From Chloroflexota bacterium (GTDB taxonomy: Bacteria > Chloroflexota > Dehalococcoidia > Lucifugimonadales > JACPCL1), in the NCBI GenBank assembly GCA_016179765.1, contig JACPCL010000029.1, positions 136,333 through 200,332 of the forward strand: a stretch of 64,000 bases of DNA. The letters run 5' to 3'. Positions 1 to 64,000 of this stretch are shown here, piece after piece. The notes under the pieces were generated by a model, which saw nothing but the letters and a program-made list of their open reading frames with translations, was not told the DNA's origin and made no database searches. Numbering within the stretch: the stretch's first letter is position 1; each line of letters starts with the position of its first letter. The position numbers and the translations under genes are program-made.

Positions 1-726
1 CGGCTCGCTCTTCACCCCCCCGAAGGGGAGCTTGCCCACGGCCCGCTCCGCAAGGTACGCCTCGGCGCGGCCCACCAGTTCAACGTGGGCGTCGTAGCTG
101 GACTTGGCGTCCGCCCCCCAGGTGACGAGGCCGTGGTTCAGCAGCACCATGCCCTTGGCTCGTGGCCGGGACAGCGCCGCCTGGGCCACCCCCTTGGAGA
201 GCAGGAATCCCGGGCGCAGGTACGAGACTATCACCACGTCGCCACCCAGGGCGGCGCGGATAGCCCCCGACGGGTTGGAGGTGTTGGTGAGGGAGAGAAT
301 GGCATCGGCGTGGGAGTGGACAATGCTGGCCTGGGGCAGGAAAGCGTGCAGCAGCGTTTCAATGGAGGGGCGGGGTGAGCCCGGGTCCAGCAGGCACCGT
401 TCCAGGTAGTCCACCATCTCCTCGTCCCCCATCTCCGTCCGCTCGTACAGGGGCAGCAGGTCCTCCAGGCGCACCGCCGGGAAGTCCCCGGGCTGGGCCG
501 CCTTCATGTCCGAGCCACTACCCTTGATGAGCATGGCCTTGACCTCCCGGCCGCGGAAGTCCCTGCGCGCCACCTTGAGCGAGGTGTTGCCACCGCCCCA
601 CATCACCAGGGCGGGCTCCGCTCCCACCAGGCGGCTCTGGTACGTAAGCACCTCCACGTCCGAGAGGCTCTGGGCCTCCTCCTGTTTCCAGCGGTTCAGC
701 ATGGCGAGCCTCATGAAGGCCCTCAT
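1..726 (-). CDS. Class II aldolase/adducin-family protein (N-terminal part, cut by window edge)
   Basis: The reverse strand is open for 242 codons from the ATG at 726 to the window edge. The protein starts MRAFMRLAMLNRWK and has the features of the class II aldolase fold: an early glycine-rich stretch (VMWGGGNTSLK), LLHAFLP and the metal-binding HSHAD motif, then LLNHGLVTWG. The GGGNTS and KGSGSDM stretches resemble the N-terminal half of the long RhaD/YuxG-type proteins, in which the aldolase is fused to a short-chain dehydrogenase. Whether that second half exists lies outside the window. Family role: zinc-dependent retro-aldol cleavage of phosphorylated sugars; the substrate is not predictable here. 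Met5 or Met9 are alternative starts. An extended -10 lies 32 nt upstream. Confidence 0.8.
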   Translation of the reverse strand, partial: MRAFMRLAMLNRWKQEEAQSLSDVEVLTYQSRLVGAEPALVMWGGGNTSLKVARRDFRGREVKAMLIKGSGSDMKAAQPGDFPAVRLEDLLPLYERTEMGDEEMVDYLERCLLDPGSPRPSIETLLHAFLPQASIVHSHADAILSLTNTSNPSGAIRAALGGDVVIVSYLRPGFLLSKGVAQAALSRPRAKGMVLLNHGLVTWGADAKSSYDAHVELVGRAEAYLAERAVGKLPFGGVKSEP

Positions 727-757
727 TCCTACACTGAGGGCATGTAGATACGGGGAT

Positions 758-766
758 ATTGTAGCA
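758..766 (-). promoter_or_regulatory. Extended -10 promoter element of the class II aldolase gene
   Basis: The reverse strand reads TGCTACAAT. It matches the extended -10 seen before several genes in this window (TGCTAYRAT) and would give a leader of roughly 25 nt. No convincing -35 was identified. Confidence 0.45.
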
Positions 767-792
767 TAGGGGTGTATGCAGAAAGGGAACAA

Positions 793-1340
793 CAAGCTAC
801 CCCAAAAACCTTTGCGGCACCGCCCTTCTGATCGTCATTGAATGAATAAAGTGATGTCTCAGTTGACACAAGGGGATACAGACCGATGTCATGCTGAGGG
901 AGTCCCGACGTGTCGGGACGACCGAATGCATCTTGTCTGCCTGCCTAAGTGGTCGCCGTTCTCCTAAGGCGTTTCCATCTGAGGGCGAACAAGATTCTTC
1001 GTCGCTGCGCTCCTCAGAATGACAGCAGTCGCTTTGGCCGATTGCCATTGTTGTCATGCTGAGCCATGACGGCAGTCATGGCTCAGCATCCAAGGCGATT
1101 GCTGGTGTGGCGTCTCCTATTGGCGTTTGCAGGCGTCTTCCCACGCGCAAGGCCGTAGATTCTTCGCGATGTTCGTTCCTCACTCGCTCAGAATGACGGC
1201 AGTCCCTTTGGCCGATTGCCATTGTTGTCATGCTGAACGAGTCCCGATGAGGGCGGGACGAAGCGAATGAATCTCTCCTGGTAGGAGATTCGTTCCCGGC
1301 GTGGTCGGGACTATCTCGGCCCTCCCTCAGCATGACAAGA
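793..1340. repeat. Cluster of dispersed intergenic repeats
   Basis: The 776-nt gap between the aldolase and rsmD holds no credible gene; its short ORFs are repeat translations. 793-828 matches one end of the MITE-like family whose full copies lie at 28884-29002 and 36492-36618. From about 888 the gap is built from units bounded by TGTCATGCTGA and its reverse complement (TCAGCATGACA at about 1330). Two 50-nt blocks, 1013-1062 and 1187-1236, are direct repeats with two mismatches. Units also contain small palindromes such as GTCCCGACGTGTCGGGAC. 1341-1502 shows no gene. Confidence 0.7.
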
Positions 1341-1502
1341 TAACTCGCCCTTGGTGAACGTGTAGAACGGTTCCCTGACTCAGGACCCTAGAATATCTCA
1401 GGAGAATCAGTAATAATCAGTTGACCTGCAGGAGATTTCCTAGTATTATCTGTTTTGTTTTAGATATTCTGGAGGATAACGCCCCTGTAGTAAAGAGCAG
1501 CC

Positions 1503-2063
1503 GTGCGCATAACGGGAGGCACAGCCCGCGGAATACCTCTGGCCGCGCCTAGAGGCGCAAAGCTGAGGCCCACCTCTGAGAAGGTGAGGAACGCCCTCTT
1601 TCAGCTGGTAGGCGCGGTGGTGCAAGACGCCAGGGTACTGGACCTGTACGCGGGCACCGGCGCCCTGGGCATTGAGGCCCTGAGCCGTGGGGCTGCCTCC
1701 GCGGACTTCGTGGAGCAGGATGCCCGCCTCTGCCAGGTCATAGACCAGAACCTGGAGCGAGCGGGCTTCCGCCAGAGTGGCCACGTGCACAGGGCCAGGG
1801 TGGAGCAGGCGCTTCAGTTCCTTGAGGGGGCGTACCGGCTGGCCCTGCTTGACCCGCCCTATGGGATGGCCGGGTCGCCAGAGGTTCTGGTGATGCTCAG
1901 CCGGCCTGGTTTGCTAGAGGACGGCGCCATCGTGGTGCTGGAGCACAGCAGCCGGGATGCTGTGTCGGAACAGTACGGTAGCTTGCAGATGAAAACGCGG
2001 AGGAGATACGGCGATACGTCAGTATCCCTGTACACGTTGAACTCCTCAGAGGAGGAAAGGTAA
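1503..2063 (+). CDS. rsmD: 16S rRNA (guanine(966)-N2)-methyltransferase RsmD
   Basis: The product is 186 aa, the usual RsmD length, with a GTG start. The N-terminus MRITGGTARGIPL and the following LRPTSEKVRNALF are hallmark RsmD segments. The SAM-binding motif is VLDLYAGTGALGIEALSRGA and the catalytic motif is LLDPPYG. RsmD methylates G966 in helix 31 of 16S rRNA during 30S assembly. The stop codon directly abuts the coaD start, as in many bacteria where rsmD and coaD are co-transcribed. Confidence 0.95.
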   Translation: MRITGGTARGIPLAAPRGAKLRPTSEKVRNALFQLVGAVVQDARVLDLYAGTGALGIEALSRGAASADFVEQDARLCQVIDQNLERAGFRQSGHVHRARVEQALQFLEGAYRLALLDPPYGMAGSPEVLVMLSRPGLLEDGAIVVLEHSSRDAVSEQYGSLQMKTRRRYGDTSVSLYTLNSSEEER

Positions 2064-2546
2064 ATGCCTCTGGCTCTCTATAGCGGCACCTTTGACCCGG
2101 TGACTCAGGGCCACATGGATATTACCCAAAGGGCCGCCAGACTCTTTGCAAAGGTGGTGATCGGGATCTTTGACACTCCAGCCAAAACCCTGCTGTTTTC
2201 TACTGAGGAACGGGTAGAGCTTTTCCGAAAGGCGGTTGAGCACATCCCCAATGTGGAGGTGATGCCCTACGCTGGGCTGACCGTGGACTTCGCCCACAAG
2301 ATCGGCGCCACCACGGTGATCCGGGGCGTCCGAAGCATCACCGACGTGGACTACGAAGCCGCCATGGTGATGATGAACCGCAAGCTCCAACCCCAAATAG
2401 ACACCATATTCCTGTACACCAGCCTGGAGTACCAGTTCGTCAGCTCTACCTTGATTAAGGAGGTGGCGCGCTACGGTGGTGATATCAGCAACCTTGTAGC
2501 GGAGCACGTTGCTGCCGCATTGAAGGAAAAGTTTCGCGCCGTCTGA
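2064..2546 (+). CDS. coaD: Phosphopantetheine adenylyltransferase
   Basis: The 160-aa product begins MPLALYSGTFDPVTQGHMDI, the conserved nucleotidyltransferase start with the TxGH motif. Further family signatures are IRGVRSITDVDYE and YTSLEYQFVSSTLIKEVA. The enzyme converts 4'-phosphopantetheine and ATP to dephospho-CoA, the penultimate CoA step. The ATG immediately follows the rsmD stop and is preceded by a GAGGAAAGG ribosome-binding site, so translation is probably coupled. The SepIVA-like gene follows after 34 nt. Confidence 0.97.
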   Translation: MPLALYSGTFDPVTQGHMDITQRAARLFAKVVIGIFDTPAKTLLFSTEERVELFRKAVEHIPNVEVMPYAGLTVDFAHKIGATTVIRGVRSITDVDYEAAMVMMNRKLQPQIDTIFLYTSLEYQFVSSTLIKEVARYGGDISNLVAEHVAAALKEKFRAV

Positions 2547-2580
2547 CCAACCATAACGCCGGCGCGGAAAGGGGGTCGCT

Positions 2581-3087
2581 TTGGCAGATTTTGTGGAGAT
2601 CGTTGACCGGATAGAAGAACTGGCCACCTCGGGGAGGAAACTCCCCATGAGCAAGAAGGCTCTGGTGGACCCAGACCAGTTGATGAAGCTGGTAGACCAG
2701 CTTCGCATGGCCATCCCCCAGGACTTCTCCAGGGCCCAGGAGGTCCTCCGCAAACGGGAAGACCTCTTGAGCCAGGGCCTGGATGAGGCCAGGCGCATCC
2801 GCGCCTCGGCGGAGACCGAGCTCCGCAGCCGCATTGAGGACGCCAATGTGCTCAAGGAGGCCCAGAAGCACGCTGACCAGACGGCGGCCGAGGCCCAACA
2901 GAAGGCCAAGCGTGTCCTGGAAGTCGCCGAGGCCGAGGCCAGGAGGCGCACGGAGGCCGCTGACCAGTACTCTCAGGAGGTCCTGTACCAGCTAGAACAG
3001 GACGTGGCCAGCGTGCTCACCACCATCCGCCACGGCATTGAGGTCCTTGACGCCCGCCAGGGCGCCAGGGCCGTCCAAAGGGCGTAG
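2581..3087 (+). CDS. SepIVA/DivIVA-like coiled-coil protein
   Basis: The product is 168 aa with a TTG start. Residues about 1-60 contain a conserved-looking head (GRKLPMSKKALVDPDQLMKL, then AIPQDFSRAQEVL). The rest is a long alanine-, glutamate- and arginine-rich coiled coil. The head and the position beside coaD recall mycobacterial SepIVA, a DivIVA-like protein of septum and cell-envelope organisation, and related coaD-linked proteins in Chloroflexota. No membrane segment or catalytic motif is visible. A structural role at the division site is an inference from this similarity and synteny. Confidence 0.6.
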   Translation: MADFVEIVDRIEELATSGRKLPMSKKALVDPDQLMKLVDQLRMAIPQDFSRAQEVLRKREDLLSQGLDEARRIRASAETELRSRIEDANVLKEAQKHADQTAAEAQQKAKRVLEVAEAEARRRTEAADQYSQEVLYQLEQDVASVLTTIRHGIEVLDARQGARAVQRA

Positions 3088-3202
3088 TCGGGGGTTCGCT
3101 CTCTTCGGGGCTGCTGGCCAGGTTCATGCCGGCGGGCTGGCCTTGGAGCGCAGAGGAGTAGGTTTGCGCCTTCAGCGACCCCGCCTCGCCGGAGGAGTGG
3201 TG

Positions 3203-3310
3203 TCACGCCCGCCAAAAGAGGAGTTCAGAGGGGCAAAGCCCCGGAGCCTGCCCCGAGTCCGCCGCAGGCGGGCGAAGGGACGGGGGTCTGGGGGTGTCCC
3301 CCAGCAACCG
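3203..3310. repeat. Composite intergenic repeat, partial copy
   Basis: This shares blocks with the copies at 7599-7741, 47469-47658 and 50757-50883: a GGGGGTCTGGGGGTGTCCCCCAG stretch (3284-3306; shown only to identify the family) and AGAGGGGCAAAGCCCCGGAG next to a CAGGCTCNGAG-type unit. It lies between the convergent SepIVA-like and rnhA-moaC genes and ends at the moaC stop codon. Confidence 0.6.
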
Positions 3311-4180
3311 CTAGGGCTCCAGCAGAATGTCCCCACTCTTGCCGCCACGCTTGCGCACCAGGCGCACGTCGCCAATTCGCATGGCTTTGTCGGCGGACTT
3401 GGCCATGTCATAGACCGCCAGGGCGGCGATGGTCACGGCGGTCATGGCCTCCATCTCCACCCCTGTCTTGGCCACCGTTTCCACCGTTGCCGTGATGTGG
3501 ATGGCCCTCTTGGCTTCGTCCGCCAGAAGCTCAACGGCAATCCTGTCAATGGGTATGGGATGACACATGGGAATGAGGTCCGGCGTCCGCTTTGCTCCCA
3601 TGATCCCAGCGATGCGCGCCACCGTGAGCACGTCCCCCTTTTCCATCTTTCCCTGCTGGATCATGCGCAGCGTCTCCGGCTGCATGAACACCGAACCCTT
3701 GGCCACCGCTATCCGCAAAGTAGCATCCTTCTCCCCAACACCTACCATCCGGGCGCGGCCTTGGGCGTCCAGATGGCTCAATCCCATAGTCACGGACCGC
3801 TTGGAGTAGTCCATGGCCAGAGCGTTGGCCTCCTCGTTCTCCCGATGTCCATTGTGGCCCCGCACCCACTGCCAACTCACCTTGCGCTTCTTGACTTCGG
3901 CGTCCAGCATCTCCCACAGGTCCTGGTTAGCGGTGCGCCTCCACCCCTTGACCATGGTGTTGACCAGGTACTGGCTGTCCGAGTAGACCGTCACCGGGGT
4001 CCGATCGGGCGCCGCCTCAAGGCCCCGGATGGCCGCGCTCATCTCCATGCGGTTGTTCGTGGTGGTGTCCTCATGCCCGCCAATGGCGCGCTTGTTCCCC
4101 TGCTCGTCCACGATGATGGCAGCCCACCCGCCCGGGCCGGGGTTGCCCAGGCAGGAGCCGTCGGTATAGATGGTGATCAT
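3311..4180 (-). CDS. RNase HI - MoaC fusion protein
   Basis: The ORF is continuous, 289 aa, from ATG 4180 with GGAGGG upstream. Residues 1 to about 130 are RNase HI: MITIYTDGSC (D7), NNRMEM (E46), YSDSQY (D68) and RGHNGH (H109). The fourth carboxylate, normally Asp in the E-N-E-x-x-D motif, is Asn119 here. Residues about 132-289 are a full-length MoaC, cyclic pyranopterin monophosphate synthase: KGDVLTVARIAGIMGAKRT, LIPMCHPI, KTGVEMEAMTA and YDMAKSADK keep the catalytic lysines. RNase HI removes RNA from RNA:DNA hybrids; MoaC makes the molybdenum-cofactor precursor. No stop or frameshift separates the parts. An internal start at Met132 could also yield free MoaC. No other moa gene is in the window. 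Confidence 0.85.
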   Translation of the reverse strand: MITIYTDGSCLGNPGPGGWAAIIVDEQGNKRAIGGHEDTTTNNRMEMSAAIRGLEAAPDRTPVTVYSDSQYLVNTMVKGWRRTANQDLWEMLDAEVKKRKVSWQWVRGHNGHRENEEANALAMDYSKRSVTMGLSHLDAQGRARMVGVGEKDATLRIAVAKGSVFMQPETLRMIQQGKMEKGDVLTVARIAGIMGAKRTPDLIPMCHPIPIDRIAVELLADEAKRAIHITATVETVAKTGVEMEAMTAVTIAALAVYDMAKSADKAMRIGDVRLVRKRGGKSGDILLEP

Positions 4181-4362
4181 CGGAAGCCTATCCCTCCAAC
4201 GCGAGAGATACGACCCTGGGTCTTGCCGTTTCCCCCTGACCGTATCTCCCCCTGTCATCTGGGTTGCAAACATCTTGCCCCCTTTAGTGTAACGTAAATC
4301 ATGACGAAAGTGTCATGGGAAGTGAGCTCTGATCCTCTCGCCCCAGGCCAGGATGCCCACCT

Positions 4363-4968
4363 TCAGGCCAGCCGAGAGAGGGCCTCTATCAGCTTTGTCC
4401 CAGCCAGGCCCCGGTGGCTCAGCCGGTTCTTGATGGCGAGATCAAGTTCACCGAAGGTCTTGCCGAGTTCCGGGGCGTAGAAGACCGGGTCGTAGCCAAA
4501 GCCCACGCCGCCCTTTGGCTCAAAGGCGATGTTGCCATTACAGACGCCAGTAAAGGTGGACTCGGCGCCGCCAGGACGCACCAGGGCGATGACGCACACG
4601 AAGCGGGCGGTGCGCCGCTTCCAGGGCACGCCCTGGAGCTTGGAGAGCAGAAGCCGGTTGCGGTCGGCCTCGGAGGCGTCAGGCCCAGCGTACCGCGCGC
4701 TACGGACGCCCGGCTCCCCACCCAGGGCGTCCACCTCCAGCCCGGAGTCGTCACCGATGACCCAGCAGGAGGGGGCCAGGCGTGCGAAGAAGCGCGCCTT
4801 GATCAGGGCGTTCTCCTCAAAGGTTACCCCCGTCTCCTCCGGCTGTTCCTGGATTCCTTCTTTGACAGGCCACGTTACACCCATGGACAGGCCCTCCAGC
4901 AGCACCTGGTACTCCTTTATCTTCCCCTGGTTGTTAGAGGCGATGAGGAGCTGTTGAATGAAGGCCAT
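4363..4968 (-). CDS. rdgB: Non-canonical purine NTP pyrophosphatase, RdgB/HAM1 family
   Basis: The family start MAFIQQLLIASNNQGKIKEY sits at 4968 and gives a 201-aa protein of normal length; the open frame extends 17 codons further upstream without family similarity. Motifs include VTFEENALIKA, VIGDDSGLEVDAL, GVRSARYAG and GFGYDPVFY. The enzyme hydrolyses XTP and dITP to monophosphates and so sanitises the nucleotide pool. There is no purine-rich ribosome-binding site before this ATG. The upstream 117-aa gene ends 11 nt away, so translational coupling is likely. Confidence 0.92.
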   Translation of the reverse strand: MAFIQQLLIASNNQGKIKEYQVLLEGLSMGVTWPVKEGIQEQPEETGVTFEENALIKARFFARLAPSCWVIGDDSGLEVDALGGEPGVRSARYAGPDASEADRNRLLLSKLQGVPWKRRTARFVCVIALVRPGGAESTFTGVCNGNIAFEPKGGVGFGYDPVFYAPELGKTFGELDLAIKNRLSHRGLAGTKLIEALSRLA

Positions 4969-4979
4969 GAGAGGGAGAC

Positions 4980-5333
4980 CTAGGGAGATGGTAGCAGTTG
5001 GATAGCCTTGTTCACGCATTCCTCTATTAAGCCCATTACGCTTGCATCCACGTTGGCACGAACGAGTTTTCCTCTAGGTGACTTTAGAAACTCAAGTTTG
5101 TAGCTTGTAAGATTGGTGTTTGATGGGACATCAGGATTTAATAGGCTGTGCAGCTCTCTAATTGCTGATGCTATTGCTGTTTGTTCCTTGGATCCCGTCA
5201 GAACAGTAATTTTGCCGTTGGGAATCCCTACCCCTTCGTTGCAAAAATAGACCGTTAACCATACCTTAATCCCAGAATGGTTATTCACCTTGGCCAACTC
5301 TGCGCGCGCCTCTATTATTGTGTTACCTACCAT
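4980..5333 (-). CDS. Hypothetical protein, 117 aa
   Basis: I do not recognise the family. The gene has a good start (AAGGAAG six nt before ATG at 5333) and is followed after 11 nt by rdgB. The protein is soluble, with a mixed strand/helix pattern (KVWLTVYFC, GKITVLTGSKEQTAIASAI) and a C-terminal helix with one Cys. Base composition is clearly more AT-rich than the flanking genes, which suggests recent acquisition. Confidence 0.55.
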   Translation of the reverse strand: MVGNTIIEARAELAKVNNHSGIKVWLTVYFCNEGVGIPNGKITVLTGSKEQTAIASAIRELHSLLNPDVPSNTNLTSYKLEFLKSPRGKLVRANVDASVMGLIEECVNKAIQLLPSP

Positions 5334-5388
5334 GGGACTTCCTTTCTAGCTTCTGAGTGGAAGCCGTCAAAGGGGGAACTGATGGAAT

Positions 5389-5433
5389 GTAACATATGTA
5401 GGGGCAAGGTTACCTCGCCCCTACATATGTTAC
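5389..5433. terminator. Long hairpin downstream of the FBP aldolase/phosphatase gene
   Basis: Perfect 17-bp arms, 5389-5405 (GTAACATATGTAGGGGC) and 5417-5433, enclose an 11-nt loop. It lies about 40 nt past the stop of the leftward gene ending at 5472. It carries the GTAGGGGC block that recurs in other intergenic hairpins and inside polA, so it may also be a mobile repeat. Confidence 0.6.
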
Positions 5434-5471
5434 TACTAGCGTCCGCTCTTCTGGCTGTTCGCCAACGAACC

Positions 5472-6545
5472 CTACCGCCTTGCAGCAACCGGTGCAGCCG
5501 CCTTCTTGTGCCCATCTCTGATGGCGAACTGCTTCATCAGGCCCTCCACGGTGTCGCGGAAGCCGCTGTACTCCAGTTCGTGGTAGGGGAGCATCGCCGC
5601 GCCGGACCATCCCTGCTCCCGCATGTACAGGGCCTTCTCCTGGGCCTTGGTGCGCACGTAGTCCCAGGCAGGGTTGTCAAAGAAGTCGTTGACGTTCTCA
5701 GAGAAGTGGCCGCTGGCGTCCACGGAGAAGCCTGTACAGGAGACCAGGGGCAGGCAGTAGATGCCGCTAACGGCGGTGTTGATGGGCACGGGCATCAGCG
5801 GCATCACGTGGGAGCCGCGGGCGTCGCCGCCGACGTAGTGGGCCTTGGTAAAGGCCGAGACCAGCTCCTCCGGCGCGGGGAAGATGCCCTGGTTGCGCAT
5901 CAGCGCCACAGGGTCATCCTTGCCCGTATAGGTGCCCGCAATGTTGTGCAGCCGCATGGCGGAGACGGACACCGCAGGCTCGCCGTCGGAGTCCCCTTCG
6001 GTGTTGTCCATGTCAATGATGTTGAAGGTGAAACCCTTGATCAGCTTGGGCAACATGAGGCCGGCGCAGTACATGGGATCGGCAAAGCCCAGGAAGATGG
6101 GCAGGTTGTAGGCACCGGGGCCGCACTTGTCCGCGGCCAGCATCATGAACGACTCCGCCGGGCGCACCTTGTTGGTCTTCACCGGATTGTGCTCAAACTC
6201 CAGCTCCGCCACCGCGGGGCCAGCGCCCCGCAGGTTGCCAGAAGGGGCGTCCACCAGCAGGTCCTGGCCCGCGCCATATAGCCCGTATTTCTGGGCGATG
6301 GCCGTGGCCTTCAGAAAAGTGTCCCAGGCGAACTGGTGGACCTCCGTGTTGTTGGGGCCGCGAGTGTGAGTTGACAGGATGGCGATGTCGTCGCCCGTGT
6401 GGGATACATAGGCGTCAATCAAGAGGCCCTTGGCTATGGCCTCGCTGACGGCCTGCTTCGTGGCGTCAATCATCTTCTGGGACGGCTTGGTGTGGCCGCC
6501 GATGGAGCCAACGTCTGCCTTGAGGATGGACAGGGTCAAGCGCAT
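5472..6545 (-). CDS. fbp: Fructose-1,6-bisphosphate aldolase/phosphatase (archaeal-type bifunctional)
   Basis: The product is 357 aa, close to the family norm. It begins MRLTLSILKADVGSIGGHTK with the metal-binding Asp/His motif, followed by SHTGDDIAILSTH, GAGQDLLVDAPSGN and DMDNTEGDSDGEP. TYTGKDDP contains Tyr206 and Lys209, probably the Schiff-base pair of the aldolase form. The enzyme condenses triose phosphates and dephosphorylates FBP in one protein, making gluconeogenesis unidirectional. It is typical of archaea and deep-branching bacteria. An extended gap with repeats precedes it; a long hairpin follows it. Confidence 0.93.
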   Translation of the reverse strand: MRLTLSILKADVGSIGGHTKPSQKMIDATKQAVSEAIAKGLLIDAYVSHTGDDIAILSTHTRGPNNTEVHQFAWDTFLKATAIAQKYGLYGAGQDLLVDAPSGNLRGAGPAVAELEFEHNPVKTNKVRPAESFMMLAADKCGPGAYNLPIFLGFADPMYCAGLMLPKLIKGFTFNIIDMDNTEGDSDGEPAVSVSAMRLHNIAGTYTGKDDPVALMRNQGIFPAPEELVSAFTKAHYVGGDARGSHVMPLMPVPINTAVSGIYCLPLVSCTGFSVDASGHFSENVNDFFDNPAWDYVRTKAQEKALYMREQGWSGAAMLPYHELEYSGFRDTVEGLMKQFAIRDGHKKAAAPVAARR

Positions 6546-6707
6546 GGGTGACCTCCTTCGTGCCTCGTGAGCTTGGTTGGAAACAAGTCCAGTCTAAACG
6601 CCAGGGGGTAGGAGCGTCAAGGAAAGAGGGGTAGAGATTCCCTTTGCTTTGGGTGTACCGCACCGCCGCAACTGGCAGCCCGTGTGGTGTTCCTGAAGTG
6701 CATCGAT

Positions 6708-6843
6708 AATGTCATTGCGAGGGCCGATGGTTTGTGGTTCTCACCACAGGCTCCGGAGGGCCGTGGCAATCTGGCGGCGGGGTCACCCCTCCTCCAGATT
6801 GCTTCGTCGTCCCGATGGAATCGGGACTCCTCGCAATGACATT
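6708..6843. repeat. MITE-like element with 14-bp terminal inverted repeats
   Basis: Termini AATGTCATTGCGAG (6708-6721) and its exact reverse complement (6830-6843) bound a 136-nt unit without an ORF. The interior holds ATTGCTTCGTCGTCCCGATG and a short palindrome GTCCCGATGGAATCGGGAC. The unit occupies the 324-nt gap before fbp; the remaining 6546-6707 shows no gene. Confidence 0.75.
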
Positions 6844-6869
6844 GAGTCTCCTATTTCAGAGACACCTCA

Positions 6870-7355
6870 CTAGGAAGCCGTAAGGCCCACCCCTTCCACC
6901 TCCCACACGCACTGGAAACGCTCCACGCCGGGATACGGCTCGGGCAGAGCAGTAGCGGTAAAGCCGCAGCGGCGGTAAAAGCCCACCGCCTCCGCGTTGG
7001 TCTCCGCAGTGAGGCGGGTGAGGGCGAAGCGGCGCAGGACATACCCTATCATGGCGCGGCCTATGCCCTGAGCGCGGTGCTCCGGCGCTACGCTGATGTG
7101 CCGGACCATCCCTTCCCGCCAGCTCAGGAGCTGGATGCCAATGCAGCCAACCACGTCACCTCCTATCCGGTAGCCGAAGAGGTCCCATCCGGCCAGGAAC
7201 TGGTACATCTGACACACCTCTTCTATGCGGGTGGCCGTGGGCCGACCCACGGCCAGGGCCAGAAGGCCCTGGACCTCCTCAGTGCTCACCTCCGGTTTCA
7301 GGTTGATGATGCGGCCTGCTGGGGCGCGAGCCAACCCCTTTCCCGCCTTAGCCAT
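6870..7355 (-). CDS. GNAT-family N-acetyltransferase
   Basis: The 161-aa protein has the GNAT fold: VVGCIGIQLL (beta4), ISVAPEHRAQGIGRAMIGYV (motif A acetyl-CoA loop with the R/Q-x-x-G-x-A pattern) and AVGFYRRCGF (motif B). The first 25 residues are basic and poorly conserved. The acyl acceptor cannot be predicted. It stands alone between repeat blocks. Confidence 0.85.
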   Translation of the reverse strand: MAKAGKGLARAPAGRIINLKPEVSTEEVQGLLALAVGRPTATRIEEVCQMYQFLAGWDLFGYRIGGDVVGCIGIQLLSWREGMVRHISVAPEHRAQGIGRAMIGYVLRRFALTRLTAETNAEAVGFYRRCGFTATALPEPYPGVERFQCVWEVEGVGLTAS

Positions 7356-7528
7356 TTCTGTTTATCCGCAGAGGCTTCATGGTCTGACCCTTGCTCACGG
7401 AGAGGGAGGCTCCCCTGGAGCCTCCTTGAAAGCAAAATGATGTGTGATGCCTATTGTAGGGCAAACTTCCCTGCTATGGAGCATTAGTCAGGGAGTGCTT
7501 CACCTCCCCACCCCAAAGAAGCAGCAAC

Positions 7529-7569
7529 GTGGGAAACCCCGCCCCGCTTTGCGAGGCGGGGTTTCCCAC
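7529..7569. terminator. Triloop hairpin in the gap between GNAT and SppA genes
   Basis: Arms of 19 bp with one mismatch (7529-7547 and 7551-7569, beginning GTGGGAAACCCCGCC) enclose a TTT loop. This is the same architecture as the hairpins at 19438, 33564 and 36634. It is probably a bidirectional terminator. The rest of 7356-7598 shows no gene. Confidence 0.55.
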
Positions 7570-7598
7570 ATATTCATCCTCGCCGTCCCTAGCACTAA

Positions 7599-7741
7599 CA
7601 GGCTGCGGAAGAAAAGGGAATCAAGAGGGCGTAGCCCTCTTGCGGGGGTCTGGGGGTGTCCCCCAGATACAAACCAATCCTTCGGCTGAAGGATACCTTG
7701 AATCCCCTTGAGGGGGTTGGGGAATGTTTTTCAGCAGCCTG
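7599..7741. repeat. Composite MITE-like repeat, complete copy
   Basis: The left end CAGGCTGCGGAAGAAAAG and the right end TTTTTCAGCAGCCTG form imperfect terminal inverted repeats. The interior contains a GTCTGGGGGTGTCCCCCAGA palindrome, TCCTTCGGCTGAAGGA and CCCCTTGAGGGGG. Related copies lie at 3203, 11472, 47469, 50757 and (core only) 56743, plus one inside polA. Confidence 0.7.
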
Positions 7742-7814
7742 CCAAAGGGCCAGGTTCAGAGTCAGTTATCCCCCGGCTCTAGTCGGGGGAAGGGTAACCG
7801 CCAGGGGAGCCACT

Positions 7815-8606
7815 TCACATATACCACAACCGCCGGCCCAGCAGCGGCTCTGCCTCCTCCAGAAGGCCTTCCGTGGCCCACGAGGTGAACCGCCCCAACA
7901 AGCGCAAGCGGTAGGAGCGAGGCGGGCGCAGGTAGACCGTCCTACGGACGACCTTCCCCAGGGAGGCGGCCAGGTCCAGGGCGTCATCAAAGTCACCCAC
8001 TTGGTCCACCAGGCCAATCTCCTTGCCCCGAAGGCCGGTGAACACCTCCCCCGTGGCGTGCTGGCGCGCCTGGTCGGCGCTCATGTGGCGGCCCCTGGCA
8101 ACGCGCTCCACGAACTGCCCGTACAGGTCGTCCACCAGAGTCTGGAGCTTCGTCTCCTCTTCAGAGGTGGCTGCCCGGTAAAAAGCGCCCATGTCTTTGA
8201 GAGGGCTGCTCTTGTTGACGGCGACGCCGACGCCCAGGCGCTCCAGGAGCTGCGCCAGGACGGGTCGCAGGGAGATGACGCCGATGGAGCCGACGATGGC
8301 CCCAGGCAGCGCGACGATCCTGGTGGCCGCGCAGGCCACCATATAGGCGCCGGAAGCCCCGGTGCCGCGGACGAAGGCGACCACGGGCTTCTTCCGCACC
8401 AGCCGCTCAACTTTGAAGTAGAGGTCTTCAGAGGCCGCCGCGCCGCCGCCTGGGGAGTCTATGTCCAGGACGAGGACGCCAATACGATGGCTGCGCTCTA
8501 CCCGGTCCAGGAGCTGGTAAAAGGCAGAGGGACGTATGCCTGCGCCAATCATGCCGTGCATCTCCACGACGCCAATGACTGGCCGGCGGCTGATGAGTCT
8601 GGGCAT
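7815..8606 (-). CDS. sppA: S49-family signal peptide peptidase-like protein (SppA)
   Basis: The 263-aa protein has the ClpP-like S49 core: VLVLDIDSPGGG, the nucleophile Ser85 in FVRGTGASGAYMVACAA, VGSIGVISL and the general-base Lys137 in SSPLKDMG. It is a short-form enzyme and lacks the N-terminal membrane anchor found in many SppA proteins, so it may act in the cytoplasm or be peripheral. The family degrades released signal peptides. It starts 14 nt after the ThDP-enzyme gene in the same direction, so the two probably form one transcript. Confidence 0.85.
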   Translation of the reverse strand: MPRLISRRPVIGVVEMHGMIGAGIRPSAFYQLLDRVERSHRIGVLVLDIDSPGGGAAASEDLYFKVERLVRKKPVVAFVRGTGASGAYMVACAATRIVALPGAIVGSIGVISLRPVLAQLLERLGVGVAVNKSSPLKDMGAFYRAATSEEETKLQTLVDDLYGQFVERVARGRHMSADQARQHATGEVFTGLRGKEIGLVDQVGDFDDALDLAASLGKVVRRTVYLRPPRSYRLRLLGRFTSWATEGLLEEAEPLLGRRLWYM

Positions 8607-8620
8607 GGGTCTTTCTGGCC

Positions 8621-10261
8621 TTACTCCCGCGCCCGCAGGTAGTACGGGGGGTCAAGCTCCGCGGGCGTCTCCACCTCAATGACCGTTGGGCGATTGGCTT
8701 TGATGGCCTTGCGGATGGCGTCCGGCGAGTCCTCCAGACGGGGGACCTTGATGCCCAGAGCGCCAAAGCTTTCGGCCAGCTTCACGAAGTCCGGCGTCAA
8801 GAGCTGGGTGCCGGCGACGCGGCCCCCGAAGCGCAGGTGCTGGTCCCGGTTGGAAGCGCCGTACATGTGGTTGTTGAACACAACGGCCACGGCGTTGATG
8901 CCGTACTGGACGGCGGTGGCCAGTTCGCCAATGGCGTACATGAACCCGCCGTCGCCGCACAGAGCCACCACGGCGCGGTCGGGGTTGCCCACCTTGACGC
9001 CCAGGGAGGTGGGGAAAGCATACCCCAGAGTGCCCATGTAGGAGGAGGTGAGGAAGGTGCGGGGCAAGAGGGCATCGTAGGCAATGGCGGCCCAGGCCCC
9101 CAGGTTGGTGATGCCCGCCACCACAATGCCGTCCGCGGGTATGGCATCGCGGATATCCTGAAGCGCCTTAACCTGGCGCGGGGCCTTGGCCTTCATGCGC
9201 TCCCACGCCTTTTCCTTGGTGCTGGCCAGCTCCCTGGCGTCCCAGGAGCTTTTGATAGCCCGGCTACGCAGCGCGGCGATGAGCTGGCGCAGGCCCATCC
9301 TGGCGTCGGCGACGATGCCGACGGCGGCAGGCGTCGTCTTGCCCATCTCCGTGGCGTCAATGTTCAGATTGACCAGCTTCTGGGTGGCGCCGGGCTGCGC
9401 CCCAGGCTCCGGACGGTAGCTGCCCAGGCGGGAGCCAACGGCCAGCATGGCATCGGCCTGGGGCACAACGTCACCCCCAGGGCCCCATCCATAGGAGGAG
9501 GTGCCCATGGAAAGGGGGTGGGTCTCCGGGATGGCCCCCTTGCCCTCCTGGGTGGTGATAACCGGAGCCTTCAGGAGCTCCGCCAGAGCAACCAGCTCCT
9601 CCGATGCGCCACCCAGGACCGCGCCGCCACCGGCCCAGATGACGGGCCGCTGGGCGGAGGCCAGGAGGTCTGCGGCGGCGCCGATGCTGGCGGTGGCGGC
9701 CTCGGGCCGGGGGTAGGCCTCCGGCTCCACCAGGTCTACGCCGGCGCTGGTAGCCAGGATGTCCGGCGGAATCTCCAGCTCCACGGGCCGTGGCCGCCCG
9801 GTGCTGAGCTGGCGGACCGCGGCGTGGATGGCGTCGGGGATGTTCTCCGCCTTCAGCACCAAGTCGTTCCACTTGACCACGGGCTTCATGAACTCCAACT
9901 GGTCGCGGACCTCGTGCAGGGCGCCAAAGTCTTTGCCAATGGCATTGCTGTCAATCTGGCCAGAGATGAGGAGCACCTGTGATGAGGCGGCGAAGGCGGT
10001 GGACATGGCGGCGCCAGCGTTGTAGGCGCCGGGGCCAGGGACGATGAGGGCCACGCCAATCTTGCCCGTGGAGCGGGCGTAGCCATCGGCCATGTACACC
10101 GTGGTCTGCTCGTGGCGGCAGGTGATGACGCGGATGTCTGGTGTGTCAAAGAAGGCGTCGTAGATGTGCATGATCTGCACGCCGGGCAGGCCGAAGACCA
10201 CCTCCACCCCTTCAGCGCGCAGGGCTCTGACGACGGCATGGCCGCCGGTCATCTTGGGCAT
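8621..10261 (-). CDS. Thiamine-diphosphate-dependent enzyme, acetolactate-synthase-like
   Basis: The protein is 546 aa with the three domains of the AHAS/POX superfamily. The PYR domain carries the catalytic Glu in TCRHEQTTVYMADGYAR. A central domain follows. The PP domain has the GDGGFMYAIGELATAV...NN magnesium motif (VVFNNHMYG). It has no regulatory IlvN subunit nearby, and the AHAS-specific residues cannot be judged by eye. Benzoylformate-decarboxylase- or sulfopyruvate-decarboxylase-like activities remain possible. The start has GGGAGG nine nt upstream. Confidence 0.85.
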   Translation of the reverse strand: MPKMTGGHAVVRALRAEGVEVVFGLPGVQIMHIYDAFFDTPDIRVITCRHEQTTVYMADGYARSTGKIGVALIVPGPGAYNAGAAMSTAFAASSQVLLISGQIDSNAIGKDFGALHEVRDQLEFMKPVVKWNDLVLKAENIPDAIHAAVRQLSTGRPRPVELEIPPDILATSAGVDLVEPEAYPRPEAATASIGAAADLLASAQRPVIWAGGGAVLGGASEELVALAELLKAPVITTQEGKGAIPETHPLSMGTSSYGWGPGGDVVPQADAMLAVGSRLGSYRPEPGAQPGATQKLVNLNIDATEMGKTTPAAVGIVADARMGLRQLIAALRSRAIKSSWDARELASTKEKAWERMKAKAPRQVKALQDIRDAIPADGIVVAGITNLGAWAAIAYDALLPRTFLTSSYMGTLGYAFPTSLGVKVGNPDRAVVALCGDGGFMYAIGELATAVQYGINAVAVVFNNHMYGASNRDQHLRFGGRVAGTQLLTPDFVKLAESFGALGIKVPRLEDSPDAIRKAIKANRPTVIEVETPAELDPPYYLRARE

Positions 10262-10289
10262 GGCGTACCTCCCTCATAGGTGTGCGCCC

Positions 10290-10298
10290 ATCATAGCA
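10290..10298 (-). promoter_or_regulatory. Extended -10 of the ThDP-enzyme/SppA operon
   Basis: The reverse strand reads TGCTATGAT, 28 nt before the start codon. It fits the window's recurring TGCTAYRAT element. Confidence 0.45.
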
Positions 10299-10543
10299 GG
10301 GCGCCTTGGCGACGACAATTGCGGCGGCTAATTAAAGAGGCCCCAATGCCATGAGCCCACCCCAGCGCTTGCACTATCAGGCTGCTGAATCCCGATGCAT
10401 CGGGACCGACCGTCTCCCCTGGCCCCCCTTCCTTCGCCCTTCCGTGGAAGGAACGGCAAAGAGCGACGATTGAGATAAGCTCCTTGCTGTGGTAGACTTT
10501 GGGCGCGGGGGGTGCGGTCTTGAGCGTCCCCCAGGAGGAGGGC

Positions 10544-11452
10544 ATGGTGATCCCAAGCGCTCCCTATATCTCGCCATTGCTTCAAGATATTCTTGATGCG
10601 GCGGTAGACATGCCTCCGGAGCCAACGGCCCAGGCGGCAAACGCCCGGGACATTGAGCGCATCGTTCGCCAGTGCTATGCACTGCTCCGTCAGGAGCTCC
10701 AGCGCAAAGTACAGCGGCAGCCTACCCTTTATCGCCAAGACCGAGTGGAGGGCATGTTCAGGCAGTTTGAAGCGGTGATGCCAGATATCCAGCAGGCGGT
10801 GGCCGTGCGGGTGCAAGAGGGTATCGCCGAGCTCATGCGGCAGGAGGTCCGCCGTGTGCTTCGGGAAGCCCTCAGCGACCTTGAGGACACACTGGCTGCG
10901 CCTGCCAGCGGGCCAATGCCTCAAGCGCCCGGAGCCTCCCGCGGCTCAGCCTCTGAGAAGTCCCCTCCTTCAGTCCCGTCAGACGTCAAGGTACCGGCGC
11001 CCTCAGGGCGGCGTGACCCCTCCCAGCACCCTGCGTCGCCCCCCATTGTTGGACTGGAGCCTCCTCGGCCGGCGGCCCAGCCAGGACGGCAGGCGGATAG
11101 GCGCGGAGGGGAGGATGACTCCGGGGCGGCGCGGCGTCTTTTGGCCACCGACGAGGTGTACCAGGGCAACGTAAAGGTGAGTGTGGAGGCGCAAGGCAAC
11201 GTGAAGCAGGCGCTCCACTTCTTGGACCAGCTTGGCCAGAACCATCAGTTCCGCGTATTGCAAATTGTCGGCGGCTACGGGAGTGCAACAGCCTGGCTAA
11301 CGCTGCGCCAGCCCCTGCGTCTCAAGGAGCTCTTTCTCCAGATGGAAGACGTCGCCGACGTGCGCGTGCGGAACACCCGCAGCCCGGGAGAGCCTGAGCC
11401 GTTGTTTGAGGTGGCGCTCAGGGGCCTCTCCGGCGTGGCCGCAGTGGCGTGA
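10544..11452 (+). CDS. Uncharacterised protein with C-terminal alpha/beta domain
   Basis: I do not recognise the family. ATG 10544 has a strong AGGAGGAGGG site and gives 302 aa. Residues about 1-125 look helical and charged (VRQCYALLRQELQRKVQRQP). Residues about 125-210 are a Pro/Ser/Gly-rich disordered linker. The last 90 residues form a compact domain (NVKVSVEAQGNVKQALHFLD, then RVLQIVGGYGSATAWLTLR) with a strand-helix-strand-strand-helix pattern, perhaps a small ligand- or protein-binding domain. No signal peptide or membrane segment is seen. Confidence 0.65.
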   Translation: MVIPSAPYISPLLQDILDAAVDMPPEPTAQAANARDIERIVRQCYALLRQELQRKVQRQPTLYRQDRVEGMFRQFEAVMPDIQQAVAVRVQEGIAELMRQEVRRVLREALSDLEDTLAAPASGPMPQAPGASRGSASEKSPPSVPSDVKVPAPSGRRDPSQHPASPPIVGLEPPRPAAQPGRQADRRGGEDDSGAARRLLATDEVYQGNVKVSVEAQGNVKQALHFLDQLGQNHQFRVLQIVGGYGSATAWLTLRQPLRLKELFLQMEDVADVRVRNTRSPGEPEPLFEVALRGLSGVAAVA

Positions 11453-11471
11453 AGCGGTGTGCTTGAGTTTT

Positions 11472-11565
11472 GGGGACACCCCCCGCCCCTTCGTCCTTCC
11501 CCCGAAGGACTCAGGGCAGGCTCCGAGACTATGCCCCTCTGGACTCCCCTTTCTTCCGCAGCCTG
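11472..11565. repeat. Composite repeat copy after the 302-aa gene
   Basis: This contains GGGGACACCCCC, CTCAGGGCAGGCTCCGAG and the right end TTCTTCCGCAGCCTG that matches, inverted, the left end of the copy at 7599. It fills part of the 550-nt gap 11453-12002; 11566-11882 shows no gene. Confidence 0.6.
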
Positions 11566-11882
11566 TTAGGAGCCGAAAGGGTGCTTCGGGGACAGCATGT
11601 CAACATGAGCATAGGCGTTGGAGGCCGGTGGACGCCTGAAAAAGCGACGGGGCGACTGAATAATCCCTGAGAAATTTGCGGAGCGGGAAGTCCTTGCGCT
11701 GTTCCAGCTTCAGTGAGCCAGGGGAAGCAGCACAGAAAGTTTTGTCACGGCGCTGTAACCAGGTTATGATATAAAGAGGGTTGGCCCTGGGAGAGGCTTG
11801 CTATAGCAAACCTGTGGTAAGGATGAAGGGGCCAGCCATGCCAGGCAGGGCCTGGAGGACACGTACCCGTAGCTATTCCAAA

Positions 11883-11955
11883 GCCCTTTTTGCACCGCCC
11901 CCTCAGCGGGGCGGCATGATGCCCCAGCCTTCAGGCTGGAGTGCAGAAAAGCCTT
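11883..11955. repeat. Short relative of the TATCTCAAAA MITE family
   Basis: The core GCACCGCCCC-CGGGGCGGCATGATG (split here) and CAGGCTGGAGTG matches the middle of the elements at 28884 and 36492. It lacks their terminal TATCTCAAAA and the internal TTCGGCTCCGCTCAGGGCAG block, which supports that block being a separately inserted unit. Confidence 0.6.
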
Positions 11956-12002
11956 TGAGGGGTACCTTCCCGTAACGGCTGAACCTGAACAAGGAGGGGG
12001 AG

Positions 12003-13205
12003 ATGCTGAACCTCACACGCCTGTGGTGCGGCGTGGCCACGCCGGGAGACCACATCCGGTACGGCGAAGCGGCACGCCCGGGCAGCACCGGCGCCGGCAT
12101 GGGAGTGCACGGCCGCCCGGTGGTGGTGTGGAACACCACTCGCCGCTGCAACCTCCACTGCATGCACTGCTACATCGCCGCCCTGGACAGGCCAGAGCCG
12201 GGCGAGTTGGACACGGAGATGGGCCTTCGGGTGCTGGACCAGATCGCCCAGTACGGAACCCCCATGCTCCTGCTCTCCGGAGGAGAGCCACTCAGCCGCC
12301 CGGACATTCTCCCCCTGATCCAGCACGCCGTCTCCCGCGGGCTGCGGGTGGGGCTCTCCACCAACGGCACCCTGATCACCCAGGGAGTGGCCCAGGAGTT
12401 GCGCCAGGCCGGCCTCTCCTACATCGGTATCTCCATTGACGGCCCCCAGGCCATCAACGACAAGTTCAGGGGCGCCAAGGGCGCCTATGCCCAGGCCCTG
12501 GAAGGCATCCGCAACGGGCTGGCACAGGGGTTCCGGGTCAGCCTGCGCTTCACCCTCACCAGCTACAACGCCGCCTCCCTGGGCCAGGTCTTTGACCTGG
12601 TGGAGCAGGAGCGCATCCCCCGTCTGTGCGTCTACCATTTGGCCTACGCCGGGCGCGGGGCGCGCATCAAGGACCGGGCCGAACTAACGCCGGACCAGAC
12701 ACGGGAGGCGGTAGACCTGTGCCTGGAGCGCACGGAGCGCCTGCATAAGCTTGGCCTGGACACCGAAGTGCTGACGGTGGATAACCACACCGACGCCGCT
12801 TACCTGGCCCTGCGGCTGATGCGAGAGAGACCTCAACAATGGGATAGCGTGAGACCTGCCCTGCGGCGCAACGGAGGCAACTCATCAGGCATCGGCATCA
12901 GCGCCATCGGCCCCAAGGGGGACGTGCACGCCGACCAGTTCTCCCACCACCGCTCCTTTGGCAACGTGAAGGAGCGGCCTTTTGGCGCTATCTGGGAGGA
13001 TACGACCCACCCCATCATGGCCGGCCTGAAGGCCCGCCCCCGCCCACTGGAGGGGCGGTGCGCCGCCTGCCCCGCCCTCCCTCTGTGCAACGGCAACCTG
13101 CGGGTGCGGGCGGAGACGGCCACCGGCAACCCCTGGGCGCCAGACCCCGCCTGCTACCTGACGGACCTGGAGTTGGCCACCGTCGGGAAGGCCTTGCATG
13201 AATAG
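12003..13205 (+). CDS. Radical SAM protein, AhbC/NirJ-like
   Basis: The protein is 400 aa. The radical-SAM cluster motif CNLHCMHC follows VVVWNTTRR, with the GGEPL motif at LLLSGGEPLSR. The segments LTVDNHTD, RRNGGNSSGIGI, FGNVKERPFGAIW and WAPDPACYLTD are strongly reminiscent of AhbC (12,18-didecarboxysiroheme deacetylase) and NirJ of heme d1 synthesis. A C-terminal SPASM-type cysteine set (CAACPALPLC and later Cys) would bind a second cluster. A good AAGGAGGGGGAG site precedes ATG 12003. It overlaps the next radical SAM gene by 8 nt, so the two should act together, probably in the siroheme-dependent route to heme or a related tetrapyrrole. No other heme genes are in view. Confidence 0.75.
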   Translation: MLNLTRLWCGVATPGDHIRYGEAARPGSTGAGMGVHGRPVVVWNTTRRCNLHCMHCYIAALDRPEPGELDTEMGLRVLDQIAQYGTPMLLLSGGEPLSRPDILPLIQHAVSRGLRVGLSTNGTLITQGVAQELRQAGLSYIGISIDGPQAINDKFRGAKGAYAQALEGIRNGLAQGFRVSLRFTLTSYNAASLGQVFDLVEQERIPRLCVYHLAYAGRGARIKDRAELTPDQTREAVDLCLERTERLHKLGLDTEVLTVDNHTDAAYLALRLMRERPQQWDSVRPALRRNGGNSSGIGISAIGPKGDVHADQFSHHRSFGNVKERPFGAIWEDTTHPIMAGLKARPRPLEGRCAACPALPLCNGNLRVRAETATGNPWAPDPACYLTDLELATVGKALHE

Positions 13206-14274
13206 CGCACCCTATCGTCGTCCCATAAACTACCACCAGGCCCCCGCCGTCGTCTTCTGGGAGATCACCAAGGCCTGCGCCCTGGCCTGCCGCCACTGCC
13301 GCGCCCAGGCGCAGCCCAAGCGTCACCCCCTGGAGCTCACCACCCAGGAGGGATACGCCCTGGTGGACCAGGTCTGCCGCTTCCAGCCCGCGCCCATCCT
13401 GGTCATCTCTGGCGGCGACCCCCTGATGCGGCGAGACCTCTTTGACCTGGCCGCCTACGCCGTCTCCCACGGCCTCCACACCTCCCTCTCCCCCAGCGTC
13501 ACCGCCCTGGTCACCCCCAAGAACCTGGCCCGGGCCTACGACGCGGGGGTAAGGCACATCTCCTTGAGCCTGGATGGAGCCACCCCCCAGGTGCACGACG
13601 GCTTCCGCGGCGTCCCTGGCTCCTTTCAGCGCACCCTTTTAGCGGTCCAGGCCGCCCGGCAGGCCGGCCTCACCGTCCAGCTCAACACCACCGTCAGCCG
13701 GTGGAACGCATCGCAACTCCAGGATCTGGCGGGCATCGTCGGAGAGTCTGGCGCCACCCAGTGGGACGTCTTTTTCCTGGTGCCCATGGGCCGCGCCGCA
13801 GCCGGGGAGATGCTCTCCCCAGAGGAGCACGAGGAGGTGTTCCGCTGGATGTACCACCTTAGCCGCCAGGCCCCCTTCAGAGTGAGGACCACCCTGGGCC
13901 AGCCCTACCGGCGGGTGGTCATCCAGGAGGCAGACGCCCGTGGGGAGCCGGCCGATGCCCTCCCCTCCTCCAACGACGGCAACGGCGTCTGCTTCATCTC
14001 CCACGTCGGCGAGGTGTTCCCCAGCGGGTTTTTGCCCATCCCCTGCGGCAACGTGCGGGCCGGCCACCTGGTAGAGACCTACCAGGGCCACCCCGTCTTC
14101 CGCGCCCTGCGGGACAAGGGCGCCCTGAGGGGCAAGTGCGGCCTCTGCCCCTATAACGAGGTGTGTGGCGGGTGCCGCGCCCGCGCCTACGCCTGCACCG
14201 GCGACTACCTGGCCGCCGACCCTACCTGCCCCTATCAGCCCCAGCCCGCAGTGGCCCGCGCCAGCGAAGGGTAG
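13198..14274 (+). CDS. Radical SAM/SPASM protein, AhbD-like (TIGR04053-type)
   Basis: The protein is 358 aa. The cluster motif is CALACRHC after VVFWEITKA, with SGGDPLMRRDL as the SAM-binding motif and SLSLDGATPQVHDGFRG. The C-terminus has a SPASM set: CGLCPYNEVCGGCRARAYAC and a final Cys in ADPTC. These features resemble both heme synthase AhbD and the TIGR04053 radical SAM family; I cannot decide between them by eye. The start overlaps the AhbC-like gene, indicating translational coupling. A decarboxylation or other modification of a tetrapyrrole or peptide is plausible. Confidence 0.75.
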   Translation: MNSAPYRRPINYHQAPAVVFWEITKACALACRHCRAQAQPKRHPLELTTQEGYALVDQVCRFQPAPILVISGGDPLMRRDLFDLAAYAVSHGLHTSLSPSVTALVTPKNLARAYDAGVRHISLSLDGATPQVHDGFRGVPGSFQRTLLAVQAARQAGLTVQLNTTVSRWNASQLQDLAGIVGESGATQWDVFFLVPMGRAAAGEMLSPEEHEEVFRWMYHLSRQAPFRVRTTLGQPYRRVVIQEADARGEPADALPSSNDGNGVCFISHVGEVFPSGFLPIPCGNVRAGHLVETYQGHPVFRALRDKGALRGKCGLCPYNEVCGGCRARAYACTGDYLAADPTCPYQPQPAVARASEG

Positions 14275-14349
14275 CGCAGAGCGCCCAAACGCCATCAAGG
14301 ATGGCTCTCAAGGCAAGTTGCTCTCCCCCAACAGGCGCTGGTCCTTCTT

Positions 14350-14478
14350 TCACCGGCCCATCCCCCTCGTGACTCCCCAGCATATGGTCTGGACGGCCTC
14401 GTCGGAGATGGGCCTGTCCGAGAAGTGACGGATGGCTCGCTGGGTGTAGATAGCATCCCGGAGGGAGGTGTCTTCCAT
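14350..14478 (-). pseudogene. Nitroreductase-family stub
   Basis: A 42-codon ORF starts 10 nt after the MmgE/PrpD stop. It begins MEDTSLRDAIYTQRAIRHF and continues SDRPISDEAV, the N-terminal FMN-binding signature of nitroreductases. It then ends at a TGA, where a functional enzyme would need about 150 more residues. It is a truncated remnant at the end of the operon. Confidence 0.65.
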
Positions 14479-14487
14479 GGCGGCCCC

Positions 14488-15825
14488 CTATTCTCCTACC
14501 AGCCTGGTGAGGGCACGGACGTCGTCAAGTTGGTCCAGGCGCTCGGTGGTGGTGATGACCTGGCTGGCCCGCTCTTTCCCTAGGATGTGGTCATTCAGGA
14601 AGTGAAACTTGTCTAGGATGGCCTGTCTGGGCATGCGGTTGCCGTGGTCGCCCCGAACCGTGAGGGTCGTCTCTTTGAGGACGCGGCCATTTTTCAGGCG
14701 GACCGCCGCCTCCACCAAGGGGCCGTTTTGTGGGATGGAGGGGTCCAGGTGGATGTGTACTTTGGGGACCATGGCCTTGATGCGGGCGTCGGCGCGGGCG
14801 TCGTCGTAGAAGGAGGTGACGTTGGCGGTGCCGCGAACAGCGGTGGCGGCCACGGCGTAAGGGACGTTGAACTTGGCGGCGAGCATGGTCTTGGGGTAGT
14901 CGCCCAACATGCCCTGGAGCATAGTGCGGGTGGTCAGGTCAATGGACTCCACCTCTTCTGGGGCGAAGGGCTCCCGCTCCTGGATGCTAAGGATGGCGTC
15001 CAGGGAGGGGTGGTTGATGCGGCAGCAGGCGTAGAACTTGAAGTAGTTCTGCTGGATGCGGTACTCGTCGCTGCCCAGGCCCTCCACGGCCAGGTCACGG
15101 TCAAAGCCCTCGCCCAGGATGATGCCAAAGAGGTCGGCGGGGGCGTCGTCTACGCCGGTGAAGCCGCACTCGTAGGCATGGGAGGCCAGGATGCCCATGA
15201 GACCGGAGCGGCCAGGGTAGAGGTTGCGGACGGTAGCGCCCTTGAAGGCGGCGGTCCAGGAATTGGCGGGGCTCATGCCGGTGGCCACGTTGATGACGCC
15301 CCTCACCGCCTTGGCGTTGTACCCCTTGAGCTTGGCGACCGCCGCCGCTGTGGCGAAGGTGCCCCAGTGGCCGTGGGAGTGGACGTTGAAGCGGGTCTTG
15401 GTGGCCCTGCCAATGCGGGTGGAGACCTCGTAGCCGACGAGGACGGCCTCAATGAGTTGCTGGCCGCTGGCGCCCATCTCCTCGGCTACGGCGATGGCCC
15501 CTGGCGTGACGTGGATAGAGGGGTGGCCGCCGCCGAAGCGGTTGCCTTCGTCCATCTCCAGGGCGACGCCGGCGGTGGCGTTGACCAGGGTGGCCAGCAT
15601 AGGCTCCGCCTTCAGGGGGTGGCCCATGATAGTGGCGGCGGCTGGCCCGGAGCGCTGCACCACAGTACGGGCCAGCTTGGCGTTCTCCGGCAGCTCGCTG
15701 CCCGCCACGATAGCGCCAATAGTGTCTAGGATGACATCCTTGGTGGCGGCCACCGCCGCGGGGCTGAGGTCCTCGTAGTCTGTGTCTGCCACGAACTGAG
15801 AGAGCTTATCCAGATAGTCAACCAT
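14488..15825 (-). CDS. MmgE/PrpD family protein
   Basis: The protein is 445 aa, typical for the family. It starts MVDYLDKLSQFVAD and has the family-like AATKDVILDTIGAIVAGSEL, EMDEGNRFGGGHPSIHVTPG and SHGHWGTFATAAAVAKL. Members include 2-methylcitrate dehydratase (PrpD) and cis-aconitate decarboxylase; most are uncharacterised dehydratase-like enzymes of organic-acid metabolism. No prpB or prpC neighbour is present, so methylcitrate use is not supported. It lies downstream of two amidohydrolases in the same direction. Confidence 0.85.
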   Translation of the reverse strand: MVDYLDKLSQFVADTDYEDLSPAAVAATKDVILDTIGAIVAGSELPENAKLARTVVQRSGPAAATIMGHPLKAEPMLATLVNATAGVALEMDEGNRFGGGHPSIHVTPGAIAVAEEMGASGQQLIEAVLVGYEVSTRIGRATKTRFNVHSHGHWGTFATAAAVAKLKGYNAKAVRGVINVATGMSPANSWTAAFKGATVRNLYPGRSGLMGILASHAYECGFTGVDDAPADLFGIILGEGFDRDLAVEGLGSDEYRIQQNYFKFYACCRINHPSLDAILSIQEREPFAPEEVESIDLTTRTMLQGMLGDYPKTMLAAKFNVPYAVAATAVRGTANVTSFYDDARADARIKAMVPKVHIHLDPSIPQNGPLVEAAVRLKNGRVLKETTLTVRGDHGNRMPRQAILDKFHFLNDHILGKERASQVITTTERLDQLDDVRALTRLVGE

Positions 15826-15954
15826 GGTACACCTTCCTTTCTGTTTTATCGCTGCGTGACGTTGCTACCAAGGTTTTGGTTCCCACTTTGCTCCGAATCC
15901 TTCATGTCCCACTCTTGTGAGACACCTGAGAAGGATGAGAATGGCCCCGACCAG

Positions 15955-16065
15955 TCGGGATTCCTTCCCCCTTGAGGGGGGGAAGGTTAGAGCCTGTCCT
16001 GAGCGGAAGCGAAGGAATGGGGGTGTACCCCCCACCTCAATCCTCCCCTGCAAGGGGGAAGGAGG
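15955..16065. repeat. Intergenic palindromic repeats
   Basis: The 311-nt gap 15826-16136 contains CCTTCCCCCTTGAGGGGGGG, a CCTGTCCTGAGCGGAAGCG unit and GGGTGTACCCCCC, all related to the window's repeat families. I see no gene in the gap. Confidence 0.55.
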
Positions 16066-16136
16066 CTATTCTCATGGTAAGACATTGAGCCCCACGGTTG
16101 CTGCCTTGCTTGCGCTCAGGGGAATAGCGCCTGGTC

Positions 16137-17552
16137 TCAGGTCACACGCCCCGCGATGGGTGGGGTAAGGCCACTCTCTGGGAGAAACTTGCCGTAGCCC
16201 GGCTGCTGCTCCAGGCGGCCCTGGGGGTTCAGGAGCACCTTGCCGCGCAGCAGGGTCATCCAGGGGCGGCCCTTCACCTTCCAGCCTTCGTAGGGAGTAT
16301 AGCCGGTGGTGCTGTGGTGCTCCTGGGCGGTAATGGTGCGCTCGGTCTGGGGGTCCCAGATGCACAGGTCGGCGTCGGAGCCGGGCTGGATGGCGCCTTT
16401 GCGGGGGTAGAGGCCAAAGATGCGGGCCGGGTTTTCGGAAAGGACGCGTGCCAGCCACCAGATGGGGTAGCCCCGTTTTGCGACGCCTTCGCCGTAGGCC
16501 AGGGGCGCCAGGGTCTCCAGGGAGGGGGCGCCGAAGGGGATGGGTTGGCCCTGCTCGTTGCGGAAGATGTTCTTCCAGCCAGGCTCCTTGGCCTCTCGCA
16601 GGGCGGGGGCGTGGTCGCTGGCGACGCAGGCGATGTAGCCGTGCTGGCTGCCCCACCACATGGCTTCCTGGTTCAGGTGGTCTTTGGAGCGCAGGGGCGG
16701 GCCGATCTTGGCCAGGGGGCCCAGGCGCTCCATCTCTCCTTCGTCCAGAAGGAGGTACTGGGGACAGGTCTCGGTCCAGACACGCTGCCCCTGGCTCTGG
16801 GCCTGCATAATGCGCTCCAGGCCGAGCCGGGTGCTCAAGTGGACGACGTAGGTGGGGCAGTTGGTCATGGCCCCTAGCAGACATGCGCGGTTGATGGCCT
16901 CCGCCTCGGCCCAGGGGGGGCAGGTAGCGGGGAAGTCGGTGGGCTTGACGCGACCCTCGGCCTGAGCCTTATTCATGAGGTGCTCAATGACCTCGCCATT
17001 CTCGCAGTGGAGCTGCATGACGCCGCCATGGGAGCCAACGATCTCCATGACCCGGGCGATGAGGGAGTCGGGGGAGCGGTTGTCGTAGGTCATGAACATC
17101 TTGTAAGAGGTAACGCCTAGGCCCATGGCCTCGGGCAGGCCGTTCAGGATGTAGGGGGTGTTGCCCAGGATGAAGTGAAGGCCGAAGTCCACCACGGAGG
17201 TACGCTCTGCCTCCGCCTTGAGGCGGGCGATGGCCTGAGGAAGGGTCTCCTGGGTGTCTCTGTTGTAGCCTTGGAAGGGGATGATGGTGGTGAGGCCGGC
17301 GTGGGCGGCAGCCCTGGGGCCAACGCTCCAGTCGTCGCCGCCCGCGGGCCGCAGGTGGACGTGACAGTCTATGAGGCCAGGGAGCAGGAACTTGCCGGTG
17401 GCGTCAATGGAGCGGTCGGCGGGGGGCATCAGCTCCCGCGGGCCGACGGCGGCGATGCGCTCGCCCTTGATGGCGACGCTGGCAAGAAACGCGGAGGTGG
17501 CTGTAACGACCGTGCCGCCGTGGATGATGGTGTCAACCCGTTGGGCTTGCAT
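16137..17552 (-). CDS. Dihydropyrimidinase/hydantoinase-type amidohydrolase
   Basis: The 471-aa protein has the binuclear metal site of the hydantoinase family: LPGLIDCHVHLRP (HxH), the likely carbamylated lysine in GVTSYKMFMTYD, MQLHCENG, YVVHLST and ASDHAPA. A C-terminal beta-sandwich strand region (ADLCIWDPQTERTI) completes the fold. It hydrolyses cyclic amides such as hydantoins, dihydropyrimidines or allantoin; the substrate cannot be named. It lies 32 nt after the D-aminoacylase gene, pointing to a nitrogen-scavenging operon. Confidence 0.87.
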   Translation of the reverse strand: MQAQRVDTIIHGGTVVTATSAFLASVAIKGERIAAVGPRELMPPADRSIDATGKFLLPGLIDCHVHLRPAGGDDWSVGPRAAAHAGLTTIIPFQGYNRDTQETLPQAIARLKAEAERTSVVDFGLHFILGNTPYILNGLPEAMGLGVTSYKMFMTYDNRSPDSLIARVMEIVGSHGGVMQLHCENGEVIEHLMNKAQAEGRVKPTDFPATCPPWAEAEAINRACLLGAMTNCPTYVVHLSTRLGLERIMQAQSQGQRVWTETCPQYLLLDEGEMERLGPLAKIGPPLRSKDHLNQEAMWWGSQHGYIACVASDHAPALREAKEPGWKNIFRNEQGQPIPFGAPSLETLAPLAYGEGVAKRGYPIWWLARVLSENPARIFGLYPRKGAIQPGSDADLCIWDPQTERTITAQEHHSTTGYTPYEGWKVKGRPWMTLLRGKVLLNPQGRLEQQPGYGKFLPESGLTPPIAGRVT

Positions 17553-17584
17553 AGGGTCTCACTTTGCTTTTGCTGAGGCGTCGG

Positions 17585-19156
17585 TTAGTCTTTCCCATGT
17601 CTCAGACCGCGACCGGGCGTGGCGCCCGTGTGGATGCCGTTGTCCACCACCGGTACGCCGTTGACGATGACGTAGGGGATGCCGATGGGGTACTGTTTGG
17701 GCTCCCAGCGGGTGGCGGGGGCTTTAACGGTCTGCGGGTTGAAGACGACGATGTCTGCCTTGAAGCCGTCCCGCAGAATGCCGCGATGGTTGAGGCCCAG
17801 GCGCTGGGCAGGGAAGGAGGTCATCTTGCGGATGGCCTCGGGCAGCTTAAGGTGCTTCTCTGCGCGGACGAACTCAGCCAGCACCACGGGGAAACAACCG
17901 TAAGTGCGTGGGCTAGGGAAATCGCCGAAGAGGATGGCATCGCTGCCGTACATGCCGTAGGGGTGAGAGACGAAGTCTGGCAAAGTCTGGGGGTTGGTGC
18001 CCAGGCCTACGGTGGTCAGGCCCAGGTTCTCCTCCAAGACCAGGTCCAGGAAGGCGTCCAGGGGCTCCTGGCCCCGCAAGGCAGCGATCTCCGCCACGGA
18101 CTTGCCTTCGTACTGCTTGTTGTGAGGCTTCTGGAAGTTGGTGAGCCAGCCCTCGCGGAAGTTGCGGGGGGAGGCGCTCATCTCCCGCTTCAGGATGGCC
18201 CGCTCGTCGGCGTTGGTCAGGACCTCTACGACACGCTCGGGGCCGCCGTCCATGGTCCAGTGGGGGAAGCCCAGGGCGCGAGTGCTGGAGTAGACGTAGG
18301 TGTAGCAGTCAAAGGTGACGTCCATGCCCTCGTCTCGGGCCTTCTCCACCAGGCCCAAGTAGTCCAGGTGGCTGCCTATCCCCTCGGCGCTCTGCCGGTA
18401 GTGGGTCAGATGCACAGGGATGCCGCTCTTGCGGCCGATCTCCAGGGCCTCCTCCCAGGGGGCCAGGAGGCCCTGAGCGCGCAGGCTGCCGCGGGTATGA
18501 GTGTGGTAGAAGCCGCCCATGGCGGCGGCAACCTTGGAAAGCTCAATGAGCTCATTGGTGTCGGCAAAGGACCCCGGCGGGTAGTCCAGCCCGGTGGAGA
18601 GGCCGAAGGCCCCCTCCTCCATGGCCTCGCGCACCACGGCCTTCATGTCCTCTAGCTCTGGCCTGGTGGCGAGCCGGTTCTTCCACCCCACAGACCAGAT
18701 GCGCACGGGGGAGTTGCCCAGGATGTAGGCGATGTTCACCGCCCCCCGGTGGTCAAACTTTGCCAGCAACTGGGCCACGGTGAGCCAGTCGGCGGGCATA
18801 GGGGGGTAGTCGTTGAGGCCGGAGTCCAGCCAGATGAAGCGGTGGAGCTCCTCCCGGGTCTTGAAGGGGGCCACGGAGTTGCCATCTATGCCGATAAGCT
18901 CGGTGGTGACCCCTTGGCGGACCTTCGGCTCATGCCGTGGCTCCTTCATGATGGTCATGCCGCCGTGGGAGTGGACGTCAATGAAGCCGGGGCAGACCAC
19001 GTGGCCCGTGGCGTCAATGACTCGCGCCGCCTCCATGCCGGTGAGATCGCCGCGCAGGATGCGGACCTCTTCACCCTCCACGCCGACGGCGCCGTAAAAA
19101 CCGGGGCTGCCCGTACCGTCTATGATCAATCCGCCGCGAACCAAGAGGTCAAGCAT
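17585..19156 (-). CDS. D-aminoacylase / N-acyl-D-amino-acid deacylase family
   Basis: The protein is 523 aa from ATG 19156, chosen for its AGGAG site and the family start MLDLLVRGGLIIDGTGSPGF; the frame is open 35 codons further without similarity. Motifs: VVCPGFIDVHSHGG (HxH), QGVTTELIGIDGNS, STGLDYPPG, GFYHTHTRGS, VHLTHYR and YGSDAILFGD. Family members release D-amino acids from N-acyl forms using zinc. The following hydantoinase and MmgE/PrpD genes run in the same direction. Confidence 0.87.
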   Translation of the reverse strand: MLDLLVRGGLIIDGTGSPGFYGAVGVEGEEVRILRGDLTGMEAARVIDATGHVVCPGFIDVHSHGGMTIMKEPRHEPKVRQGVTTELIGIDGNSVAPFKTREELHRFIWLDSGLNDYPPMPADWLTVAQLLAKFDHRGAVNIAYILGNSPVRIWSVGWKNRLATRPELEDMKAVVREAMEEGAFGLSTGLDYPPGSFADTNELIELSKVAAAMGGFYHTHTRGSLRAQGLLAPWEEALEIGRKSGIPVHLTHYRQSAEGIGSHLDYLGLVEKARDEGMDVTFDCYTYVYSSTRALGFPHWTMDGGPERVVEVLTNADERAILKREMSASPRNFREGWLTNFQKPHNKQYEGKSVAEIAALRGQEPLDAFLDLVLEENLGLTTVGLGTNPQTLPDFVSHPYGMYGSDAILFGDFPSPRTYGCFPVVLAEFVRAEKHLKLPEAIRKMTSFPAQRLGLNHRGILRDGFKADIVVFNPQTVKAPATRWEPKQYPIGIPYVIVNGVPVVDNGIHTGATPGRGLRHGKD

Positions 19157-19281
19157 TGCCAACTCCTGAGGGATGCATGGGGAACTGAATGGGCGACAGG
19201 AGGATATGCCGAAGTGGGCCTGGCAGCAAGAGCGTGGTGTTGCAGTCCTGTTACGAAACACCCCGGCGTCTGGTGCGCTGA

Positions 19282-19290
19282 ATCATAGCA
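19282..19290 (-). promoter_or_regulatory. Extended -10 upstream of the amidohydrolase operon
   Basis: The reverse strand reads TGCTATGAT about 126 nt before the D-aminoacylase start. It is identical to the elements before the ThDP-enzyme and argS genes. Confidence 0.4.
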
Positions 19291-19437
19291 TGAGCCTGGC
19301 GTAAAATCCAGGTTTACGTGCAGAAAAGGAAATTGTGTGCTGTGATGAGCGTATTCTGATTCGCAATTGTTGAGAAAACTATCTCCCCACCTTGTGAGGT
19401 GGAAGGTCCCCCTCTAGCCTGATAGGAGGATAAAGTG

Positions 19438-19480
19438 GTAAAGATGTGTGCTGCGGCTTTGCCGCAGTACACATCTTTAC
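19438..19480. terminator. Triloop hairpin after the SARP regulator
   Basis: Arms of 20 bp with one mismatch (19438-19457 and 19461-19480, starting GTAAAGATGTGTG) enclose a TTT loop. It lies 110 nt past the stop of the leftward regulator gene. The gap 19291-19590 also has CCCCCTCT and GAGGGGGAC repeats but no gene. Confidence 0.6.
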
Positions 19481-19590
19481 ATATCCAAAGTCCCCCTCTC
19501 CGCGACGCAGAGGGGGACTACAGGGGTGAGGTGAAGAAAGAGGCTTCGGCTTACCAAGAGGCTGCCCTGAGCCTGCCGAAGGGACAGGCT

Positions 19591-20352
19591 CTAAGAGGAG
19601 CCTAGTAAGTCTTCATAAACCTTCTGGGTTTCAGGCGAAGGGTCTGTACCTAGCTCTGTTGCGAAGAGCACGCGACAACTTTCATAGACACGCAATGCTT
19701 CAGCGCGGTTTCCCAACGTAGCCTGAATACGCATGAGCCGTTGGTAGCCCGTTTCACGATAAGGCTCCAGCGCAACGCTTTCGCGAGCTGCGCCTAGAGC
19801 CAGAGAGGGCTCTCCATTGAGCAACCATATTTCTGACAGGCAGTCAAGCGCCCGCAAGAGTATGCTCTGCAGCCTAGCACGCTCGCGGCTGATCCACTCG
19901 CCTTCCTCCCCACCGAGAAACGGCTGGCGCGCCGTGATAGCGGCAATATTGCTTGGGCCCCACGCGCCTTTCCAGTCGTTGGAACGCAGCATTCCCTCCG
20001 CCAAATCAATCGCCTCCGCTGCGGCCTCCCGATCGATCCAGGTGTCATCGCCGACCTGCAGGAGATAGCCTCCGGAGGCGCCGGTTAACGTCATCGCAGC
20101 CGACGGCCCTACTCGTTTCAAGAGTCTCCGCAGCTTACTGATGAGGGCGTTCAGCGCCGTTTCCCAGGCTGAAGGGAGCGTCTCCGGCCAAAGAGCATCG
20201 GCTAGCTCATCACGCGTCATGGGCCGCTGACGGTGGCAGACGAGGTAGGCGAAAAGGAGCCGGCTCTGGCGACCAGGAAATTGTTGCTCATCGAAAAGCC
20301 TCCCACCACTTTCGATGTACATCCGCCCCGTTACGTACACACGCGTGGACAC
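19591..20352 (-). CDS. SARP/BTAD-type transcriptional regulator
   Basis: The 253-aa protein has an N-terminal OmpR-like winged helix (SRLLFAYLVCHRQRPMTRDELADALWPE, residues about 30-60 in two parts, and ALISKLRRLLKRVG) followed by a bacterial transcriptional activation domain of TPR-like helices (LEPYRETGYQRLMRI, NRAEALRVYESCRVLF and ELGTDPSPET). This is the AfsR/DnrI (SARP) layout without an ATPase. Such proteins usually activate an adjacent cluster. The divergent small-gene set starting at 20450, 97 nt away, is the obvious candidate target. Confidence 0.88.
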   Translation of the reverse strand: MSTRVYVTGRMYIESGGRLFDEQQFPGRQSRLLFAYLVCHRQRPMTRDELADALWPETLPSAWETALNALISKLRRLLKRVGPSAAMTLTGASGGYLLQVGDDTWIDREAAAEAIDLAEGMLRSNDWKGAWGPSNIAAITARQPFLGGEEGEWISRERARLQSILLRALDCLSEIWLLNGEPSLALGAARESVALEPYRETGYQRLMRIQATLGNRAEALRVYESCRVLFATELGTDPSPETQKVYEDLLGSS

Positions 20353-20449
20353 TCAGCAAACCACCCAAGAAATTTCCAAGTTTGTGCCAACAAGCCTAGC
20401 GTATTGTGACATGGAGAGTTAACCCCGACAAGAAGAAAGGAGGTTCGCT

Positions 20450-20731
20450 ATGACTGGAGGAAATCGGTTACCACTCGGAAGGTTCCTGGATGCTCTGCCC
20501 AAGGCCCTGTACGTGGTGGCGCACGTCATGTTCCTTGGTATTGGCCTCTGGCTTTGGGCACGGGCACGAGACAGCGTCTTGGTGTCCCCAGAAGCGCTGT
20601 TGCTGTATGTCCTCTCGCAGATAGTCTTCTTCGGCTATTTTGCGAACTGGATCACGCTGAAGATGGCAGTGCTGGCGGAACAGACGCTGATGGTGGCGAT
20701 GGTGCTCCTGATCGTGCTGCGGGCGACCTAA
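20450..20731 (+). CDS. Small integral membrane protein, 93 aa
   Basis: I recognise no family. After about 15 polar residues the protein is almost entirely hydrophobic, with three probable membrane helices (ALYVVAHVMFLGIGLWLWA, LLLYVLSQIVFFGYFANWI, and TLMVAMVLLIVL). A strong AAAGGAGG site precedes the ATG. It is the first gene after the divergent SARP regulator and probably shares a transcript with the tautomerase and DUF1059 genes. Confidence 0.75.
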   Translation: MTGGNRLPLGRFLDALPKALYVVAHVMFLGIGLWLWARARDSVLVSPEALLLYVLSQIVFFGYFANWITLKMAVLAEQTLMVAMVLLIVLRAT

Positions 20732-20851
20732 GTGCCCTTGCCCGCGGTATGGGAAACCTCACCGGTCTGCGCGTTGCCTTGTCCAGACACCTGCCAAGCA
20801 ACGGGGATCAATCTGAAGCAACACAAGTAATGAAGTGGAAAGGAGTCCGCT

Positions 20852-21073
20852 ATGCCGCTCATCCAAGTCAAGCTGATCGAGGGTGTATTCACTGAGGGCC
20901 AGAAGCGCGATATCATAAGGAGGTTGGCAGACACGATGGTGTCTATCTCAGGGGAGAACTTGCGCCCCGTCACCTGGGTCGTTGTTGAAGAGGTCAAGAG
21001 TGGCGACTGGGGCATCGGCGGCAATGGCCTGACCACAGCAGATGTGAAGGCGCTAGCCGCTGGAAAGGCGTAG
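20852..21073 (+). CDS. 4-oxalocrotonate tautomerase-like protein
   Basis: The 73-aa protein begins MPLIQVKLIEGVF, so that Pro2 becomes the catalytic N-terminal proline after Met removal. The family helix TEGQKRDIIRRLADTM and the strand PVTWVVVEEVKSGDWGIGG follow. Tautomerases of this group form hexamers and act on enol/keto acids. The AAAGGAG site precedes ATG 20852. It lies between the membrane protein and DUF1059. Confidence 0.9.
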   Translation: MPLIQVKLIEGVFTEGQKRDIIRRLADTMVSISGENLRPVTWVVVEEVKSGDWGIGGNGLTTADVKALAAGKA

Positions 21074-21106
21074 ACTGTTCTACACGGGCTACAGGAGGAA
21101 TGGGCA

Positions 21107-21256
21107 ATGGCTAAGGTATTCACCTGTGAATGCGGAGTCGTGATCAAGGGCCGGGACGATGGCGATCTGGTGCGCCAAGCTCAGCGCCATGCCCGTGAGG
21201 TACACCGGATGCAGATCACCAGAGAACAGGTCTTGGCCATGGCCCGCCAGGAATAG
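21107..21256 (+). CDS. DUF1059 family small protein
   Basis: The 49-aa product reads MAKVFTCECGVVIKGRDDGD at its start and continues with a helix LVRQAQRHAREVH. This is the DUF1059 pattern, with a Cys-x-Cys-Gly knuckle and a conserved His. The ATG follows AGGAGG by 8 nt. Function unknown; these proteins often sit beside stress or redox genes. It is the last gene of the set that begins at 20450. Confidence 0.85.
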   Translation: MAKVFTCECGVVIKGRDDGDLVRQAQRHAREVHRMQITREQVLAMARQE

Positions 21257-21259
21257 AGT

Positions 21260-21300
21260 GGAAGAGCGACATCCTCACGGCGGAAGGATGTCGCTCTTCC
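21260..21300 (+). terminator. Terminator hairpin of the 20450-21256 gene set
   Basis: Perfect 16-bp arms (GGAAGAGCGACATCCT at 21260-21275 and its complement at 21285-21300) enclose a 9-nt loop. It lies 4 nt after the DUF1059 stop codon. Confidence 0.8.
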
Positions 21301-21594
21301 ACTAGCTAAGAAAAACAAACAAAGAGCAGTACAGACCTGTCAGGAGGGATCTGGGCTGCCATTGTTCGGTCGCCGCCGCAGGATGGTCCAGCGGACTTCC
21401 AAGGTTTTCATCCGCGTCCGCGCGGCGTTAGCACTGTTGTGATGGTAGCGGCCACCTGGGCCAGAAGAGGATTCGGCTGGGCGTGTTTGAGAACGCCCCC
21501 GATATCGTCCATGCCATCATGCCCAATCTCGAAGCCAACAACGCGGGCCCCAAGACGAAGGTGAGCAAGAAAGTTTTACCTCTTATCCAGGGTG
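21301..21594. other. Gap between terminator and tRNA-Val, possible gene debris
   Basis: I see no intact gene. At about 21484-21595 the plus strand can be read as VFENAPDIVHAIMPNLEANN and further, which looks like coding sequence but has no start or recognisable family. The 14-mer AGAAAGTTTTACCT at about 21568-21581 recurs at 42036-42049 beside a tRNA-end-like repeat. Confidence 0.35.
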
Positions 21595-21668
21595 TGGGCG
21601 GTGATGGATTCGAACCAACGACCTCCGCGATGTCAACGCGACGCTCTAACCAACTGAGCTAACCGCCC
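21595..21668 (-). tRNA. tRNA-Val(GAC)
   Basis: The reverse strand folds as a cloverleaf: acceptor stem GGGCGGT/ACCGCCC (7 bp perfect), D-arm GCTC/GAGC, anticodon stem TCGCG/CGCGG with loop TTGACAT (anticodon GAC, reading valine GUC), a 5-nt variable loop AGGTC and T-loop TTCGAAT. The T-stem GTTGG/CCATC has one U-U mismatch. Discriminator base A; the CCA end is not encoded. It lies alone between hairpins. Confidence 0.9.
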
Positions 21669-21719
21669 GCCTGAAGCGCAAGCCCAGTGTACCAGTGCGG
21701 CAAGAGGAGGGTCAAGGAG

Positions 21720-21748
21720 AAGGTGGGCCGCGATTTGCGGCCCACCTT
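21720..21748. terminator. Hairpin between tRNA-Val and the transketolase genes
   Basis: Perfect 12-bp arms AAGGTGGGCCGC and complement enclose GATTT. No gene ends obviously here; the short leftward ORF crossing it overlaps the tRNA and is not credible. Confidence 0.45.
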
Positions 21749-21912
21749 TGAGGAGTGCTTGGGTATGGTGGGGTATGCTACGACCGGGAACTCATGGGTG
21801 AGGAACGAAGTGGCCATTACCACACTAAGCTGATAGGCCAAGTGACAGATGGTCAGCATACTTTTGGCTCGTAAGGTCTCCTTCTCCCGCATGGACACCC
21901 CCTTCAGTGCGT

Positions 21913-21921
21913 TGCTATAAT
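21913..21921 (+). promoter_or_regulatory. Extended -10 of the transketolase operon
   Basis: TGCTATAAT lies 24 nt before ATG 21946, leaving room for the GAAGGAGG ribosome-binding site. Confidence 0.6.
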
Positions 21922-21945
21922 CGGTGCACTGCTGAAGGAGGTGCC

Positions 21946-22932
21946 ATGGTCTCCGTCACATCCGACGCCAGGGGGGCGCAGCGCTCCCCCTCACCCGTAA
22001 AGGCTTCATCCCACGGGACGCCTACTACCCCATCACCGAACTACCGCCAGCTACGGGAGATCGCCCGGGCGGTGCGCAGGGACATCCTGCTTTCCATCAC
22101 CGAGGCCGGCAGCGGCCATCCAGGCGGTTCCCTTTCGGAGGCGGACATCCTTGTCGCCCTTTACTGGTGTGTCCTGCGCCACGATCCCAGGAACCCCGCC
22201 TGGGGCGACCGCGACCGCCTGATTCTCAGCAAGGGCCACGCCTGCCCCGGCCTGTACACCGTTCTTGCCCACCGGGGCTATTTCCCCAAGGCGGACCTGA
22301 GCACCTTCCGCAAGCTGGGCAGCCACCTCCAGGGTCACGCCAAGATGGGCACCCCCGGCGTAGAGATGTCCTCCGGCTCCCTGGGGCAGGGCCTCTCCTT
22401 TGGCGTTGGCGTTGCCCTGGCCGGTCGGCTGGATGGCCGCAGTTATCGCACCTATGTCCTTTTAGGCGATGGCGAGTGCGACGAAGGCCAGGTGTGGGAG
22501 GCGGCGATGTCGGCTGCCCACTATAAGGTGGACACCCTCACGGCCATCGTGGACCGCAACAGGATTCAGAACGACCGCTTCACCAGGGAGGTCATGGAGC
22601 TGGAGCCGCTTGACGCCAAGTGGCGAGCCTTTGGCTGGCGGGTGCTGGAGATAGACGGCCATAGCTTCCCCGCCCTCCTCCGCGCCCTGCGCCAGGCCCA
22701 GGAGACCGAAGGCCAACCCACCGTCATCATCGCCAGGACCACCAAGGGCAAGGGCGTCAGCTTTATGGAGAACAACCCCGCCTTTCACGGGCGCGCCCCT
22801 ACAAAGGAGCAGCTTGCCCAGGCCCTTGGCGAGGTGGGTTTCTCCAGAGCAGAGGCCAGCGCCGCCATGAAGGAGTTGGGTTTCCCCGAGGCCAAGATCG
22901 CCGAGTGGACCGGCCTGATGCCAGAAGGATAG
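21946..22932 (+). CDS. Transketolase, N-terminal subunit
   Basis: The protein is 328 aa from ATG 21946 with AAGGAGG upstream. After about 30 variable residues it has the ThDP-binding half of transketolase: GSGHPGGSLSEADILVALYW, RDRLILSKGHACPGLYTVLA, GSLGQGLSFGVGVAL and the metal motif LLGDGECDEGQVWEAAM...VDRNRIQND. The C-terminal half is encoded by the next gene. The pair transfers two-carbon units in the pentose phosphate pathway. Split transketolases are common in archaea and many non-proteobacterial lineages. Confidence 0.93.
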   Translation: MVSVTSDARGAQRSPSPVKASSHGTPTTPSPNYRQLREIARAVRRDILLSITEAGSGHPGGSLSEADILVALYWCVLRHDPRNPAWGDRDRLILSKGHACPGLYTVLAHRGYFPKADLSTFRKLGSHLQGHAKMGTPGVEMSSGSLGQGLSFGVGVALAGRLDGRSYRTYVLLGDGECDEGQVWEAAMSAAHYKVDTLTAIVDRNRIQNDRFTREVMELEPLDAKWRAFGWRVLEIDGHSFPALLRALRQAQETEGQPTVIIARTTKGKGVSFMENNPAFHGRAPTKEQLAQALGEVGFSRAEASAAMKELGFPEAKIAEWTGLMPEG

Positions 22933-23892
22933 GTGCAACCAAGCATGGTAACCCGCGCAGCGGCAGTCACACGGGAGGTCTTCGGCCAGACCCTTCTGGC
23001 CCTGGGCAAGGAGAACCCGGACATTGTGGCGGTGGGTGGAGACCTGAACGTCTCCACCTTTGCCTACCTCTTTGGCAGGGAGTTTCCTGCCCGCTTCTTT
23101 GATCTGGGGCCTGCCGAGCAGAACATGATGAGCATAGCGGCGGGCCTTGCCTTTAGCGGCAAGATACCCTTTGCCAACACCTTTGCCGTGTTTGGCACTG
23201 GGCGGCCCTATGACCAGATCCGGGTGGGCATTGCCCAGACGGGGGCGAACGTCAAGATCATCGGCAGCCACTCCGGCATCACCGTGGGCGAGGACGGCGT
23301 CTCCGCCCAGGCCATTGAGGACATCGCGCTCATGTGCGCGCTGCCAGGCTTCCACGTCATCGTCCCGTCTGACGGCCCTGAGACGGCCCAGGCGGTGCGC
23401 GTCGCTGCAAAGGAGCGAGGCCCCTTCTACCTGCGCCTCTCCCGTCTGGCCACGCCGGTCTTGCACGCCGATGGCTCCTCCTTCCGCCTGGGCAGGGCGG
23501 AGGTCATGCGCCAGGGGTTGGACCTTACCCTGATCGCCTGCGGGATCATGGTGGCCGCCGCCCTGGAGGCTGCGGAAACCCTGGCCAGGACGGGTGTCCA
23601 GGCACGCGTCCTGAACGTCGCCACCCTCCAACCGCTGGACAGAGAGGCCATCCTCCAGGCTGCGCGGGAGACGGGGGCCATAGTAACGGCGGAGGAGCAC
23701 TACATCAATGGCGGCCTGGGCAGCATGGTGGCATCGGTAGTGGCCCAGGGGTATCCGGCGCCAGTGGAGATGGTGGCGCTGCACCGGTACGCCGAATCGG
23801 GGGCGCCGGCGCAGCTTCTCGCCAAGTACGGCCTGACCGCCGCCGACGTGGAGAGGGCGGCCCGCCGCGTTATGACTCGCAAGGGAAAATGA
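22933..23892 (+). CDS. Transketolase, C-terminal subunit
   Basis: The protein is about 319 aa from GTG 22933, directly after the previous stop; ATG 22945 is an equally possible start. The pyrimidine-binding domain carries VGGDLNVST, FFDLGPAEQNMMSIAAGLA (catalytic Glu) and NTFAVFGTGRPYDQIR. The C-terminal domain has TLIACGIMVAAALEAAE and EEHYINGGLGSMVA. It completes the split enzyme and is translationally coupled to the N-terminal subunit. Confidence 0.93.
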   Translation: MQPSMVTRAAAVTREVFGQTLLALGKENPDIVAVGGDLNVSTFAYLFGREFPARFFDLGPAEQNMMSIAAGLAFSGKIPFANTFAVFGTGRPYDQIRVGIAQTGANVKIIGSHSGITVGEDGVSAQAIEDIALMCALPGFHVIVPSDGPETAQAVRVAAKERGPFYLRLSRLATPVLHADGSSFRLGRAEVMRQGLDLTLIACGIMVAAALEAAETLARTGVQARVLNVATLQPLDREAILQAARETGAIVTAEEHYINGGLGSMVASVVAQGYPAPVEMVALHRYAESGAPAQLLAKYGLTAADVERAARRVMTRKGK

Positions 23893-23990
23893 GGGGCAAC
23901 TTCCCTATCTTTACCATGAAGCGTACATGCCATTGACTGATGCAATCGCACCAACGATAATAGCATTCACACCCAAAAGGAGATTCACCA

Positions 23991-24518
23991 ATGGCAGCAA
24001 CAGAACGCAGCGGCGTCTATAAAGTACGCACAAACCCCCTCACCCTCCTGGGCAACGAAGTCAAGGTGGGCCAGAAAGCCCCCGGCTTTAGCTTGCCAGG
24101 GGCTAACAACCAGACCGTGACTCTGGAAGGTTCCCATGGTAAGACCAGAATCATCGCCGCCGTGGTGTCCCTGGACACCGGCGTGTGCGACCGGGAAAGC
24201 AAGCGGCTGAACGACATCGCCAAAGAGCTACCCAACGTGGAAGTGGTGGTGGTGAGCAAGGACTTGCCCTTCGCCCAGGCCCGCTGGTGCGGCGCCGCCG
24301 ACGTCAAGAACATCAAGACCGCCTCGGCCTACCGCGACGACTCTACCTTCGGCACGGATTATGGCGTCCTGGTAAAGGAGAACCGTCTGCTGGCGCGCTC
24401 CGTCTTCGTGGTGGACGCCACTGATGTGGTCCGGCACGTGCAGTACGTGCCTGATCTGCTGGAGGAGCCAAACTACGATGCGGTGAAAGAGGCGGCAAAG
24501 AAGGCCTCTGGAGCGTAA
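23991..24518 (+). CDS. tpx: Thiol peroxidase (Tpx-type peroxiredoxin)
   Basis: The 175-aa protein fits the atypical 2-Cys Tpx family: VGQKAPGFSLPG, the peroxidatic Cys in VVSLDTGVCDRESKRLN, and the resolving Cys in LPFAQARWCGA. The last helix region ends VKEAAKKASGA. It reduces hydrogen peroxide and organic peroxides with thioredoxin. A good AAAAGGAG site precedes the ATG, and a strong terminator follows 16 nt after the stop. Confidence 0.94.
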   Translation: MAATERSGVYKVRTNPLTLLGNEVKVGQKAPGFSLPGANNQTVTLEGSHGKTRIIAAVVSLDTGVCDRESKRLNDIAKELPNVEVVVVSKDLPFAQARWCGAADVKNIKTASAYRDDSTFGTDYGVLVKENRLLARSVFVVDATDVVRHVQYVPDLLEEPNYDAVKEAAKKASGA

Positions 24519-24534
24519 GGCTCTCCTACCCACA

Positions 24535-24569
24535 AAGAGGGGCGGACTCAGCGAGTCGGCCCCTCTTTT
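24535..24569 (+). terminator. Rho-independent terminator after tpx
   Basis: AAGAGGGGCGGACTC, a 3-nt AGC loop and GAGTCGGCCCCTCTT form a 15-bp hairpin with one mismatch. The right arm ends in CTTTTG. Confidence 0.85.
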
Positions 24570-24750
24570 GTCATACCGCAGGCGCAGCTTCGGACGGAGA
24601 AGGTGATCTGATACGCCCCCTCCCGACTGTCTGCTCCTTCCCACCCACAGGGCTGCGAAAAATAGGGAGAACTCCCGATGTATCCCTCCAACGGAGTGCC
24701 GACAATGGTCTCATCCCACTCAGAAGGGCTCAAAGCTAAGGAGGAAAGAA

Positions 24751-25017
24751 ATGCGCAGTCTGTTTGTTGCCGCTCTCATCTCCGGTCTCCTCGTCTTGGC
24801 CACGGCAGGTTTAGTCCTGGCAGCTGAACCCGCCAACCAAGGTTGTGTTGGTGAGTCTCTTTCCGCCGTCGCAGGTCCAGGCTGGGGACAGACGACAGCC
24901 GCATTCGCCCAACAGCCAAACTGGCCAGGGGATGGGCCAGGACTCGGGCAAGAGTTGCAGGCGTTTCAGGCTGGGCTAACCCCAGACTTCATCGTGCCCA
25001 ATACTTGCAACGGCTAG
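24751..25017 (+). CDS. Small exported protein, 88 aa
   Basis: I recognise no family. A clear signal peptide (MRSLFVAALISGLLVLATAG, then LVLAAEP with a likely cleavage at AxA) is followed by about 60 residues rich in Gly, Gln and Pro, with two cysteines (NQGCVGES near the mature start and NTCNG at the end) that could form a disulfide. TAAGGAGGAAAG precedes the ATG. It is probably periplasmic or secreted. Confidence 0.65.
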   Translation: MRSLFVAALISGLLVLATAGLVLAAEPANQGCVGESLSAVAGPGWGQTTAAFAQQPNWPGDGPGLGQELQAFQAGLTPDFIVPNTCNG

Positions 25018-25124
25018 GTCGGTCTACCACTGGGCTGTTGACCATCGCGTCAGCAGCGATTCAGTTCCACGTGTGGCCGGGGTACGCGCTCACTCGACCC
25101 TCTCCTGGGCTTGGCCCCGGCCAT

Positions 25125-25170
25125 GGGGCTGTAGCTCAATGGGGAGAGCACCTCCCGTTTCGCAAGCACT
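25125..25170 (+). pseudogene. 5' half of a tRNA-Ala-like gene
   Basis: GGGGCTGTAGCTCAATGGGG and then AGAGCACCTCC match the acceptor 5' strand, D-arm and anticodon 5' stem expected of a tRNA-Ala. Past the CGCAAGC region no anticodon stem, T-arm (GTTCGAAT) or acceptor 3' strand can be found. It looks like a truncated tRNA copy, possibly a leftover of an integration event. Confidence 0.55.
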
Positions 25171-25209
25171 CGCAGAGTGAGACAGCTTGAGGCAGAGGGG
25201 GTGACGAAG

Positions 25210-25648
25210 ATGGTTAGAGTCCTATCTGTGGCTAGCGCTGTGCTGCTGGCTCTGGCGGCGTGTACCTCACCAGGGCCAGCGCCTACAGCGACGCCCGCCG
25301 CTTCTGTCGCTACGTCAACGGCATTATCGTCGGAATGGACGGAGCAGACGACAGAGACAGCCTCCTACAGGGTGATGGTGAGGGTCGGCCCCAGCGTAAG
25401 CCTCCAGGTGATGCAGGCGGGGGCACCGGCGCAGCGGCGCTGAGGTGAAGAGTCTGACGCCCCAGGTGACCATCACGGGACCGGGGATAGCTACCCCCAG
25501 AGGGCTGCCAGATGTGCGGGCGTGCCTGCTGGCCAACCACCGGGTCATTGAACCTCACTTCGGCGACAACCTGTATTTGGCTGACGGCACGTACAGCGTT
25601 GCCATCGGCGTGGGGACGGAGAGGGCGATCGCTGAAATATCTGTTTAG
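25210..25648 (+). pseudogene. Frameshifted lipoprotein gene
   Basis: The first part (25210-25443) encodes a lipoprotein signal MVRVLSVASAVLLALAACTS (lipobox LAAC), a Thr/Ala/Pro-rich linker and ASYRVMVRVGPSVSLQVM, then stops. A second ORF in the next frame (25445-25648) carries TPQVTITGPGI, HRVIEPHFGDNLYLADGTY and SVAIGVGTERA, which reads as the missing C-terminal beta-rich domain of the same protein. A small deletion or frameshift near 25440 best explains the two halves. In similar proteins these segments occur in one chain, which I state from memory of the pattern only. Confidence 0.5.
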
Positions 25649-25698
25649 AGGTTTATCGGACCTGTATCCTTTGTGCCTTACCTGGTGAGGAGCATCCG

Positions 25699-26826
25699 AT
25701 GCGCCGCAATTCTGGTTTCTCCGCACCCGTGCAGACAGTGAGAGTCTTTCTGCTCGCCCTTGCCTCCGGCATAGCTATGGGGGCATTATGTGAGGGAGCG
25801 TTTTCCTTTCGTATCGAGCCTTCAGAGGTTACCATCGTTCAAGGCAGCGCAGCAACATTGGCCATCAGGATCAATGAGACAGTACGATCCGATACAGGAT
25901 TCGAGTTCAGACTATTTAATGATAATTTGCCGGAAGGAGTAACCGCTGTTTTCAGTCTCCCCTCTTTCCCCTCCGGGGGCCCACCAACCATGATCCTTCA
26001 GACTTCGGCAACGGCACCACCAGGTGAATACGTCTTGGAAGTCTATGGGGTAGAGGAGACTCGTCGCGGTCAAGTGGACCCGGTCGGCACATACGTCTCT
26101 CGGGCGCATGTGAGAATCGTCCAGGGATCGGCACCCCTAGCCCCTCCTGCGAGAATTGGCCCGGTGAAGGCGGCGCCGATAGCGAGCTACGTGACCGACC
26201 CCTCGGATGGGATAGCACGCGTTGGCCAGCCCATTACGTTGGATGCCAGTTCAAGCAGGTACGAGGACGGGGAGGTTTTTAGCTATGAATGGTCCTTACG
26301 GAACGAGGGCTTTCTTGCTGTTATGCACGGCCCTGTGGTCACCATTCCTGGAGGCGATCCGGGGAGGCTAGAGGTGCTGTTGACGATAACTACCAATGAT
26401 GGTCAGGGAGCCACGGCCACGGGTTTTGTGGAGTGGACCGGGATCCTGCTTGCCCCTTCAGCCCTAGCCCTTCGACTTAGCATAGTCACTCGTTCTTCTA
26501 CCGAGCCTGGGCGCGAGCGGCTAGAACCTGTGGGGTTCGCCATCAACATCTTTCGACGTGCTGAAATGACTGGAACATTGCAACTTTCGGTCACTGGCGT
26601 GCCACCCGGTCTGAACGTGATGGGTCCGAGCTCCCTCTTGCTCCGTCCGTTCGCCAGTCAGGCCGACGTCGATGCTGGCAGGGCCAGCAACTTCCATGTA
26701 GCCTACTTTGATCTATCGTCAGAGAAACCCGACGAGCTACCGGCTCGGTTCACCCTCAACATCACGGCGACCAGCGGCTCTTTCAGCGAGACGCTCGCGG
26801 TTCCTGTATCGGTTCGTCCAAAGTAG
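25699..26826 (+). CDS. Exported beta-sandwich (Ig/PKD-like) protein
   Basis: The 375-aa protein has an N-terminal signal-type segment (VRVFLLALASGIAMGALCEG). Several beta-rich modules follow: residues about 35-145 (IEPSEVTIVQGSAATLAIRI...APPGEYVLEVYG), a PKD-like module about 155-250 (ITLDASSSRYEDGEVFSYEW, GRLEVLLTITTNDGQGATAT) and a third strand-rich module to the end. No catalytic motif is visible. An extracellular binding or structural role is likely. No good ribosome-binding site choice changes the start. Confidence 0.65.
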   Translation: MRRNSGFSAPVQTVRVFLLALASGIAMGALCEGAFSFRIEPSEVTIVQGSAATLAIRINETVRSDTGFEFRLFNDNLPEGVTAVFSLPSFPSGGPPTMILQTSATAPPGEYVLEVYGVEETRRGQVDPVGTYVSRAHVRIVQGSAPLAPPARIGPVKAAPIASYVTDPSDGIARVGQPITLDASSSRYEDGEVFSYEWSLRNEGFLAVMHGPVVTIPGGDPGRLEVLLTITTNDGQGATATGFVEWTGILLAPSALALRLSIVTRSSTEPGRERLEPVGFAINIFRRAEMTGTLQLSVTGVPPGLNVMGPSSLLLRPFASQADVDAGRASNFHVAYFDLSSEKPDELPARFTLNITATSGSFSETLAVPVSVRPK

Positions 26827-26854
26827 GGCAACAGACGGGCGCCCTGCTACCCCA

Positions 26855-26863
26855 TGCTATAAT
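26855..26863 (+). promoter_or_regulatory. Extended -10 of proC-yggT
   Basis: TGCTATAAT lies 33 nt upstream of the proC ATG. No clear -35 or Shine-Dalgarno is seen. Confidence 0.6.
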
Positions 26864-26896
26864 GTCCCAAAGGCCTTTCCCTATGAGTCAGCTTTC

Positions 26897-27703
26897 ATGA
26901 ACATCTCCTTCATCGGCGGCGGCGTCATGGCCGAGGCTATACTGCGTGGCATCCTGGTAAAAGGCATTGCCGCACCGAAGGAGGTGTGCATTGGTGAGCC
27001 GGTGGAGGCCCGGCGGCGCTCCCTGTCCAAGGAGCATGGCGTCCAGACCACCGCCGACAACAGAGAGGCCGCGCGCTACGGCGACCTGATCGTGCTGGCC
27101 ATCAAGCCTCAGAACCTCACGGAGGTGATGGCGGAGCTATCGGGAGGCCTCCGCAAGGAGCAGGCAGTCCTCTCCATCATTGCGGGCGCCCGGATGGAGA
27201 CGCTGGCCGGCGGTCTGCGACACGCGGCCATCGTCCGGGTGATGCCCAACACGCCGGCGCAGATCGGCGCGGGCATGAGCCTGTGGCTGGCCAATAGGGA
27301 TGTCCCGCCGGCGTACCGTGGGGCCACCGCCTCCATCCTGCGCACCCTGGGTGAAGAGATGGAGGTGTACGACGAGAGGTACCTGGACATGGCGACGGCC
27401 CTCAGCGCCAGTGGCCCGGCCTACGTGTTCCTTTTCCTGGAGAGCCTCATTGACGCTGGCGTCTACATGGGCATGTCCCGGGACATGGCGCGGACCTTGG
27501 CCATTCAGACGGTGCTGGGCAGCGCGCGCCTAGCCCAGGAAACGGGCAAGCATCCGGCGGAGCTGCGGGATATGGTCACCTCCCCAGGGGGCACCACGGC
27601 GGAGGCCCTGCGGGCCTTGGAGGAGGGGGGCTTTCGGGCCACCATTTTGCGGGCGGTGGCTGCCGCCTACGAGAAGTCCAAGCGACTGGGGGAACAGAAG
27701 TGA
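26897..27703 (+). CDS. proC: Pyrroline-5-carboxylate reductase
   Basis: The protein is 268 aa from ATG 26897, beginning MNISFIGGGVMAEAILRGIL (Rossmann NADPH motif). IVLAIKPQN, RVMPNTPAQIGAG and the C-terminal signature SGPAYVFLFLESLIDAGV...VTSPGGTTAEAL are characteristic. It catalyses the last step of proline synthesis. The reading frame is open upstream into the previous gap, but family similarity starts here. Its stop overlaps the yggT start by 4 nt. Confidence 0.95.
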   Translation: MNISFIGGGVMAEAILRGILVKGIAAPKEVCIGEPVEARRRSLSKEHGVQTTADNREAARYGDLIVLAIKPQNLTEVMAELSGGLRKEQAVLSIIAGARMETLAGGLRHAAIVRVMPNTPAQIGAGMSLWLANRDVPPAYRGATASILRTLGEEMEVYDERYLDMATALSASGPAYVFLFLESLIDAGVYMGMSRDMARTLAIQTVLGSARLAQETGKHPAELRDMVTSPGGTTAEALRALEEGGFRATILRAVAAAYEKSKRLGEQK

Positions 27704-27945
27704 GTGGGATTATCGGATTTTTGGGGACCTTCTTTTACATCGCCATCTTCGCGAGAGTGATCCTCAGCTGGTTCCCCGCGCAGCGCAACAACCCCCTGGC
27801 GCAATTGGTCTACCTGGTCACTGAACCTATTCTGGCCCCCATAAGACGCTTTGTGCCCTCCTTCGGGACGCTGGATCTGAGCCCCGTGATTGCCATGATT
27901 ATTGTCATCATTGTCCAGAATGTCCTGCTCCGTGTGGTGGCGTAG
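27700..27945 (+). CDS. YggT family membrane protein
   Basis: The 81-aa protein begins with GTG overlapping the proC stop (GTGA). Two hydrophobic helices (GFLGTFFYIAIFARVILSWF and SPVIAMIIVIIVQNVLL) flank the family segment TEPILAPIRRFVPSFGTLDL. YggT proteins lie beside proC or sepF in many bacteria and have been linked to envelope and osmotic functions; the mechanism is unknown. Confidence 0.92.
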   Translation: MSGIIGFLGTFFYIAIFARVILSWFPAQRNNPLAQLVYLVTEPILAPIRRFVPSFGTLDLSPVIAMIIVIIVQNVLLRVVA

Positions 27946-27955
27946 TCCCGACAAG

Positions 27956-28243
27956 TCAGGACTGCCCCAGCCTCCGCAAGGCCTCTTCCTCGGACATCCC
28001 TTCCAGCTCTACGAGCTTGCTGCGGGAAGCCGCACCCCGTACTACGCGCACCTGGCGTTGGGGCATATCCAGCCGCTCGGCCAGAAACTCCTCCAAGGCG
28101 TTGTTGGCCTGGCCCTCAATGGGTGGCGCGGCGATGCGCACTTGCAGCACGCCATTAGCCATGCCCAGGACCTGGTTGACCTTGGCCCGGGGCTGGACGC
28201 GTACCCTGATGCGCGTGGTGGGCATGGGAATAGAGTAGACCAC
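27956..28243 (-). CDS. DUF167/YggU family protein
   Basis: The 95-aa protein carries the family segments RVRVQPRAKVNQVLG, VLQVRIAAPPIEGQANNALE and VRVVRGAASRSKLVEL. Met7 (28225) is an alternative start. Its ORF converges on yggT; in many genomes DUF167 genes are beside yggT in the same direction, so the local inversion is slightly unusual. Function unknown. Confidence 0.88.
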   Translation of the reverse strand: MVYSIPMPTTRIRVRVQPRAKVNQVLGMANGVLQVRIAAPPIEGQANNALEEFLAERLDMPQRQVRVVRGAASRSKLVELEGMSEEEALRRLGQS

Positions 28244-28293
28244 GGCCTCCTGTCTTTTCTACCCTTATTGACGGCAGAGGGATGAGGGTCCCG

Positions 28294-28302
28294 TGCTATA
28301 AT
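28294..28302 (+). promoter_or_regulatory. Extended -10 immediately before the adenosyltransferase ATG
   Basis: TGCTATAAT ends only 8 nt before ATG 28311, and no Shine-Dalgarno lies between. Transcription starting 5-8 nt after the hexamer would give a leaderless or nearly leaderless mRNA. Confidence 0.55.
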
Positions 28303-28310
28303 GGTGTTCC

Positions 28311-28874
28311 ATGGTGAAGATCTACACGCGGGGGGGAGACACGGGGGAGACGGGCCTGCTGTATGGCGGGCGCGTCTCTAAGGCGGACCTGCGGTGCGAG
28401 GCCTACGGCACCACCGACGAGGCCAACTCTGCCCTGGGGCTGGCCCGGGCGCTGTCCCAGGACTCTAGGGTAAAGGCGGTCCTGAAGCAGGTGCAGCGGG
28501 AGCTGTTCACCGTAGGGGCCGAGCTTGCCACTTCCCCTGCGCAGTACGAGAACCTGCGCCGCCACTTCTCCATTGTCACGGCGGAGATGGTGGAACGCCT
28601 TGAACGGACCATAGACGAATTGGATGAAGCGGTGCGGTTGCCCCCCTCTTTTGTCATCCCCGGGGCCTCGGCGGCCTCGGCGGCCATGGACGTGGCGCGC
28701 GCGATCCTGCGCCGCTCCGAAAGGCGAGCCGTGGAGTTGAAGGAGGCGGACCTGCTGGTGAACCCAGAGGTGCTGCGCTACCTGAACCGCCTCTCTGACC
28801 TGGTGTTTATGTTGGCTCGTTACGAGGACCGGGCGCTGCCCAGGGAGCTGCTGACGGGGGAGGAGGTTACCTAA
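28311..28874 (+). CDS. Cob(I)yrinic acid a,c-diamide adenosyltransferase, PduO type
   Basis: The 187-aa protein begins MVKIYTRGGDTGETGLLYGG, the N-terminal ATP-binding signature of PduO-type enzymes. YGTTDEANSALGLAR, FVIPGASAASAAMDVARAI and RRSERRAV (substrate loop) follow. It transfers the adenosyl group from ATP to cobalamin. The stop codon TAA is part of a CCTAACCCCC repeat that abuts the gene. Confidence 0.93.
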   Translation: MVKIYTRGGDTGETGLLYGGRVSKADLRCEAYGTTDEANSALGLARALSQDSRVKAVLKQVQRELFTVGAELATSPAQYENLRRHFSIVTAEMVERLERTIDELDEAVRLPPSFVIPGASAASAAMDVARAILRRSERRAVELKEADLLVNPEVLRYLNRLSDLVFMLARYEDRALPRELLTGEEVT

Positions 28875-29030
28875 CCCCCTTAGTAACTATCTCAAAAACC
28901 TTTCTTGGCACCGCCCCCTTAAGGGGCGGCATGATGCCTCAGCCCTTCGGCTCCGCTCAGGGCAGGCTCTTTAGGCTGGGGTGAAGAACCATTTTGAGAT
29001 AGTCCCCCTTCCCTCAAGGGAAGGGGAAAG
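28869..29030. repeat. Palindromic CCTAACCCCCT repeat split by a MITE-like insertion
   Basis: ACCTAACCCCCTTAG (28869-28883) and TCCCCCTTCCCTCAAGGGAA (29003-29022) are the two halves of the window's commonest repeat. The MITE at 28884-29002 sits between them, which gives the order of insertion. The right half supplies the AAGGGGAAAG sequence upstream of hisH. Confidence 0.7.
28884..29002. mobile_element. MITE-like element, TATCTCAAAA family
   Basis: Terminal inverted repeats CTATCTCAAAA and TTTTGAGATAG bound a 119-nt unit with no ORF. The interior has CCGCCCCCTTAAGGGGCGG, GGCATGATGCC and a nested TTCGGCTCCGCTCAGGGCAG block. The copy at 36492-36618 is the same element in the opposite orientation. 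This looks like a non-autonomous transposable element; no transposase is in the window. Confidence 0.75.
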
Positions 29031-29037
29031 AAGAAGC

Positions 29038-29679
29038 ATGGACACAGGCGTCGTCATCGTGGACTACGGCGCGGGGAACCTCCGTAGCGTGGCCAAAGCC
29101 CTGGACAAGATAGGCTTCCCTGCCTGGGTGACCCAACGACCCCAGGATGTGCAAGGGGCGCGGGGCGTCATCCTGCCTGGAGTTGGCTCCTCAGGCTCAG
29201 CTATGGCCGCCCTTCAGCATCGGGGGCTTGTGGAGCCGCTGCGGGAGGCGGCTGCCAAGGGCGCCCCCCTCTTCGGCGTATGCCTGGGGTTGCAGTTGCT
29301 ACTAGAAAGTTCGGAAGAGGACCCCCGACCCTGCTTAGGCATTCTCAAAGGCAAGGTGCGACGGTTCGCCCCAGGGCTCAAGGTCCCCCACATGGGGTGG
29401 AACCAGGTCGTTCCGGTGAAGGAGCACCCTATCTTCCAGAATGTGCCTAGCGGCTCCTTTTTCTACTTCGTCCATAGCTACTACGCAGAGCCAGCCGATG
29501 CCTCTGCGGTCCTGGGCGCAACCGAATACGGCGTCACCTTTTGCAGCGCCCTGGCCGCCGGCAACCTGGTAGCCACGCAGTTCCATCCTGAGAAGAGCGG
29601 GCCAGTTGGCCTGCGGCTGTACGAAAACTTTATGAAGCTGATGGTGCTGGAGGGGGCAAGACCTAGTTCTGGTCGTTAG
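29038..29679 (+). CDS. hisH: Imidazole glycerol phosphate synthase, glutaminase subunit
   Basis: The protein is 213 aa from ATG 29038. The open frame begins earlier, inside the MITE, and those residues are not HisH. Class I glutaminase features: VVIVDYGAGNLRSV, ILPGVGSSGSAM, the nucleophile in FGVCLGLQLLLE and the His/Glu pair in ATQFHPEKSG. With HisF it forms IGP and AICAR in histidine synthesis. It heads the hisH-hisA run. Confidence 0.94.
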   Translation: MDTGVVIVDYGAGNLRSVAKALDKIGFPAWVTQRPQDVQGARGVILPGVGSSGSAMAALQHRGLVEPLREAAAKGAPLFGVCLGLQLLLESSEEDPRPCLGILKGKVRRFAPGLKVPHMGWNQVVPVKEHPIFQNVPSGSFFYFVHSYYAEPADASAVLGATEYGVTFCSALAAGNLVATQFHPEKSGPVGLRLYENFMKLMVLEGARPSSGR

Positions 29680-29689
29680 GGCGGAACCC

Positions 29690-30409
29690 GTGGAGATCAT
29701 ACCCGCCATAGACATCCGCAATGGCAAGGTCGTGCGGCTGTACCAGGGGGACTACCGCCGAGAGACGGTGTACGGCGATGACCCTGTGGCTGTAGCCCTG
29801 GCCTGGCAGCAGGCGGGTGCGCTTCGCTTGCACGTGGTGGACCTGGACGGGGCCCGCACAGGCCAGCCGGAACACCTGGGGGTTATCAAGGACATCCTGA
29901 AACGGGTGGATGTGCCGGTGCAGGTGGGTGGAGGCGTGCGCAGCCTGGAGACGGCCGAGGCGCTGCTGGAGGCGGGTGTGCACCGGGTCGTCTTCGGCAC
30001 CGCCGCCGTGCGCGACCCGGAACTGGTGGCCGCCGCGTGCGCCAGGCTAGGGGGTGATGCGGTGATCGTGGGCGTGGACGCCCGGGACGGCATGGTAGCC
30101 GTTCAAGGCTGGACCGAGGGCTCCTCCATGAAGGCGGAGGCCCTGGTGCGCAGCATGGCCCGCAGTGGCGTGCGCCGCTTTGTCTTCACCGACGTGTCTA
30201 CGGACGGCACCCTGCGCGGGCCTAACGTAGCTGCCGCCGCGGCGCTGATGAAGGTGAAGGGCGTGCACATCATCTACGCAGGAGGTGTTGGCTCTCTGGA
30301 AGACCTGGCGCGCCTGGACACCACTGGGGTAGATGGGGTCATTTTGGGCAGCGCCCTGTATCAGGGGGCTATCCGCCTGCGGGAGGCGGTGGCGCGCTTT
30401 GGCGGGTAG
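29690..30409 (+). CDS. hisA: ProFAR isomerase
   Basis: The 239-aa protein starts at a GTG and reads MEIIPAIDIRNGKVVRLYQG, with catalytic Asp8. LHVVDLDGARTG, VQVGGGVRSLE, FTDVSTDGTLRGPN (catalytic Asp) and IYAGGVGSLEDL are the repeated phosphate-binding half-barrel motifs. It isomerises ProFAR in histidine synthesis. It starts 10 nt after hisH. Confidence 0.95.
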   Translation: MEIIPAIDIRNGKVVRLYQGDYRRETVYGDDPVAVALAWQQAGALRLHVVDLDGARTGQPEHLGVIKDILKRVDVPVQVGGGVRSLETAEALLEAGVHRVVFGTAAVRDPELVAAACARLGGDAVIVGVDARDGMVAVQGWTEGSSMKAEALVRSMARSGVRRFVFTDVSTDGTLRGPNVAAAAALMKVKGVHIIYAGGVGSLEDLARLDTTGVDGVILGSALYQGAIRLREAVARFGG

Positions 30410-30520
30410 AGTGCAGCTTTGGCCGCCCCGTAAACGGGACGGTATCGCACAACATCAGCAGACACGCCAGGCCATGAGGGCATGGCCGACCGTCTGTTGG
30501 AGGGCTTGGGAGGTTTCTTC

Positions 30521-31093
30521 ATGACACAGGCTGCCACAGAGGAGAATGTCCAGGGGCAACTGGCATCGGAGAGGCGAGAGCCTCTGGACGTCCATCGCAT
30601 TATGTCCCTGGTCCCGCTGCGCCCCTACATGGCCGTAGCGGACATCGGCTGCGGGACGGGGCTCTTCACCATTCCCCTGGCCAAGTTCCTGTGGGATGGC
30701 AAGGTCTACGCCGTGGACTGGGAGGAAGGGGTGATGGAGGCGCTGCGGAAGCGCGTCGCCGAAGTGCACCTGGGCAACGTCGTCGCCATCAAGGCGGATG
30801 GAGCAACGTTACCCCTGGAACCCAACAGCATGGAGGGGGTTGTCCTCTCCTGGGTGTTGCACAAGGCGTCAGACAGGGGCGAATTGATGAGGCAGGTAGT
30901 GGCCGCGCTGCGACGGGCCGGCTGGTGCGCCGTCATTGACTGGCGTCCAGACGCCGCCGAAGCCGATGGTCCGCCAAAGGAGAAGCGCATTGGGGAAGAG
31001 GAGGTGGGCCGCCTGGGAAGCGAGGCTGGCCTGCGTGTCTCCCTCCGTCGGGAATTGAGTGACCAGTACTACCTGATGGTGCTGACCAAATAG
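30521..31093 (+). CDS. Class I SAM-dependent methyltransferase
   Basis: The protein is 190 aa from ATG 30521, chosen for GGGAGG 7 nt upstream; an in-frame ATG at 30482 is possible. VADIGCGTGLFTIPLAKFL is the SAM motif, followed by VYAVDWEEGVMEAL, DGATLPLEPNSMEGVVLSWV and VVAALRRAGWCAVIDW. The substrate is unknown. It lies inside the histidine gene run, between hisA and the higBA remnant. Confidence 0.85.
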   Translation: MTQAATEENVQGQLASERREPLDVHRIMSLVPLRPYMAVADIGCGTGLFTIPLAKFLWDGKVYAVDWEEGVMEALRKRVAEVHLGNVVAIKADGATLPLEPNSMEGVVLSWVLHKASDRGELMRQVVAALRRAGWCAVIDWRPDAAEADGPPKEKRIGEEEVGRLGSEAGLRVSLRRELSDQYYLMVLTK

Positions 31094-31113
31094 GCTTGCG
31101 CATTCTTCGTTGA

Positions 31114-31413
31114 ATGTACATACATTTCCGCGAGAGGCAACTTGAACGTTGCTACCAAGCTAAGGCAGTCGCGGTCCGTACATGGGGGCAAGAAGTCGGT
31201 CACCGATACATCCAGCGGATTGACCTAATCCTCGCTGTGGAAACCTTCAGCGGTTTGTAGGCGATGCGTTACCTTCGCTTACATCCCTTGACAGGAGACC
31301 GCTCCGGTGAATGGTCCATCACTTTGACGGGACGCTGGCGGCTCATTGTTGAGCCGTCGGGTGACGGGAGGTCGCTTTTGATAAAAGAAGTGAGCCACCA
31401 CTATGGCGACTAA
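31114..31413 (+). pseudogene. HigB/RelE-type toxin gene with in-frame amber codon
   Basis: Read from ATG 31114 the frame runs 99 codons to TAA 31411, but codon 49 is TAG (31258-31260). The part after the amber carries the HigB signature: RYLRLHPLTGDRSGEWSITL, TGRWRLIVEP and [11 protein letters not shown]. The part before it, QEVGHRYIQRIDLILAVETF, also fits the fold. The end overlaps the higA start by 11 nt, the normal higBA arrangement. Family role: ribosome-dependent mRNA endonuclease. It is probably inactivated while the antitoxin persists, unless the amber is suppressed or is a sequence error. Confidence 0.7.
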
Positions 31414-31690
31414 ACAACAGATAGAGACTGATGCCCTCATCCCACCAGGGGAACATCTGAGAGAGGAATTGGAGGCACGGGGGCTGACACAAAAAGAGTT
31501 GGCTCGCCGTATGGGGAGACCTCCCCAGGTCGTGAGCGAAATCTGCCGAGGGAAAAGGGAAATCACCGCGGATATAGCGCTGGACCTGGAACGCGCCCTT
31601 GAAACCCCTGCCTACATTTGGATGAACCTTGAATCGCAGTATCAGCTACGCCTTGCCAGGCAGCGAAGACAACTGAGTGCCACAGGCTAG
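31403..31690 (+). CDS. higA: HigA-family antitoxin (XRE HTH)
   Basis: The 95-aa protein has a HigA-type [43 protein letters not shown] and [20 protein letters not shown]. These antitoxins bind the toxin and repress their own operon. The toxin ORF upstream is broken by an amber codon. The stop is followed after 5 nt by hisF, so the module is embedded in the histidine run. Confidence 0.9.
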
Positions 31691-31695
31691 ATGGT

Positions 31696-32484
31696 ATGCT
31701 CACCAAACGGATCATCCCCTGCCTGGACGTGGACGCAGGCCGCGTGGTCAAGGGCGTGCGGTTCCTGAGTCACCGGGACGCCGGCGACCCCGTGGAGATG
31801 GCTGCATCCTACGACCGTGACGGCGCCGATGAGCTTGTCTTTTACGACATCACCGCCTCGGCCCAAGACCGGGGCATTATGCGGGAGGTCGTGGCCCGCA
31901 CCGCCGACCAGCTCTTCATTCCTCTGACCGTCGGCGGCGGTCTGCGCTCTGTGGAGGACATGAACCTCATGCTCAAAGCGGGAGCGGACAAGGTGTCCAT
32001 CAACACCTCGGCGGTGGAGAACCCAGCGCTTATCCGCCAGGGGGCGGAGGCCTTCGGCAGCCAGTGCATCGTGCTGGGGATGGACGTGGCGCGCATCCGT
32101 GGCGCGGGGGAACCGCGCTGGGGCGTGCGCACCCACACGGGGGCCGGCGGCGGCAGGCCCACCAGCCTGGACGCCGTGGAGTGGGCGGTGCGCGCCGTGG
32201 AGCTGGGGGCCGGCGAGATTGTGGTGAACAGCATGGACGCCGACGGCACCCAGCAGGGCTACGACCTGGAGCTGCTACGGGCCATCTCTAGGGCCGTCTC
32301 GGTGCCCGTCGTCGCCAGCGGCGGCGCGGGTACCCTGGAGCACCTCTACCAGGCCGTGGCCCTGGGCGAGGCGGACGCCGTCCTGGCAGCCTCTATTTTC
32401 CACTTCGGCGCGTACACCATCGGGCAGGCGAAGGAGTACCTGGCGACGCGCGGTGTGCCGGTGCGGAGGCTGGCTGTTACCTAA
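31696..32484 (+). CDS. hisF: Imidazole glycerol phosphate synthase, cyclase subunit
   Basis: The 262-aa barrel begins [20 protein letters not shown] (catalytic Asp11). [45 protein letters not shown] (second catalytic Asp) and [13 protein letters not shown] are family motifs. It converts PRFAR with HisH-derived ammonia to IGP and AICAR. The stop codon TAA is contributed by a CCTAACACCCC repeat. Confidence 0.95.
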
Positions 32485-32560
32485 CACCCCTACCCCTTCC
32501 ATAAAGGGAAGGGGGCGGTAAAGAAGTAGGGGCGGGTTTCAGACCCGCCCCTATGTTGGT
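32481..32560. repeat. CCTAACCCCCT-type repeat plus GTAGGGGCG hairpin
   Basis: CCTAACACCCCTACCCCTTC starts at the hisF stop and is followed by AAAGGGAAGGGGG. Then TAGGGGCGGGT (32528-32538) pairs with ACCCGCCCCTA. The hairpin probably ends hisF transcription. Confidence 0.65.
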
Positions 32561-32602
32561 ATGATGCGGCGTTATTCTCATTCTCGGCCTTTGGAGCTTG
32601 CC

Positions 32603-33325
32603 ATGTCAGCCTTTGGCGCAGTTGTCTTTGATATGTACGAGACGCTGGTGCGCAACAGCCCGGCGCTGTGGGTGAAGACCTTTGACGAGATCTGCCAGGC
32701 CCAGGGCCTGCCCCTCACGGGCCAGCAGCTCTGGAACCTGTGGCGGCCCGTTGACCTGGCCTTCCGGGAGGAACGGTACACCGCTGGCTACCCCTTCAAG
32801 ACCTACGAACAGGCCTGGTGGGAGTGCTTTCAGCGCGTCTTCCGTGATTTAGGCCAGGGCGACGCCGACCACGCTATCCGCCTTTCCATGCGAGACCAGG
32901 CCCGGCGGGAGGCGTACCCGGAGGCGAGGGAGGTTGTCAACGGGCTGTACGCCGCCGACCATCTGAAGATTGGCCTGCTGTCCAACGCGGACAACGTCGC
33001 TCTGACGCCGCTGATGAAGCTGCACGGCCTGCGCTTTCATAGCGTGGTCTCCTCGGAGAAGGCGGGGGCATACAAGCCGGACGCCAGGGCCTTTCGCCTT
33101 ATCCTCAAAGAGGTGCAGGTGAGGGCGGAGGAGTGCCTGTACGTCGGCGACTCCCAGCACGACGACGTGCAGGGGGCAAGAGACGTGGGCATGAAGGCGG
33201 CGTGGGTGAACCGTCATGGAGTGAAATTGGACCCAAAGTATCCCGCGCCAGACTACCAGATCAGCGACCTGCGGGAGTTGCTTCCCATCGTAGGTACCCG
33301 ACCTAACCCCCGTCCCCTTCCCTAG
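32603..33325 (+). CDS. HAD-superfamily hydrolase (2-haloacid dehalogenase-like)
   Basis: The protein is 240 aa from ATG 32603 with GGAG upstream. HAD motif I is VVFDMYETLVRN, where Asp is the nucleophile and Tyr replaces the usual second Asp+2 phosphatase acid. Motif II is LLSNAD, motif III is the Lys in EKAGAYKPDARAF, and motif IV is YVGDSQHDDVQGA. The residue pattern suits a dehalogenase-like or unspecific HAD enzyme. The last residues (TRPNPRPLP) and the stop codon are encoded by a repeat. Confidence 0.85.
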   Translation: MSAFGAVVFDMYETLVRNSPALWVKTFDEICQAQGLPLTGQQLWNLWRPVDLAFREERYTAGYPFKTYEQAWWECFQRVFRDLGQGDADHAIRLSMRDQARREAYPEAREVVNGLYAADHLKIGLLSNADNVALTPLMKLHGLRFHSVVSSEKAGAYKPDARAFRLILKEVQVRAEECLYVGDSQHDDVQGARDVGMKAAWVNRHGVKLDPKYPAPDYQISDLRELLPIVGTRPNPRPLP

Positions 33326-33460
33326 AGGTCATTGATGAAATATAGTGACATTATTGCTTTCGGGGTCAGTGGCGTAGCTTTCACCCTCACCCTAGCCCTC
33401 TCTCCTCAAGGGAGAGGGGATTTCCCTTCTCCCCTTGAGGGAGAAGGTTAGGATCAGGGG
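33310..33460. repeat. Intergenic repeats between the HAD gene and hisIE
   Basis: CCCCGTCCCCTTCCCTAG at the HAD stop is followed by CCCTCTCTCCTCAAGGGAGAG and CTTCTCCCCTTGAGGGAGAA. The 406-nt gap 33326-33731 has no gene; 33461-33560 shows more of the same composition. Confidence 0.6.
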
Positions 33461-33563
33461 TAAACGTACCGCATTCAATGTCATTCCATTTGGTCAACAA
33501 CCATAAGGGAAGGGGTGAAAGGTTGCCTCTTAGAGGCAGGGCTGAACCGCCCCTTCCTTAGAG

Positions 33564-33612
33564 AATAGAGTACAATCTGGCCCGCCTTTGGCGGGCCAGA
33601 TTGTACTCTATT
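33564..33612. terminator. Perfect 23-bp triloop hairpin
   Basis: Arms 33564-33586 (AATAGAGTACAATCTGG and on to GCC) and 33590-33612 are perfectly complementary around a TTT loop. There is no T-tract. Position between HAD and hisIE suggests transcription termination or mRNA-end protection. Confidence 0.6.
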
Positions 33613-33672
33613 TCACTGGGGTGGGGACACAGGCATACTATAAGCATGGGCTCACGCAAGCGGCGTAGCCCT

Positions 33673-33678
33673 TATAAT
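33673..33678 (+). promoter_or_regulatory. -10 hexamer upstream of hisIE
   Basis: TATAAT lies 53 nt before the hisIE start. The preceding bases are CT rather than the TGC found at other sites. Confidence 0.4.
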
Positions 33679-33731
33679 GGGCAGTAGACCTCCGCAGTTA
33701 TGCTGAGCAGCTTCCAGCCAAGGAGCGAGCT

Positions 33732-34358
33732 ATGAAGATCAAGCTGGACGAGCATGGCCTCCTGCCCGCTATTGTACAGGATGTCACCACGAAAGCGGTG
33801 CTGATGCTAGGGTACGTCAACCCCGGCTCACTACGGCGTACCCTGGAAGGCGGCCAGGTGTGGTTTTACAGCCGCAGCCGGGAAGAGCTGTGGCACAAGG
33901 GGGAAGTCTCCGGCAATTTCCTGAACCTGAAGTTCGCCTCGGTGGACTGCGATGGCGATACCCTTCTCTTTCAGGTTGCGCCCGATGGCTCGGCGTGCCA
34001 CACGGGGGCCGTCTCCTGCTTCTTCACGCCTCTGACAGAGGCGCCAAAGGCGGAGGAGTACGAAGGGCATGCGTGGGGCGCTGGCGTGCTGGACGAGCTG
34101 TTCGCTGTTATTCAGGAGCGCAAGCGGGATATGCCTGAGGGCAGCTATACCACGTCGCTGTTCAAAGAGGGGGTGTCACGCGTTGCCCAGAAGGTGATTG
34201 AGGAGGCTGGGGAGTCGGCAATAGCGGCGGTTCAGGGGGACAAAGAGCATCTGCCCCAGGAGGTGGCCGACCTCCTGTATCATGCCCTGGTGCTCCTGGC
34301 GGCTTCGGGCGTGACGCCCGAGGAGGTGTGGAAGGCGCTGCGGGAGCGCAGGAGGTAG
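33732..34358 (+). CDS. hisI: Bifunctional PR-AMP cyclohydrolase / PR-ATP pyrophosphatase
   Basis: The protein is 208 aa. Residues 1 to about 110 are HisI: LPAIVQDVTTKAVLMLGYVN, VWFYSRSREELWHKGEVSGN, DCDGDTLLFQV and CHTGAVSCFF (zinc Cys). Residues about 120-208 are HisE: LDELFAVIQERKRDMPEGSY, EEAGESAIAA and EEVADLLYHALVLL. It performs the second and third steps of histidine synthesis. It is separated from hisF by the HAD gene and repeats. Confidence 0.95.
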   Translation: MKIKLDEHGLLPAIVQDVTTKAVLMLGYVNPGSLRRTLEGGQVWFYSRSREELWHKGEVSGNFLNLKFASVDCDGDTLLFQVAPDGSACHTGAVSCFFTPLTEAPKAEEYEGHAWGAGVLDELFAVIQERKRDMPEGSYTTSLFKEGVSRVAQKVIEEAGESAIAAVQGDKEHLPQEVADLLYHALVLLAASGVTPEEVWKALRERRR

Positions 34359-34394
34359 AGGGTAGTATACTGAGGCTCAGGTTGGGAGGCTGGC

Positions 34395-35477
34395 ATGATT
34401 ACCGAAATCCGCTTGGAAAACTTCAAGAGCTTCAGGGAACTGACAAAGATTCCCTTGAAGAAGGTCACCGTGTTCATTGGGCCGAATGGGTCAGGGAAGT
34501 CCACGCCCTTGCAGGCGCTGATGCTGCTGAAGCAGTCTGCATTTGCAGAAGGCGTAACTACCAGAGGGATTTATGTTGATTTGGGGGACAACCTTGGACT
34601 TTTTTCTATTGAGGGGCATGGATTAAATTATAAAATCGGTGTTACCTTCCAGGACGAATCCCGACTGAACGGGGAGGTTGACATAGACGTACTGGTGAAA
34701 CCTAATGCACATATAGATGCGACCTCTTTCATCCCTGAAAAGCAAACGATGTTAAAGAGCGTTATGGACAACATTTACTACGTCTCTGAATGGCGTGGGT
34801 TTTATCAATCAAGCACAGACATTTCTGCTGTTGATACTAACCGTCTCTTTAGAAATCCAGCGGTCGCGGATACATCCAGCTTAGTTGCCTCTGCATTGAG
34901 TCGTGACCCAAAGTTGCGGAGAAAAATAAGTGATTGGCTTAAAGGCATTACCGATGTAAGAATAGACCATGCCCTTGCCCGGGGCGGTTTCTTGCCCGCT
35001 GAAGGCCCCTATGTACCCAGGCAAAATGTGCTTTCGCAACTTTCTGAGGAAGAAGCAATAAACATCGTCAACGAAGGCTTTGGCTCAAATCAACTTGTGC
35101 AGTTGCTTGTTCAACTTGCTCGTTGTCCGAAAGGGAGCTTCCTTGCCATAGAAGAGCCGGAGGCGCACCTGCACCCTAAAGCTCAGGTTGCGCTAGTGAA
35201 GGTGCTCCTGGAGCGTGCGAAGGAGTATGACTTGCAGCTTGTGCTGGTGACCCACAGCGAGCATGTGCTGCACACGATACTGAACCAGGTGGCCAAAGGG
35301 AACTTGACGCCCAAGGATGCAGGCTTGCTTTATTTCAGGAAAGAGGATGGGGTTTCCATAATAGAAGAGCGGGTGATCACTAAGCGGGGACAGGTGAAGG
35401 GCGGCCTGCCAGATTTCTTTGAGGTGGAGCTAGAGCAGTTTAGCGAGTTTGTTGAAGCGCTGAGCAAGCACAAATGA
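34395..35477 (+). CDS. AAA-family ATPase (RecF/OLD-like) paired with a PIN-like protein
   Basis: The 360-aa protein begins MITEIRLENFKSFRELTKIP and has Walker A GPNGSGKS (residues 29-36). LAIEEPEAHLHP is the Walker B/D-loop region (Glu), and LVTHSEHVL the switch histidine. This is the ABC-type head of AAA_21/DUF3696-like ATPases with a middle insertion of about 150 residues and no visible coiled coil or TOPRIM domain. A GGGAGG site precedes the ATG. Its end overlaps the next gene by 4 nt (ATGA). The gene is more AT-rich than the histidine genes around it. Pairing of such ATPases with a nuclease-like partner is typical of phage-defence modules, which is an inference. Confidence 0.8.
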   Translation: MITEIRLENFKSFRELTKIPLKKVTVFIGPNGSGKSTPLQALMLLKQSAFAEGVTTRGIYVDLGDNLGLFSIEGHGLNYKIGVTFQDESRLNGEVDIDVLVKPNAHIDATSFIPEKQTMLKSVMDNIYYVSEWRGFYQSSTDISAVDTNRLFRNPAVADTSSLVASALSRDPKLRRKISDWLKGITDVRIDHALARGGFLPAEGPYVPRQNVLSQLSEEEAINIVNEGFGSNQLVQLLVQLARCPKGSFLAIEEPEAHLHPKAQVALVKVLLERAKEYDLQLVLVTHSEHVLHTILNQVAKGNLTPKDAGLLYFRKEDGVSIIEERVITKRGQVKGGLPDFFEVELEQFSEFVEALSKHK

Positions 35478-35932
35478 CGCGTCGCTTTGCGCTGGATGAG
35501 AACGTTTGGGTGTTCGCCTGCAGAGGTCTCAACGAACGGAACGTACGCGATAACTCTTCCGTTCGCCTCATTGGTCTTATTGTAAAGAATCATCATGCAA
35601 TTGCATTCAACGATGAATTGTATCGCAAAACCATGCGTAAACTCTCGGCCTGGACCTCCAAGAAAAGTCCCAACGGCTTGAGGGTAATGCGTTTGCTTAA
35701 CTCTCTTAAGAACGAAGACGAGACGTTCCTGTTTTGGCAAGGCGAAGATGACACAGACTATGACGAGACAGAGATTCCTCGTAAGGATAGGTTCATAGTT
35801 CGGTTGGCAGTAGGAACGAGCAGTGTCCTCGTGACCGCAGATGGTTCCGTTCTGGGAGCGGTAGCCAGAGTAATCCCTGCACTAATAGCCCGCCGTCCTG
35901 AGCAAGCCATCCCCCTTGCCCAAGAAACGTAG
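35474..35932 (+). CDS. PIN-like domain protein, partner of the AAA ATPase
   Basis: The 152-aa protein begins MTRRFALDENVWVFACRG (acidic DE at residues 8-9). AIAFNDELYRK follows, and near the C-terminus is KDRFIVRLAVGTSSVLVTAD. Asp residues at 8, in FND and in VTAD match the spacing of a PIN-type RNase active site, with the last strand ending LVTADGSVL. The ATGA overlap with the ATPase gene shows tight coupling. It may be the effector nuclease of a two-gene system. I cannot assign it to a named family. Confidence 0.6.
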   Translation: MTRRFALDENVWVFACRGLNERNVRDNSSVRLIGLIVKNHHAIAFNDELYRKTMRKLSAWTSKKSPNGLRVMRLLNSLKNEDETFLFWQGEDDTDYDETEIPRKDRFIVRLAVGTSSVLVTADGSVLGAVARVIPALIARRPEQAIPLAQET

Positions 35933-36002
35933 CTACCTCGTCGCCGGCAGCCTCTGAGGCCCTGGTCGTTGGTACACCTCGTTGACCTGGCCTGAGGGGG
36001 GA

Positions 36003-36011
36003 TGCTACAAT
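36003..36011 (+). promoter_or_regulatory. Extended -10 of the HesB-type gene
   Basis: TGCTACAAT lies 66 nt before ATG 36078. Confidence 0.45.
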
Positions 36012-36077
36012 TCAGGCACGCAATGCTGGAAAAGGTCCTCGTGGACCATAAGTCCTTGCTGAGAAAAGGAGCGTCGC

Positions 36078-36491
36078 ATGATTACGGTATCGGAACTGGC
36101 CTCGGAAAAGCTGAAGAGCATCATGGTGGAGGAGGGCCAGCCTGAATCGTCCCTGCGGATTATGGTGGTGCCCAGCCCCCATGGCGGGGCACAGTACATG
36201 CTCTCCCTGGAGCGGGAAGCCAAGGAGGATGACGCCGTGATTGATGCGTACGGCGTGAAGATCCTGGTGGACTCTGACAGCATATCGCTCCTGGAAGGCT
36301 CGGAGATTGACTACGTGGACGGGTTGATGCGCAGCGGGTTCGTCATCTCCAACCCCAACTTCATGGTGGAGGGCGGCGGGTGTGCCTGCGGCGGGCAGTG
36401 TGGTTGCGGCGGCCATAGCGCCAGCGACGAGCAGGCCGGCGGGTGCGCCTGCGGCGGCGGTGGGCAGTGCGGCTGCGGCGGGCAGCACTAA
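36078..36491 (+). CDS. HesB/IscA-type iron-sulfur carrier with Cys/Gly-rich tail
   Basis: The protein is 137 aa. Residues 1-100 have the A-type carrier fold (ITVSELASEKLKSIM, LRIMVVPSPHGGAQYMLSLE, VKILVDSDSISLLEGSEIDY). The usual first Cys after the GCSG-type turn is absent: the segment reads SPHGGAQY. At the C-terminus the usual CGCG is expanded into two blocks, GGCACGGQCGCGG and GGCACGGGGQCGCGG, separated by HSASDEQA, giving eight cysteines. The tail may hold an iron-sulfur cluster or another metal. Good AAAAGGAG site. The stop lies at the edge of a MITE copy. Confidence 0.8.
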   Translation: MITVSELASEKLKSIMVEEGQPESSLRIMVVPSPHGGAQYMLSLEREAKEDDAVIDAYGVKILVDSDSISLLEGSEIDYVDGLMRSGFVISNPNFMVEGGGCACGGQCGCGGHSASDEQAGGCACGGGGQCGCGGQH

Positions 36492-36618
36492 GAAATTATC
36501 TCAAAATGGCTCTTCACCCCAGCCTAAAGAGCCTGCCCTGAGCGGAGCCGAAGGGCTGGGGCATCATGCCGCCTCCTTCAGGGGACGGCGCCAAGAAGGG
36601 TTTTTGAGATGGTTACTA
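36492..36618. mobile_element. MITE-like element, TATCTCAAAA family, second copy
   Basis: This is the reverse-orientation copy of the element at 28884-29002, with TATCTCAAAATGG at the left and TTTTTGAGATGG at the right and the same GGCATCATGCC and AGCGGAGCCGAAGGGCTGGG interior. ACTAAG occurs at both outer edges (36486-36491 and about 36614-36619) and may be a target duplication. The left copy contains the hesB stop codon. Confidence 0.75.
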
Positions 36619-36633
36619 AGTACAGCAGGTATG

Positions 36634-36678
36634 AAACACAGACCTGGCCCCGATTTCATCGGGGCCAGGTCTGTGTTT
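36634..36678. terminator. Perfect 21-bp triloop hairpin between convergent genes
   Basis: Arms 36634-36654 (AAACACAGACCTGGCC and on) and 36658-36678 pair perfectly around TTC. It lies between the ends of the HesB-type and PHP genes and can terminate both. Confidence 0.7.
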
Positions 36679-36688
36679 AGCGAGGCGT

Positions 36689-36715
36689 GTAGGGGCAGCC
36701 TTGGGCTACCCCTAC
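36689..36715. terminator. GTAGGGGC-type triloop hairpin at the PHP gene end
   Basis: GTAGGGGCAGCC and GGCTACCCCTAC (one mismatch) enclose TTG, 5 nt past the stop of the leftward PHP gene. It belongs to the same GTAGGGGC hairpin group found at 5389, 32528 and inside polA. Confidence 0.55.
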
Positions 36716-36719
36716 GTTC

Positions 36720-37580
36720 TTATCCGCGCCGGGCGGCCCTGGCCCGGGCGTTGGCCTGGGCCAGAGCCCTGAGGCGCTGGGCTATCTCCATAGGCGGGCC
36801 GAAGTCGCCCGGCAAACGCTCGCCGGGGGTGCCGAAGGCGTGGTAATCGCTGCCGCCGCAGGGGAGCAGGCCGTAACGCCGGGCGGCGTCTGCCAGCCGG
36901 GCGCGGGCCGGCTCGTCGTACTCGGCGTAGTGGACCTCCATGCCCTGCATCCCAGCCTGGGAGAGGTCGTGGAGGATGGCGTCCAGCCCATCCAGCATGG
37001 CGGGGTGGGCGATGACGGCCACTCCGCCAGCGTCACGGATGAGGCGCACGGCTTCGGGCGGGGTCATCTTCTCTCGCTCGGCGTAGGCGAGGCCGTTGCG
37101 CCCCAGGTATTGCTCAAAGGCCTGCTGGGGATACTGGAAGTAGCCCTTCTCCACCAGGGCCTGGGCGATGTGGGGGCGTCCGATGGCCCCCTGGCCGGCG
37201 ATTTGGACGACGCGCTCCCACTCCACGGGCATGCCCAGGTCTGCCAGCTTGCGCACCATCTCTCTGGCGCGGCCAACGCGCCCCTCTCGGAAGGTTTCCA
37301 GGATAGCTTGAAAGTGAGGATCCTGGTAGTCCATGTAGTAGCCCAGCATATGCACCTCGTTGCCGGGGATGTCAGTGCTGAGCTCCACGCCCGGGATGAT
37401 GGTAAGCTGGGGGAAGGCCTGCGCCGCCTGGTAGGCCTCTGCCAGGCCGTCGGTGGTGTCGTGGTCGGTGATGGCCACCACCTTCAAGCCCTTCTGGGCT
37501 ACCAGGCGCACCAGCTCCGTGGGGGTCAGGCGGCCATCAGACTGGGTGGTGTGCAGGTGGAGGTCAACTTCTATAGCCAT
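36720..37580 (-). CDS. PHP-domain phosphoesterase
   Basis: The 286-aa protein starts MAIEVDLHLHTTQSDGRLTP, the PHP metal motif. VVAITDHDTTDGLAEA, IPGVELSTD, EVHMLGYYMD, GRPHIAQAL, VIAHPAM and CGGSDYHAFG provide the remaining His/Asp ligands. This is the RNase AM/YciV-like branch of PHP phosphoesterases, acting on nucleotide or RNA phosphates; the exact substrate is uncertain. Confidence 0.9.
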   Translation of the reverse strand: MAIEVDLHLHTTQSDGRLTPTELVRLVAQKGLKVVAITDHDTTDGLAEAYQAAQAFPQLTIIPGVELSTDIPGNEVHMLGYYMDYQDPHFQAILETFREGRVGRAREMVRKLADLGMPVEWERVVQIAGQGAIGRPHIAQALVEKGYFQYPQQAFEQYLGRNGLAYAEREKMTPPEAVRLIRDAGGVAVIAHPAMLDGLDAILHDLSQAGMQGMEVHYAEYDEPARARLADAARRYGLLPCGGSDYHAFGTPGERLPGDFGPPMEIAQRLRALAQANARARAARRG

Positions 37581-37657
37581 GCTACTCTATACCTTCCGCC
37601 CCCCTCGCGCCTTGTCACCTCATTCACGTACATCTCAGTGATCCTCTGCCAGAGCCT

Positions 37658-38437
37658 CTACCTTAGCTTCTCTGCCTGAACGGGGTTGCGCAGGACGCCG
37701 ATGCCGCTCACCTCCACCTCCACAACGTCGCCGGGCTTCATGGCCCTGGTGGTGCCAGCGGCCCCCGTCAGGATCAGGTCGCCGGGAGAGAGGGTGGTGA
37801 ACTGGCTCATGTAGGAGACGAGGGCGTACACCGTGTGAATCATCTCCGAGGTGTGCGTCCGGTTTTCCACCCTGCCGTTGAGCCGGACGGTGAGCTCCTG
37901 GTTATGAGGGTTAAGGTCGGTCTCTATCCACGGGCCTACGGGGCCAAAGGTGTCCGTGCCCTTGGCTCGCCACATGGTGCCTTCCCGCTCCCAGGAAGCC
38001 TTCTCGCTGACGTCGTTGCCGCAGGTGTATCCCAGGATGTGCTGTGAGGCTTGCTCGGCGGTGATGCGCCGCGCCTTTTTGCCAATGACGATGACCAGCT
38101 CCCCCTCATAGTGCACCTCTTTGGCCTCCGGAGGGATGATGATGGGCTCCTCTGGGCCGACCATGCTGCCGACTCCCTTGTGCCAGGGCCGAGGCATGGT
38201 GGGAATGTCCTGGCCGCTGGTCGCCTGGGCCTGGGCCAGGTGGCTTGGATAGTTGAACCCGACGCCCCAGTAGTTGACGGGAGTTGACGGAGCCAGAAGG
38301 CGCACCTCGCTCAGGCGCAGCCGCTCTCCGCTTTCTCGTATCCCGCTAAAGGGCGCTCCTCTCAGGAGGCGCACCTGGCCGCCGTCAAGGATTCCATAGC
38401 TGGTCCTCCTCTGATAGGCAATGCGAACGATGCGCAT
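37658..38437 (-). CDS. Fumarylacetoacetate hydrolase-family protein
   Basis: The protein is 259 aa from ATG 38437, chosen for the AAGGAGG site and the family-like start MRIVRIAYQRRTSYGIL. NYWGVGFNYPSH, KGVGSMVGPEEPIIIPPEAK, VHYEGELVIVIGKKAR (metal Glu residues), GYTCGNDVSEK and SPGDLILTGAAGTT match the family. Members hydrolyse or isomerise beta-diketo acids in catabolism of aromatics. Followed upstream in the same direction by the small 68-aa gene and an aldehyde dehydrogenase. Confidence 0.9.
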   Translation of the reverse strand: MRIVRIAYQRRTSYGILDGGQVRLLRGAPFSGIRESGERLRLSEVRLLAPSTPVNYWGVGFNYPSHLAQAQATSGQDIPTMPRPWHKGVGSMVGPEEPIIIPPEAKEVHYEGELVIVIGKKARRITAEQASQHILGYTCGNDVSEKASWEREGTMWRAKGTDTFGPVGPWIETDLNPHNQELTVRLNGRVENRTHTSEMIHTVYALVSYMSQFTTLSPGDLILTGAAGTTRAMKPGDVVEVEVSGIGVLRNPVQAEKLR

Positions 38438-38575
38438 AGGACCTCCTTGGGCTTGGTGTGGCTGGAGGTAGTTCGCGCCAGAGTAGCATCCCAGCCACAA
38501 GCTGCTTCACCGGCGTGCAATCTGGACAGGCGTGGGCGCCCACGGCTTGGGCGTGGCTGCGGCGAGCGAGGTTCT

Positions 38576-38782
38576 TTACCGCCGTTTGAGTTCAATGGCA
38601 GGATCGTCGGCTGCCACGATGACGGCGGCGGAAGGAAAGACTTGCTTCTTGCCGCAACCGCGGAAGCCACCCTTCTTATCGGCCATGATGCCGGAGAAGA
38701 GGCCGACGGTCTCTGCGTCTATGGCGGCATACTTGCCCTGAATGGTCTGACCCGTTTCCTTGATGGTGATTTTGACGGCCAT
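38576..38782 (-). CDS. Small hypothetical protein, 68 aa
   Basis: I do not recognise the family. AGGAGG seven nt before ATG 38782 and the codon-like composition support a real gene. The sequence MAVKITIKETGQTIQGKYAA starts like a small beta-barrel; it ends basic. Two features stand out: GGFRGCGKKQVF with a single Cys and AAVIVAADDPAIEL. It lies between the aldehyde dehydrogenase and FAA hydrolase genes. Confidence 0.55.
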   Translation of the reverse strand: MAVKITIKETGQTIQGKYAAIDAETVGLFSGIMADKKGGFRGCGKKQVFPSAAVIVAADDPAIELKRR

Positions 38783-38816
38783 GAGAGCCTCCTCTCTACT
38801 ATTCGCTGGCTAGCTT

Positions 38817-40196
38817 TTAGACTGCTGCCTGGGGGCCTACCCACACGGTCTTGATGTTCACGAACTCCCGGATACCAAACTCGGAAAGCTCCCGCCCGTA
38901 GCCGCTGCGCTTGACGCCTCCAAAGGGCAGCCTCGGGTCGGAAGCCACCATGCCGTTGATGAAGACGGAGCCTGCCTGAATCTCCCTCGCCAGGGCCTTG
39001 CCTCTTTCTAGGTCTGCGGTCCAGAGGCTGGCGCCCAGGCCAAACTCCGAGGTGTTGGCCAGCCGTACCGCATCATCGGCGTGTCTTGCCCGTATCACTG
39101 CAGCCACGGGGCCAAAGGTCTCTTCACAGAACACGGGCATAGCGGGCGTGACTCCCGTGATGACGGTCGGCGCGTAGAAATAGCCTCTGCGTTCAAGCCG
39201 GTGGCCGCCCGTTGCCACCGATGCGCCCAGGGCAAGGGACTGCTGCACCTGGAGCTCCAGGCTGTCTCGCAGGTCGCCCCGCGCCAGGGGCCCTACCTGG
39301 GTTGCCCGGTCCGTGGGATCGCCCACGCGCAGCCCTGCAACGGCCTCTACGAAGAGCCGCTGGAACCGGTCTGCCGCCTCCTCTGCCACAATGAACCGCT
39401 TGGCGGCAATGCAGCTTTGTCCCGCATTCTGGTTGCGGGCGCGGGCGCCAATTTGGGCGGCCAGTTCCAGGTTGGCGTCGGCCAGGATAATGAACGGGTC
39501 TGAACCGCCCAGCTCCATGACCGTTTTCTTCAGGTTGCGGCCGCTCGCTTCGGCCACCTTGGAGCCGGCAAGCTCGCTGCCGGTGAGGGTCACCGCCTGC
39601 ACGCGGCTGTCCCGGATAATCCCCTCTACGGCGGAGCTGGGGATGAGCAGGGATTGGAAGACGCCAGAGGGAAAGCCGGCGGCGCGAAAGGCCCCAGCGA
39701 TGGCCAGGGAGCACTGGGGGACGTTGGAGGCGTGCTTGAGGAGGCAGGTGTTGCCCGCCATAAGGGCAGGGGCCGCAAACCGGAACACCTGCCAGAAGGG
39801 GAAGTTCCAGGGCATGACGGCAAGGACAACGCCGATGGGGTCAAAGGCGATGTAGCTGGTCTGAGCATTGGTGAGTACCCGCTTGCTGGCCAGGAACCGC
39901 CGGGCGTTGTCGGCATAGAAGTCGCAGTTCCAGGCGCACTTCTCCACCTCCGCCTCAGCCTCCAGGATCGGCTTCCCCATCTCCATGGTGATGAGCTGAG
40001 CCAGGGTGGCTTTCTGCTGGCGCAGATAGCTGGCAACGGCTCGCATAAGGCCGCTCCGCTCCCGAAGGGTGGTCTGCCGCCAGGTCTGGAAGGCGGCGGC
40101 AGCCTCTGCAAGGGCATGTTCAATCTCTTGGGGCGAGAGCTCCGGAAAGGTGGCAACCACCTCTTCGGTTGCGGGGTTGACGGAGTGCATTGTCAT
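38817..40196 (-). CDS. Aldehyde dehydrogenase, succinate-semialdehyde-dehydrogenase-like
   Basis: The protein is 459 aa from ATG 40196 (AGAGAGGAG upstream; ATG 40190 also possible). MTMHSVNPATEEVVATFPEL opens the family. PWNFPFWQVFRFAAPALMAG, FTGSELAGSKVA-type segment (VTLTGSELAG), ELGGSDPFIIL (general-base Glu) and NAGQSCIAAKRF (catalytic Cys) are conserved. LPFGGVKRSGYGRELSEFGI closes it. The short length and ELGGSDPF motif fit the GabD/YneI group that oxidises succinate semialdehyde. Physiological substrate not provable from context. Confidence 0.9.
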   Translation of the reverse strand: MTMHSVNPATEEVVATFPELSPQEIEHALAEAAAAFQTWRQTTLRERSGLMRAVASYLRQQKATLAQLITMEMGKPILEAEAEVEKCAWNCDFYADNARRFLASKRVLTNAQTSYIAFDPIGVVLAVMPWNFPFWQVFRFAAPALMAGNTCLLKHASNVPQCSLAIAGAFRAAGFPSGVFQSLLIPSSAVEGIIRDSRVQAVTLTGSELAGSKVAEASGRNLKKTVMELGGSDPFIILADANLELAAQIGARARNQNAGQSCIAAKRFIVAEEAADRFQRLFVEAVAGLRVGDPTDRATQVGPLARGDLRDSLELQVQQSLALGASVATGGHRLERRGYFYAPTVITGVTPAMPVFCEETFGPVAAVIRARHADDAVRLANTSEFGLGASLWTADLERGKALAREIQAGSVFINGMVASDPRLPFGGVKRSGYGRELSEFGIREFVNIKTVWVGPQAAV

Positions 40197-40439
40197 CGTT
40201 GGCTCCTCTCTTTCTTTCAAGGAGGCTCCATGGGACTCACCTCATTATAAGGATTATAAGGCTGTTGCACAGATAGTGGGCAGGTGGGAGAAGCGCGGGT
40301 AAACTGATGCCATCACTTGCTTTAGGGCTATCAACGTGCTATATATGTGCCCCAATAGGATGGAGAGCGTCCGATGGGCGGTTCTGAGCCGCCTCTGCGA
40401 CCGTAAAGTGGCACGAATACCTGAACTCCTGGAGGAGAA

Positions 40440-41921
40440 ATGGAACGACAGCCTACCATTCCAGTGACATGGGACCGGCAAGCAGACGTGGTGGTGGTTG
40501 GCTTTGGGGCGGCGGGAGCAGCGACAGCGATAACCGCCCACGATGCAGGAGCCAGGGTGCTCATGCTGGAAAAGGCGCCCAAGGGGCAAGAGGGTGGGAA
40601 CACACGGGTGGCGGGTCAAGGATATCTCTACGTCTCAGACGTGGATAAAGCCATCGCCTATCTCAATGCCCTTTGCGGGCACTACGCCGTCCCCCAAGAC
40701 ATGGTCCGGGTATGGGCGGAAGAGGTGCACAGAAACAACGACTGGCTCAAGAGCGTCGGCGGCGACCCACAGGAGCACCAGCACCAACCAGAAGGTATTG
40801 AGTTCCCAGACCTGCCCGGATCGGACTCCGTCCACAAGTTCCACGACGGCCCCATAGTAGGGTACTCCAACACCTGGAAGGCCTTTGCCCGCGCCGTGCA
40901 CGAAAGGCAAGTAGAGATCTTGTACGAGACCCCCGGGGTAGAGCTTATCCAGAACGGCGCAACCAGGGAGATACTCGGCGTCCGGGCGGAGCAGGACCAC
41001 CGGCCAATCAACGTGAAAGCCAAAAAGGCCGTTGTCTTGACCTGTGGGGGCTTTGAGAACAATCAGGAGATGATAAGGAATTACCTGCCAGGCATCCCCT
41101 ACTGCTACACCACAGGCACTCCGTATAACGAAGGAGACGGCGTGCGCATGGCGATGGCAGTGGGCGCGGAACTTTGGCACATGAACAACTACGCTGGCCC
41201 GTCCATGGCGTTGAAAGTCCCTGAGTTCCGGACAACCTTTCCCATGAGACCCCTTGGCCCCACGGGAGAGCTACCCGGAGGCATGATCATTACTGGCCCT
41301 GACGGGACGAGGTTTGGCGACGAAAAGCGCCGGACTTCCCATGGGAAAGTGAAGGTTGCCGGCCGGTGGGGGCCTCTCTCCACGCCGTGCCCCATGTTCA
41401 TGATCCTTGACCACACGCTGTTCTCCACAGGTCCCCTCTACAACAAAGGCGCCGCCTCTGGGTGGAACCCGCTGGTAGAGGTCTACGATTGGAGCAAAGA
41501 CAATCAGGCCGAGTTGGCAAAGGGATGGATCAAGAAGGCTGATACCATTGCGGCGCTGGCCCGGATCGTCGGCCAAGACCCACGCGTCCTGGAAGATACG
41601 GTCAGCAGGTGGAATCAGCACTGCGATGTGGGAGAGGATCGGGATTTTGGTAGGACCAAGATGCTGAACCCTATCAAAGAGGCCCCATTCTATGCTGTTG
41701 AGCTGTCTCCCTCTATGCTCAACACCCAGGGCGGCCCCCGGCGCAATGAGAAGGGGCAAATCCTGCGGCCGGACCGGACTCCCATACCAAGGCTGTACAG
41801 TGCGGGGGAGCTTGGGTCTATTTATAGCTACCTGTACCAGGGCACCGGCAACATCGGGGAGTGCCTGGCGTTTGGTCGCATCTCTGGCCGGAACGCCGCC
41901 GCGGAGACGCCCTGGGAATAG
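40440..41921 (+). CDS. FAD-dependent oxidoreductase, fumarate-reductase flavoprotein family
   Basis: The 493-aa protein has an N-terminal Rossmann site VVVVGFGAAGAATAITAHDA and LMLEKAPKGQEGGNTRVAGQ. The middle has VVLTCGGFENNQEM, and the C-terminus GSIYSYLYQGTGNIGECLAF, which positions FAD. This is the layout of soluble flavoproteins related to fumarate reductase, KstD and urocanate reductase. No cytochrome domain is present. The substrate may be an unsaturated acid or ketosteroid-like compound. GGAGGAG precedes the ATG and a hairpin follows the stop. Confidence 0.87.
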   Translation: MERQPTIPVTWDRQADVVVVGFGAAGAATAITAHDAGARVLMLEKAPKGQEGGNTRVAGQGYLYVSDVDKAIAYLNALCGHYAVPQDMVRVWAEEVHRNNDWLKSVGGDPQEHQHQPEGIEFPDLPGSDSVHKFHDGPIVGYSNTWKAFARAVHERQVEILYETPGVELIQNGATREILGVRAEQDHRPINVKAKKAVVLTCGGFENNQEMIRNYLPGIPYCYTTGTPYNEGDGVRMAMAVGAELWHMNNYAGPSMALKVPEFRTTFPMRPLGPTGELPGGMIITGPDGTRFGDEKRRTSHGKVKVAGRWGPLSTPCPMFMILDHTLFSTGPLYNKGAASGWNPLVEVYDWSKDNQAELAKGWIKKADTIAALARIVGQDPRVLEDTVSRWNQHCDVGEDRDFGRTKMLNPIKEAPFYAVELSPSMLNTQGGPRRNEKGQILRPDRTPIPRLYSAGELGSIYSYLYQGTGNIGECLAFGRISGRNAAAETPWE

Positions 41922-41942
41922 CGCTTAGCCACGGCACAAAAC

Positions 41943-41970
41943 GAAAGGCCCCGTTCAATCGGGGCCTTTC
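41943..41970 (+). terminator. Terminator after the flavoprotein gene
   Basis: GAAAGGCCCCG (41943-41953) pairs with CGGGGCCTTTC (41960-41970) around TTCAAT, 21 nt past the stop. Confidence 0.7.
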
Positions 41971-42065
41971 ACTGCCTAACCTGGGCCTCTGTAGGCCAGC
42001 CCAATGAGGTCAATAGACCAGAGCGAATGTGGCCGAGAAAGTTTTACCTACCTCTCGCCCACGAT

Positions 42066-42131
42066 GGTGGGGCTCTGTGGACACTACTCGAACCTTTTGC
42101 GACCTGACCTAGCGCCCAGGCTGAGGCGACT
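42066..42131 (-). repeat. tRNA-3'-end-like repeat, copy 1
   Basis: On the reverse strand it ends TTCGAGTAGTGTCCACAGAG and then CCCCACCA, resembling a T-loop and CCA end but with a tail too long for a cloverleaf. The segment GACCT-GCGCCCAGGCTGAGGC (parts) and a downstream TACTGAGTAGCG near 42258 recur at 43163-43340. AGAAAGTTTTACCT 17 nt away also flanks tRNA-Val. The gap 41971-42377 has no gene. Confidence 0.4.
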
Positions 42132-42377
42132 GTTGACCGAACGCTAGCTCACAATCTCTGCCAACTTACCAGCCACGTTTCGTGCGTGCTTGCCCTCTTC
42201 ATGAGAGGCCACGTGTCTGGCATTCGGCAATCGTAGGACGTGGGAGTACGAGTCCGGTTACTGAGTAGCGTTTCCCTGATCGTCGCGTTTGCGCTGATTT
42301 GCCGATGCCTCCTAACGTTCGTGCTGAGGGTGCGCCGAGGCGCGGAGGGCGAGGGAACCCCTGTAGTGATCGGTTGC

Positions 42378-42866
42378 TCAGCCTATCTTGAGTCCCAAAA
42401 AAGCGATAGCGAAATAGCAAGCAGCAAGGCCAAGGTTCCACCACTTGTGGGGATGATTTAGGTGGAGTTCCTCGATGGTCGGTTCAATGTCCTTTAGGTC
42501 GTTACTTTGCTGAGTCTTTGATTCGTAGAAGACTCGCGGCATGAGCTCAACCATGCCCATCCAAATCCTATAGAACCCAAAAATCGCGAAGGCAGGCAGA
42601 ACACCGGCGAGAAGTAAGCGGACCGTTGTCCAGAGACCCCACTGAGATGGAGAACCGTCAGGAGACCCGTTCTTTAGGCAATAGAACGCCAGCACAAGGA
42701 ACACTATCGGCGCCACGTTCATCACGAAAAAAGAGAACAACCAACGGTATAGAATATGCCGGAAACGGAGGATAGGTTGAAACATCCTCCAGCGGCCTGA
42801 AACGCTGAAGACCGCACCCCAGAAAATGGCGAAGAACACTATAAATATTTGCTGCGAGACTGTCAC
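42378..42866 (-). CDS. Orphan membrane protein, 162 aa
   Basis: I do not recognise the family. Four hydrophobic helices are evident: IFIVFFAIFWGAVFSVSG, WLFSFFVMNVAPIVFLVLAF, LLLAGVLPAFAIFGFYRIWM and GLAACYFAIAFLGLKIG. A charged loop near residues 115-140 (ESKTQQSNDLKDIEPTIEEL) lies between helices 3 and 4. Composition is less GC-rich than neighbours. It lies between two tRNA-end-like repeats in a gene-poor zone and may be part of an acquired segment. Confidence 0.6.
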   Translation of the reverse strand: MTVSQQIFIVFFAIFWGAVFSVSGRWRMFQPILRFRHILYRWLFSFFVMNVAPIVFLVLAFYCLKNGSPDGSPSQWGLWTTVRLLLAGVLPAFAIFGFYRIWMGMVELMPRVFYESKTQQSNDLKDIEPTIEELHLNHPHKWWNLGLAACYFAIAFLGLKIG

Positions 42867-43395
42867 GGATTCCTCCGGACGTTACGACACCCTTCTGCGT
42901 TCCCACAGCCCCGCCGCTCAGGATCAGCAGCGGCGCGGGAGCGCCGTCGTCGGCAGGAGCACCTTGTTAGCAGCGAACTGTTTTGCATGTGGGTAGATTC
43001 TATCTGCCCCGAGCAGCTCCTGGGTCATACATGCCTGCAACTCAATAGGTTTTGGCAGTTCGAATTCCCGCAGTGGGCCGTCGTGGACAATAGCAAGAAC
43101 CCAGCCCACCTTTGAACTCACGGTTCAGCTAGCCGTCTAGCACCTCAGGTTCGAATCTAGTTTGGTGGGGCTGCGGACAGTACTCGAACTTCTTGCGGCC
43201 CGACCTTATGCGCAGGCTGAGGCAGATTCTCACTCGCTGCCACGACGTAAGGGTCTGCGGCATGCCCATCCCCTCACAGGGGTGCTTCACCCAATGTCGT
43301 ACTTCTCAAGTCCGGTCTACTGAGTAAGGTGGACACCGCAGGGTCCAAGGACTCGCGACTCCTATCGGAGCCTCACCCTGCGGCAAGGGAGTCCC
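42867..43395. other. Gene-poor gap with second copy of a duplicated segment
   Basis: I see no credible gene in these 529 nt. At 43163-43226 lies copy 2 of the tRNA-3'-end-like repeat (TGGTGGGGCTGCGGACAG, then GCGCAGGCTGAGGC), with CTACTGAGTAAGG near 43318 matching the downstream block of copy 1. Another TTCGAAT occurs at about 43150. The rest of the segment between these blocks differs between the two copies, so the duplication is old or was rearranged. Confidence 0.4.
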
Positions 43396-44166
43396 TTACC
43401 GGCTTGCCGACTTCCTGAACAGGTAAAGCGCCCAGCCCAGGGTTCCCCGCTGCCAGCGGAGATAGACCTCCCGGGCGTGGGCCATCTTCTCCTGGATCTC
43501 GGGCAGGTCAGGGTCGTTCGGGTTCGCGGCGGCGTATTCATCTGCGGTGAACCACTGGAGCATCTCATAGCGGTCCCAGTCATCGCCACTGGAGACGGCG
43601 GCGTAGAGCGGGACCAGTCCCTCTTCCTCAGCGATTCGCACGTTGCCGTAGTGGTCGGCGAACATCTCCCGCGTCAGCTCGTCAAATTTCAGGTGCTCAG
43701 GGTCTGGTTCCTTGATCCAGAACGGCTCACCAACAAACACGTACCCGCTTGGTGCGGCTATCCCCTTGAGGGCGCGCAGCGTACCGCGATGCCCGCCGAA
43801 CACCCACGACGCACCTATGCACGAGGCCAGATCAAAGGACTCAGGCCGCTGAGGGCGGTACTTGGCGCCGTCCATCTGGACGAACTCAATCTTTGCCTGG
43901 GGCGCACGCTCCGCCAGCTTCTTACGGGCGTCCGCTATGCAGAAGGGCGACAGGTCAACGCCGACTCCGGAGACGCCACAACGCTCCGCCAGCCGCGCCA
44001 GCAGTTCCCCTTTCCCACAGGCAATGTCCACCACCCTCGCGCCAGGTTCCAGGCCCAGCAACGCGATGACGTCGTCCAGTTTGGACAGACTGGTAGGGTT
44101 GCAAAGCATGTGGCGACGGTGGGTGATGTCGTAAAACTTCCAGCGGTCAATCTTCCAGTCGCTCAT
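43396..44166 (-). CDS. Class I SAM-dependent methyltransferase (cyclopropane-synthase-like fold)
   Basis: The protein is 256 aa from ATG 44166, which has AAGGA at better spacing than ATG 44172. MSDWKIDRWKFYDITHRRHM opens it. The SAM motif is VVDIACGKGELLARLAERCG, followed by GVGVDLSPFCIADARKKLAE, DLASCIGASWVFGGHRGTL and a post-core SGYVFVGEPFW. Such SAM proteins with an FYDITHRRH start are common and uncharacterised. Substrate unknown. Confidence 0.85.
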   Translation of the reverse strand: MSDWKIDRWKFYDITHRRHMLCNPTSLSKLDDVIALLGLEPGARVVDIACGKGELLARLAERCGVSGVGVDLSPFCIADARKKLAERAPQAKIEFVQMDGAKYRPQRPESFDLASCIGASWVFGGHRGTLRALKGIAAPSGYVFVGEPFWIKEPDPEHLKFDELTREMFADHYGNVRIAEEEGLVPLYAAVSSGDDWDRYEMLQWFTADEYAAANPNDPDLPEIQEKMAHAREVYLRWQRGTLGWALYLFRKSASR

Positions 44167-44236
44167 AGCCATCCTTTCGCACTCATCGGGCCTCCCCCAC
44201 CGTCCCGATGGATCGGGACGCTCTCCTGCCGGTGCT

Positions 44237-44263
44237 TGGTGGGCCGCAGTGAATTCGAACCGC
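44237..44263 (-). pseudogene. tRNA 3'-end remnant
   Basis: The reverse strand reads GCGGTTCGAATTCACT, then GCGGCCC, A and CCA: a T-loop, T-stem strand, acceptor 3' strand, discriminator and CCA with normal tRNA spacing. The 5' two thirds of a tRNA are missing and the T-stem has a mismatch. It may mark an integration site bordering the 42-44 kb segment. Confidence 0.45.
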
Positions 44264-44324
44264 TTGGCAATTCTACTGTCATACAGCAGTCCCTACAAAG
44301 AGAGTCAATGTCGGCATTTGGATT

Positions 44325-45140
44325 TCACTCCTCCCTGTACCACTCCTCCTCCCGGGTCAGCCTCATGAACTCCTCCAAGAGGCTGGGGCTGGAGGCCAGG
44401 AGGCCCCTGGGGCTCAGCCCTGCTGGCTTCCCCGTCACGCGGTCCACGACCTGGCCCCCAGCCTCCCGCACCAGGAGCAGCCCGCTGGCGATGTCCCACG
44501 GGGAGAGGGCATGGTGAAAGTAGAGGTCAACGCGCCCGCAGGCGGCATAGGCGAGGCCCAGGGCCGCCGAGCCCATGATGCGCACGCTCTGCATCCCTGG
44601 CCACAAGCGGCCCACCAGGGCAAAAGCCTGCTGGGCCTTGGGGTGCACGCTGCTGATGTCAAAGGAGAGGATGCATTCCCGCACCGTGGCTTTCCGGCTG
44701 GCCGAGATGGGCCTCCCGTTCAGGAAGGCCCCCAGGCCCTTGGCGGCGGAAAACAGCTCGTCCCGCATGGGGTCGTAAGTCACCCCCACCAGCACATCAT
44801 TGCCCCGCGCCAGGCCAATGCAGATGCAGAAGTGGGGGATGCCCGCCGCATAGTTCCGCGTGCCGTCTATGGGGTCTACAATCCAGCGCAGCTCTCCTGC
44901 GCCGGCGGAACCCATCTCCTCTCCCTCCACTCCTAGCTCCGGGAAGGCCATGCCAAGAGAATGGCGGATGAGGCGCTCCGCAGCCAGGTCTACGTCGGTC
45001 ACCATGTCCCGCGGCCCTTTCAGCGCCACCTCCTTGGCGGTATAGAACCGGCGGCGGGCCAGGGCGCCGGCCTCCCTGGCTGAGGCGATGGCTACCTCCA
45101 GGGCTGCCGTCCCATTGTGTCCAACAGGTATGTTTGTCAA
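44325..45140 (-). CDS. Inositol monophosphatase family protein
   Basis: The 271-aa protein has all metal motifs of the family: VTDVDLAAERLI, VEGEEMGS, WIVDPIDGTRNYAAGIPHF and SPWDIASGLLLVREAGG. Family members dephosphorylate inositol phosphates, fructose bisphosphate, histidinol phosphate or PAP. Because the window holds several his genes but no HisB-type or HisN-labelled gene, a histidinol-phosphatase role is possible but not shown. It is divergent from the gamma-CA gene. Confidence 0.9.
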   Translation of the reverse strand: MTNIPVGHNGTAALEVAIASAREAGALARRRFYTAKEVALKGPRDMVTDVDLAAERLIRHSLGMAFPELGVEGEEMGSAGAGELRWIVDPIDGTRNYAAGIPHFCICIGLARGNDVLVGVTYDPMRDELFSAAKGLGAFLNGRPISASRKATVRECILSFDISSVHPKAQQAFALVGRLWPGMQSVRIMGSAALGLAYAACGRVDLYFHHALSPWDIASGLLLVREAGGQVVDRVTGKPAGLSPRGLLASSPSLLEEFMRLTREEEWYREE

Positions 45141-45214
45141 ATACGCGCTCCACCCTCCCTTTCCGTTACAATACCAGGGCTAACCTTAGCTGGCAAATGA
45201 TACAGGAGGCACCC

Positions 45215-45760
45215 GTGCTCCGCTCCCTTAAAGGCAAGACCCCGACTGTCCATCCCACCGCCTTCGTCAGCGAGGCCGCCTACATCGTCGGCGACGCAGA
45301 GATCGGCGAATACTCCAGCGTCTGGCCCGGCGTCGTCATCCGGGGCGACAGCGGCAAGATTACCATTGGCAGGCACACCAACATCCAGGACAACTCCGTC
45401 GTCCACTCCGACGCCGACGCCCGCATTGGCGATGGCTGCACCCTGGGGCACAGCGTCACCTGGCACGGCCGTCTGCTGTCGGACAACTGCCTGGTGGGGA
45501 ACGGCGCGGTGGTCAACGACGGCGTGGAGGTGGGTGAGTTCTCCATCATCGCCGCCGGCTCCGTGGTGCTGGAGGAGGCGCGGATCCCGGCCCGCAGTGT
45601 TGTGCGCGGCATCCCTGGCAAGCCTGCCGGCCAGGTAGAGGAGCGCCACGTCCAGCTTATCCAGAGCACCGCGCACCACTATTCCCAGCGGGGCCAGTTG
45701 TACAAAGGGGAAGGGCTGGAAGAAAAAAGTCCCCCCTTCCCTACGAGGGAAGGGGGCTAG
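45215..45760 (+). CDS. Gamma-carbonic anhydrase-like hexapeptide protein
   Basis: The protein is 181 aa from GTG 45215, chosen because AGGAGG sits 5 nt upstream. It is a left-handed beta-helix: PTVHPTAFVSEAAYIVGDAE, SSVWPGVVIRGDSGKITIGR, TNIQDNSVVHSDADARIGDG, CTLGHSVTWHG. The three histidines (VVH, LGH, WHG) are the metal ligands of gamma-CA-like proteins. The last 15 residues (EEKSPPFPTREGG) and the stop codon are encoded by an intergenic palindromic repeat rather than by family sequence. Confidence 0.88.
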   Translation: MLRSLKGKTPTVHPTAFVSEAAYIVGDAEIGEYSSVWPGVVIRGDSGKITIGRHTNIQDNSVVHSDADARIGDGCTLGHSVTWHGRLLSDNCLVGNGAVVNDGVEVGEFSIIAAGSVVLEEARIPARSVVRGIPGKPAGQVEERHVQLIQSTAHHYSQRGQLYKGEGLEEKSPPFPTREGG

Positions 45761-45770
45761 GAGGTTAGGT

Positions 45771-47441
45771 TTACATCCACTCCGGTGCGGCCATGCCCAT
45801 GAGAGAGAGGCACCGCGCCAGCACGATGCGGGAGGCGTCCACCAGCTTGAGCCTGGCCAGGGTGATGGCGTGGTCTGAGGGTTCGCTGGACACGACCCGG
45901 CACTGCTGGTAGAACCAGTGAAAGGCCGTCGCCAGGTCCATGGCATACCTGGGCAGGTGGTGCGGCTCCAGCCGCTCGGCCATGGTCTCTATCAGTTCAG
46001 GCAAGTGCAGCATCTTTCGGATGATGTCCAGCTCCGCCGGGTCCACCAGTAGCGTCACGTCGCCCCCGCTCCAGTTCAGCCTCCTTTCCCGCGCCAGACG
46101 CAGGATGGAAGCGATGCGCGCGTGGGCGTACTGCACGTAGTACACGGGGTTATCGGCGGACTGTTGCTTGGCCAGCTCCAGGTCAAACTCCATCTGGCTC
46201 TCTGGCGACCGGGACAGGAAGAAGAAGCGGCAGGCGTCGGCCCCCACCTCCTCTACGAGCTCTCGCAGGGTGACGATGTTCCCCTTGCGCTTGGAAGCTC
46301 GCACCGCCTCGGTCCCCTGCTTGAGGGTCACCAACTGGGAGATGATGATGGTCAGCCGTTTGGGTTCCACGCCCAAGGCGCCTACCGCTGCCTTCAGCCG
46401 CGAGACGTGTCCCTGGTGGTCCGCACCCCAGATGTTGATGACCCGGTCGTACCCTTGGGCCAGGAACTTGTGCCGGTGGTAGGCGATGTCTGATGCAAAG
46501 TAGGTTGGCTCCCCCGTGCTGCGCACCAGCACGTTGTCCTTGTCTTCCCCCAGCAGGGTAGAGGCGAACCAGATGGCTCCCTCCCTCTGGGCCAGGTAGC
46601 CGGTCTGTTTCAGTAGCTCCATCGTCTCCTGGTACTGGCCCGACTGGTACAGGGAGGTCTCGCTGAACCACACGTCAAAGGTCACGCCGATGGACGAAAG
46701 GTCGGCGCGGATGAGGGCCAGCATCTTCTCCAGGCCCAGCTTGCCGGTGGCGGAGACCGCTTCCACCTCCGGCATTCCTGCGAGCCGCTCGCCATACTCC
46801 GAAGCCACCTCCTTGCCCAGTTCCACCAGATAGTCGCCCATGTAGCCGTTCTCCGGCATGGCCGCCTCCCGGCCCAGGGCTTGGAGGTAGCGGGCGTACA
46901 GCGACCGATAAAAGGCGCTCATCTGGGCGCCGGCGTCATTGATGTAGTACTCTTTGGTCACCTGGTGGCCGGCAGCGGCCAGGATGCTGGCCAGCCCGCT
47001 GCCCAGCACCGCCCCGCGAGCATGGCCCACGTGAACCGGTCCCGTGGGGTTAACGCTGACGAACTCCACCTGCACCCGCTGGGGAAGCTCCTGGCTCAGG
47101 TTGCCGAAGCGCTCCCCTTCCCTGATGACCTCTTCTACCTGGGCCTGAAGCCACTGTTGGCGCACGGAGAAGTTGAGGAACCCGGGCGGCGCAATGTTCA
47201 CCTCCAGGATGGACTCCTCGGTCGGCAGCAGGGGTGCGAGACGCTGGGCGATGGCCATTGGGGACATACGCGCCGCCCGCGCCAGCTTCAGGGGCAGGCT
47301 CACGGCAAAGTCTCCGTGCTCCGGGTTCTGGGGGCGCTCCACCTCAATCTCTGGTACCGGGCCTGGCGGCAGCGCGCCCTGGCGCTGCGCCTCCGTGGCC
47401 GCCTTCCCCACCATGGCTGCGATGCGACGCTTCATTAACAT
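45771..47441 (-). CDS. argS: Arginyl-tRNA synthetase
   Basis: The protein is 556 aa from ATG 47441 (ATG 47435 equally possible). Residues 1-110 are the Arg-Add1 domain. VEFVSVNPTGPVHVGHARGA holds the HIGH-type motif (HVGHAR) and the Rossmann core follows. YVQYAHARIASILR starts the anticodon-binding helical domain. The KMSK-like loop is KRKGN. The frame is open far upstream through repeat sequence, but that part is not ArgS. A TATGAT -10 ends 9 nt before the ATG with no ribosome-binding site, so the mRNA may be leaderless. Confidence 0.95.
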   Translation of the reverse strand: MLMKRRIAAMVGKAATEAQRQGALPPGPVPEIEVERPQNPEHGDFAVSLPLKLARAARMSPMAIAQRLAPLLPTEESILEVNIAPPGFLNFSVRQQWLQAQVEEVIREGERFGNLSQELPQRVQVEFVSVNPTGPVHVGHARGAVLGSGLASILAAAGHQVTKEYYINDAGAQMSAFYRSLYARYLQALGREAAMPENGYMGDYLVELGKEVASEYGERLAGMPEVEAVSATGKLGLEKMLALIRADLSSIGVTFDVWFSETSLYQSGQYQETMELLKQTGYLAQREGAIWFASTLLGEDKDNVLVRSTGEPTYFASDIAYHRHKFLAQGYDRVINIWGADHQGHVSRLKAAVGALGVEPKRLTIIISQLVTLKQGTEAVRASKRKGNIVTLRELVEEVGADACRFFFLSRSPESQMEFDLELAKQQSADNPVYYVQYAHARIASILRLARERRLNWSGGDVTLLVDPAELDIIRKMLHLPELIETMAERLEPHHLPRYAMDLATAFHWFYQQCRVVSSEPSDHAITLARLKLVDASRIVLARCLSLMGMAAPEWM

Positions 47442-47450
47442 AGCAGTACT

Positions 47451-47459
47451 ATCATAGCA
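47451..47459 (-). promoter_or_regulatory. Extended -10 adjoining the argS start
   Basis: The reverse strand reads TGCTATGAT; the hexamer ends 9 nt before the ATG, as in the adenosyltransferase and prenyl synthase genes. Confidence 0.55.
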
Positions 47460-47468
47460 CGCCCCTAG

Positions 47469-47658
47469 CAGGGTGCTGAAGAACACCCCCAAACCTCCTC
47501 GTCCTTCAAGGAAGCCCCAGAGGGGCTTCCCTTTCCAAGGGGGTTCAAGGTATCCTTCGGCTGAAGGATGGATTTGTATCTGGGGGACACCCCCAGACCC
47601 CAGGCATCCGCCTGAGGCGGACGCCCCTCTGCACTCCTCATTTTTCCACAGCCTCCTG
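47469..47658. repeat. Composite MITE-like repeat between argS and the recombinase
   Basis: CAGGGTGCTGAAGAACACCC and TTTTTCCACAGCCTCCTGG are the imperfect ends. Inside are GGAAGCCCCAGAGGGGCTTCC, TCCTTCGGCTGAAGGAT, TATCTGGGGGACACCCCCAG and CATCCGCCTGAGGCGGACG. The 417-nt gap 47442-47858 holds no gene; GTTTTGAGATAACTTG near 47743 is an isolated end of the other MITE family. Confidence 0.7.
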
Positions 47659-47858
47659 GAGGGGTCGTGCGCCGACGACGAAAGGGCGGTCACTCTTCCG
47701 AGGGAGAAGGAGGGTTGGGTCGTTGTGGGGCCTGCCACAGGAGTTTTGAGATAACTTGTACAACTCATGCAAAAGGCTACGTTCTCCTATCGCTCCACCC
47801 AAAGCAAAGGTGACCTTGTGCATGGTACAATTAGCTACTTCCTGTCAGCGGACCCGCC

Positions 47859-48767
47859 ATGCAAGAAAGCGTTACCCGGTTCCTTGAGCACCTCCTGGTG
47901 GAAAAGGGTGCATCGCCTCACACCGTCGCCGCATACCGCAACGACCTGTCCCAGCTCCTCCAGTACGCTGCGGCAGGCGAAACGGGCAGAGGCAAGCTGG
48001 CCAGATGGTCTCAGACCACGCCGGACTTCCTAGCGGGCTACGTGGCCGGCCTGCACGAGCGCGGATACAACAATACGACCGTGGCACGAAAGATCGCCTC
48101 GGCCAGGGCCTTCTTCAACTTCCTGGCCCAGGAGGGAGAGCTGACCGGCGACCCCGTGGAGGGGCTTTCCCCCCCGCGCATAGGCAGGAGCCTGCCCAAG
48201 GCCCTCACCAGAGAGGAGGTGGAGCGCCTGCTGGAGGCTCCCCTTCCCATGGGCACGCCGGAAGGCCTGCGGGACACCGCCATGCTGGAGCTGCTGTACG
48301 CCAGCGGCCTGCGCGTGAGCGAGCTGGTGGACCTGGAGCTGCGAAGCGTGAACCTGGAGGAACAGTACGTGCGCTGCTTTGGCAAAGGCTCAAAGGAACG
48401 GGTTGTCCCCCTGTACGCCAAGGCGGTGGAGTCCGTTGCCGTGTACCTTCGCGATGGGCGGCCAGGGCTCCTGCGCCCAGGCCAGCAGCAAAGGGCCCTC
48501 TTCCTGAATCACCGGGGTGAAAAGCTCACCCGCCAGGGCTTCTGGTTCATTCTCAAGGGGTACGCCGCCGAGGCGGGCATCGGGAAGTCCATCACGCCGC
48601 ACATGCTGCGCCACAGCTTTGCCACCCACCTTCTGGCCGGCGGCGCTTCACTGCGCAACGTCCAGGAGTTGCTGGGCCATGCCAGCATCGCAACCACGCA
48701 GGTGTACACGCACCTCACCGATCAGCACGTGCGTCGCCAGTATGAAAGCGCCCATCCCAGGGCCTGA
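47859..48767 (+). CDS. Site-specific tyrosine recombinase XerC/XerD
   Basis: The 302-aa protein has an N-terminal SAM-like core-binding domain (QESVTRFLEHLLVEKGASPH) and a C-terminal catalytic domain with the full pentad: Arg in ASGLRVSEL, Lys in CFGKGSKERVVPL, HMLRHSFATHL (H-x-x-R), GHASIATTQVYTHL (His/Tyr nucleophile). Length and lack of extras fit chromosome-dimer resolution enzymes rather than phage integrases. A TACAAT hexamer lies at 47826-47831. No dif-like site was recognised. Confidence 0.92.
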   Translation: MQESVTRFLEHLLVEKGASPHTVAAYRNDLSQLLQYAAAGETGRGKLARWSQTTPDFLAGYVAGLHERGYNNTTVARKIASARAFFNFLAQEGELTGDPVEGLSPPRIGRSLPKALTREEVERLLEAPLPMGTPEGLRDTAMLELLYASGLRVSELVDLELRSVNLEEQYVRCFGKGSKERVVPLYAKAVESVAVYLRDGRPGLLRPGQQQRALFLNHRGEKLTRQGFWFILKGYAAEAGIGKSITPHMLRHSFATHLLAGGASLRNVQELLGHASIATTQVYTHLTDQHVRRQYESAHPRA

Positions 48768-48880
48768 ATGGTGTAGTATCAGGGCCAAGGGCGCCATTGC
48801 TTCTTGGCCCGGCAGCGGAACGCAGAACAGGAGAATACAGGTGTGTAGCTAGTCTCAAGCAGCGGCCAAGGAGGTGTTCC

Positions 48881-49603
48881 ATGGCGGTCATCACCATGAA
48901 TGGACAGATTGGCAGCGGCGCCGTAGAGATCGGCGCCCTGGTGGCCCGCAGGCTGGGGTACGACTACGTTGACCGGTTGATCCTTGCCGAGGCGGCGAAA
49001 CGCCTGAGGGCCACGGTAGAGGTCCTGGCTCAAAAGGAGCAGCGTTCTCCCACGCGAGGGGATCGCCTTGCTCGTTTCCTCAACACCGTCATGGAACGCT
49101 CCGCCCTTGCCGGCAGTGGCGCCGACCCGTACATGGGGGCGGGGCTTGGGGTGCTCCTAGGTCAGGACTACCCGCGAGCTATGGAGGATCCCATTACCCG
49201 CGCCGACCAGTTGGAGGACGAACGCTTTATTGCCGTCACCAAGTCCGTTATCATGGAACTGGCCGATGAGGGCAACGTCGTGATCATAGGGAGGGCCAGC
49301 AACTACATCTTGAAGGACCGGCCAGACGCCTTTCACGTGGGCGTGGTCTCCACGCTGGATGCAAGGATCAAGACCATCACCGAGCGGGAACAGGTGTCGC
49401 CACAACAGGCCAAAACCATCACTATAGAGCACGAGCGGGGGCGGATCACCTATTTTCGAAAATACTTTCAGGCCACGGTGGACAACCCGGCAGACTACCA
49501 CCTGATGGTGAACGCCCACCGGATGAGTCCAGAGGCGGCGGCCAGAATCGTGGCGGACAGCTTCCTCAGTCTTTTCAAGAAGGCGCCCCAGGCCGCGCCT
49601 TGA
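48881..49603 (+). CDS. Cytidylate kinase-like family protein
   Basis: The protein is 240 aa from ATG 48881 with AAGGAGG upstream. MAVITMNGQIGSGAVEIGAL has a P-loop-like GQIGSGA segment in which the final Lys-Ser/Thr of Walker A is replaced by Ala-Val. RRLGYDYVDRLILAEAA, VVIIGRASNYIL and RIKTITEREQVSPQQAKTI are typical of the AAK6/cytidylate-kinase-like group, which often lacks the classic P-loop. The substrate is unknown. Confidence 0.85.
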   Translation: MAVITMNGQIGSGAVEIGALVARRLGYDYVDRLILAEAAKRLRATVEVLAQKEQRSPTRGDRLARFLNTVMERSALAGSGADPYMGAGLGVLLGQDYPRAMEDPITRADQLEDERFIAVTKSVIMELADEGNVVIIGRASNYILKDRPDAFHVGVVSTLDARIKTITEREQVSPQQAKTITIEHERGRITYFRKYFQATVDNPADYHLMVNAHRMSPEAAARIVADSFLSLFKKAPQAAP

Positions 49604-49625
49604 CCCAGGTCAAAGGAGACCGCCC

Positions 49626-49988
49626 ATGCCATCCAGCAAGTCCAGGCGCATAGCCTCCCGCCAGGCCCAACTGAGCGGCAGGTCCCGGCACGCCCGCTCC
49701 CGTGGGCCAACGGGCATTCCCCTGCCGCGAAGCCCGGAAGAGATGGGCCAGTCCATTGCCACGCTGGATGGCCCTGGGGCTGAGGCAACAACGGCTGCCG
49801 AAAGGCCAGCCCAGACCGGCGTCCAGCCCACCGCGCGGCGACCGCAACCTGTCCGGCCCGGCAGGCCCCGCTCCGGTCTGTACGTGATGCCGCCAGAAAC
49901 CTACTTTGGCCGGGAGATGCGCCGGATAGCCATCGTCCTGTCGGTGATGCTAGGCCTTCTGGTGGTCCTGACCATTGTGCTCAAATAG
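49626..49988 (+). CDS. Small C-terminally anchored membrane protein
   Basis: I do not recognise the family. The first 95 residues are polar, basic and disorder-like (Arg-, Ser-, Pro-rich). RGPTGIPLPRSPEEM and RSGLYVMPPETYFGREMRR stand out. One hydrophobic helix (IAIVLSVMLGLLVVLTIVLK) forms the extreme C-terminus. It starts 22 nt after the kinase-like gene and is likely co-transcribed. A tail-anchored or N-in topology is likely. Confidence 0.6.
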   Translation: MPSSKSRRIASRQAQLSGRSRHARSRGPTGIPLPRSPEEMGQSIATLDGPGAEATTAAERPAQTGVQPTARRPQPVRPGRPRSGLYVMPPETYFGREMRRIAIVLSVMLGLLVVLTIVLK

Positions 49989-49993
49989 GCGGT

Positions 49994-50752
49994 TCACCCG
50001 TGGGCGATGGCCCCTCCATCCACAAAAAGGGTCTGCCCCGTCACAAAGTCGCAGGCGTCCGAGGCCAGGTAAACCAGCAGCGGCCCAAGCTCCCTGGGGT
50101 GGCCGAGGCGTCGCAGCGGTATGAAACGGGAGAGGGGGTCTTTCTCCTCCTCACTCCTTGCGCCTGCATCTAAGGCCATCCACCCAGCGGCGATGGCGTT
50201 GACCCGTAGCCCCTTCTGGCTCCACTCCAGGGCCAGCGCCCTGGTAAGCTGCACCGCTGCCCCCTGGCTGGCGCAGTACGCCACCGAGTTCCACAGGCCG
50301 CGCTCTGCCAGGCCGGAGATGACGTTGACGATGCGCCCGTTGCCCTGTGCCAGCATGTGCCGGCCCGCCTCCTGGCACAGCAGGAACATAGCCCGCACGT
50401 TGTACCCCATAAGCCGGTCCCACTCCCCATCGGCGATGTCCACAAAGGGCTTGCCAAACTGGGCCTGGGCGGCGTTCACCAGGATATCAACGCCTCCCCA
50501 GTTTCCCACCACCGCCTCCACGGCAGCGCTAGCGCCGGCCCGCTGAGCCAGGTTGCCAACGTAGCGCAAGGACCGCTGGCCCCGGGCCTCCACCTCTTGG
50601 GCCGCCTGGGCCACGTGCTCGTCGCGCCATCCGGCCACGGCCACGTCCGCGCCCGCCTCCGCCAACGCCGAGGCCAGGTAGGGAGTCCACCCCCGGCGGT
50701 CCGCCGTAATGAGCGCCCGCTTGCCAGAGAGGTCCCACTCCTGCGGTATCAT
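49994..50752 (-). CDS. Divergent short-chain dehydrogenase/reductase
   Basis: The protein is 252 aa from ATG 50752; residues before it in the same frame are repeat sequence. The SDR fold is plain: ILVNAAQAQFGKP, NVISGLAERG (Ser), RVNAIAAGWM, and FVTGQTLFVDGGAIAHG. Two key motifs are altered. The cofactor Gly motif TGxxxGxG reads ITADRRGWTPYLA, and the catalytic YxxxK reads AYCASQG, with Gln for Lys. Oxidoreductase activity by the usual mechanism is therefore doubtful. The SDR tail and stop are intact, so it is not a simple pseudogene. Confidence 0.85.
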   Translation of the reverse strand: MIPQEWDLSGKRALITADRRGWTPYLASALAEAGADVAVAGWRDEHVAQAAQEVEARGQRSLRYVGNLAQRAGASAAVEAVVGNWGGVDILVNAAQAQFGKPFVDIADGEWDRLMGYNVRAMFLLCQEAGRHMLAQGNGRIVNVISGLAERGLWNSVAYCASQGAAVQLTRALALEWSQKGLRVNAIAAGWMALDAGARSEEEKDPLSRFIPLRRLGHPRELGPLLVYLASDACDFVTGQTLFVDGGAIAHG

Positions 50753-50756
50753 GGTA

Positions 50757-50883
50757 TCCCCTTCGGGGATTGATTTGTATCTGGGGGACACCCCCAGACC
50801 CCCGTCCCTTCGTCCGCCTGCGGCGGGCTCAGGGCAGGCTCCGGGGCTTTGCCCCTCTGCACTCCCCATTTTCCCGCAGCCTG
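50757..50883. repeat. Composite repeat between SDR and YjbQ genes
   Basis: The unit begins 5 nt upstream of the SDR ATG and ends (CCCGCAGCCTG) directly against the YjbQ stop codon at 50884. It contains TATCTGGGGGACACCCCCAG, GTCCGCCTGCGGCGGGC and CTCAGGGCAGGCTCCGGGGC, all shared with the copies at 3203 and 11472. Confidence 0.7.
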
Positions 50884-51378
50884 CTATGCTCCCATCACCT
50901 GCACCAGCACCTCTCGCTGGCGGGGATGGTCTAGCTCAATCATGAAGATGCGCTGCCACCGTCCAAGCTGAATCTGCCCTCCGATGATGGGGATGGTCTC
51001 GCTGGTGCCCAGGAGGAGGTGCTGGCAGTGGGCGTGGCCGTTGGGGCACTCGTCGTCGTTCATGTTGACGGTGCGGACGGTAAAGTCGTTGTGGTGATAC
51101 TCTCCGTTGCGCGGGGCCAAGCGCTCCAGATACCCTTCCAGGTCGTTGAGGAGCAGAGGCTCATTTTCGTTGATGCGAATAGCTGCGGTAGTATGACGGG
51201 AGAAGACGACGACCATACCCGCCACCACTCCAGAGTGCTCTACGAACCTTTCAACCTGTTTGGTAATATCAATGAATTCAGGGGCCTTGACGCTTTCCAG
51301 CGCGAGGCGATAGGTCACCGTCTTCCAGGCAGCGGTGACCTCTTCAACGGGCTGAATCTCAATGGCTTTGATGTTCAT
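50884..51378 (-). CDS. YjbQ/UPF0047 family protein
   Basis: The 164-aa protein carries the family signature VVFSRHTTAAIRINENEPLL (SxHTTA-type), PNGHAHCQHLLLGTSETIPI and GRWQRIFMIELDHPRQREV. Some members act as a secondary thiamine-phosphate synthase; the true role is unsettled. His residues in HTT, GHAH and HCQH probably bind a metal. Confidence 0.9.
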   Translation of the reverse strand: MNIKAIEIQPVEEVTAAWKTVTYRLALESVKAPEFIDITKQVERFVEHSGVVAGMVVVFSRHTTAAIRINENEPLLLNDLEGYLERLAPRNGEYHHNDFTVRTVNMNDDECPNGHAHCQHLLLGTSETIPIIGGQIQLGRWQRIFMIELDHPRQREVLVQVMGA

Positions 51379-51481
51379 GTTCTTCAGCTGGTCCTGCTAG
51401 GATAGAAGCCCGATGGCTCAAGGGGCCGTCATCCTCAATCAGCGATTGTATCTGCCGCTGTCGGGTGAAGTCAACAAGGGA

Positions 51482-52522
51482 TTACCGGTCCCGGTGAGCA
51501 AGGAACGTTGTTAATTGTACCATTTGCTCCCTGGCGGTGGGAGAGAGGGGCGTTTTGACCCCTCCGAGCGCCTCAATGGCCTGGCCGGTCTCCCGTTCCA
51601 CAAGGGATTGGGCCTCCCGGTACGCCCCCGTCTCTTCCAGGGCGCCCAGCACCTCCTCCACCTGCTCCTCGCCTGCTGCAAGGGGGCCGTAGGCTGCCTT
51701 CAGGGCTGCAAGGGCGGCGCCTGTGGCGTGTTGAAAGCCGTGAATCACCGGGAAGGTCTTCTTCTTTCTACGTATGTCATTGCCAACCGGCTTTCCGGTA
51801 AGGGCGGGGTTGCCCCAGATACCCAGGATGTCGTCCCGCACCTGAAAGGCCTGGCCCAGGTGGCTGCCCCAGGCGCACAGGGCAGCGGTGGCTTCGGAGT
51901 CGTCCGTTGCGACGAGAGCGCCCAGCTCAACGGCGCAGCGGATAAGGGCGCCCGTCTTGCGGGAGATCATGTCCAGGTAACTGGCGACGCCGATGTCCGT
52001 GCGCCGCTCAAACTCCAGGTCCAGGTACTGCCCCTCAATGATCTCCAGGTAGGCCTGGGTCAGGAGGCGCGCCGCCTGCCTCCCCTTTGCAGAGGGTAGG
52101 CCGTCCGAAGTCAGGGCGCGGTCGGAGAGGACGCGCATGGCGTTGCCTGCCCACAGGGCTGGCCCGACGCCCCAGAGGGACCAGACGGTGGGCCTTCCCC
52201 GGCGCTCCGTGTCTCCATCCTGGATGTCGTCATGGATGAGGGAGAAGTTATGGACGAGCTCCAGGGCCGCGGCGGCTGTGACGGCCCGGGGCCAGGGGCA
52301 GCCCAGGGCTTCGGCAGTCAGGAAGCAGAGGGTGGGGCGTAGCGCCTTGCCGGTGGAGCCGCCTTCCACCTCCTGGCCCGCCTGGTCGGCCCACCCCAGG
52401 TGGTAGCGCAGCATATCGTACAGGCCCCTGGGCTCCGGAGGGGCCAGGGCCTTGATGGCTGCGTCCAGGGCGCCGCGGTACTTCTCCAGCGCCTCTGGGG
52501 GTGTGGCGTAGACCAGGTTCAT
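51482..52522 (-). CDS. Polyprenyl (geranylgeranyl/farnesyl) diphosphate synthase
   Basis: The protein is 346 aa from ATG 52522. GKALRPTLCFLTAEALG, the first Asp-rich motif FSLIHDDIQDGDTERRG (DDxxD) and the second FQVRDDILGIWG (DDxxG/D) are present, with KTGALIRCAVELGAL between them. It condenses IPP with allylic diphosphates to make isoprenoid precursors; chain length not predictable. A TACAAT hexamer ends 9 nt before the ATG with no Shine-Dalgarno, so the mRNA is probably leaderless. Confidence 0.93.
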   Translation of the reverse strand: MNLVYATPPEALEKYRGALDAAIKALAPPEPRGLYDMLRYHLGWADQAGQEVEGGSTGKALRPTLCFLTAEALGCPWPRAVTAAAALELVHNFSLIHDDIQDGDTERRGRPTVWSLWGVGPALWAGNAMRVLSDRALTSDGLPSAKGRQAARLLTQAYLEIIEGQYLDLEFERRTDIGVASYLDMISRKTGALIRCAVELGALVATDDSEATAALCAWGSHLGQAFQVRDDILGIWGNPALTGKPVGNDIRRKKKTFPVIHGFQHATGAALAALKAAYGPLAAGEEQVEEVLGALEETGAYREAQSLVERETGQAIEALGGVKTPLSPTAREQMVQLTTFLAHRDR

Positions 52523-52531
52523 GGTGCGCCC

Positions 52532-52537
52532 ATTGTA
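52532..52537 (-). promoter_or_regulatory. -10 hexamer adjoining the prenyl synthase start
   Basis: The reverse strand reads GCTACAAT with the hexamer ending 9 nt before ATG 52522. It matches the argS and adenosyltransferase spacing, without the upstream T of the TG pair. Confidence 0.5.
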
Positions 52538-52571
52538 GCGGCCTGGGGCGGAGGAGGCAAACATGAGCATT

Positions 52572-52615
52572 ACCTAACCCCCTAGCCCCCTTCCCTAGGA
52601 AGGAAGGGGGAACGA
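52572..52615. repeat. CCTAACCCCCTAGCCCCCTT repeat
   Basis: ACCTAACCCCCTAGCCCCC and then TTCCCTAGGAAGGAAGGGGG form the canonical unit: a unique left edge and a CTTCC/GGAAG palindrome. It lies between the prenyl synthase and HGG-motif genes. Confidence 0.75.
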
Positions 52616-52619
52616 GAGC

Positions 52620-53069
52620 CTACACCGGCTCCTCCTGGCCGTCTTGATTGTGCTTGATGGAGTTTTTGGCATTGAGGTTTTTGAGGGCGACGCGCAAGCT
52701 GGCGGTGGATGGGTTCTTGATTGAGGGTGGTGTGGAGAGGAGATCAATCAAGCTTAGGCTTTCTTGGGAGGACAGCTCGCCATCGGCGATGGCCCGCAGA
52801 AGACGCTCGGTGGCAGGCTGGTTGGAGAGGGTGAGGGGGGGCCTGCCGGTGCGGCGGCGTCCTTTGCGGGCCATCATGTACAGGAGGAGCTCGGCGAACT
52901 CGGGGACGGCGAGGAGGTTGAGGGCGTACGCTTGGAAGCGGGGCGAAGAGCGCCCGTGGCGGAGGGCGTTGATGTTCCCCTTGGGGGCGCCTGCGCCGGG
53001 GCGGCGTCCGCCGTGTTTTTTGGGCAGCGGGACGCCTTGAGGGTTGAAGGGGGGCTGGTGGTTGGGCAT
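52620..53069 (-). CDS. HGG/GAPKGN-motif protein
   Basis: The protein is 149 aa from ATG 53069 with GGAGG upstream. The N-terminal KKHGGRRPGAGAPKGNINAL and RHGRSSPRF are the GAPKGNxNAxKHG-type motif seen in small phage- and transposon-linked proteins of unknown role. The middle AVPEFAELLLYMMARKGRRR is followed by a helical region. The last residues DGQEEPV match the ends of two other local fragments (53232 and 54100), as if the tail had been pasted on. Function unknown; a DNA-binding or small-terminase-like role is only a guess. Confidence 0.6.
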   Translation of the reverse strand: MPNHQPPFNPQGVPLPKKHGGRRPGAGAPKGNINALRHGRSSPRFQAYALNLLAVPEFAELLLYMMARKGRRRTGRPPLTLSNQPATERLLRAIADGELSSQESLSLIDLLSTPPSIKNPSTASLRVALKNLNAKNSIKHNQDGQEEPV

Positions 53070-53154
53070 GGCAGAGCCTCCTGGATACGAGGTGCACTGC
53101 CAGTGTAGGAGACGGGGGAGGGTTTGGGGGAGGGGGGGATGGCAGGGGGAGAAT

Positions 53155-53232
53155 TGACCTAACCCCCTGGCCCTCTTCCCCATTCGCTGCGCTCAGGGCA
53201 GGCTCTAGGAAGGAAGGGGGAAGAAGAGGCTA
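53155..53232. repeat. CCTAACCCCCT repeat with nested GCTCAGGGCAGG unit
   Basis: ACCTAACCCCCTGGCCCTC, then CATTCGCTGCGCTCAGGGCA and AGGAAGGAAGGGGG: the canonical palindromic repeat carrying the TTCGSCTGCGCTCAGGGCAG block also seen in other repeats. Confidence 0.7.
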
Positions 53233-53300
53233 CGCCGGCTCCTCCTGGCCGTCCCAGCAAGCCAGGTGGCAGGCGTAGGGGTTGCCATGCCCGCCGTGTG
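53229..53300 (-). pseudogene. C-terminal fragment of a WDGQEEP protein
   Basis: The reverse strand reads GNPYACHLACWDGQEEPA and then stop, matching the last 18 residues of the fragment ending at 54100. No start or N-terminal part is recognisable; it is a truncated duplicate adjoining the same kind of repeat. Confidence 0.45.
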
Positions 53301-53341
53301 GTTCTACAATGGTTCCACGACAGAACCAGGGAGGTGCGGCT

Positions 53342-53695
53342 ATGCCTGTGAGCCTATCCATCAAGAACGTGCCCGACGAGCTGGCGCAGAAGCTGCGGGA
53401 GCGGGCGAAACGCAACCATCGGTCGCTGCAGGGGGAGCTGCTGGCGATGTTGGAGGAAGGGGCGGAGAAGCTGACTGTGGAGGAGGTATCCGAGTGGGTG
53501 AAGGCCAGCGGGCTGAAGACAGCGTCCAACTCTGTTGAGATTATCAGGGAAGATCGTGATACCGACCACGGGCGCTTGCCTCACAAGGTAACGGTAAACG
53601 AGCTTTATGAGCATGGTAAGAAGCGCGGGCTGAAAACGGCCTCAGACTCCGTAGAAATTCTTCGGGAGTTGCGTGATGGCCGAAATCGTAGTTGA
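53342..53695 (+). CDS. VapB/FitA-like antitoxin with duplicated C-terminal motif
   Basis: The protein is 117 aa from ATG 53342 with GGGAGG upstream. Residues 1-45 are a ribbon-helix-helix domain (PVSLSIKNVPDELAQKLRER and SLQGELLAML). The C-terminal part contains two copies of a toxin-binding-like motif: KASGLKTASNSVEIIREDRD and KKRGLKTASDSVEILRELRD, about 35 residues apart. Family antitoxins normally have one. The end overlaps the vapC start. It should neutralise VapC and repress the operon. Confidence 0.8.
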   Translation: MPVSLSIKNVPDELAQKLRERAKRNHRSLQGELLAMLEEGAEKLTVEEVSEWVKASGLKTASNSVEIIREDRDTDHGRLPHKVTVNELYEHGKKRGLKTASDSVEILRELRDGRNRS

Positions 53696-54047
53696 CGCTT
53701 CGGTCTTGGCGGCGCTGGCCTTCCAAGAAGAACGAGCAGAAGCGGCGCGGGCACTCCTAGATGGAGCCGTACTTTACGCTCCTACCCTCGTGACTTACGA
53801 ACTGGTCAGTGTGGCCCGTGACAAGATTCTGCGTAACTCCGCAAGTGGCCAGGACATAAGGGAACAATTGATGGAAGCATTGGCGATGGATTTTCAGTGG
53901 GTTGAAGTGTCCTACGGTGAGGTGCTTGAACTGGCGTTGGCCCGTCGTCTTTCTACTTATGACGCCTGCTATTTGTACTTGGCAAGTAGCCGAGGCATTC
54001 CGCTTGTTACCTTTGACACTCGGCTGGAGGCAGCGAGCAGGGCTTGA
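53676..54047 (+). CDS. vapC: VapC-type PIN-domain toxin
   Basis: The protein is 123 aa from ATG 53676 (GTG 53673 also possible). MAEIVVDASVLAALAFQEE supplies the first Asp, VTYELVSVARDK the Glu, STYDACYLYLASSRGIPLVT the third acid and FDTRL the last. It is a magnesium-dependent RNase. The start lies inside the antitoxin gene, so the two are coupled. The stop TGA merges with a CCTCACCCCCTG repeat. Confidence 0.92.
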   Translation: MAEIVVDASVLAALAFQEERAEAARALLDGAVLYAPTLVTYELVSVARDKILRNSASGQDIREQLMEALAMDFQWVEVSYGEVLELALARRLSTYDACYLYLASSRGIPLVTFDTRLEAASRA

Positions 54048-54099
54048 CCTCACCCCCTGTAGTCCCCCTCCCCTACAGTGGGAAGGGGACAGGCTTTTC

Positions 54100-54315
54100 T
54101 CACACCGGCTCTTCCTGGCCGTCCCAGCAGGAGAGGTGGCAGGCAAAGCGGACGCCGTCGCCGTGGAAGAGGATGAGGTCATCCTGGTGGTCAAAGTTTC
54201 CCGTGACGCCCTCCGCGATGATGATGACGCGCTCCCTCAGGTCCAGGGGCCTGCCGCACTTGTCACAGGTGAGGACGCCGAGACGGGCTTGTATGATTCT
54301 CTCCCCGGGGGTTTG
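54100..54315 (-). pseudogene. Zinc-ribbon-like protein fragment ending WDGQEEPV
   Basis: The reverse-strand frame between TAG 54316 and TGA 54100 reads RLGVLTCDKCGRPLDLRERV, HQDDLILFHGD and GVRFACHLSCWDGQEEPV. CDKCG plus CHLSC could bind zinc. There is no in-frame ATG, GTG or TTG with a ribosome-binding site, so the 5' part appears lost. Its C-terminal half is duplicated at 53229 and its last seven residues at 52620. Confidence 0.45.
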
Positions 54316-54346
54316 CTACGATGCAATACTCGTCAAATACCTATAC

Positions 54347-55051
54347 CTACAGGCCGGCCTTATTTTTCATGATTTCTAGTATGTCATCAAAGATTCGCTC
54401 AAACCGCTTTATCTTCAAACTTTCCCAGCCTGTTTCAAAGTCTTCACGCAATATGTAGACCCCATCCAATTCGTGTTCAGAGATTACTCTATCTCTGCTC
54501 CTGCCGTTGAAACGTTCTCCGCCATCGCCGATGACAAAATCGTCATCATTGTCGGCGGTGGTCAGGAATACCTTGATACCTTTCTGAACATCAGACGATA
54601 ACAACTTAAGCTTCCAGTAGCACGCCTGCGCGATTCGCTCTCTCAAACTTGTTTTGCATGATATGACAGCCAGTATCTTCGATTCCCACCTTTGCTGGGA
54701 ATCGATCCACACCAGAGCAGAGTCAACGTCAGGAAGCAGAAGATAATCACCATACTTGACCGCAAGTTTTCTCATGATCACCTCATTGCGCTGGGCTTCT
54801 CCAGCAGTCAGAACTTCTAGCCCTATGAAATCGTGACTTTCCTCTTTTAGCTTCTTGACATACCCTTTAAGAATGGCATGAATAACCCCTTGAAACCTAT
54901 GGCCGATAAACGAATTCCAAGATTGTTGTCCAAGTTGTTTGACATACTCATCCTTTAAGGTCGTAATTTGATGCCATGCCTTATCAGCGGGCGTCTTCCC
55001 CGTCTCAATATCAGAAATCAAATCAATGATGGCCTGCTTTGGATCACTCAT
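54347..55051 (-). CDS. Restriction endonuclease, probably BsaWI-like
   Basis: The protein is 234 aa from ATG 55051, which has GAGGGGGGCC upstream and overlaps the methylase stop by 8 nt. An N-terminal helical region (WHQITTLKDEYVKQLGQQSW, SFIGHRFQGVIHAILKGYVK) precedes a PD-(D/E)xK-like core: LLLPDVDSALVWID (Asp) and KILAVISCKTSLRERIAQAC (SCK). The pattern recalls BsaWI-family type II enzymes, which cut at degenerate CCGG sites; the specificity is not provable. Markedly AT-rich compared with its surroundings, hence horizontally acquired. Confidence 0.75.
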   Translation of the reverse strand: MSDPKQAIIDLISDIETGKTPADKAWHQITTLKDEYVKQLGQQSWNSFIGHRFQGVIHAILKGYVKKLKEESHDFIGLEVLTAGEAQRNEVIMRKLAVKYGDYLLLPDVDSALVWIDSQQRWESKILAVISCKTSLRERIAQACYWKLKLLSSDVQKGIKVFLTTADNDDDFVIGDGGERFNGRSRDRVISEHELDGVYILREDFETGWESLKIKRFERIFDDILEIMKNKAGL

Positions 55052-56267
55052 TGGCCCCCCTCGCATAGCGCGCCCATTTGACCGTTCTATTATTTACTTC
55101 TTGAGGAGAATACCCGATAGGTTTTCTGACAATGTGCAGATACTTAAACCCGCGCAGATAGAAGTTAAACCGTAATGCCCTGTTGTGCCACATCCCTGTG
55201 TTTGAGGTCTGGCTGCGGCGGGTGACCGAGATAATATCCATTGGCTCAAAGTGGCGGACAAGCCGGTCGTAAATCTTGAAGCCGACAGGAGTGAACTTCT
55301 GCTTTACCCACTGGTCACCAATAAGCCAGCCGAGCACTTTGCCGGGTTTCAGCACCCTGTAGGCCTCAACCATGACCTTCTCTAGCTCATCGTAGAACTC
55401 TTCGTTCTCAGCGGAGATTGTTCCAAAAGAGAGTGGGCTTTCATTGTATTTGATGTTGTCGCCGTAGGGGGAGTCAATAAAGACCATATCCACGGAATTG
55501 TCATCAAGAGGGATATGGCGGGCGTCGTTCTGGATGATGTCGGGGCGCGTAGGAACGATGTCATACCCTATGACACGGCGGCGCTCCTCACGGCAAACGT
55601 CTATAGTTGTGCCGCTGCCACACATGGGGTCAACTACCAGGTCTCCGGGCAAGGTATAGCGCTTTATGAGGTTGTACAGGATGAAGGCAGGGGTAACGCC
55701 GGCGTATTTGTTGTTGCCCTTGGGAGTCTTGCCATAGCTCTGCTTCGGATAGTCCCAGAGGGTAGTGGACTCCAGAGCAGGCCTATCGTGGTCCAGGGCA
55801 GTTATGCCTCGGTTTCTCCTTTCCCTTTTGAGGCCATGCTGTACCTGGGCGAGAGTATCAGGAGATGGCGGGGCAAGCAGAACCGGTGAAAAGGCCCCAG
55901 CGAGGATCAGCAGGTCTTGAAGGGCATTTGCCTCAAAGTCATGCAAGAGCCAATGAGAGCGAATATCTAGGTGGGCCAAACTTTCCTTTGCTTGGCCAAC
56001 AGTGTGCAACCCATTAGTTGGGCGAATCTTTACCTGATACGGATACTGGCCTCTCCAGGCTTGGGGCACCAGCCGGTAGCCACCTTTGGTGGCGGCCTCA
56101 AACGTTCCAGTGAGGGTATTGGTATCCACATTGAGCAGGAAGAGCTTGTCTCCTGGCTCAACCATGAGCACTTCATCCCTGGCAAGAACGTCAGCTCCAA
56201 ACACAGAAAGCTCATAGCACGCAGCTTCGCTGCTATTGGAGCATTTGAGAATGAGACCCTTGCTCAT
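55044..56267 (-). CDS. DNA methyltransferase with N-terminal DCD/PUA-like domain
   Basis: The protein is 407 aa. Residues 1 to about 90 (GLILKCSNSSEAACYELSVF, EPGDKLFLLNVDTNTLTGTF, WRGQYPYQVKI) resemble the DCD domain of the EVE/PUA superfamily, known mainly from plant cell-death proteins. Residues about 180-407 are an amino-methyltransferase: YPKQSYG, motif I VVDPMCGSGTTIDVCREE, then motif IV FIDSPYGDNIKY. Motif I precedes IV. It should protect host DNA against the overlapping REase gene. Whether the DCD-like part reads modified bases is an inference. AT-rich like its partner. Confidence 0.8.
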   Translation of the reverse strand: MSKGLILKCSNSSEAACYELSVFGADVLARDEVLMVEPGDKLFLLNVDTNTLTGTFEAATKGGYRLVPQAWRGQYPYQVKIRPTNGLHTVGQAKESLAHLDIRSHWLLHDFEANALQDLLILAGAFSPVLLAPPSPDTLAQVQHGLKRERRNRGITALDHDRPALESTTLWDYPKQSYGKTPKGNNKYAGVTPAFILYNLIKRYTLPGDLVVDPMCGSGTTIDVCREERRRVIGYDIVPTRPDIIQNDARHIPLDDNSVDMVFIDSPYGDNIKYNESPLSFGTISAENEEFYDELEKVMVEAYRVLKPGKVLGWLIGDQWVKQKFTPVGFKIYDRLVRHFEPMDIISVTRRSQTSNTGMWHNRALRFNFYLRGFKYLHIVRKPIGYSPQEVNNRTVKWARYARGANE

Positions 56268-56880
56268 ACGTCCCCGGAAAGAAATAGTGCCGGATTATAC
56301 CGGGAGGAGAGCAAGATGTCACCGGCCGGGTGTAGCTGTTAGCCGGCTTTGTGGGGCACGTTTAGGTGAGGGGAGCGGGCGTCGGGCTGGCCCAGGGTGG
56401 CAGCCAGCGCAAGCAGCGTTTCGTAGCGCGGGGACTGCTCGCCGCCACGTTCGTCCCGATGCAATCGGGACTCAGGGCTTCGGCTCACTCACTGCGGACG
56501 AGGGTGACGCGTCCGCATGGGGATTTACCCCCTACCTCAATCCTCCCTCGCAAGGGGGGAGGAGGTTATTGCCCTCATTTTCGTAGGAATGACACGGGGG
56601 ATTTACCCTCTACCCTAGCCCTCCCCCGCAAGGGGGGAGGGGATGACGGGCGAGGCAGCGCCTCGCCCCTACGAGGATTTACCCTCACCCTCTATCCCTC
56701 TCCATCAAGGGGGCCTTGCCCTAAAAGTCCTTTTGACCTAACCCCCTAGCCCCCTTCCCTGAAGGGAAGGGGGAAGAATTGTATCTGGGGGACACCCCCA
56801 GACCCCCAGCGGGAACTGACGTTCCCTGCACCTTCCTGACTTTTGAGGCAACGCCCGTCAAGGGAGAGGGGCAGGTCATG
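56268..56880. repeat. Repeat-filled gap between the R-M system and polA
   Basis: No gene is visible in 613 nt. 56520-56650 repeats GATTTACCCYCTACC and CCTCCCCCGCAAGGGGGGAG; 56655-56680 has CGAGGCAGCGCCTCGCCCCT. 56743-56846 is a complete composite unit (TTGACCTAACCCCCTAGCCC, CTTCCCTGAAGGGAAGGGGG, TATCTGGGGGACACCCCCAG, GGGAACTGACGTTCCC, TGCACCTTCC). That same unit occurs, mutated but in order, inside polA at 58507-58627. Confidence 0.75.
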
Positions 56881-59800
56881 CTACTCCATCTCGCCCCAGT
56901 TCTGGCCCAGCTTGACCTCTACCTTGAGGGGCACGTCTAGCTGCATGGCGGAGGGCATGAGGTCCAGGACGAGGCCCTTCATGGCTTCAAGCTCGTCGGG
57001 GGGGACCTCAAAGATGAGCTCGTCGTGGACCTGGAGCAACATGCGGCTGCGGAGGCGGTCGGTGGCCATCTGGCGGTGGAGGTTGATCATGGCGAGCTTG
57101 ATGAGGTCGGCGGCGGCGCCCTGGACGGGCATGTTGATGGCCATGCGCTCGGCGGCCTGGCGGACCTGGAAGTTGGAGTGGGCGATCTCTGGGATGTAGC
57201 GTCGGCGGCCCAGGAGGGTCTCCACGTAGCCCAGGCTGCGAGCTTTTCGCTTGGTCTGCTCTATGTAGTCCAGGATGCCGGGGTACTTGGCGAAGTAGCT
57301 GTTGATGAACTCCTGGCTCTGGTGCATGTCCATGTCGGTCTGCTGGGACATGCCGTGGGCCGATAGGCCGTAGATGATGCCAAAGTTCATGACCTTGGCC
57401 ATGCGCCGCATGTCCGGCGTGACCTGGCCCAGGGGGACGCCGTAGACCTGGGAGGCCGTGGAGGCGTGGATGTCCTCGCCGCGGTGGAAGGCGGCCAGGA
57501 GGCCTGGGTCCTGGGAGAGGTGGGCCAGGACGCGCAGCTCCACCTGGGAGTAGTCGGCGGCCAGGAGGCTCCAGCCGTCCGGGGCCAGGAAGGCGCGGCG
57601 GACCTCCCTGCCCAGGTCGGTGCGGATGGGGATGTTCTGGAGGTTGGGGTCGCTGGAGGAGAAGCGGCCGGTGGCGGAGCCGACCTGGTTGTAGCTGGTG
57701 TGGATGCGCCCGGTGCGGGGATTGACGAGGGTTGGCAGAGATTCCAGGTAGGTGGACTTGAGCTTGGTGAGCTGGCGGTACTCCAGGACGAGGTCCACCA
57801 CGGGATGGGCCTTGCGCACCTCCTCCAGGACGGCGGAGTCGGTGGAGTAGCCGGTTTTGGTGCGCCTGGGTGGGGGAAGGCCCATCTCTTTGAGCTTGGC
57901 GGGGGGCAGGAGCTTTTCAAAGAGCACCGTGGCAAGCTGCTGGGTGGAGTTGATGTTGAACTGCTGGCCGGCCTCCTGGTAGATGGCCTCCTCCAGGGTG
58001 TGAATCTGCTGGGTGAGGGCCTCGGACATGCGGGTGAGGCGGGCCTTGTCCACGAGGATGCCGTTGCGCTGCATCGCCACCAGGACGGGCACCAGGGGGA
58101 GCTCCACGTCGCGCAGGATGGCCTCGCCGTGGACGCTGGCTACCAGGGGTTCCAGGGCGAGGCGGAGACGCCAGGTCATGTCGGCGTCGGCGGCGGAGTA
58201 GCGGGCCGCCTGGTCTATGGGCGCCTGGGCAAAGGTGATCTGCTTGCGTCCGCTGCCGATGAGGGCGCTGATGGGGGTCATCTCTTCGTTGAGGAGCTGG
58301 AAGGCGAGCGCCTTGAGGCCGATGGCGCTGCGGCCCGCGATGTGCGCGCCGATCATGGTGTCAAAGTCCAGGCCAGCCACGTCAACGTCGTTTTCCGCAA
58401 GCACCATCAGGTCAAAGTTGGCGTTGTGGGCGGTCTTTTTGACGGCTGGGTCCGCAAAGAGGGGTTTTATCGCTTCCAGCACGTCGGCCAGAGGCAACTG
58501 TAGGGGCGCTGACCTAACCCCCTCTGGCTCCCCCTTCCCTATGAGGGAAGGGGGAGGACTATTGTCAGGGGACACCCCTGAAATCCCGGCAGGGAACCCT
58601 GGGTTCCCTGCACCCTCCCGGTTTTCTTGGGAGATGATGTGTCCTACGGGCACGTACCAGGCGTGATGGGGCCTGGCGGCGAAGGAGAGGCCGACCAGGC
58701 GGGCGAGCATGGGGTCAAGGTTATCGGTCTCGGTGTCAAAGGCGAAGGAGCCGGCGGCGCGGAGGTCGGCCAGCATGGCCGAAAGGGCCTCGGCGGTGGC
58801 GACGGTGACGTAAGAGACAGGGGCGGACGCATCGGTCGCGCCCCTACCGGGGGCGGGAACTTCCAGGAGCATGCCCTGGACGGGGGGCAGGGCGATGGGT
58901 AGGGGCGCAGCATGCTGCGCCCCTACGGGGTCAGACGGCGCGCCGGGAGACGCGGGCGAGGCGACCTCGCCCCTACCGGGCGGGATGCGGGAGACGATGC
59001 TGGAGAACTCCATCTCGCGCAGGACGGCCAGGACATCGTCGCGACGGTAGTCGCCGAAGCGCATGCGCTCCAGGTCCAGGGCCACGGGCACATCCTTGAC
59101 GATGGTGCAGAGGCGCTTGCCCTGGACGGCCTGAGCTTGATGCTGCCGCAGGAGGTCCTGGATGCGCGGGGGCTTCACTTCATCCAGGCGCTGGTAGAGG
59201 GCCTCCAGGTCGCCGAAGTCGGTGATGAGCTTGATGGCGGTCTTGGGCCCGATGCCGGGCACGCCTGGGATGTTGTCGGAGGTATCGCCGGTGAGGGCTT
59301 TAACGTCGCACTGGGAGGCGGGACCCAGGCCGCCGTACCGCTCGCGGACGGCGGCCTCGTCGTAAATCTTGCGCTCCTGGACGGAGTAGTGGAGGGCGAC
59401 GCGCACCCAGGGAGTAACGAGCTGGAGGGTGTCGGTGTCGCCGGTGAGGATGACGGTCTCTAGCTGGGCCTGTTCGGCTTGCTGGCAGAGGGTGCCCAGG
59501 ACGTCGTCGGCCTCGTAGCCCTCCGCCTCATAGATGGGGATGCGGAAGGCCTCCACCAGGCGACGCACCTTGGGGAACTGGGCCTGGAGATCGGGCGCGG
59601 TCTCCGGGCGCTGGGCCTTGTACGCCTGGTATTCCAGGTGGCGGAAGGTGGGAGTGGGGAGGTCAAAGGCGATGGCGACGTGGGTGGGATGCCACTCGGA
59701 GAGGGCCTTGAGAAAGGCGTTGACGAAGCCGTAGACGCCGCTGACCACTTCGCCGGAGCGTGTGGTGAGGGCGCGGGTGCGCTCAATGGCGTGGTAGGCG

Positions 59801-59889
59801 CGGTGGACCATGGCGTGGCCGTCCATGAGCAGGAGGAGGGGCTTCTCATGGGGCAGGGGGGCCTGGGCGCTGGTGTTGCGGTTGGTCAT
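56881..59889 (-). CDS. polA: DNA polymerase I with two in-frame repeat insertions
   Basis: The protein is 1002 aa from ATG 59889; the open frame upstream is repeat sequence. Residues 1 to about 295 are the 5' nuclease (LLLLMDGHAMVHRAYHAIER, IPGVPGIGPKTAIKLITDFG). About 360-590 is the 3'-5' exonuclease with intact Exo I (FAFDTETD), II (NANFDLMVL) and III (YSAADADMTW). The rest is the polymerase: LLAADYSQVELRVLAHLSQD (motif A), MRRMAKVMNFGIIYGLSAHG (motif B), LLQVHDELIFEVP (motif C). Residues about 303-358 and 422-462 are not polymerase sequence but translated intergenic repeats. The enzyme serves Okazaki-fragment processing and repair, and all three active sites appear preserved. Confidence 0.95.
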   Translation of the reverse strand: MTNRNTSAQAPLPHEKPLLLLMDGHAMVHRAYHAIERTRALTTRSGEVVSGVYGFVNAFLKALSEWHPTHVAIAFDLPTPTFRHLEYQAYKAQRPETAPDLQAQFPKVRRLVEAFRIPIYEAEGYEADDVLGTLCQQAEQAQLETVILTGDTDTLQLVTPWVRVALHYSVQERKIYDEAAVRERYGGLGPASQCDVKALTGDTSDNIPGVPGIGPKTAIKLITDFGDLEALYQRLDEVKPPRIQDLLRQHQAQAVQGKRLCTIVKDVPVALDLERMRFGDYRRDDVLAVLREMEFSSIVSRIPPGRGEVASPASPGAPSDPVGAQHAAPLPIALPPVQGMLLEVPAPGRGATDASAPVSYVTVATAEALSAMLADLRAAGSFAFDTETDNLDPMLARLVGLSFAARPHHAWYVPVGHIISQENREGAGNPGFPAGISGVSPDNSPPPSLIGKGEPEGVRSAPLQLPLADVLEAIKPLFADPAVKKTAHNANFDLMVLAENDVDVAGLDFDTMIGAHIAGRSAIGLKALAFQLLNEEMTPISALIGSGRKQITFAQAPIDQAARYSAADADMTWRLRLALEPLVASVHGEAILRDVELPLVPVLVAMQRNGILVDKARLTRMSEALTQQIHTLEEAIYQEAGQQFNINSTQQLATVLFEKLLPPAKLKEMGLPPPRRTKTGYSTDSAVLEEVRKAHPVVDLVLEYRQLTKLKSTYLESLPTLVNPRTGRIHTSYNQVGSATGRFSSSDPNLQNIPIRTDLGREVRRAFLAPDGWSLLAADYSQVELRVLAHLSQDPGLLAAFHRGEDIHASTASQVYGVPLGQVTPDMRRMAKVMNFGIIYGLSAHGMSQQTDMDMHQSQEFINSYFAKYPGILDYIEQTKRKARSLGYVETLLGRRRYIPEIAHSNFQVRQAAERMAINMPVQGAAADLIKLAMINLHRQMATDRLRSRMLLQVHDELIFEVPPDELEAMKGLVLDLMPSAMQLDVPLKVEVKLGQNWGEME
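58507..58627. repeat. Intergenic repeat inside polA, exonuclease domain
   Basis: On the reverse strand GGGAGGGTGCAGGGAACCCA, GTTCCCTGCC, AGGGGTGTCCCCTGA, CCCCCTTCCCTCATAGGGAA and GGGGGTTAGGTCA follow the same order as the intergenic unit at 56743-56846. It adds about 40 codons between Exo I and Exo II without a stop. Confidence 0.85.
58820..58990. repeat. GTAGGGGCG hairpin repeats inside polA, interdomain linker
   Basis: Three hairpin-type units lie in the linker between the 5' nuclease and the 3'-5' exonuclease: GGTAGGGGCGAGGTCGCCTC near 58980, a perfect 28-nt palindrome with arms GTAGGGGCGCAGCA near 58900-58928, and GGTAGGGGCGCGACC near 58840. The same GTAGGGGC hairpins occur in gaps at 5389, 32528 and 36689. 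Confidence 0.8.
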
Positions 59890-59955
59890 ACCTAACCCCC
59901 TTGCCCCTTCCCCTTCGGCTGCGCTCAGGGCAGGCTCTAAAGGGAAGGGGGAAGA
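59890..59955. repeat. CCTAACCCCCTT repeat abutting the polA start codon
   Basis: ACCTAACCCCCTTGCCCC begins at the base next to the polA ATG; GGCTGCGCTCAGGGCAGGCT is nested inside, then AAAGGGAAGGGGG. On the coding strand it places GGGGGTTAGGT directly before ATG, so the repeat provides the ribosome-binding region. Confidence 0.75.
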
Positions 59956-59985
59956 TAGGGACGAAGATAGAGACAAGGCGGCACC

Positions 59986-59994
59986 ATTATAGCA
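59986..59994 (-). promoter_or_regulatory. Extended -10 of polA
   Basis: The reverse strand reads TGCTATAAT, 97 nt upstream of the ATG; the leader would consist mostly of the repeat. Confidence 0.55.
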
Positions 59995-60141
59995 GGGGGT
60001 GGTAAACCTGTTCCCCTGCATGTCTCGTCACGCAAAAGAAGACGTGATAGGATGCTGGCAGACACCTCCTGGCGCGATTCCCCTGTTTGGCCCATTAGGG
60101 AATGGGTACCTCCCTGGTGCGCCCATGTGGAAAGGAGGAAG

Positions 60142-63117
60142 ATGCCGGGCCTTGCATTTCGCACCTGTCCAGTGCTTGTGGGACGCGAGGCAGAGCTGGC
60201 GAAGCTTAATGACGTGCTCCACACCGCCATTGGAGGCCGTTGCGTGCTTGCGGCGGTCACCGGAGAGGCGGGTGTTGGAAAGAGCCGGCTGCTACGGGAA
60301 GCGGCGGCGGCAGGACGCGAGTTCCAGGTGCTGGCCGGATATTGCCGGGAGCAGGACCGTGACTACCCCTTCGCGCCTTTTGTAGAAGCCCTCCGGGAAC
60401 ACCTGCGCCGCAGTGGCGCCGCCGTGCGCATTCCCCCCGGGCCTGAAAACCACGCCCTGGCGTCCCTGCTGCCCGAACTGGCAACCCACCTCCCAAGTCC
60501 ACCCCTTGAATTGCCGCCGGAGCAGGAGAAGAGGCGGCGCTTTGAGGCGGTGACGGCCTTGCTGCGCCACTTGACGGCGAGACAACCCATATTGCTGCTC
60601 CTAGAAGACCTCCACTGGGCTGACACCACCAGCCTTGAGCTCCTTGAACTCTTGACCCGCAGGCTGGCCACAGACCGGGTCGCCATCATTGCTACAGCGC
60701 GCACTGATGAGCCCGGCAGCACGTTCGGCAGCGCCTTGGTGAGGCTACGCCGGGAGCGCCTCCTGGATGTGGAGATAGCCTTGGAGCCATTAGACCGGCA
60801 GGGCGTCTCGCTCATGCTGGAGCATATGCTCTCGCTCTCGCTATCTTCCGTGGTTACCCAGGCAGTGCACGAACGGACGGGCGGCAACCCCTTTTTCGTA
60901 GAGGAGCTGATAGCTGCTGCGCCGCCCGAGGACGCCACAGCCTGGCTGTCTCAGGAGGCCGCCGTACCCAAGACGGTGCGCGACACAGTACTCCAGCGGC
61001 TTCAACGCCTGGATGCCAATGTGCGGTTCGTCGCGAACGTTGCGGCGGTGTGCGGCCTGCGCTGGCCCTTTGAGTTGCTGGTGGCAGCCTGCGGTCTTCC
61101 AGAAGAGGACGTTCTCACCGCGGTGGAAGTCCTGGTGGAGCAGCAGGTGCTGGTAGAATGGCCCTCTGAAGGTCAGGCGGAGTTCGCCTTCCGTCATGCC
61201 CTGGTGCGAGAAGCCATCTACAGTCGCTTGCTCCTTCCCCGGAGACGGGCGCTTCACCGGTTGGTCGGAGAGGTTGGAGAAGCCCAGAAGGAGCGGCTGG
61301 GAGATGGGGACCTGGGCTACCACTTCCATGCTGGGCAGCAGTGGGAAAAGACGCTCCTCTATGCTGCGCGCGCTGGAGAGGCCGCCCGCGCGGTGCATGC
61401 CACCGCGGAAGCCCAACGGCACTACCGGCGGGCGCTGGACGCTGCAAAGGCGCTGCACACTCCCTCAGCGTCAGACCTGCACCGTCGGTGCGGCCAGTGC
61501 CTGGCCCTCCTTGGAGCTTTTGAGGCAGCAAAGGAGCATCTAGAGGAGGCGCTGCAAGGGGCGCGCCTCCAGGGTAACCTGCGACTGGAACAGGAGGCTC
61601 TTTACGACCTTGCTGGGCTGTACGCCAGCCGTGACTATAACCTGGGCAGGCAGATGGCTGAAGAGGCCCTGGCGCTGGCACGGAGAATCGGTGACTCACT
61701 GGGGGAGGCCCTGGCCCTGAACCGGCTTGGCAACATCCTGACAAACCTGCTTCATTTTGCGCAGGGGCGCGCCCTTCATGAGGAGGCGCTGCAGCGCTTC
61801 GCCGTGCTTAATGACCGCTGGGGGAGCGCTGACAGCCTTGACCTGATCGGTATGGCCCGGTATCTGTCTGGCGAGGTACCGGAGGCCCGGGCAGCCTTTG
61901 GGCAGGCTGCGATGATGTTCCAGGACTTGAACGACCCAGAGCGGGTGGCATCTGCCCTCACCAGCAGCGGCCTGTATCTGGCCGTCCTTGACGGCCCTTG
62001 CGGTACCGATGCTTCTCCTTCAAAGTGCCGCCAGGAGGTGGAGGCCGGCCTAGCCCTGTGCCGCCAGCTTGGCTGGCGCGCCGGCGAAATTTACGCCCTG
62101 GTAGCCCTTGCCTGTTTGGACGTAGCGGAAGGGCGGCATAGCGGAGCCCTACGGCTGGGGGAAAGTGCCCTTGCAATGGCTACGGAGATTGGGCACCACC
62201 AATGGAGCATCATCAGCCTGCTCACCCTTGGGCTTGTCCATGCTGACCTTTTTGACTTCCAGGGCGCGCTGTCGCACTTCAGCCCCGCTCTAGAAAGCGC
62301 CCGTGCTGGCGGGTTCTCCCAGTGGACGGAGCGCCTGGAGGCATGGGACGCGTATTGCCGCAGCAGGCTTAGGGTAGCTGGGGCGGTTATTGCCCTGCAA
62401 GGGATGGCGCCCGCTGACTTCCGGCCTTCCACCATAGGACAGCGGCGCGCACTCTGTGGGCTTATCCACCATCAGCTTGCAGCGGGGCGGGCAGCACAAG
62501 CCCTTGAGATGCTGGAAGGGATGCTGACAGGGGCCTCTGGCCCCAGGCCGTCGCCTCTGCTGCTGCTGTACGCCCAGGGGCTGGCGGCGGAAGGCAAGCG
62601 TGATGAGGCAGAGGCCACCCTTCTTGAGGCGCGCCGCTTGGCGCTGGAGTTCGGCCCCCGCTCCGTGTTGTGGCAGTGCGCTGCGGAGCGTTCGGCCCTG
62701 TGGCGAGACCAGGACGGACAGACCAGCAGCCAGGAAGCCCGCCTGGCCCGTACCGAGGTTGCCGCACTGGCAGCGTCGGTGGGGAGTGAGTCCCTACGTA
62801 GCGCGTTCCTCCATGCGCCTCAGGTGCGGCCCTGGGCAGGACCAGGGGGACGCAGCCGCACTGCCCTAGCCCCAGGCGTCCCGGGAGGGCTCACGGCGCG
62901 CGAGGGCGAGGTGGCGGTCTATGTCGCTCAGGGGCTCACCAATAAAGGGATAGCAGAACAACTTACCCTCTCGGAGAAAACCGTAGAGATGCACGTCAGC
63001 AGTTGTCTTGGCAAGCTGGGCTTCACATCTCGCACGCAACTGGCCGCGTGGGTCGTGGGTGAGCGCCTTGCCTCTATGTCCCAGGGAGCCGGCCAGCATC
63101 CTTACAGGGACGGGTAA
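60142..63117 (+). CDS. Large AAA/TPR/LuxR-type regulator
   Basis: The protein is 991 aa from ATG 60142 with AAAGGAGGAAG upstream. Residues about 1-300 are a STAND-type ATPase: VLVGREAELAKLNDVL, Walker A TGEAGVGKSRLLREAA and Walker B LLLLEDLHWADTTSLEL. About 390-850 are TPR-like helices (KEHLEEALQGARLQGNLRLE, GEALALNRLGNILTNL). The C-terminus is a LuxR HTH: GLTAREGEVAVYVAQGLTNK, IAEQLTLSEKTVEMHVSSCL and GKLGFTSRTQLAAWVV. Such regulators sense a signal through the ATPase/TPR part and activate nearby genes. The methyltransferase gene 92 nt downstream is a candidate target. Confidence 0.92.
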   Translation: MPGLAFRTCPVLVGREAELAKLNDVLHTAIGGRCVLAAVTGEAGVGKSRLLREAAAAGREFQVLAGYCREQDRDYPFAPFVEALREHLRRSGAAVRIPPGPENHALASLLPELATHLPSPPLELPPEQEKRRRFEAVTALLRHLTARQPILLLLEDLHWADTTSLELLELLTRRLATDRVAIIATARTDEPGSTFGSALVRLRRERLLDVEIALEPLDRQGVSLMLEHMLSLSLSSVVTQAVHERTGGNPFFVEELIAAAPPEDATAWLSQEAAVPKTVRDTVLQRLQRLDANVRFVANVAAVCGLRWPFELLVAACGLPEEDVLTAVEVLVEQQVLVEWPSEGQAEFAFRHALVREAIYSRLLLPRRRALHRLVGEVGEAQKERLGDGDLGYHFHAGQQWEKTLLYAARAGEAARAVHATAEAQRHYRRALDAAKALHTPSASDLHRRCGQCLALLGAFEAAKEHLEEALQGARLQGNLRLEQEALYDLAGLYASRDYNLGRQMAEEALALARRIGDSLGEALALNRLGNILTNLLHFAQGRALHEEALQRFAVLNDRWGSADSLDLIGMARYLSGEVPEARAAFGQAAMMFQDLNDPERVASALTSSGLYLAVLDGPCGTDASPSKCRQEVEAGLALCRQLGWRAGEIYALVALACLDVAEGRHSGALRLGESALAMATEIGHHQWSIISLLTLGLVHADLFDFQGALSHFSPALESARAGGFSQWTERLEAWDAYCRSRLRVAGAVIALQGMAPADFRPSTIGQRRALCGLIHHQLAAGRAAQALEMLEGMLTGASGPRPSPLLLLYAQGLAAEGKRDEAEATLLEARRLALEFGPRSVLWQCAAERSALWRDQDGQTSSQEARLARTEVAALAASVGSESLRSAFLHAPQVRPWAGPGGRSRTALAPGVPGGLTAREGEVAVYVAQGLTNKGIAEQLTLSEKTVEMHVSSCLGKLGFTSRTQLAAWVVGERLASMSQGAGQHPYRDG

Positions 63118-63209
63118 AGGGTCAATACAGGGGTATCCCCGTCGTACGTCCTGGCTGCGGGGGGTAACCTGCTCTTGCGCCGACTAAACACAAGAAGGAG
63201 GCAAGAGCC

Positions 63210-64000
63210 ATGACGACGCAGACCTTTGATCCTACCCGGTATAAGGAGACCACACGGCAACAGTGGCAAAACGCAGCGGAGGCCTGGCACCGATGGGGCC
63301 CGGTCCTCAAGGAGTGGCTGGGCCGAGCAACGGAGGCCATGCTCAACCTGGCCCAGGCCGGCCCGGGAAGCCGTGTCCTGGACGTGGCCGCTGGCGCTGG
63401 CGAGCCTGCCGTTACCATTGCCAAGCGAGTGGGACCGACGGGGTATGTCCTGGCAACGGACATCTCGTCCAACATCCTGGAGTACGCCAAGGCGGCGGCG
63501 CGGACCGCAGGCGTCTCCAACCTTGAGACACGGGTGATGGATGGCGAGAACCTGGACCTCCCCGACGCCGGCTTTGATATAGTAACGTCCCGGGTCGGCC
63601 TGATTTACTTCCCCAATCAGCAGCGAGCGCTCTCGGAGATGCGGAGGGTCTTGAAGCCTGGAGGACGGGTAGCGGCCATCGTGTACACCACGCCGGAGCG
63701 TAACCAGTTCTTCTCTGTTCCGGTTTCTATTATCCGTCGTAAGGCGCAACTCCCGCCGCCGCTGCCGGGTCAGCCTGGCCCCTTCAGCCTTGGAGGGCCG
63801 GGGGTGTTGGAGGAGGCCTACCGCCGCGCGGGCTTCCGGAATATCCACACCCAGGTTGTGGATGCTCCCTTGGGCTTGCCCTCGGCAGCGCAGTGCGTGC
63901 AGTTTGAGCGGGAGTCCTTTGGCGCTCTGCACCAGATGCTGTCGGGGCTGTCGCAGGGGGAGCAGGAGGCCGTGTGGCAGGAGATAGAGGGCGAACTGAA
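63210..64000 (+). CDS. Class I SAM-dependent methyltransferase (UbiE/COQ5-like), cut by window edge
   Basis: The frame is open from ATG 63210 (GAAGGAGG upstream) to the window edge, 263 codons. MTTQTFDPTRYKETTRQQWQ opens it. The SAM site is VLDVAAGAGEPAVTIAKRVG, then YVLATDISSNILEYAKAAAR, VMDGENLDLPDAGFDIVTSR and EMRRVLKPGGRVAAIVYTTP. The layout matches UbiE-like small-molecule or quinone methyltransferases. The C-terminal end is outside the window. Expression may depend on the LuxR-type regulator just upstream. Confidence 0.88.
   Translation, partial: MTTQTFDPTRYKETTRQQWQNAAEAWHRWGPVLKEWLGRATEAMLNLAQAGPGSRVLDVAAGAGEPAVTIAKRVGPTGYVLATDISSNILEYAKAAARTAGVSNLETRVMDGENLDLPDAGFDIVTSRVGLIYFPNQQRALSEMRRVLKPGGRVAAIVYTTPERNQFFSVPVSIIRRKAQLPPPLPGQPGPFSLGGPGVLEEAYRRAGFRNIHTQVVDAPLGLPSAAQCVQFERESFGALHQMLSGLSQGEQEAVWQEIEGEL

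Follow-up and report, generated by a model that had tools for sequence, protein, structure and literature searches.

DNA polymerase I in the 64,000-nt stretch analysed here (the window) is encoded by a gene that contains DNA recurring between other genes, which raises the question of how such sequence came to lie within a conserved reading frame and how it is kept there. An earlier note, made from the sequence alone, had described polA as invaded twice, in frame, by tolerated and mobile intergenic repeats whose open frame may be under selection. The reading favoured here, to which a probability of about 0.85 was assigned, is tolerated, translated insertion of palindromic repeats, with purging of damaging copies and reuse of permissive sites. 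The features of the locus are collected in Table 1.

Table 1. Features of the polA locus, in window coordinates
Feature	Position	Strand	Remark
polA, DNA polymerase I, 1002 aa	56881-59889	-	ATG at 59889, stop at 56881
Exo I motif DTET, intact	58726-58737	-	conserved alignment columns 385-388
Exo II motif NANFD, intact	58411-58425	-	conserved alignment columns 489-493
Interdomain linker, residues 303-358, three GTAG-type hairpins	58816-58983	-	pLDDT <50 at 308-354
Perfect 28-nt GTAG palindrome GTAGGGGCGCAGCATGCTGCGCCCCTAC, read as VGAQHAAPL	58899-58926		arm 12, loop 4
GTAG hairpin GTAGGGGCGAGGTCGCCTCGCCC, read as (G)RGEVASP	58954-58976	-	related unit in sister L071
Third, imperfect GTAG-type linker hairpin, read as GRGATDASAP	58819-58847		sequence
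Insert 1, residues 418-462, composite palindromic repeat, Exo I-Exo II interval	58504-58638	-	missing in compared PolA
Hairpin module A of insert 1, CTCCCCCTTCCCTATGAGGGAAGGGGGAG	58528-58556		arm 13, loop 3
Hairpin module B of insert 1, TCAGGGGACACCCCTGA	58565-58581		sequence; paired in RNA centroid
Hairpin module C of insert 1, GCAGGGAACCCTGGGTTCCCTGC	58589-58611		arm 10, loop 3
Intergenic composite-element copy directly downstream of polA	56734-56836		match to insert 1
Repeat abutting polA start codon, 5' flank, not protein by homology	59891-59957		

The polA gene product

The product was a full-length DNA polymerase I in which Pfam models marked the polymerase domain and both exonuclease domains (5'-3' and 3'-5'), and its residues 19-1001 matched the NCBIfam models PRK05755 (1062 bits) and TIGR00593 (962 bits). 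It was aligned with 51 rows of the order, in which some organisms occur twice (two collections). The exonuclease and polymerase motifs were all intact in this alignment, as the earlier note had held, and the Pfam exonuclease match was split, its best stretch beginning at residue 462. Comparison of the core with the same-genus sister G003 (locus L071, about 75% identical) gave dN of 0.08-0.12 and dS of 0.37-0.47, a ratio of about 0.17-0.25; as core dN lies far under dS, the gene is under purifying selection. An AlphaFold model based on 26 sequences had a mean pLDDT of 85.6, with values below 50 only at residues 1-14, 308-354 and 424-459 and a normal Pol I fold elsewhere. The latter two intervals, which fall in the two repeat segments, are predicted to be disordered. 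The top structural matches were the Klenow fragment and other Pol I structures, with a TM score of 0.91 to 1d8y (normalised by target). Beside polA, at 60052-63117 of the window, lies a large ORF of 1021 aa with, by eye, the look of an ATPase/LuxR-type regulator.

Repeat segments within polA

Neither segment interrupts the polA frame, in agreement with the claim that they are read through without stops. Insert 1 was missing from all 51 other aligned PolA rows and from the protein of the sister, in which the site reads GH-TDGA-QLP, a loop of four residues. Its DNA folds into three successive hairpins that are more stable than those of shuffled sequences (z -3.98), while two control segments of polA folded no better than their shuffles. 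The proposed match to the intergenic unit downstream of polA was confirmed with adjusted limits, the matched part being 58510-58618 rather than 58507-58627: over 109 query positions it is 75% identical to the downstream copy (E 1.8e-9), and the intergenic stretch 56743-56850 folds into three hairpins like those of insert 1. The best match in the same genome was at C22:85177-85260 (88% over 85 nt, E 2.4e-22), and about 40 places (83 matching pieces) were found there in all. A half GTAG unit (58500-58509) adjoins insert 1, which is not itself a GTAG-tagged unit of 20-40 bp; it shares about 109 nt, with three hairpins, with the other copies. Matches to this composite element were found in 17 of the 98 genomes of the order, in a patchy distribution. 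The flanks of its copies diverge at both ends, and the site in the sister is too diverged for a target-site duplication of the MITE kind to be read; no such duplication was seen elsewhere.

The linker hairpins are short, carry GTAG at the foot and occur in many copies, as GTAG REPs do, and the perfect palindrome has tens of near-exact copies in its own genome; the earlier note had described the cluster as being of a type found in several gaps. Both segments had been put forward as candidates for unique insertions. Residues 418-462 proved unique among the proteins compared, but in the linker the sister holds partly different repeats, namely two LPPSxGEGDREGEV units together with one of GTAG type akin to GTAGGGGCGAGGTCGCCTCGCCC, which also match many places in the genus. 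A more distant PolA (G037/L045) has a palindrome with 18-bp arms at the same linker position. The description "invaded twice" thus holds for the two repeat segments, but not as a count of events, each segment being made of several palindromic units (three in insert 1 and three in the linker). Further repeats were seen on both sides of polA, at 59891-59957 and 56700-56880; with these flanking repeats the locus has four repeat clusters.

Survey of the genome

Gene interiors, delimited by gene calls from a simple hexamer model that had long ORFs as its training set, were compared with intergenic sequence in 0.83 Mb and then in 1.22 Mb (53% of the genome). Called genes contained 32 repeat blocks and codon-shuffled genes none, and the repeat matches are therefore not due to chance. 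Blocks at N-termini (probable start mis-calls), a probable false fusion (ORF C22:66871-69747), a weak second block in nrdJ and two short proteins were set aside. The ORF taken as a fusion (L118) appeared by eye to join a CaiB-like protein, by way of a repeat, to an N-terminal half that looked unlikely. Twelve genes with inserts were left in the 53% of the genome covered: polA, glycerate kinase, pheT, nrdJ, recJ, an sbcC/rad50-like gene, an OmpR-type regulator, xerC/D, alaS, mfd, a YdiJ-like FAD oxidase with two insert regions, and cdsA, where the insert lies near the N-terminus. The inserts in glycerate kinase, the FAD oxidase, the sbcC-like gene, alaS, xer, the regulator and cdsA were assessed only by DNA matches to intergenic repeats and by family assignment. 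High-copy 12-mers marked 250 repeat intervals between genes and only 16 within gene interiors. Per base this is a 60-fold difference, which is overstated because the 12-mers were picked partly as mostly intergenic, from the first sample. Since gene calls require an intact frame, genes broken by repeats are counted as intergenic, which biases the frame retention statistic.

Comparison of insert sites among relatives

The insert sites of recJ, pheT, nrdJ and mfd were compared with those of ten relatives. In RecJ, the sister G003 has a site exactly empty of the insert, and at the insert residue the congener G001 carries another repeat, of the GTAG type. In this G001 gene (L167), a repeat of the CAGGGCAGGCT type appeared to be nested in the loop of a GTAG hairpin and read in frame. 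The PheT insert is common to the present genome (G000) and G003 and absent from G001 and more distant relatives; because of this distribution it is probably older than the split of G000 and G003 and would have stayed open since. The NrdJ insert was absent from the aligned relatives; these included no congener, as NrdJ itself had no match in G003 and G001 and only a fragment in G002. In Mfd, all four congeners (G000, G001, G002 and G003) have repeats after EGW.M that differ in content and range in length from roughly a dozen to about 75 residues, and none were found at this site in G015, G040, G022, G053 and G062. The Mfd repeats of the congeners perhaps derive in part from a shared old insert, and the sharing of sites in Mfd, PheT and part of the PolA linker may reflect one old, diverged insertion rather than repeated landing.

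Open frames and mobility

The suggestion that the repeats are selected to keep an open frame found no support. Long intergenic copies of the composite element had 1.77 of 6 frames open, against 2.50 of 6 in dinucleotide-shuffled sequences, and intergenic copies of the other families were close to their shuffles. The frames used in genes were not more disorder-promoting than other open frames (P = 0.41), so that no signal of a preference for such frames was obtained, and the GTAG and composite families each use more than one frame in genes. An apparent orientation bias of the GASLK family disappeared because the alaS and cdsA inserts are the opposite orientation of the palindrome. The open frames call for no more than the purging of copies that break the frame, and tolerated, nearly neutral insertion with purging fits the data better than an element adapted for translation.

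The view of the repeats as tolerated, mobile insertions in another phylum stands as regards in-frame insertion outside the phylum of Rickettsia; mobility is suggested by copy number and by the differing occupancy between congeners, no transposase having been identified. PF01797 (Y1_Tnp, RAYT/IS200 type) had no match in four genomes of the genus, which are 77-95% complete and hence do not prove its absence, and matched 3 of the 15 genomes searched, all of other genera. With no PF01797 match in these genomes, mobilisation by a RAYT was set aside.

Interpretation

The insertions are best read as tolerated, translated, non-autonomous palindromic repeats (REP/MITE-like). Several abundant families of short hairpin-forming repeats would reach new places in the genus, and most copies that hit genes would be purged. 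Survivors would be those in a surface loop or interdomain linker, with a stop-free frame and a net length divisible by three, and they would be read as disordered peptide. A loop lengthened in this way may become a permissive site on which further, different repeats land or replace the earlier one, and different repeats would occur at the same residue in related species because the lengthened loop stays permissive. On this model polA would have two permissive sites. Selfish DNA appears to be accepted by these proteins in the form of extra, floppy loops, given that repeats are found in frame and that different ones occupy the same spots in related species.

It is very improbable that the segments are ordinary lineage-specific protein sequence that resembles repeats by compositional chance. 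The linker is variable in every relative, and a few of them (L043, L074 and L079) have a longer GH..QLP loop, but the 88% identity to a distant place, the roughly 40 genomic matches and the tens of copies of a perfect 28-nt palindrome are not expected of such sequence, shuffled genes lack such blocks, multi-copy matches lie outside genes and the sister loop has only four residues. Misassembly or chimerism at repeats was judged hardly more probable, even though repeats commonly cause misassembly and the genomes are metagenome assemblies, this one a 53-contig draft: on either side the flanks and the reading frame continue unbroken, no other copy is closer than 88% to the polA insert, which has diverged from them all, and separate genomes of the genus have repeats at the same PolA, PheT, RecJ and Mfd sites. 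Removal or skipping of the inserts at the RNA or translation level, in a bypass-like manner, would be suggested by the strong mRNA hairpins of insert 1; skipped sequence, however, need be neither open nor a multiple of three, and all inserts found keep the frame open, an outcome that gene calling favours. This explanation is likewise highly improbable.

Insertions that are adaptive, with repeats in replication and repair genes altering activity and being selected (the mutator idea of PMC3733652), are somewhat less improbable yet still quite unlikely. Five or six of the 12 hit genes belong to DNA metabolism (polA, recJ, sbcC-like, mfd and xer, plus nrdJ), many intragenic REPs were reported in replication and repair genes (PMC3733652), and the PheT insert predates the split of G000 and G003. 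Against this, hit genes are long (median 830 aa, above a length-weighted draw, P 0.0006), and multidomain length is therefore a confounder of the excess of repair genes; no frame preference was seen; and repeat content per site differs between congeners, which suits neutrality. The excess, which echoes PMC3733652, is accordingly treated as a lead only. It is a doubtful, though not negligible, extension that replication, repair and recombination proteins hold stable entry ports where unrelated palindromic repeats repeatedly land, swap and nest, as in Mfd (four congeners), RecJ (two) and the PolA linker (two), and that genes of DNA metabolism are preferred, through gene-linked targeting or favoured altered activity.

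Relation to known repeat systems

In-frame insertion of palindromes is already known from Rickettsia, and GTAG repeats inside genes, that of DNA polymerase I among them, have also been published. Rickettsia palindromic elements (RPE) of 100-150 bp occur in ORFs at solvent-exposed places without breaking the frame, and orthologs with inserts at the same locus have been described (PMC10969869, PMC3767692). The present repeats are like RPEs in behaviour, inserting into ORFs in frame with the gene kept intact. The peptides encoded by RPEs are, however, described as conserved, while in the present case one family is read in more than one frame and most copies are intergenic. GTAG REPs are GTAG-tagged hairpins that are mostly intergenic, with some in ORFs including DNA polymerase I and repair genes (PMC3733652, BMC Genomics 2013). 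They have been reported in Chloroflexi and at about the same recB site in two Xanthomonas species, and their association with RAYTs is frequent but not universal (PMC3733652). In contrast to that description, several unrelated repeat families coexist here, insert 1 is a three-hairpin composite and not a GTAG unit, one site differs in its repeats among four congeners, and the genus yielded no RAYT-type transposase. Wolbachia palindromic elements and coding palindromes of Nematomorpha mitochondria (PMC6649704) are likewise reported to lie inside protein genes, in different organisms. A literature search gave nothing relevant on palindromic repeats in Dehalococcoidia. What is new is the non-GTAG composite element, the several unrelated families in one genus and the apparent turnover at shared permissive sites, where congeners differ in the repeat at one residue.

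These data document a route by which selfish non-coding DNA enters the protein sequence of conserved genes in an uncultured Chloroflexota genus, and comparison of congeners catches several of its stages, from the empty site through a single insert and an older, shared one to a cluster of inserts. They also yield a set of proteins that can be tested, and a caution to annotators who would read such residues as functional.

At 47465-47601 of the window, close to where an ORF resembling arginyl-tRNA synthetase by eye begins, an over-long ORF reads through a cluster of repeats that is probably non-coding.
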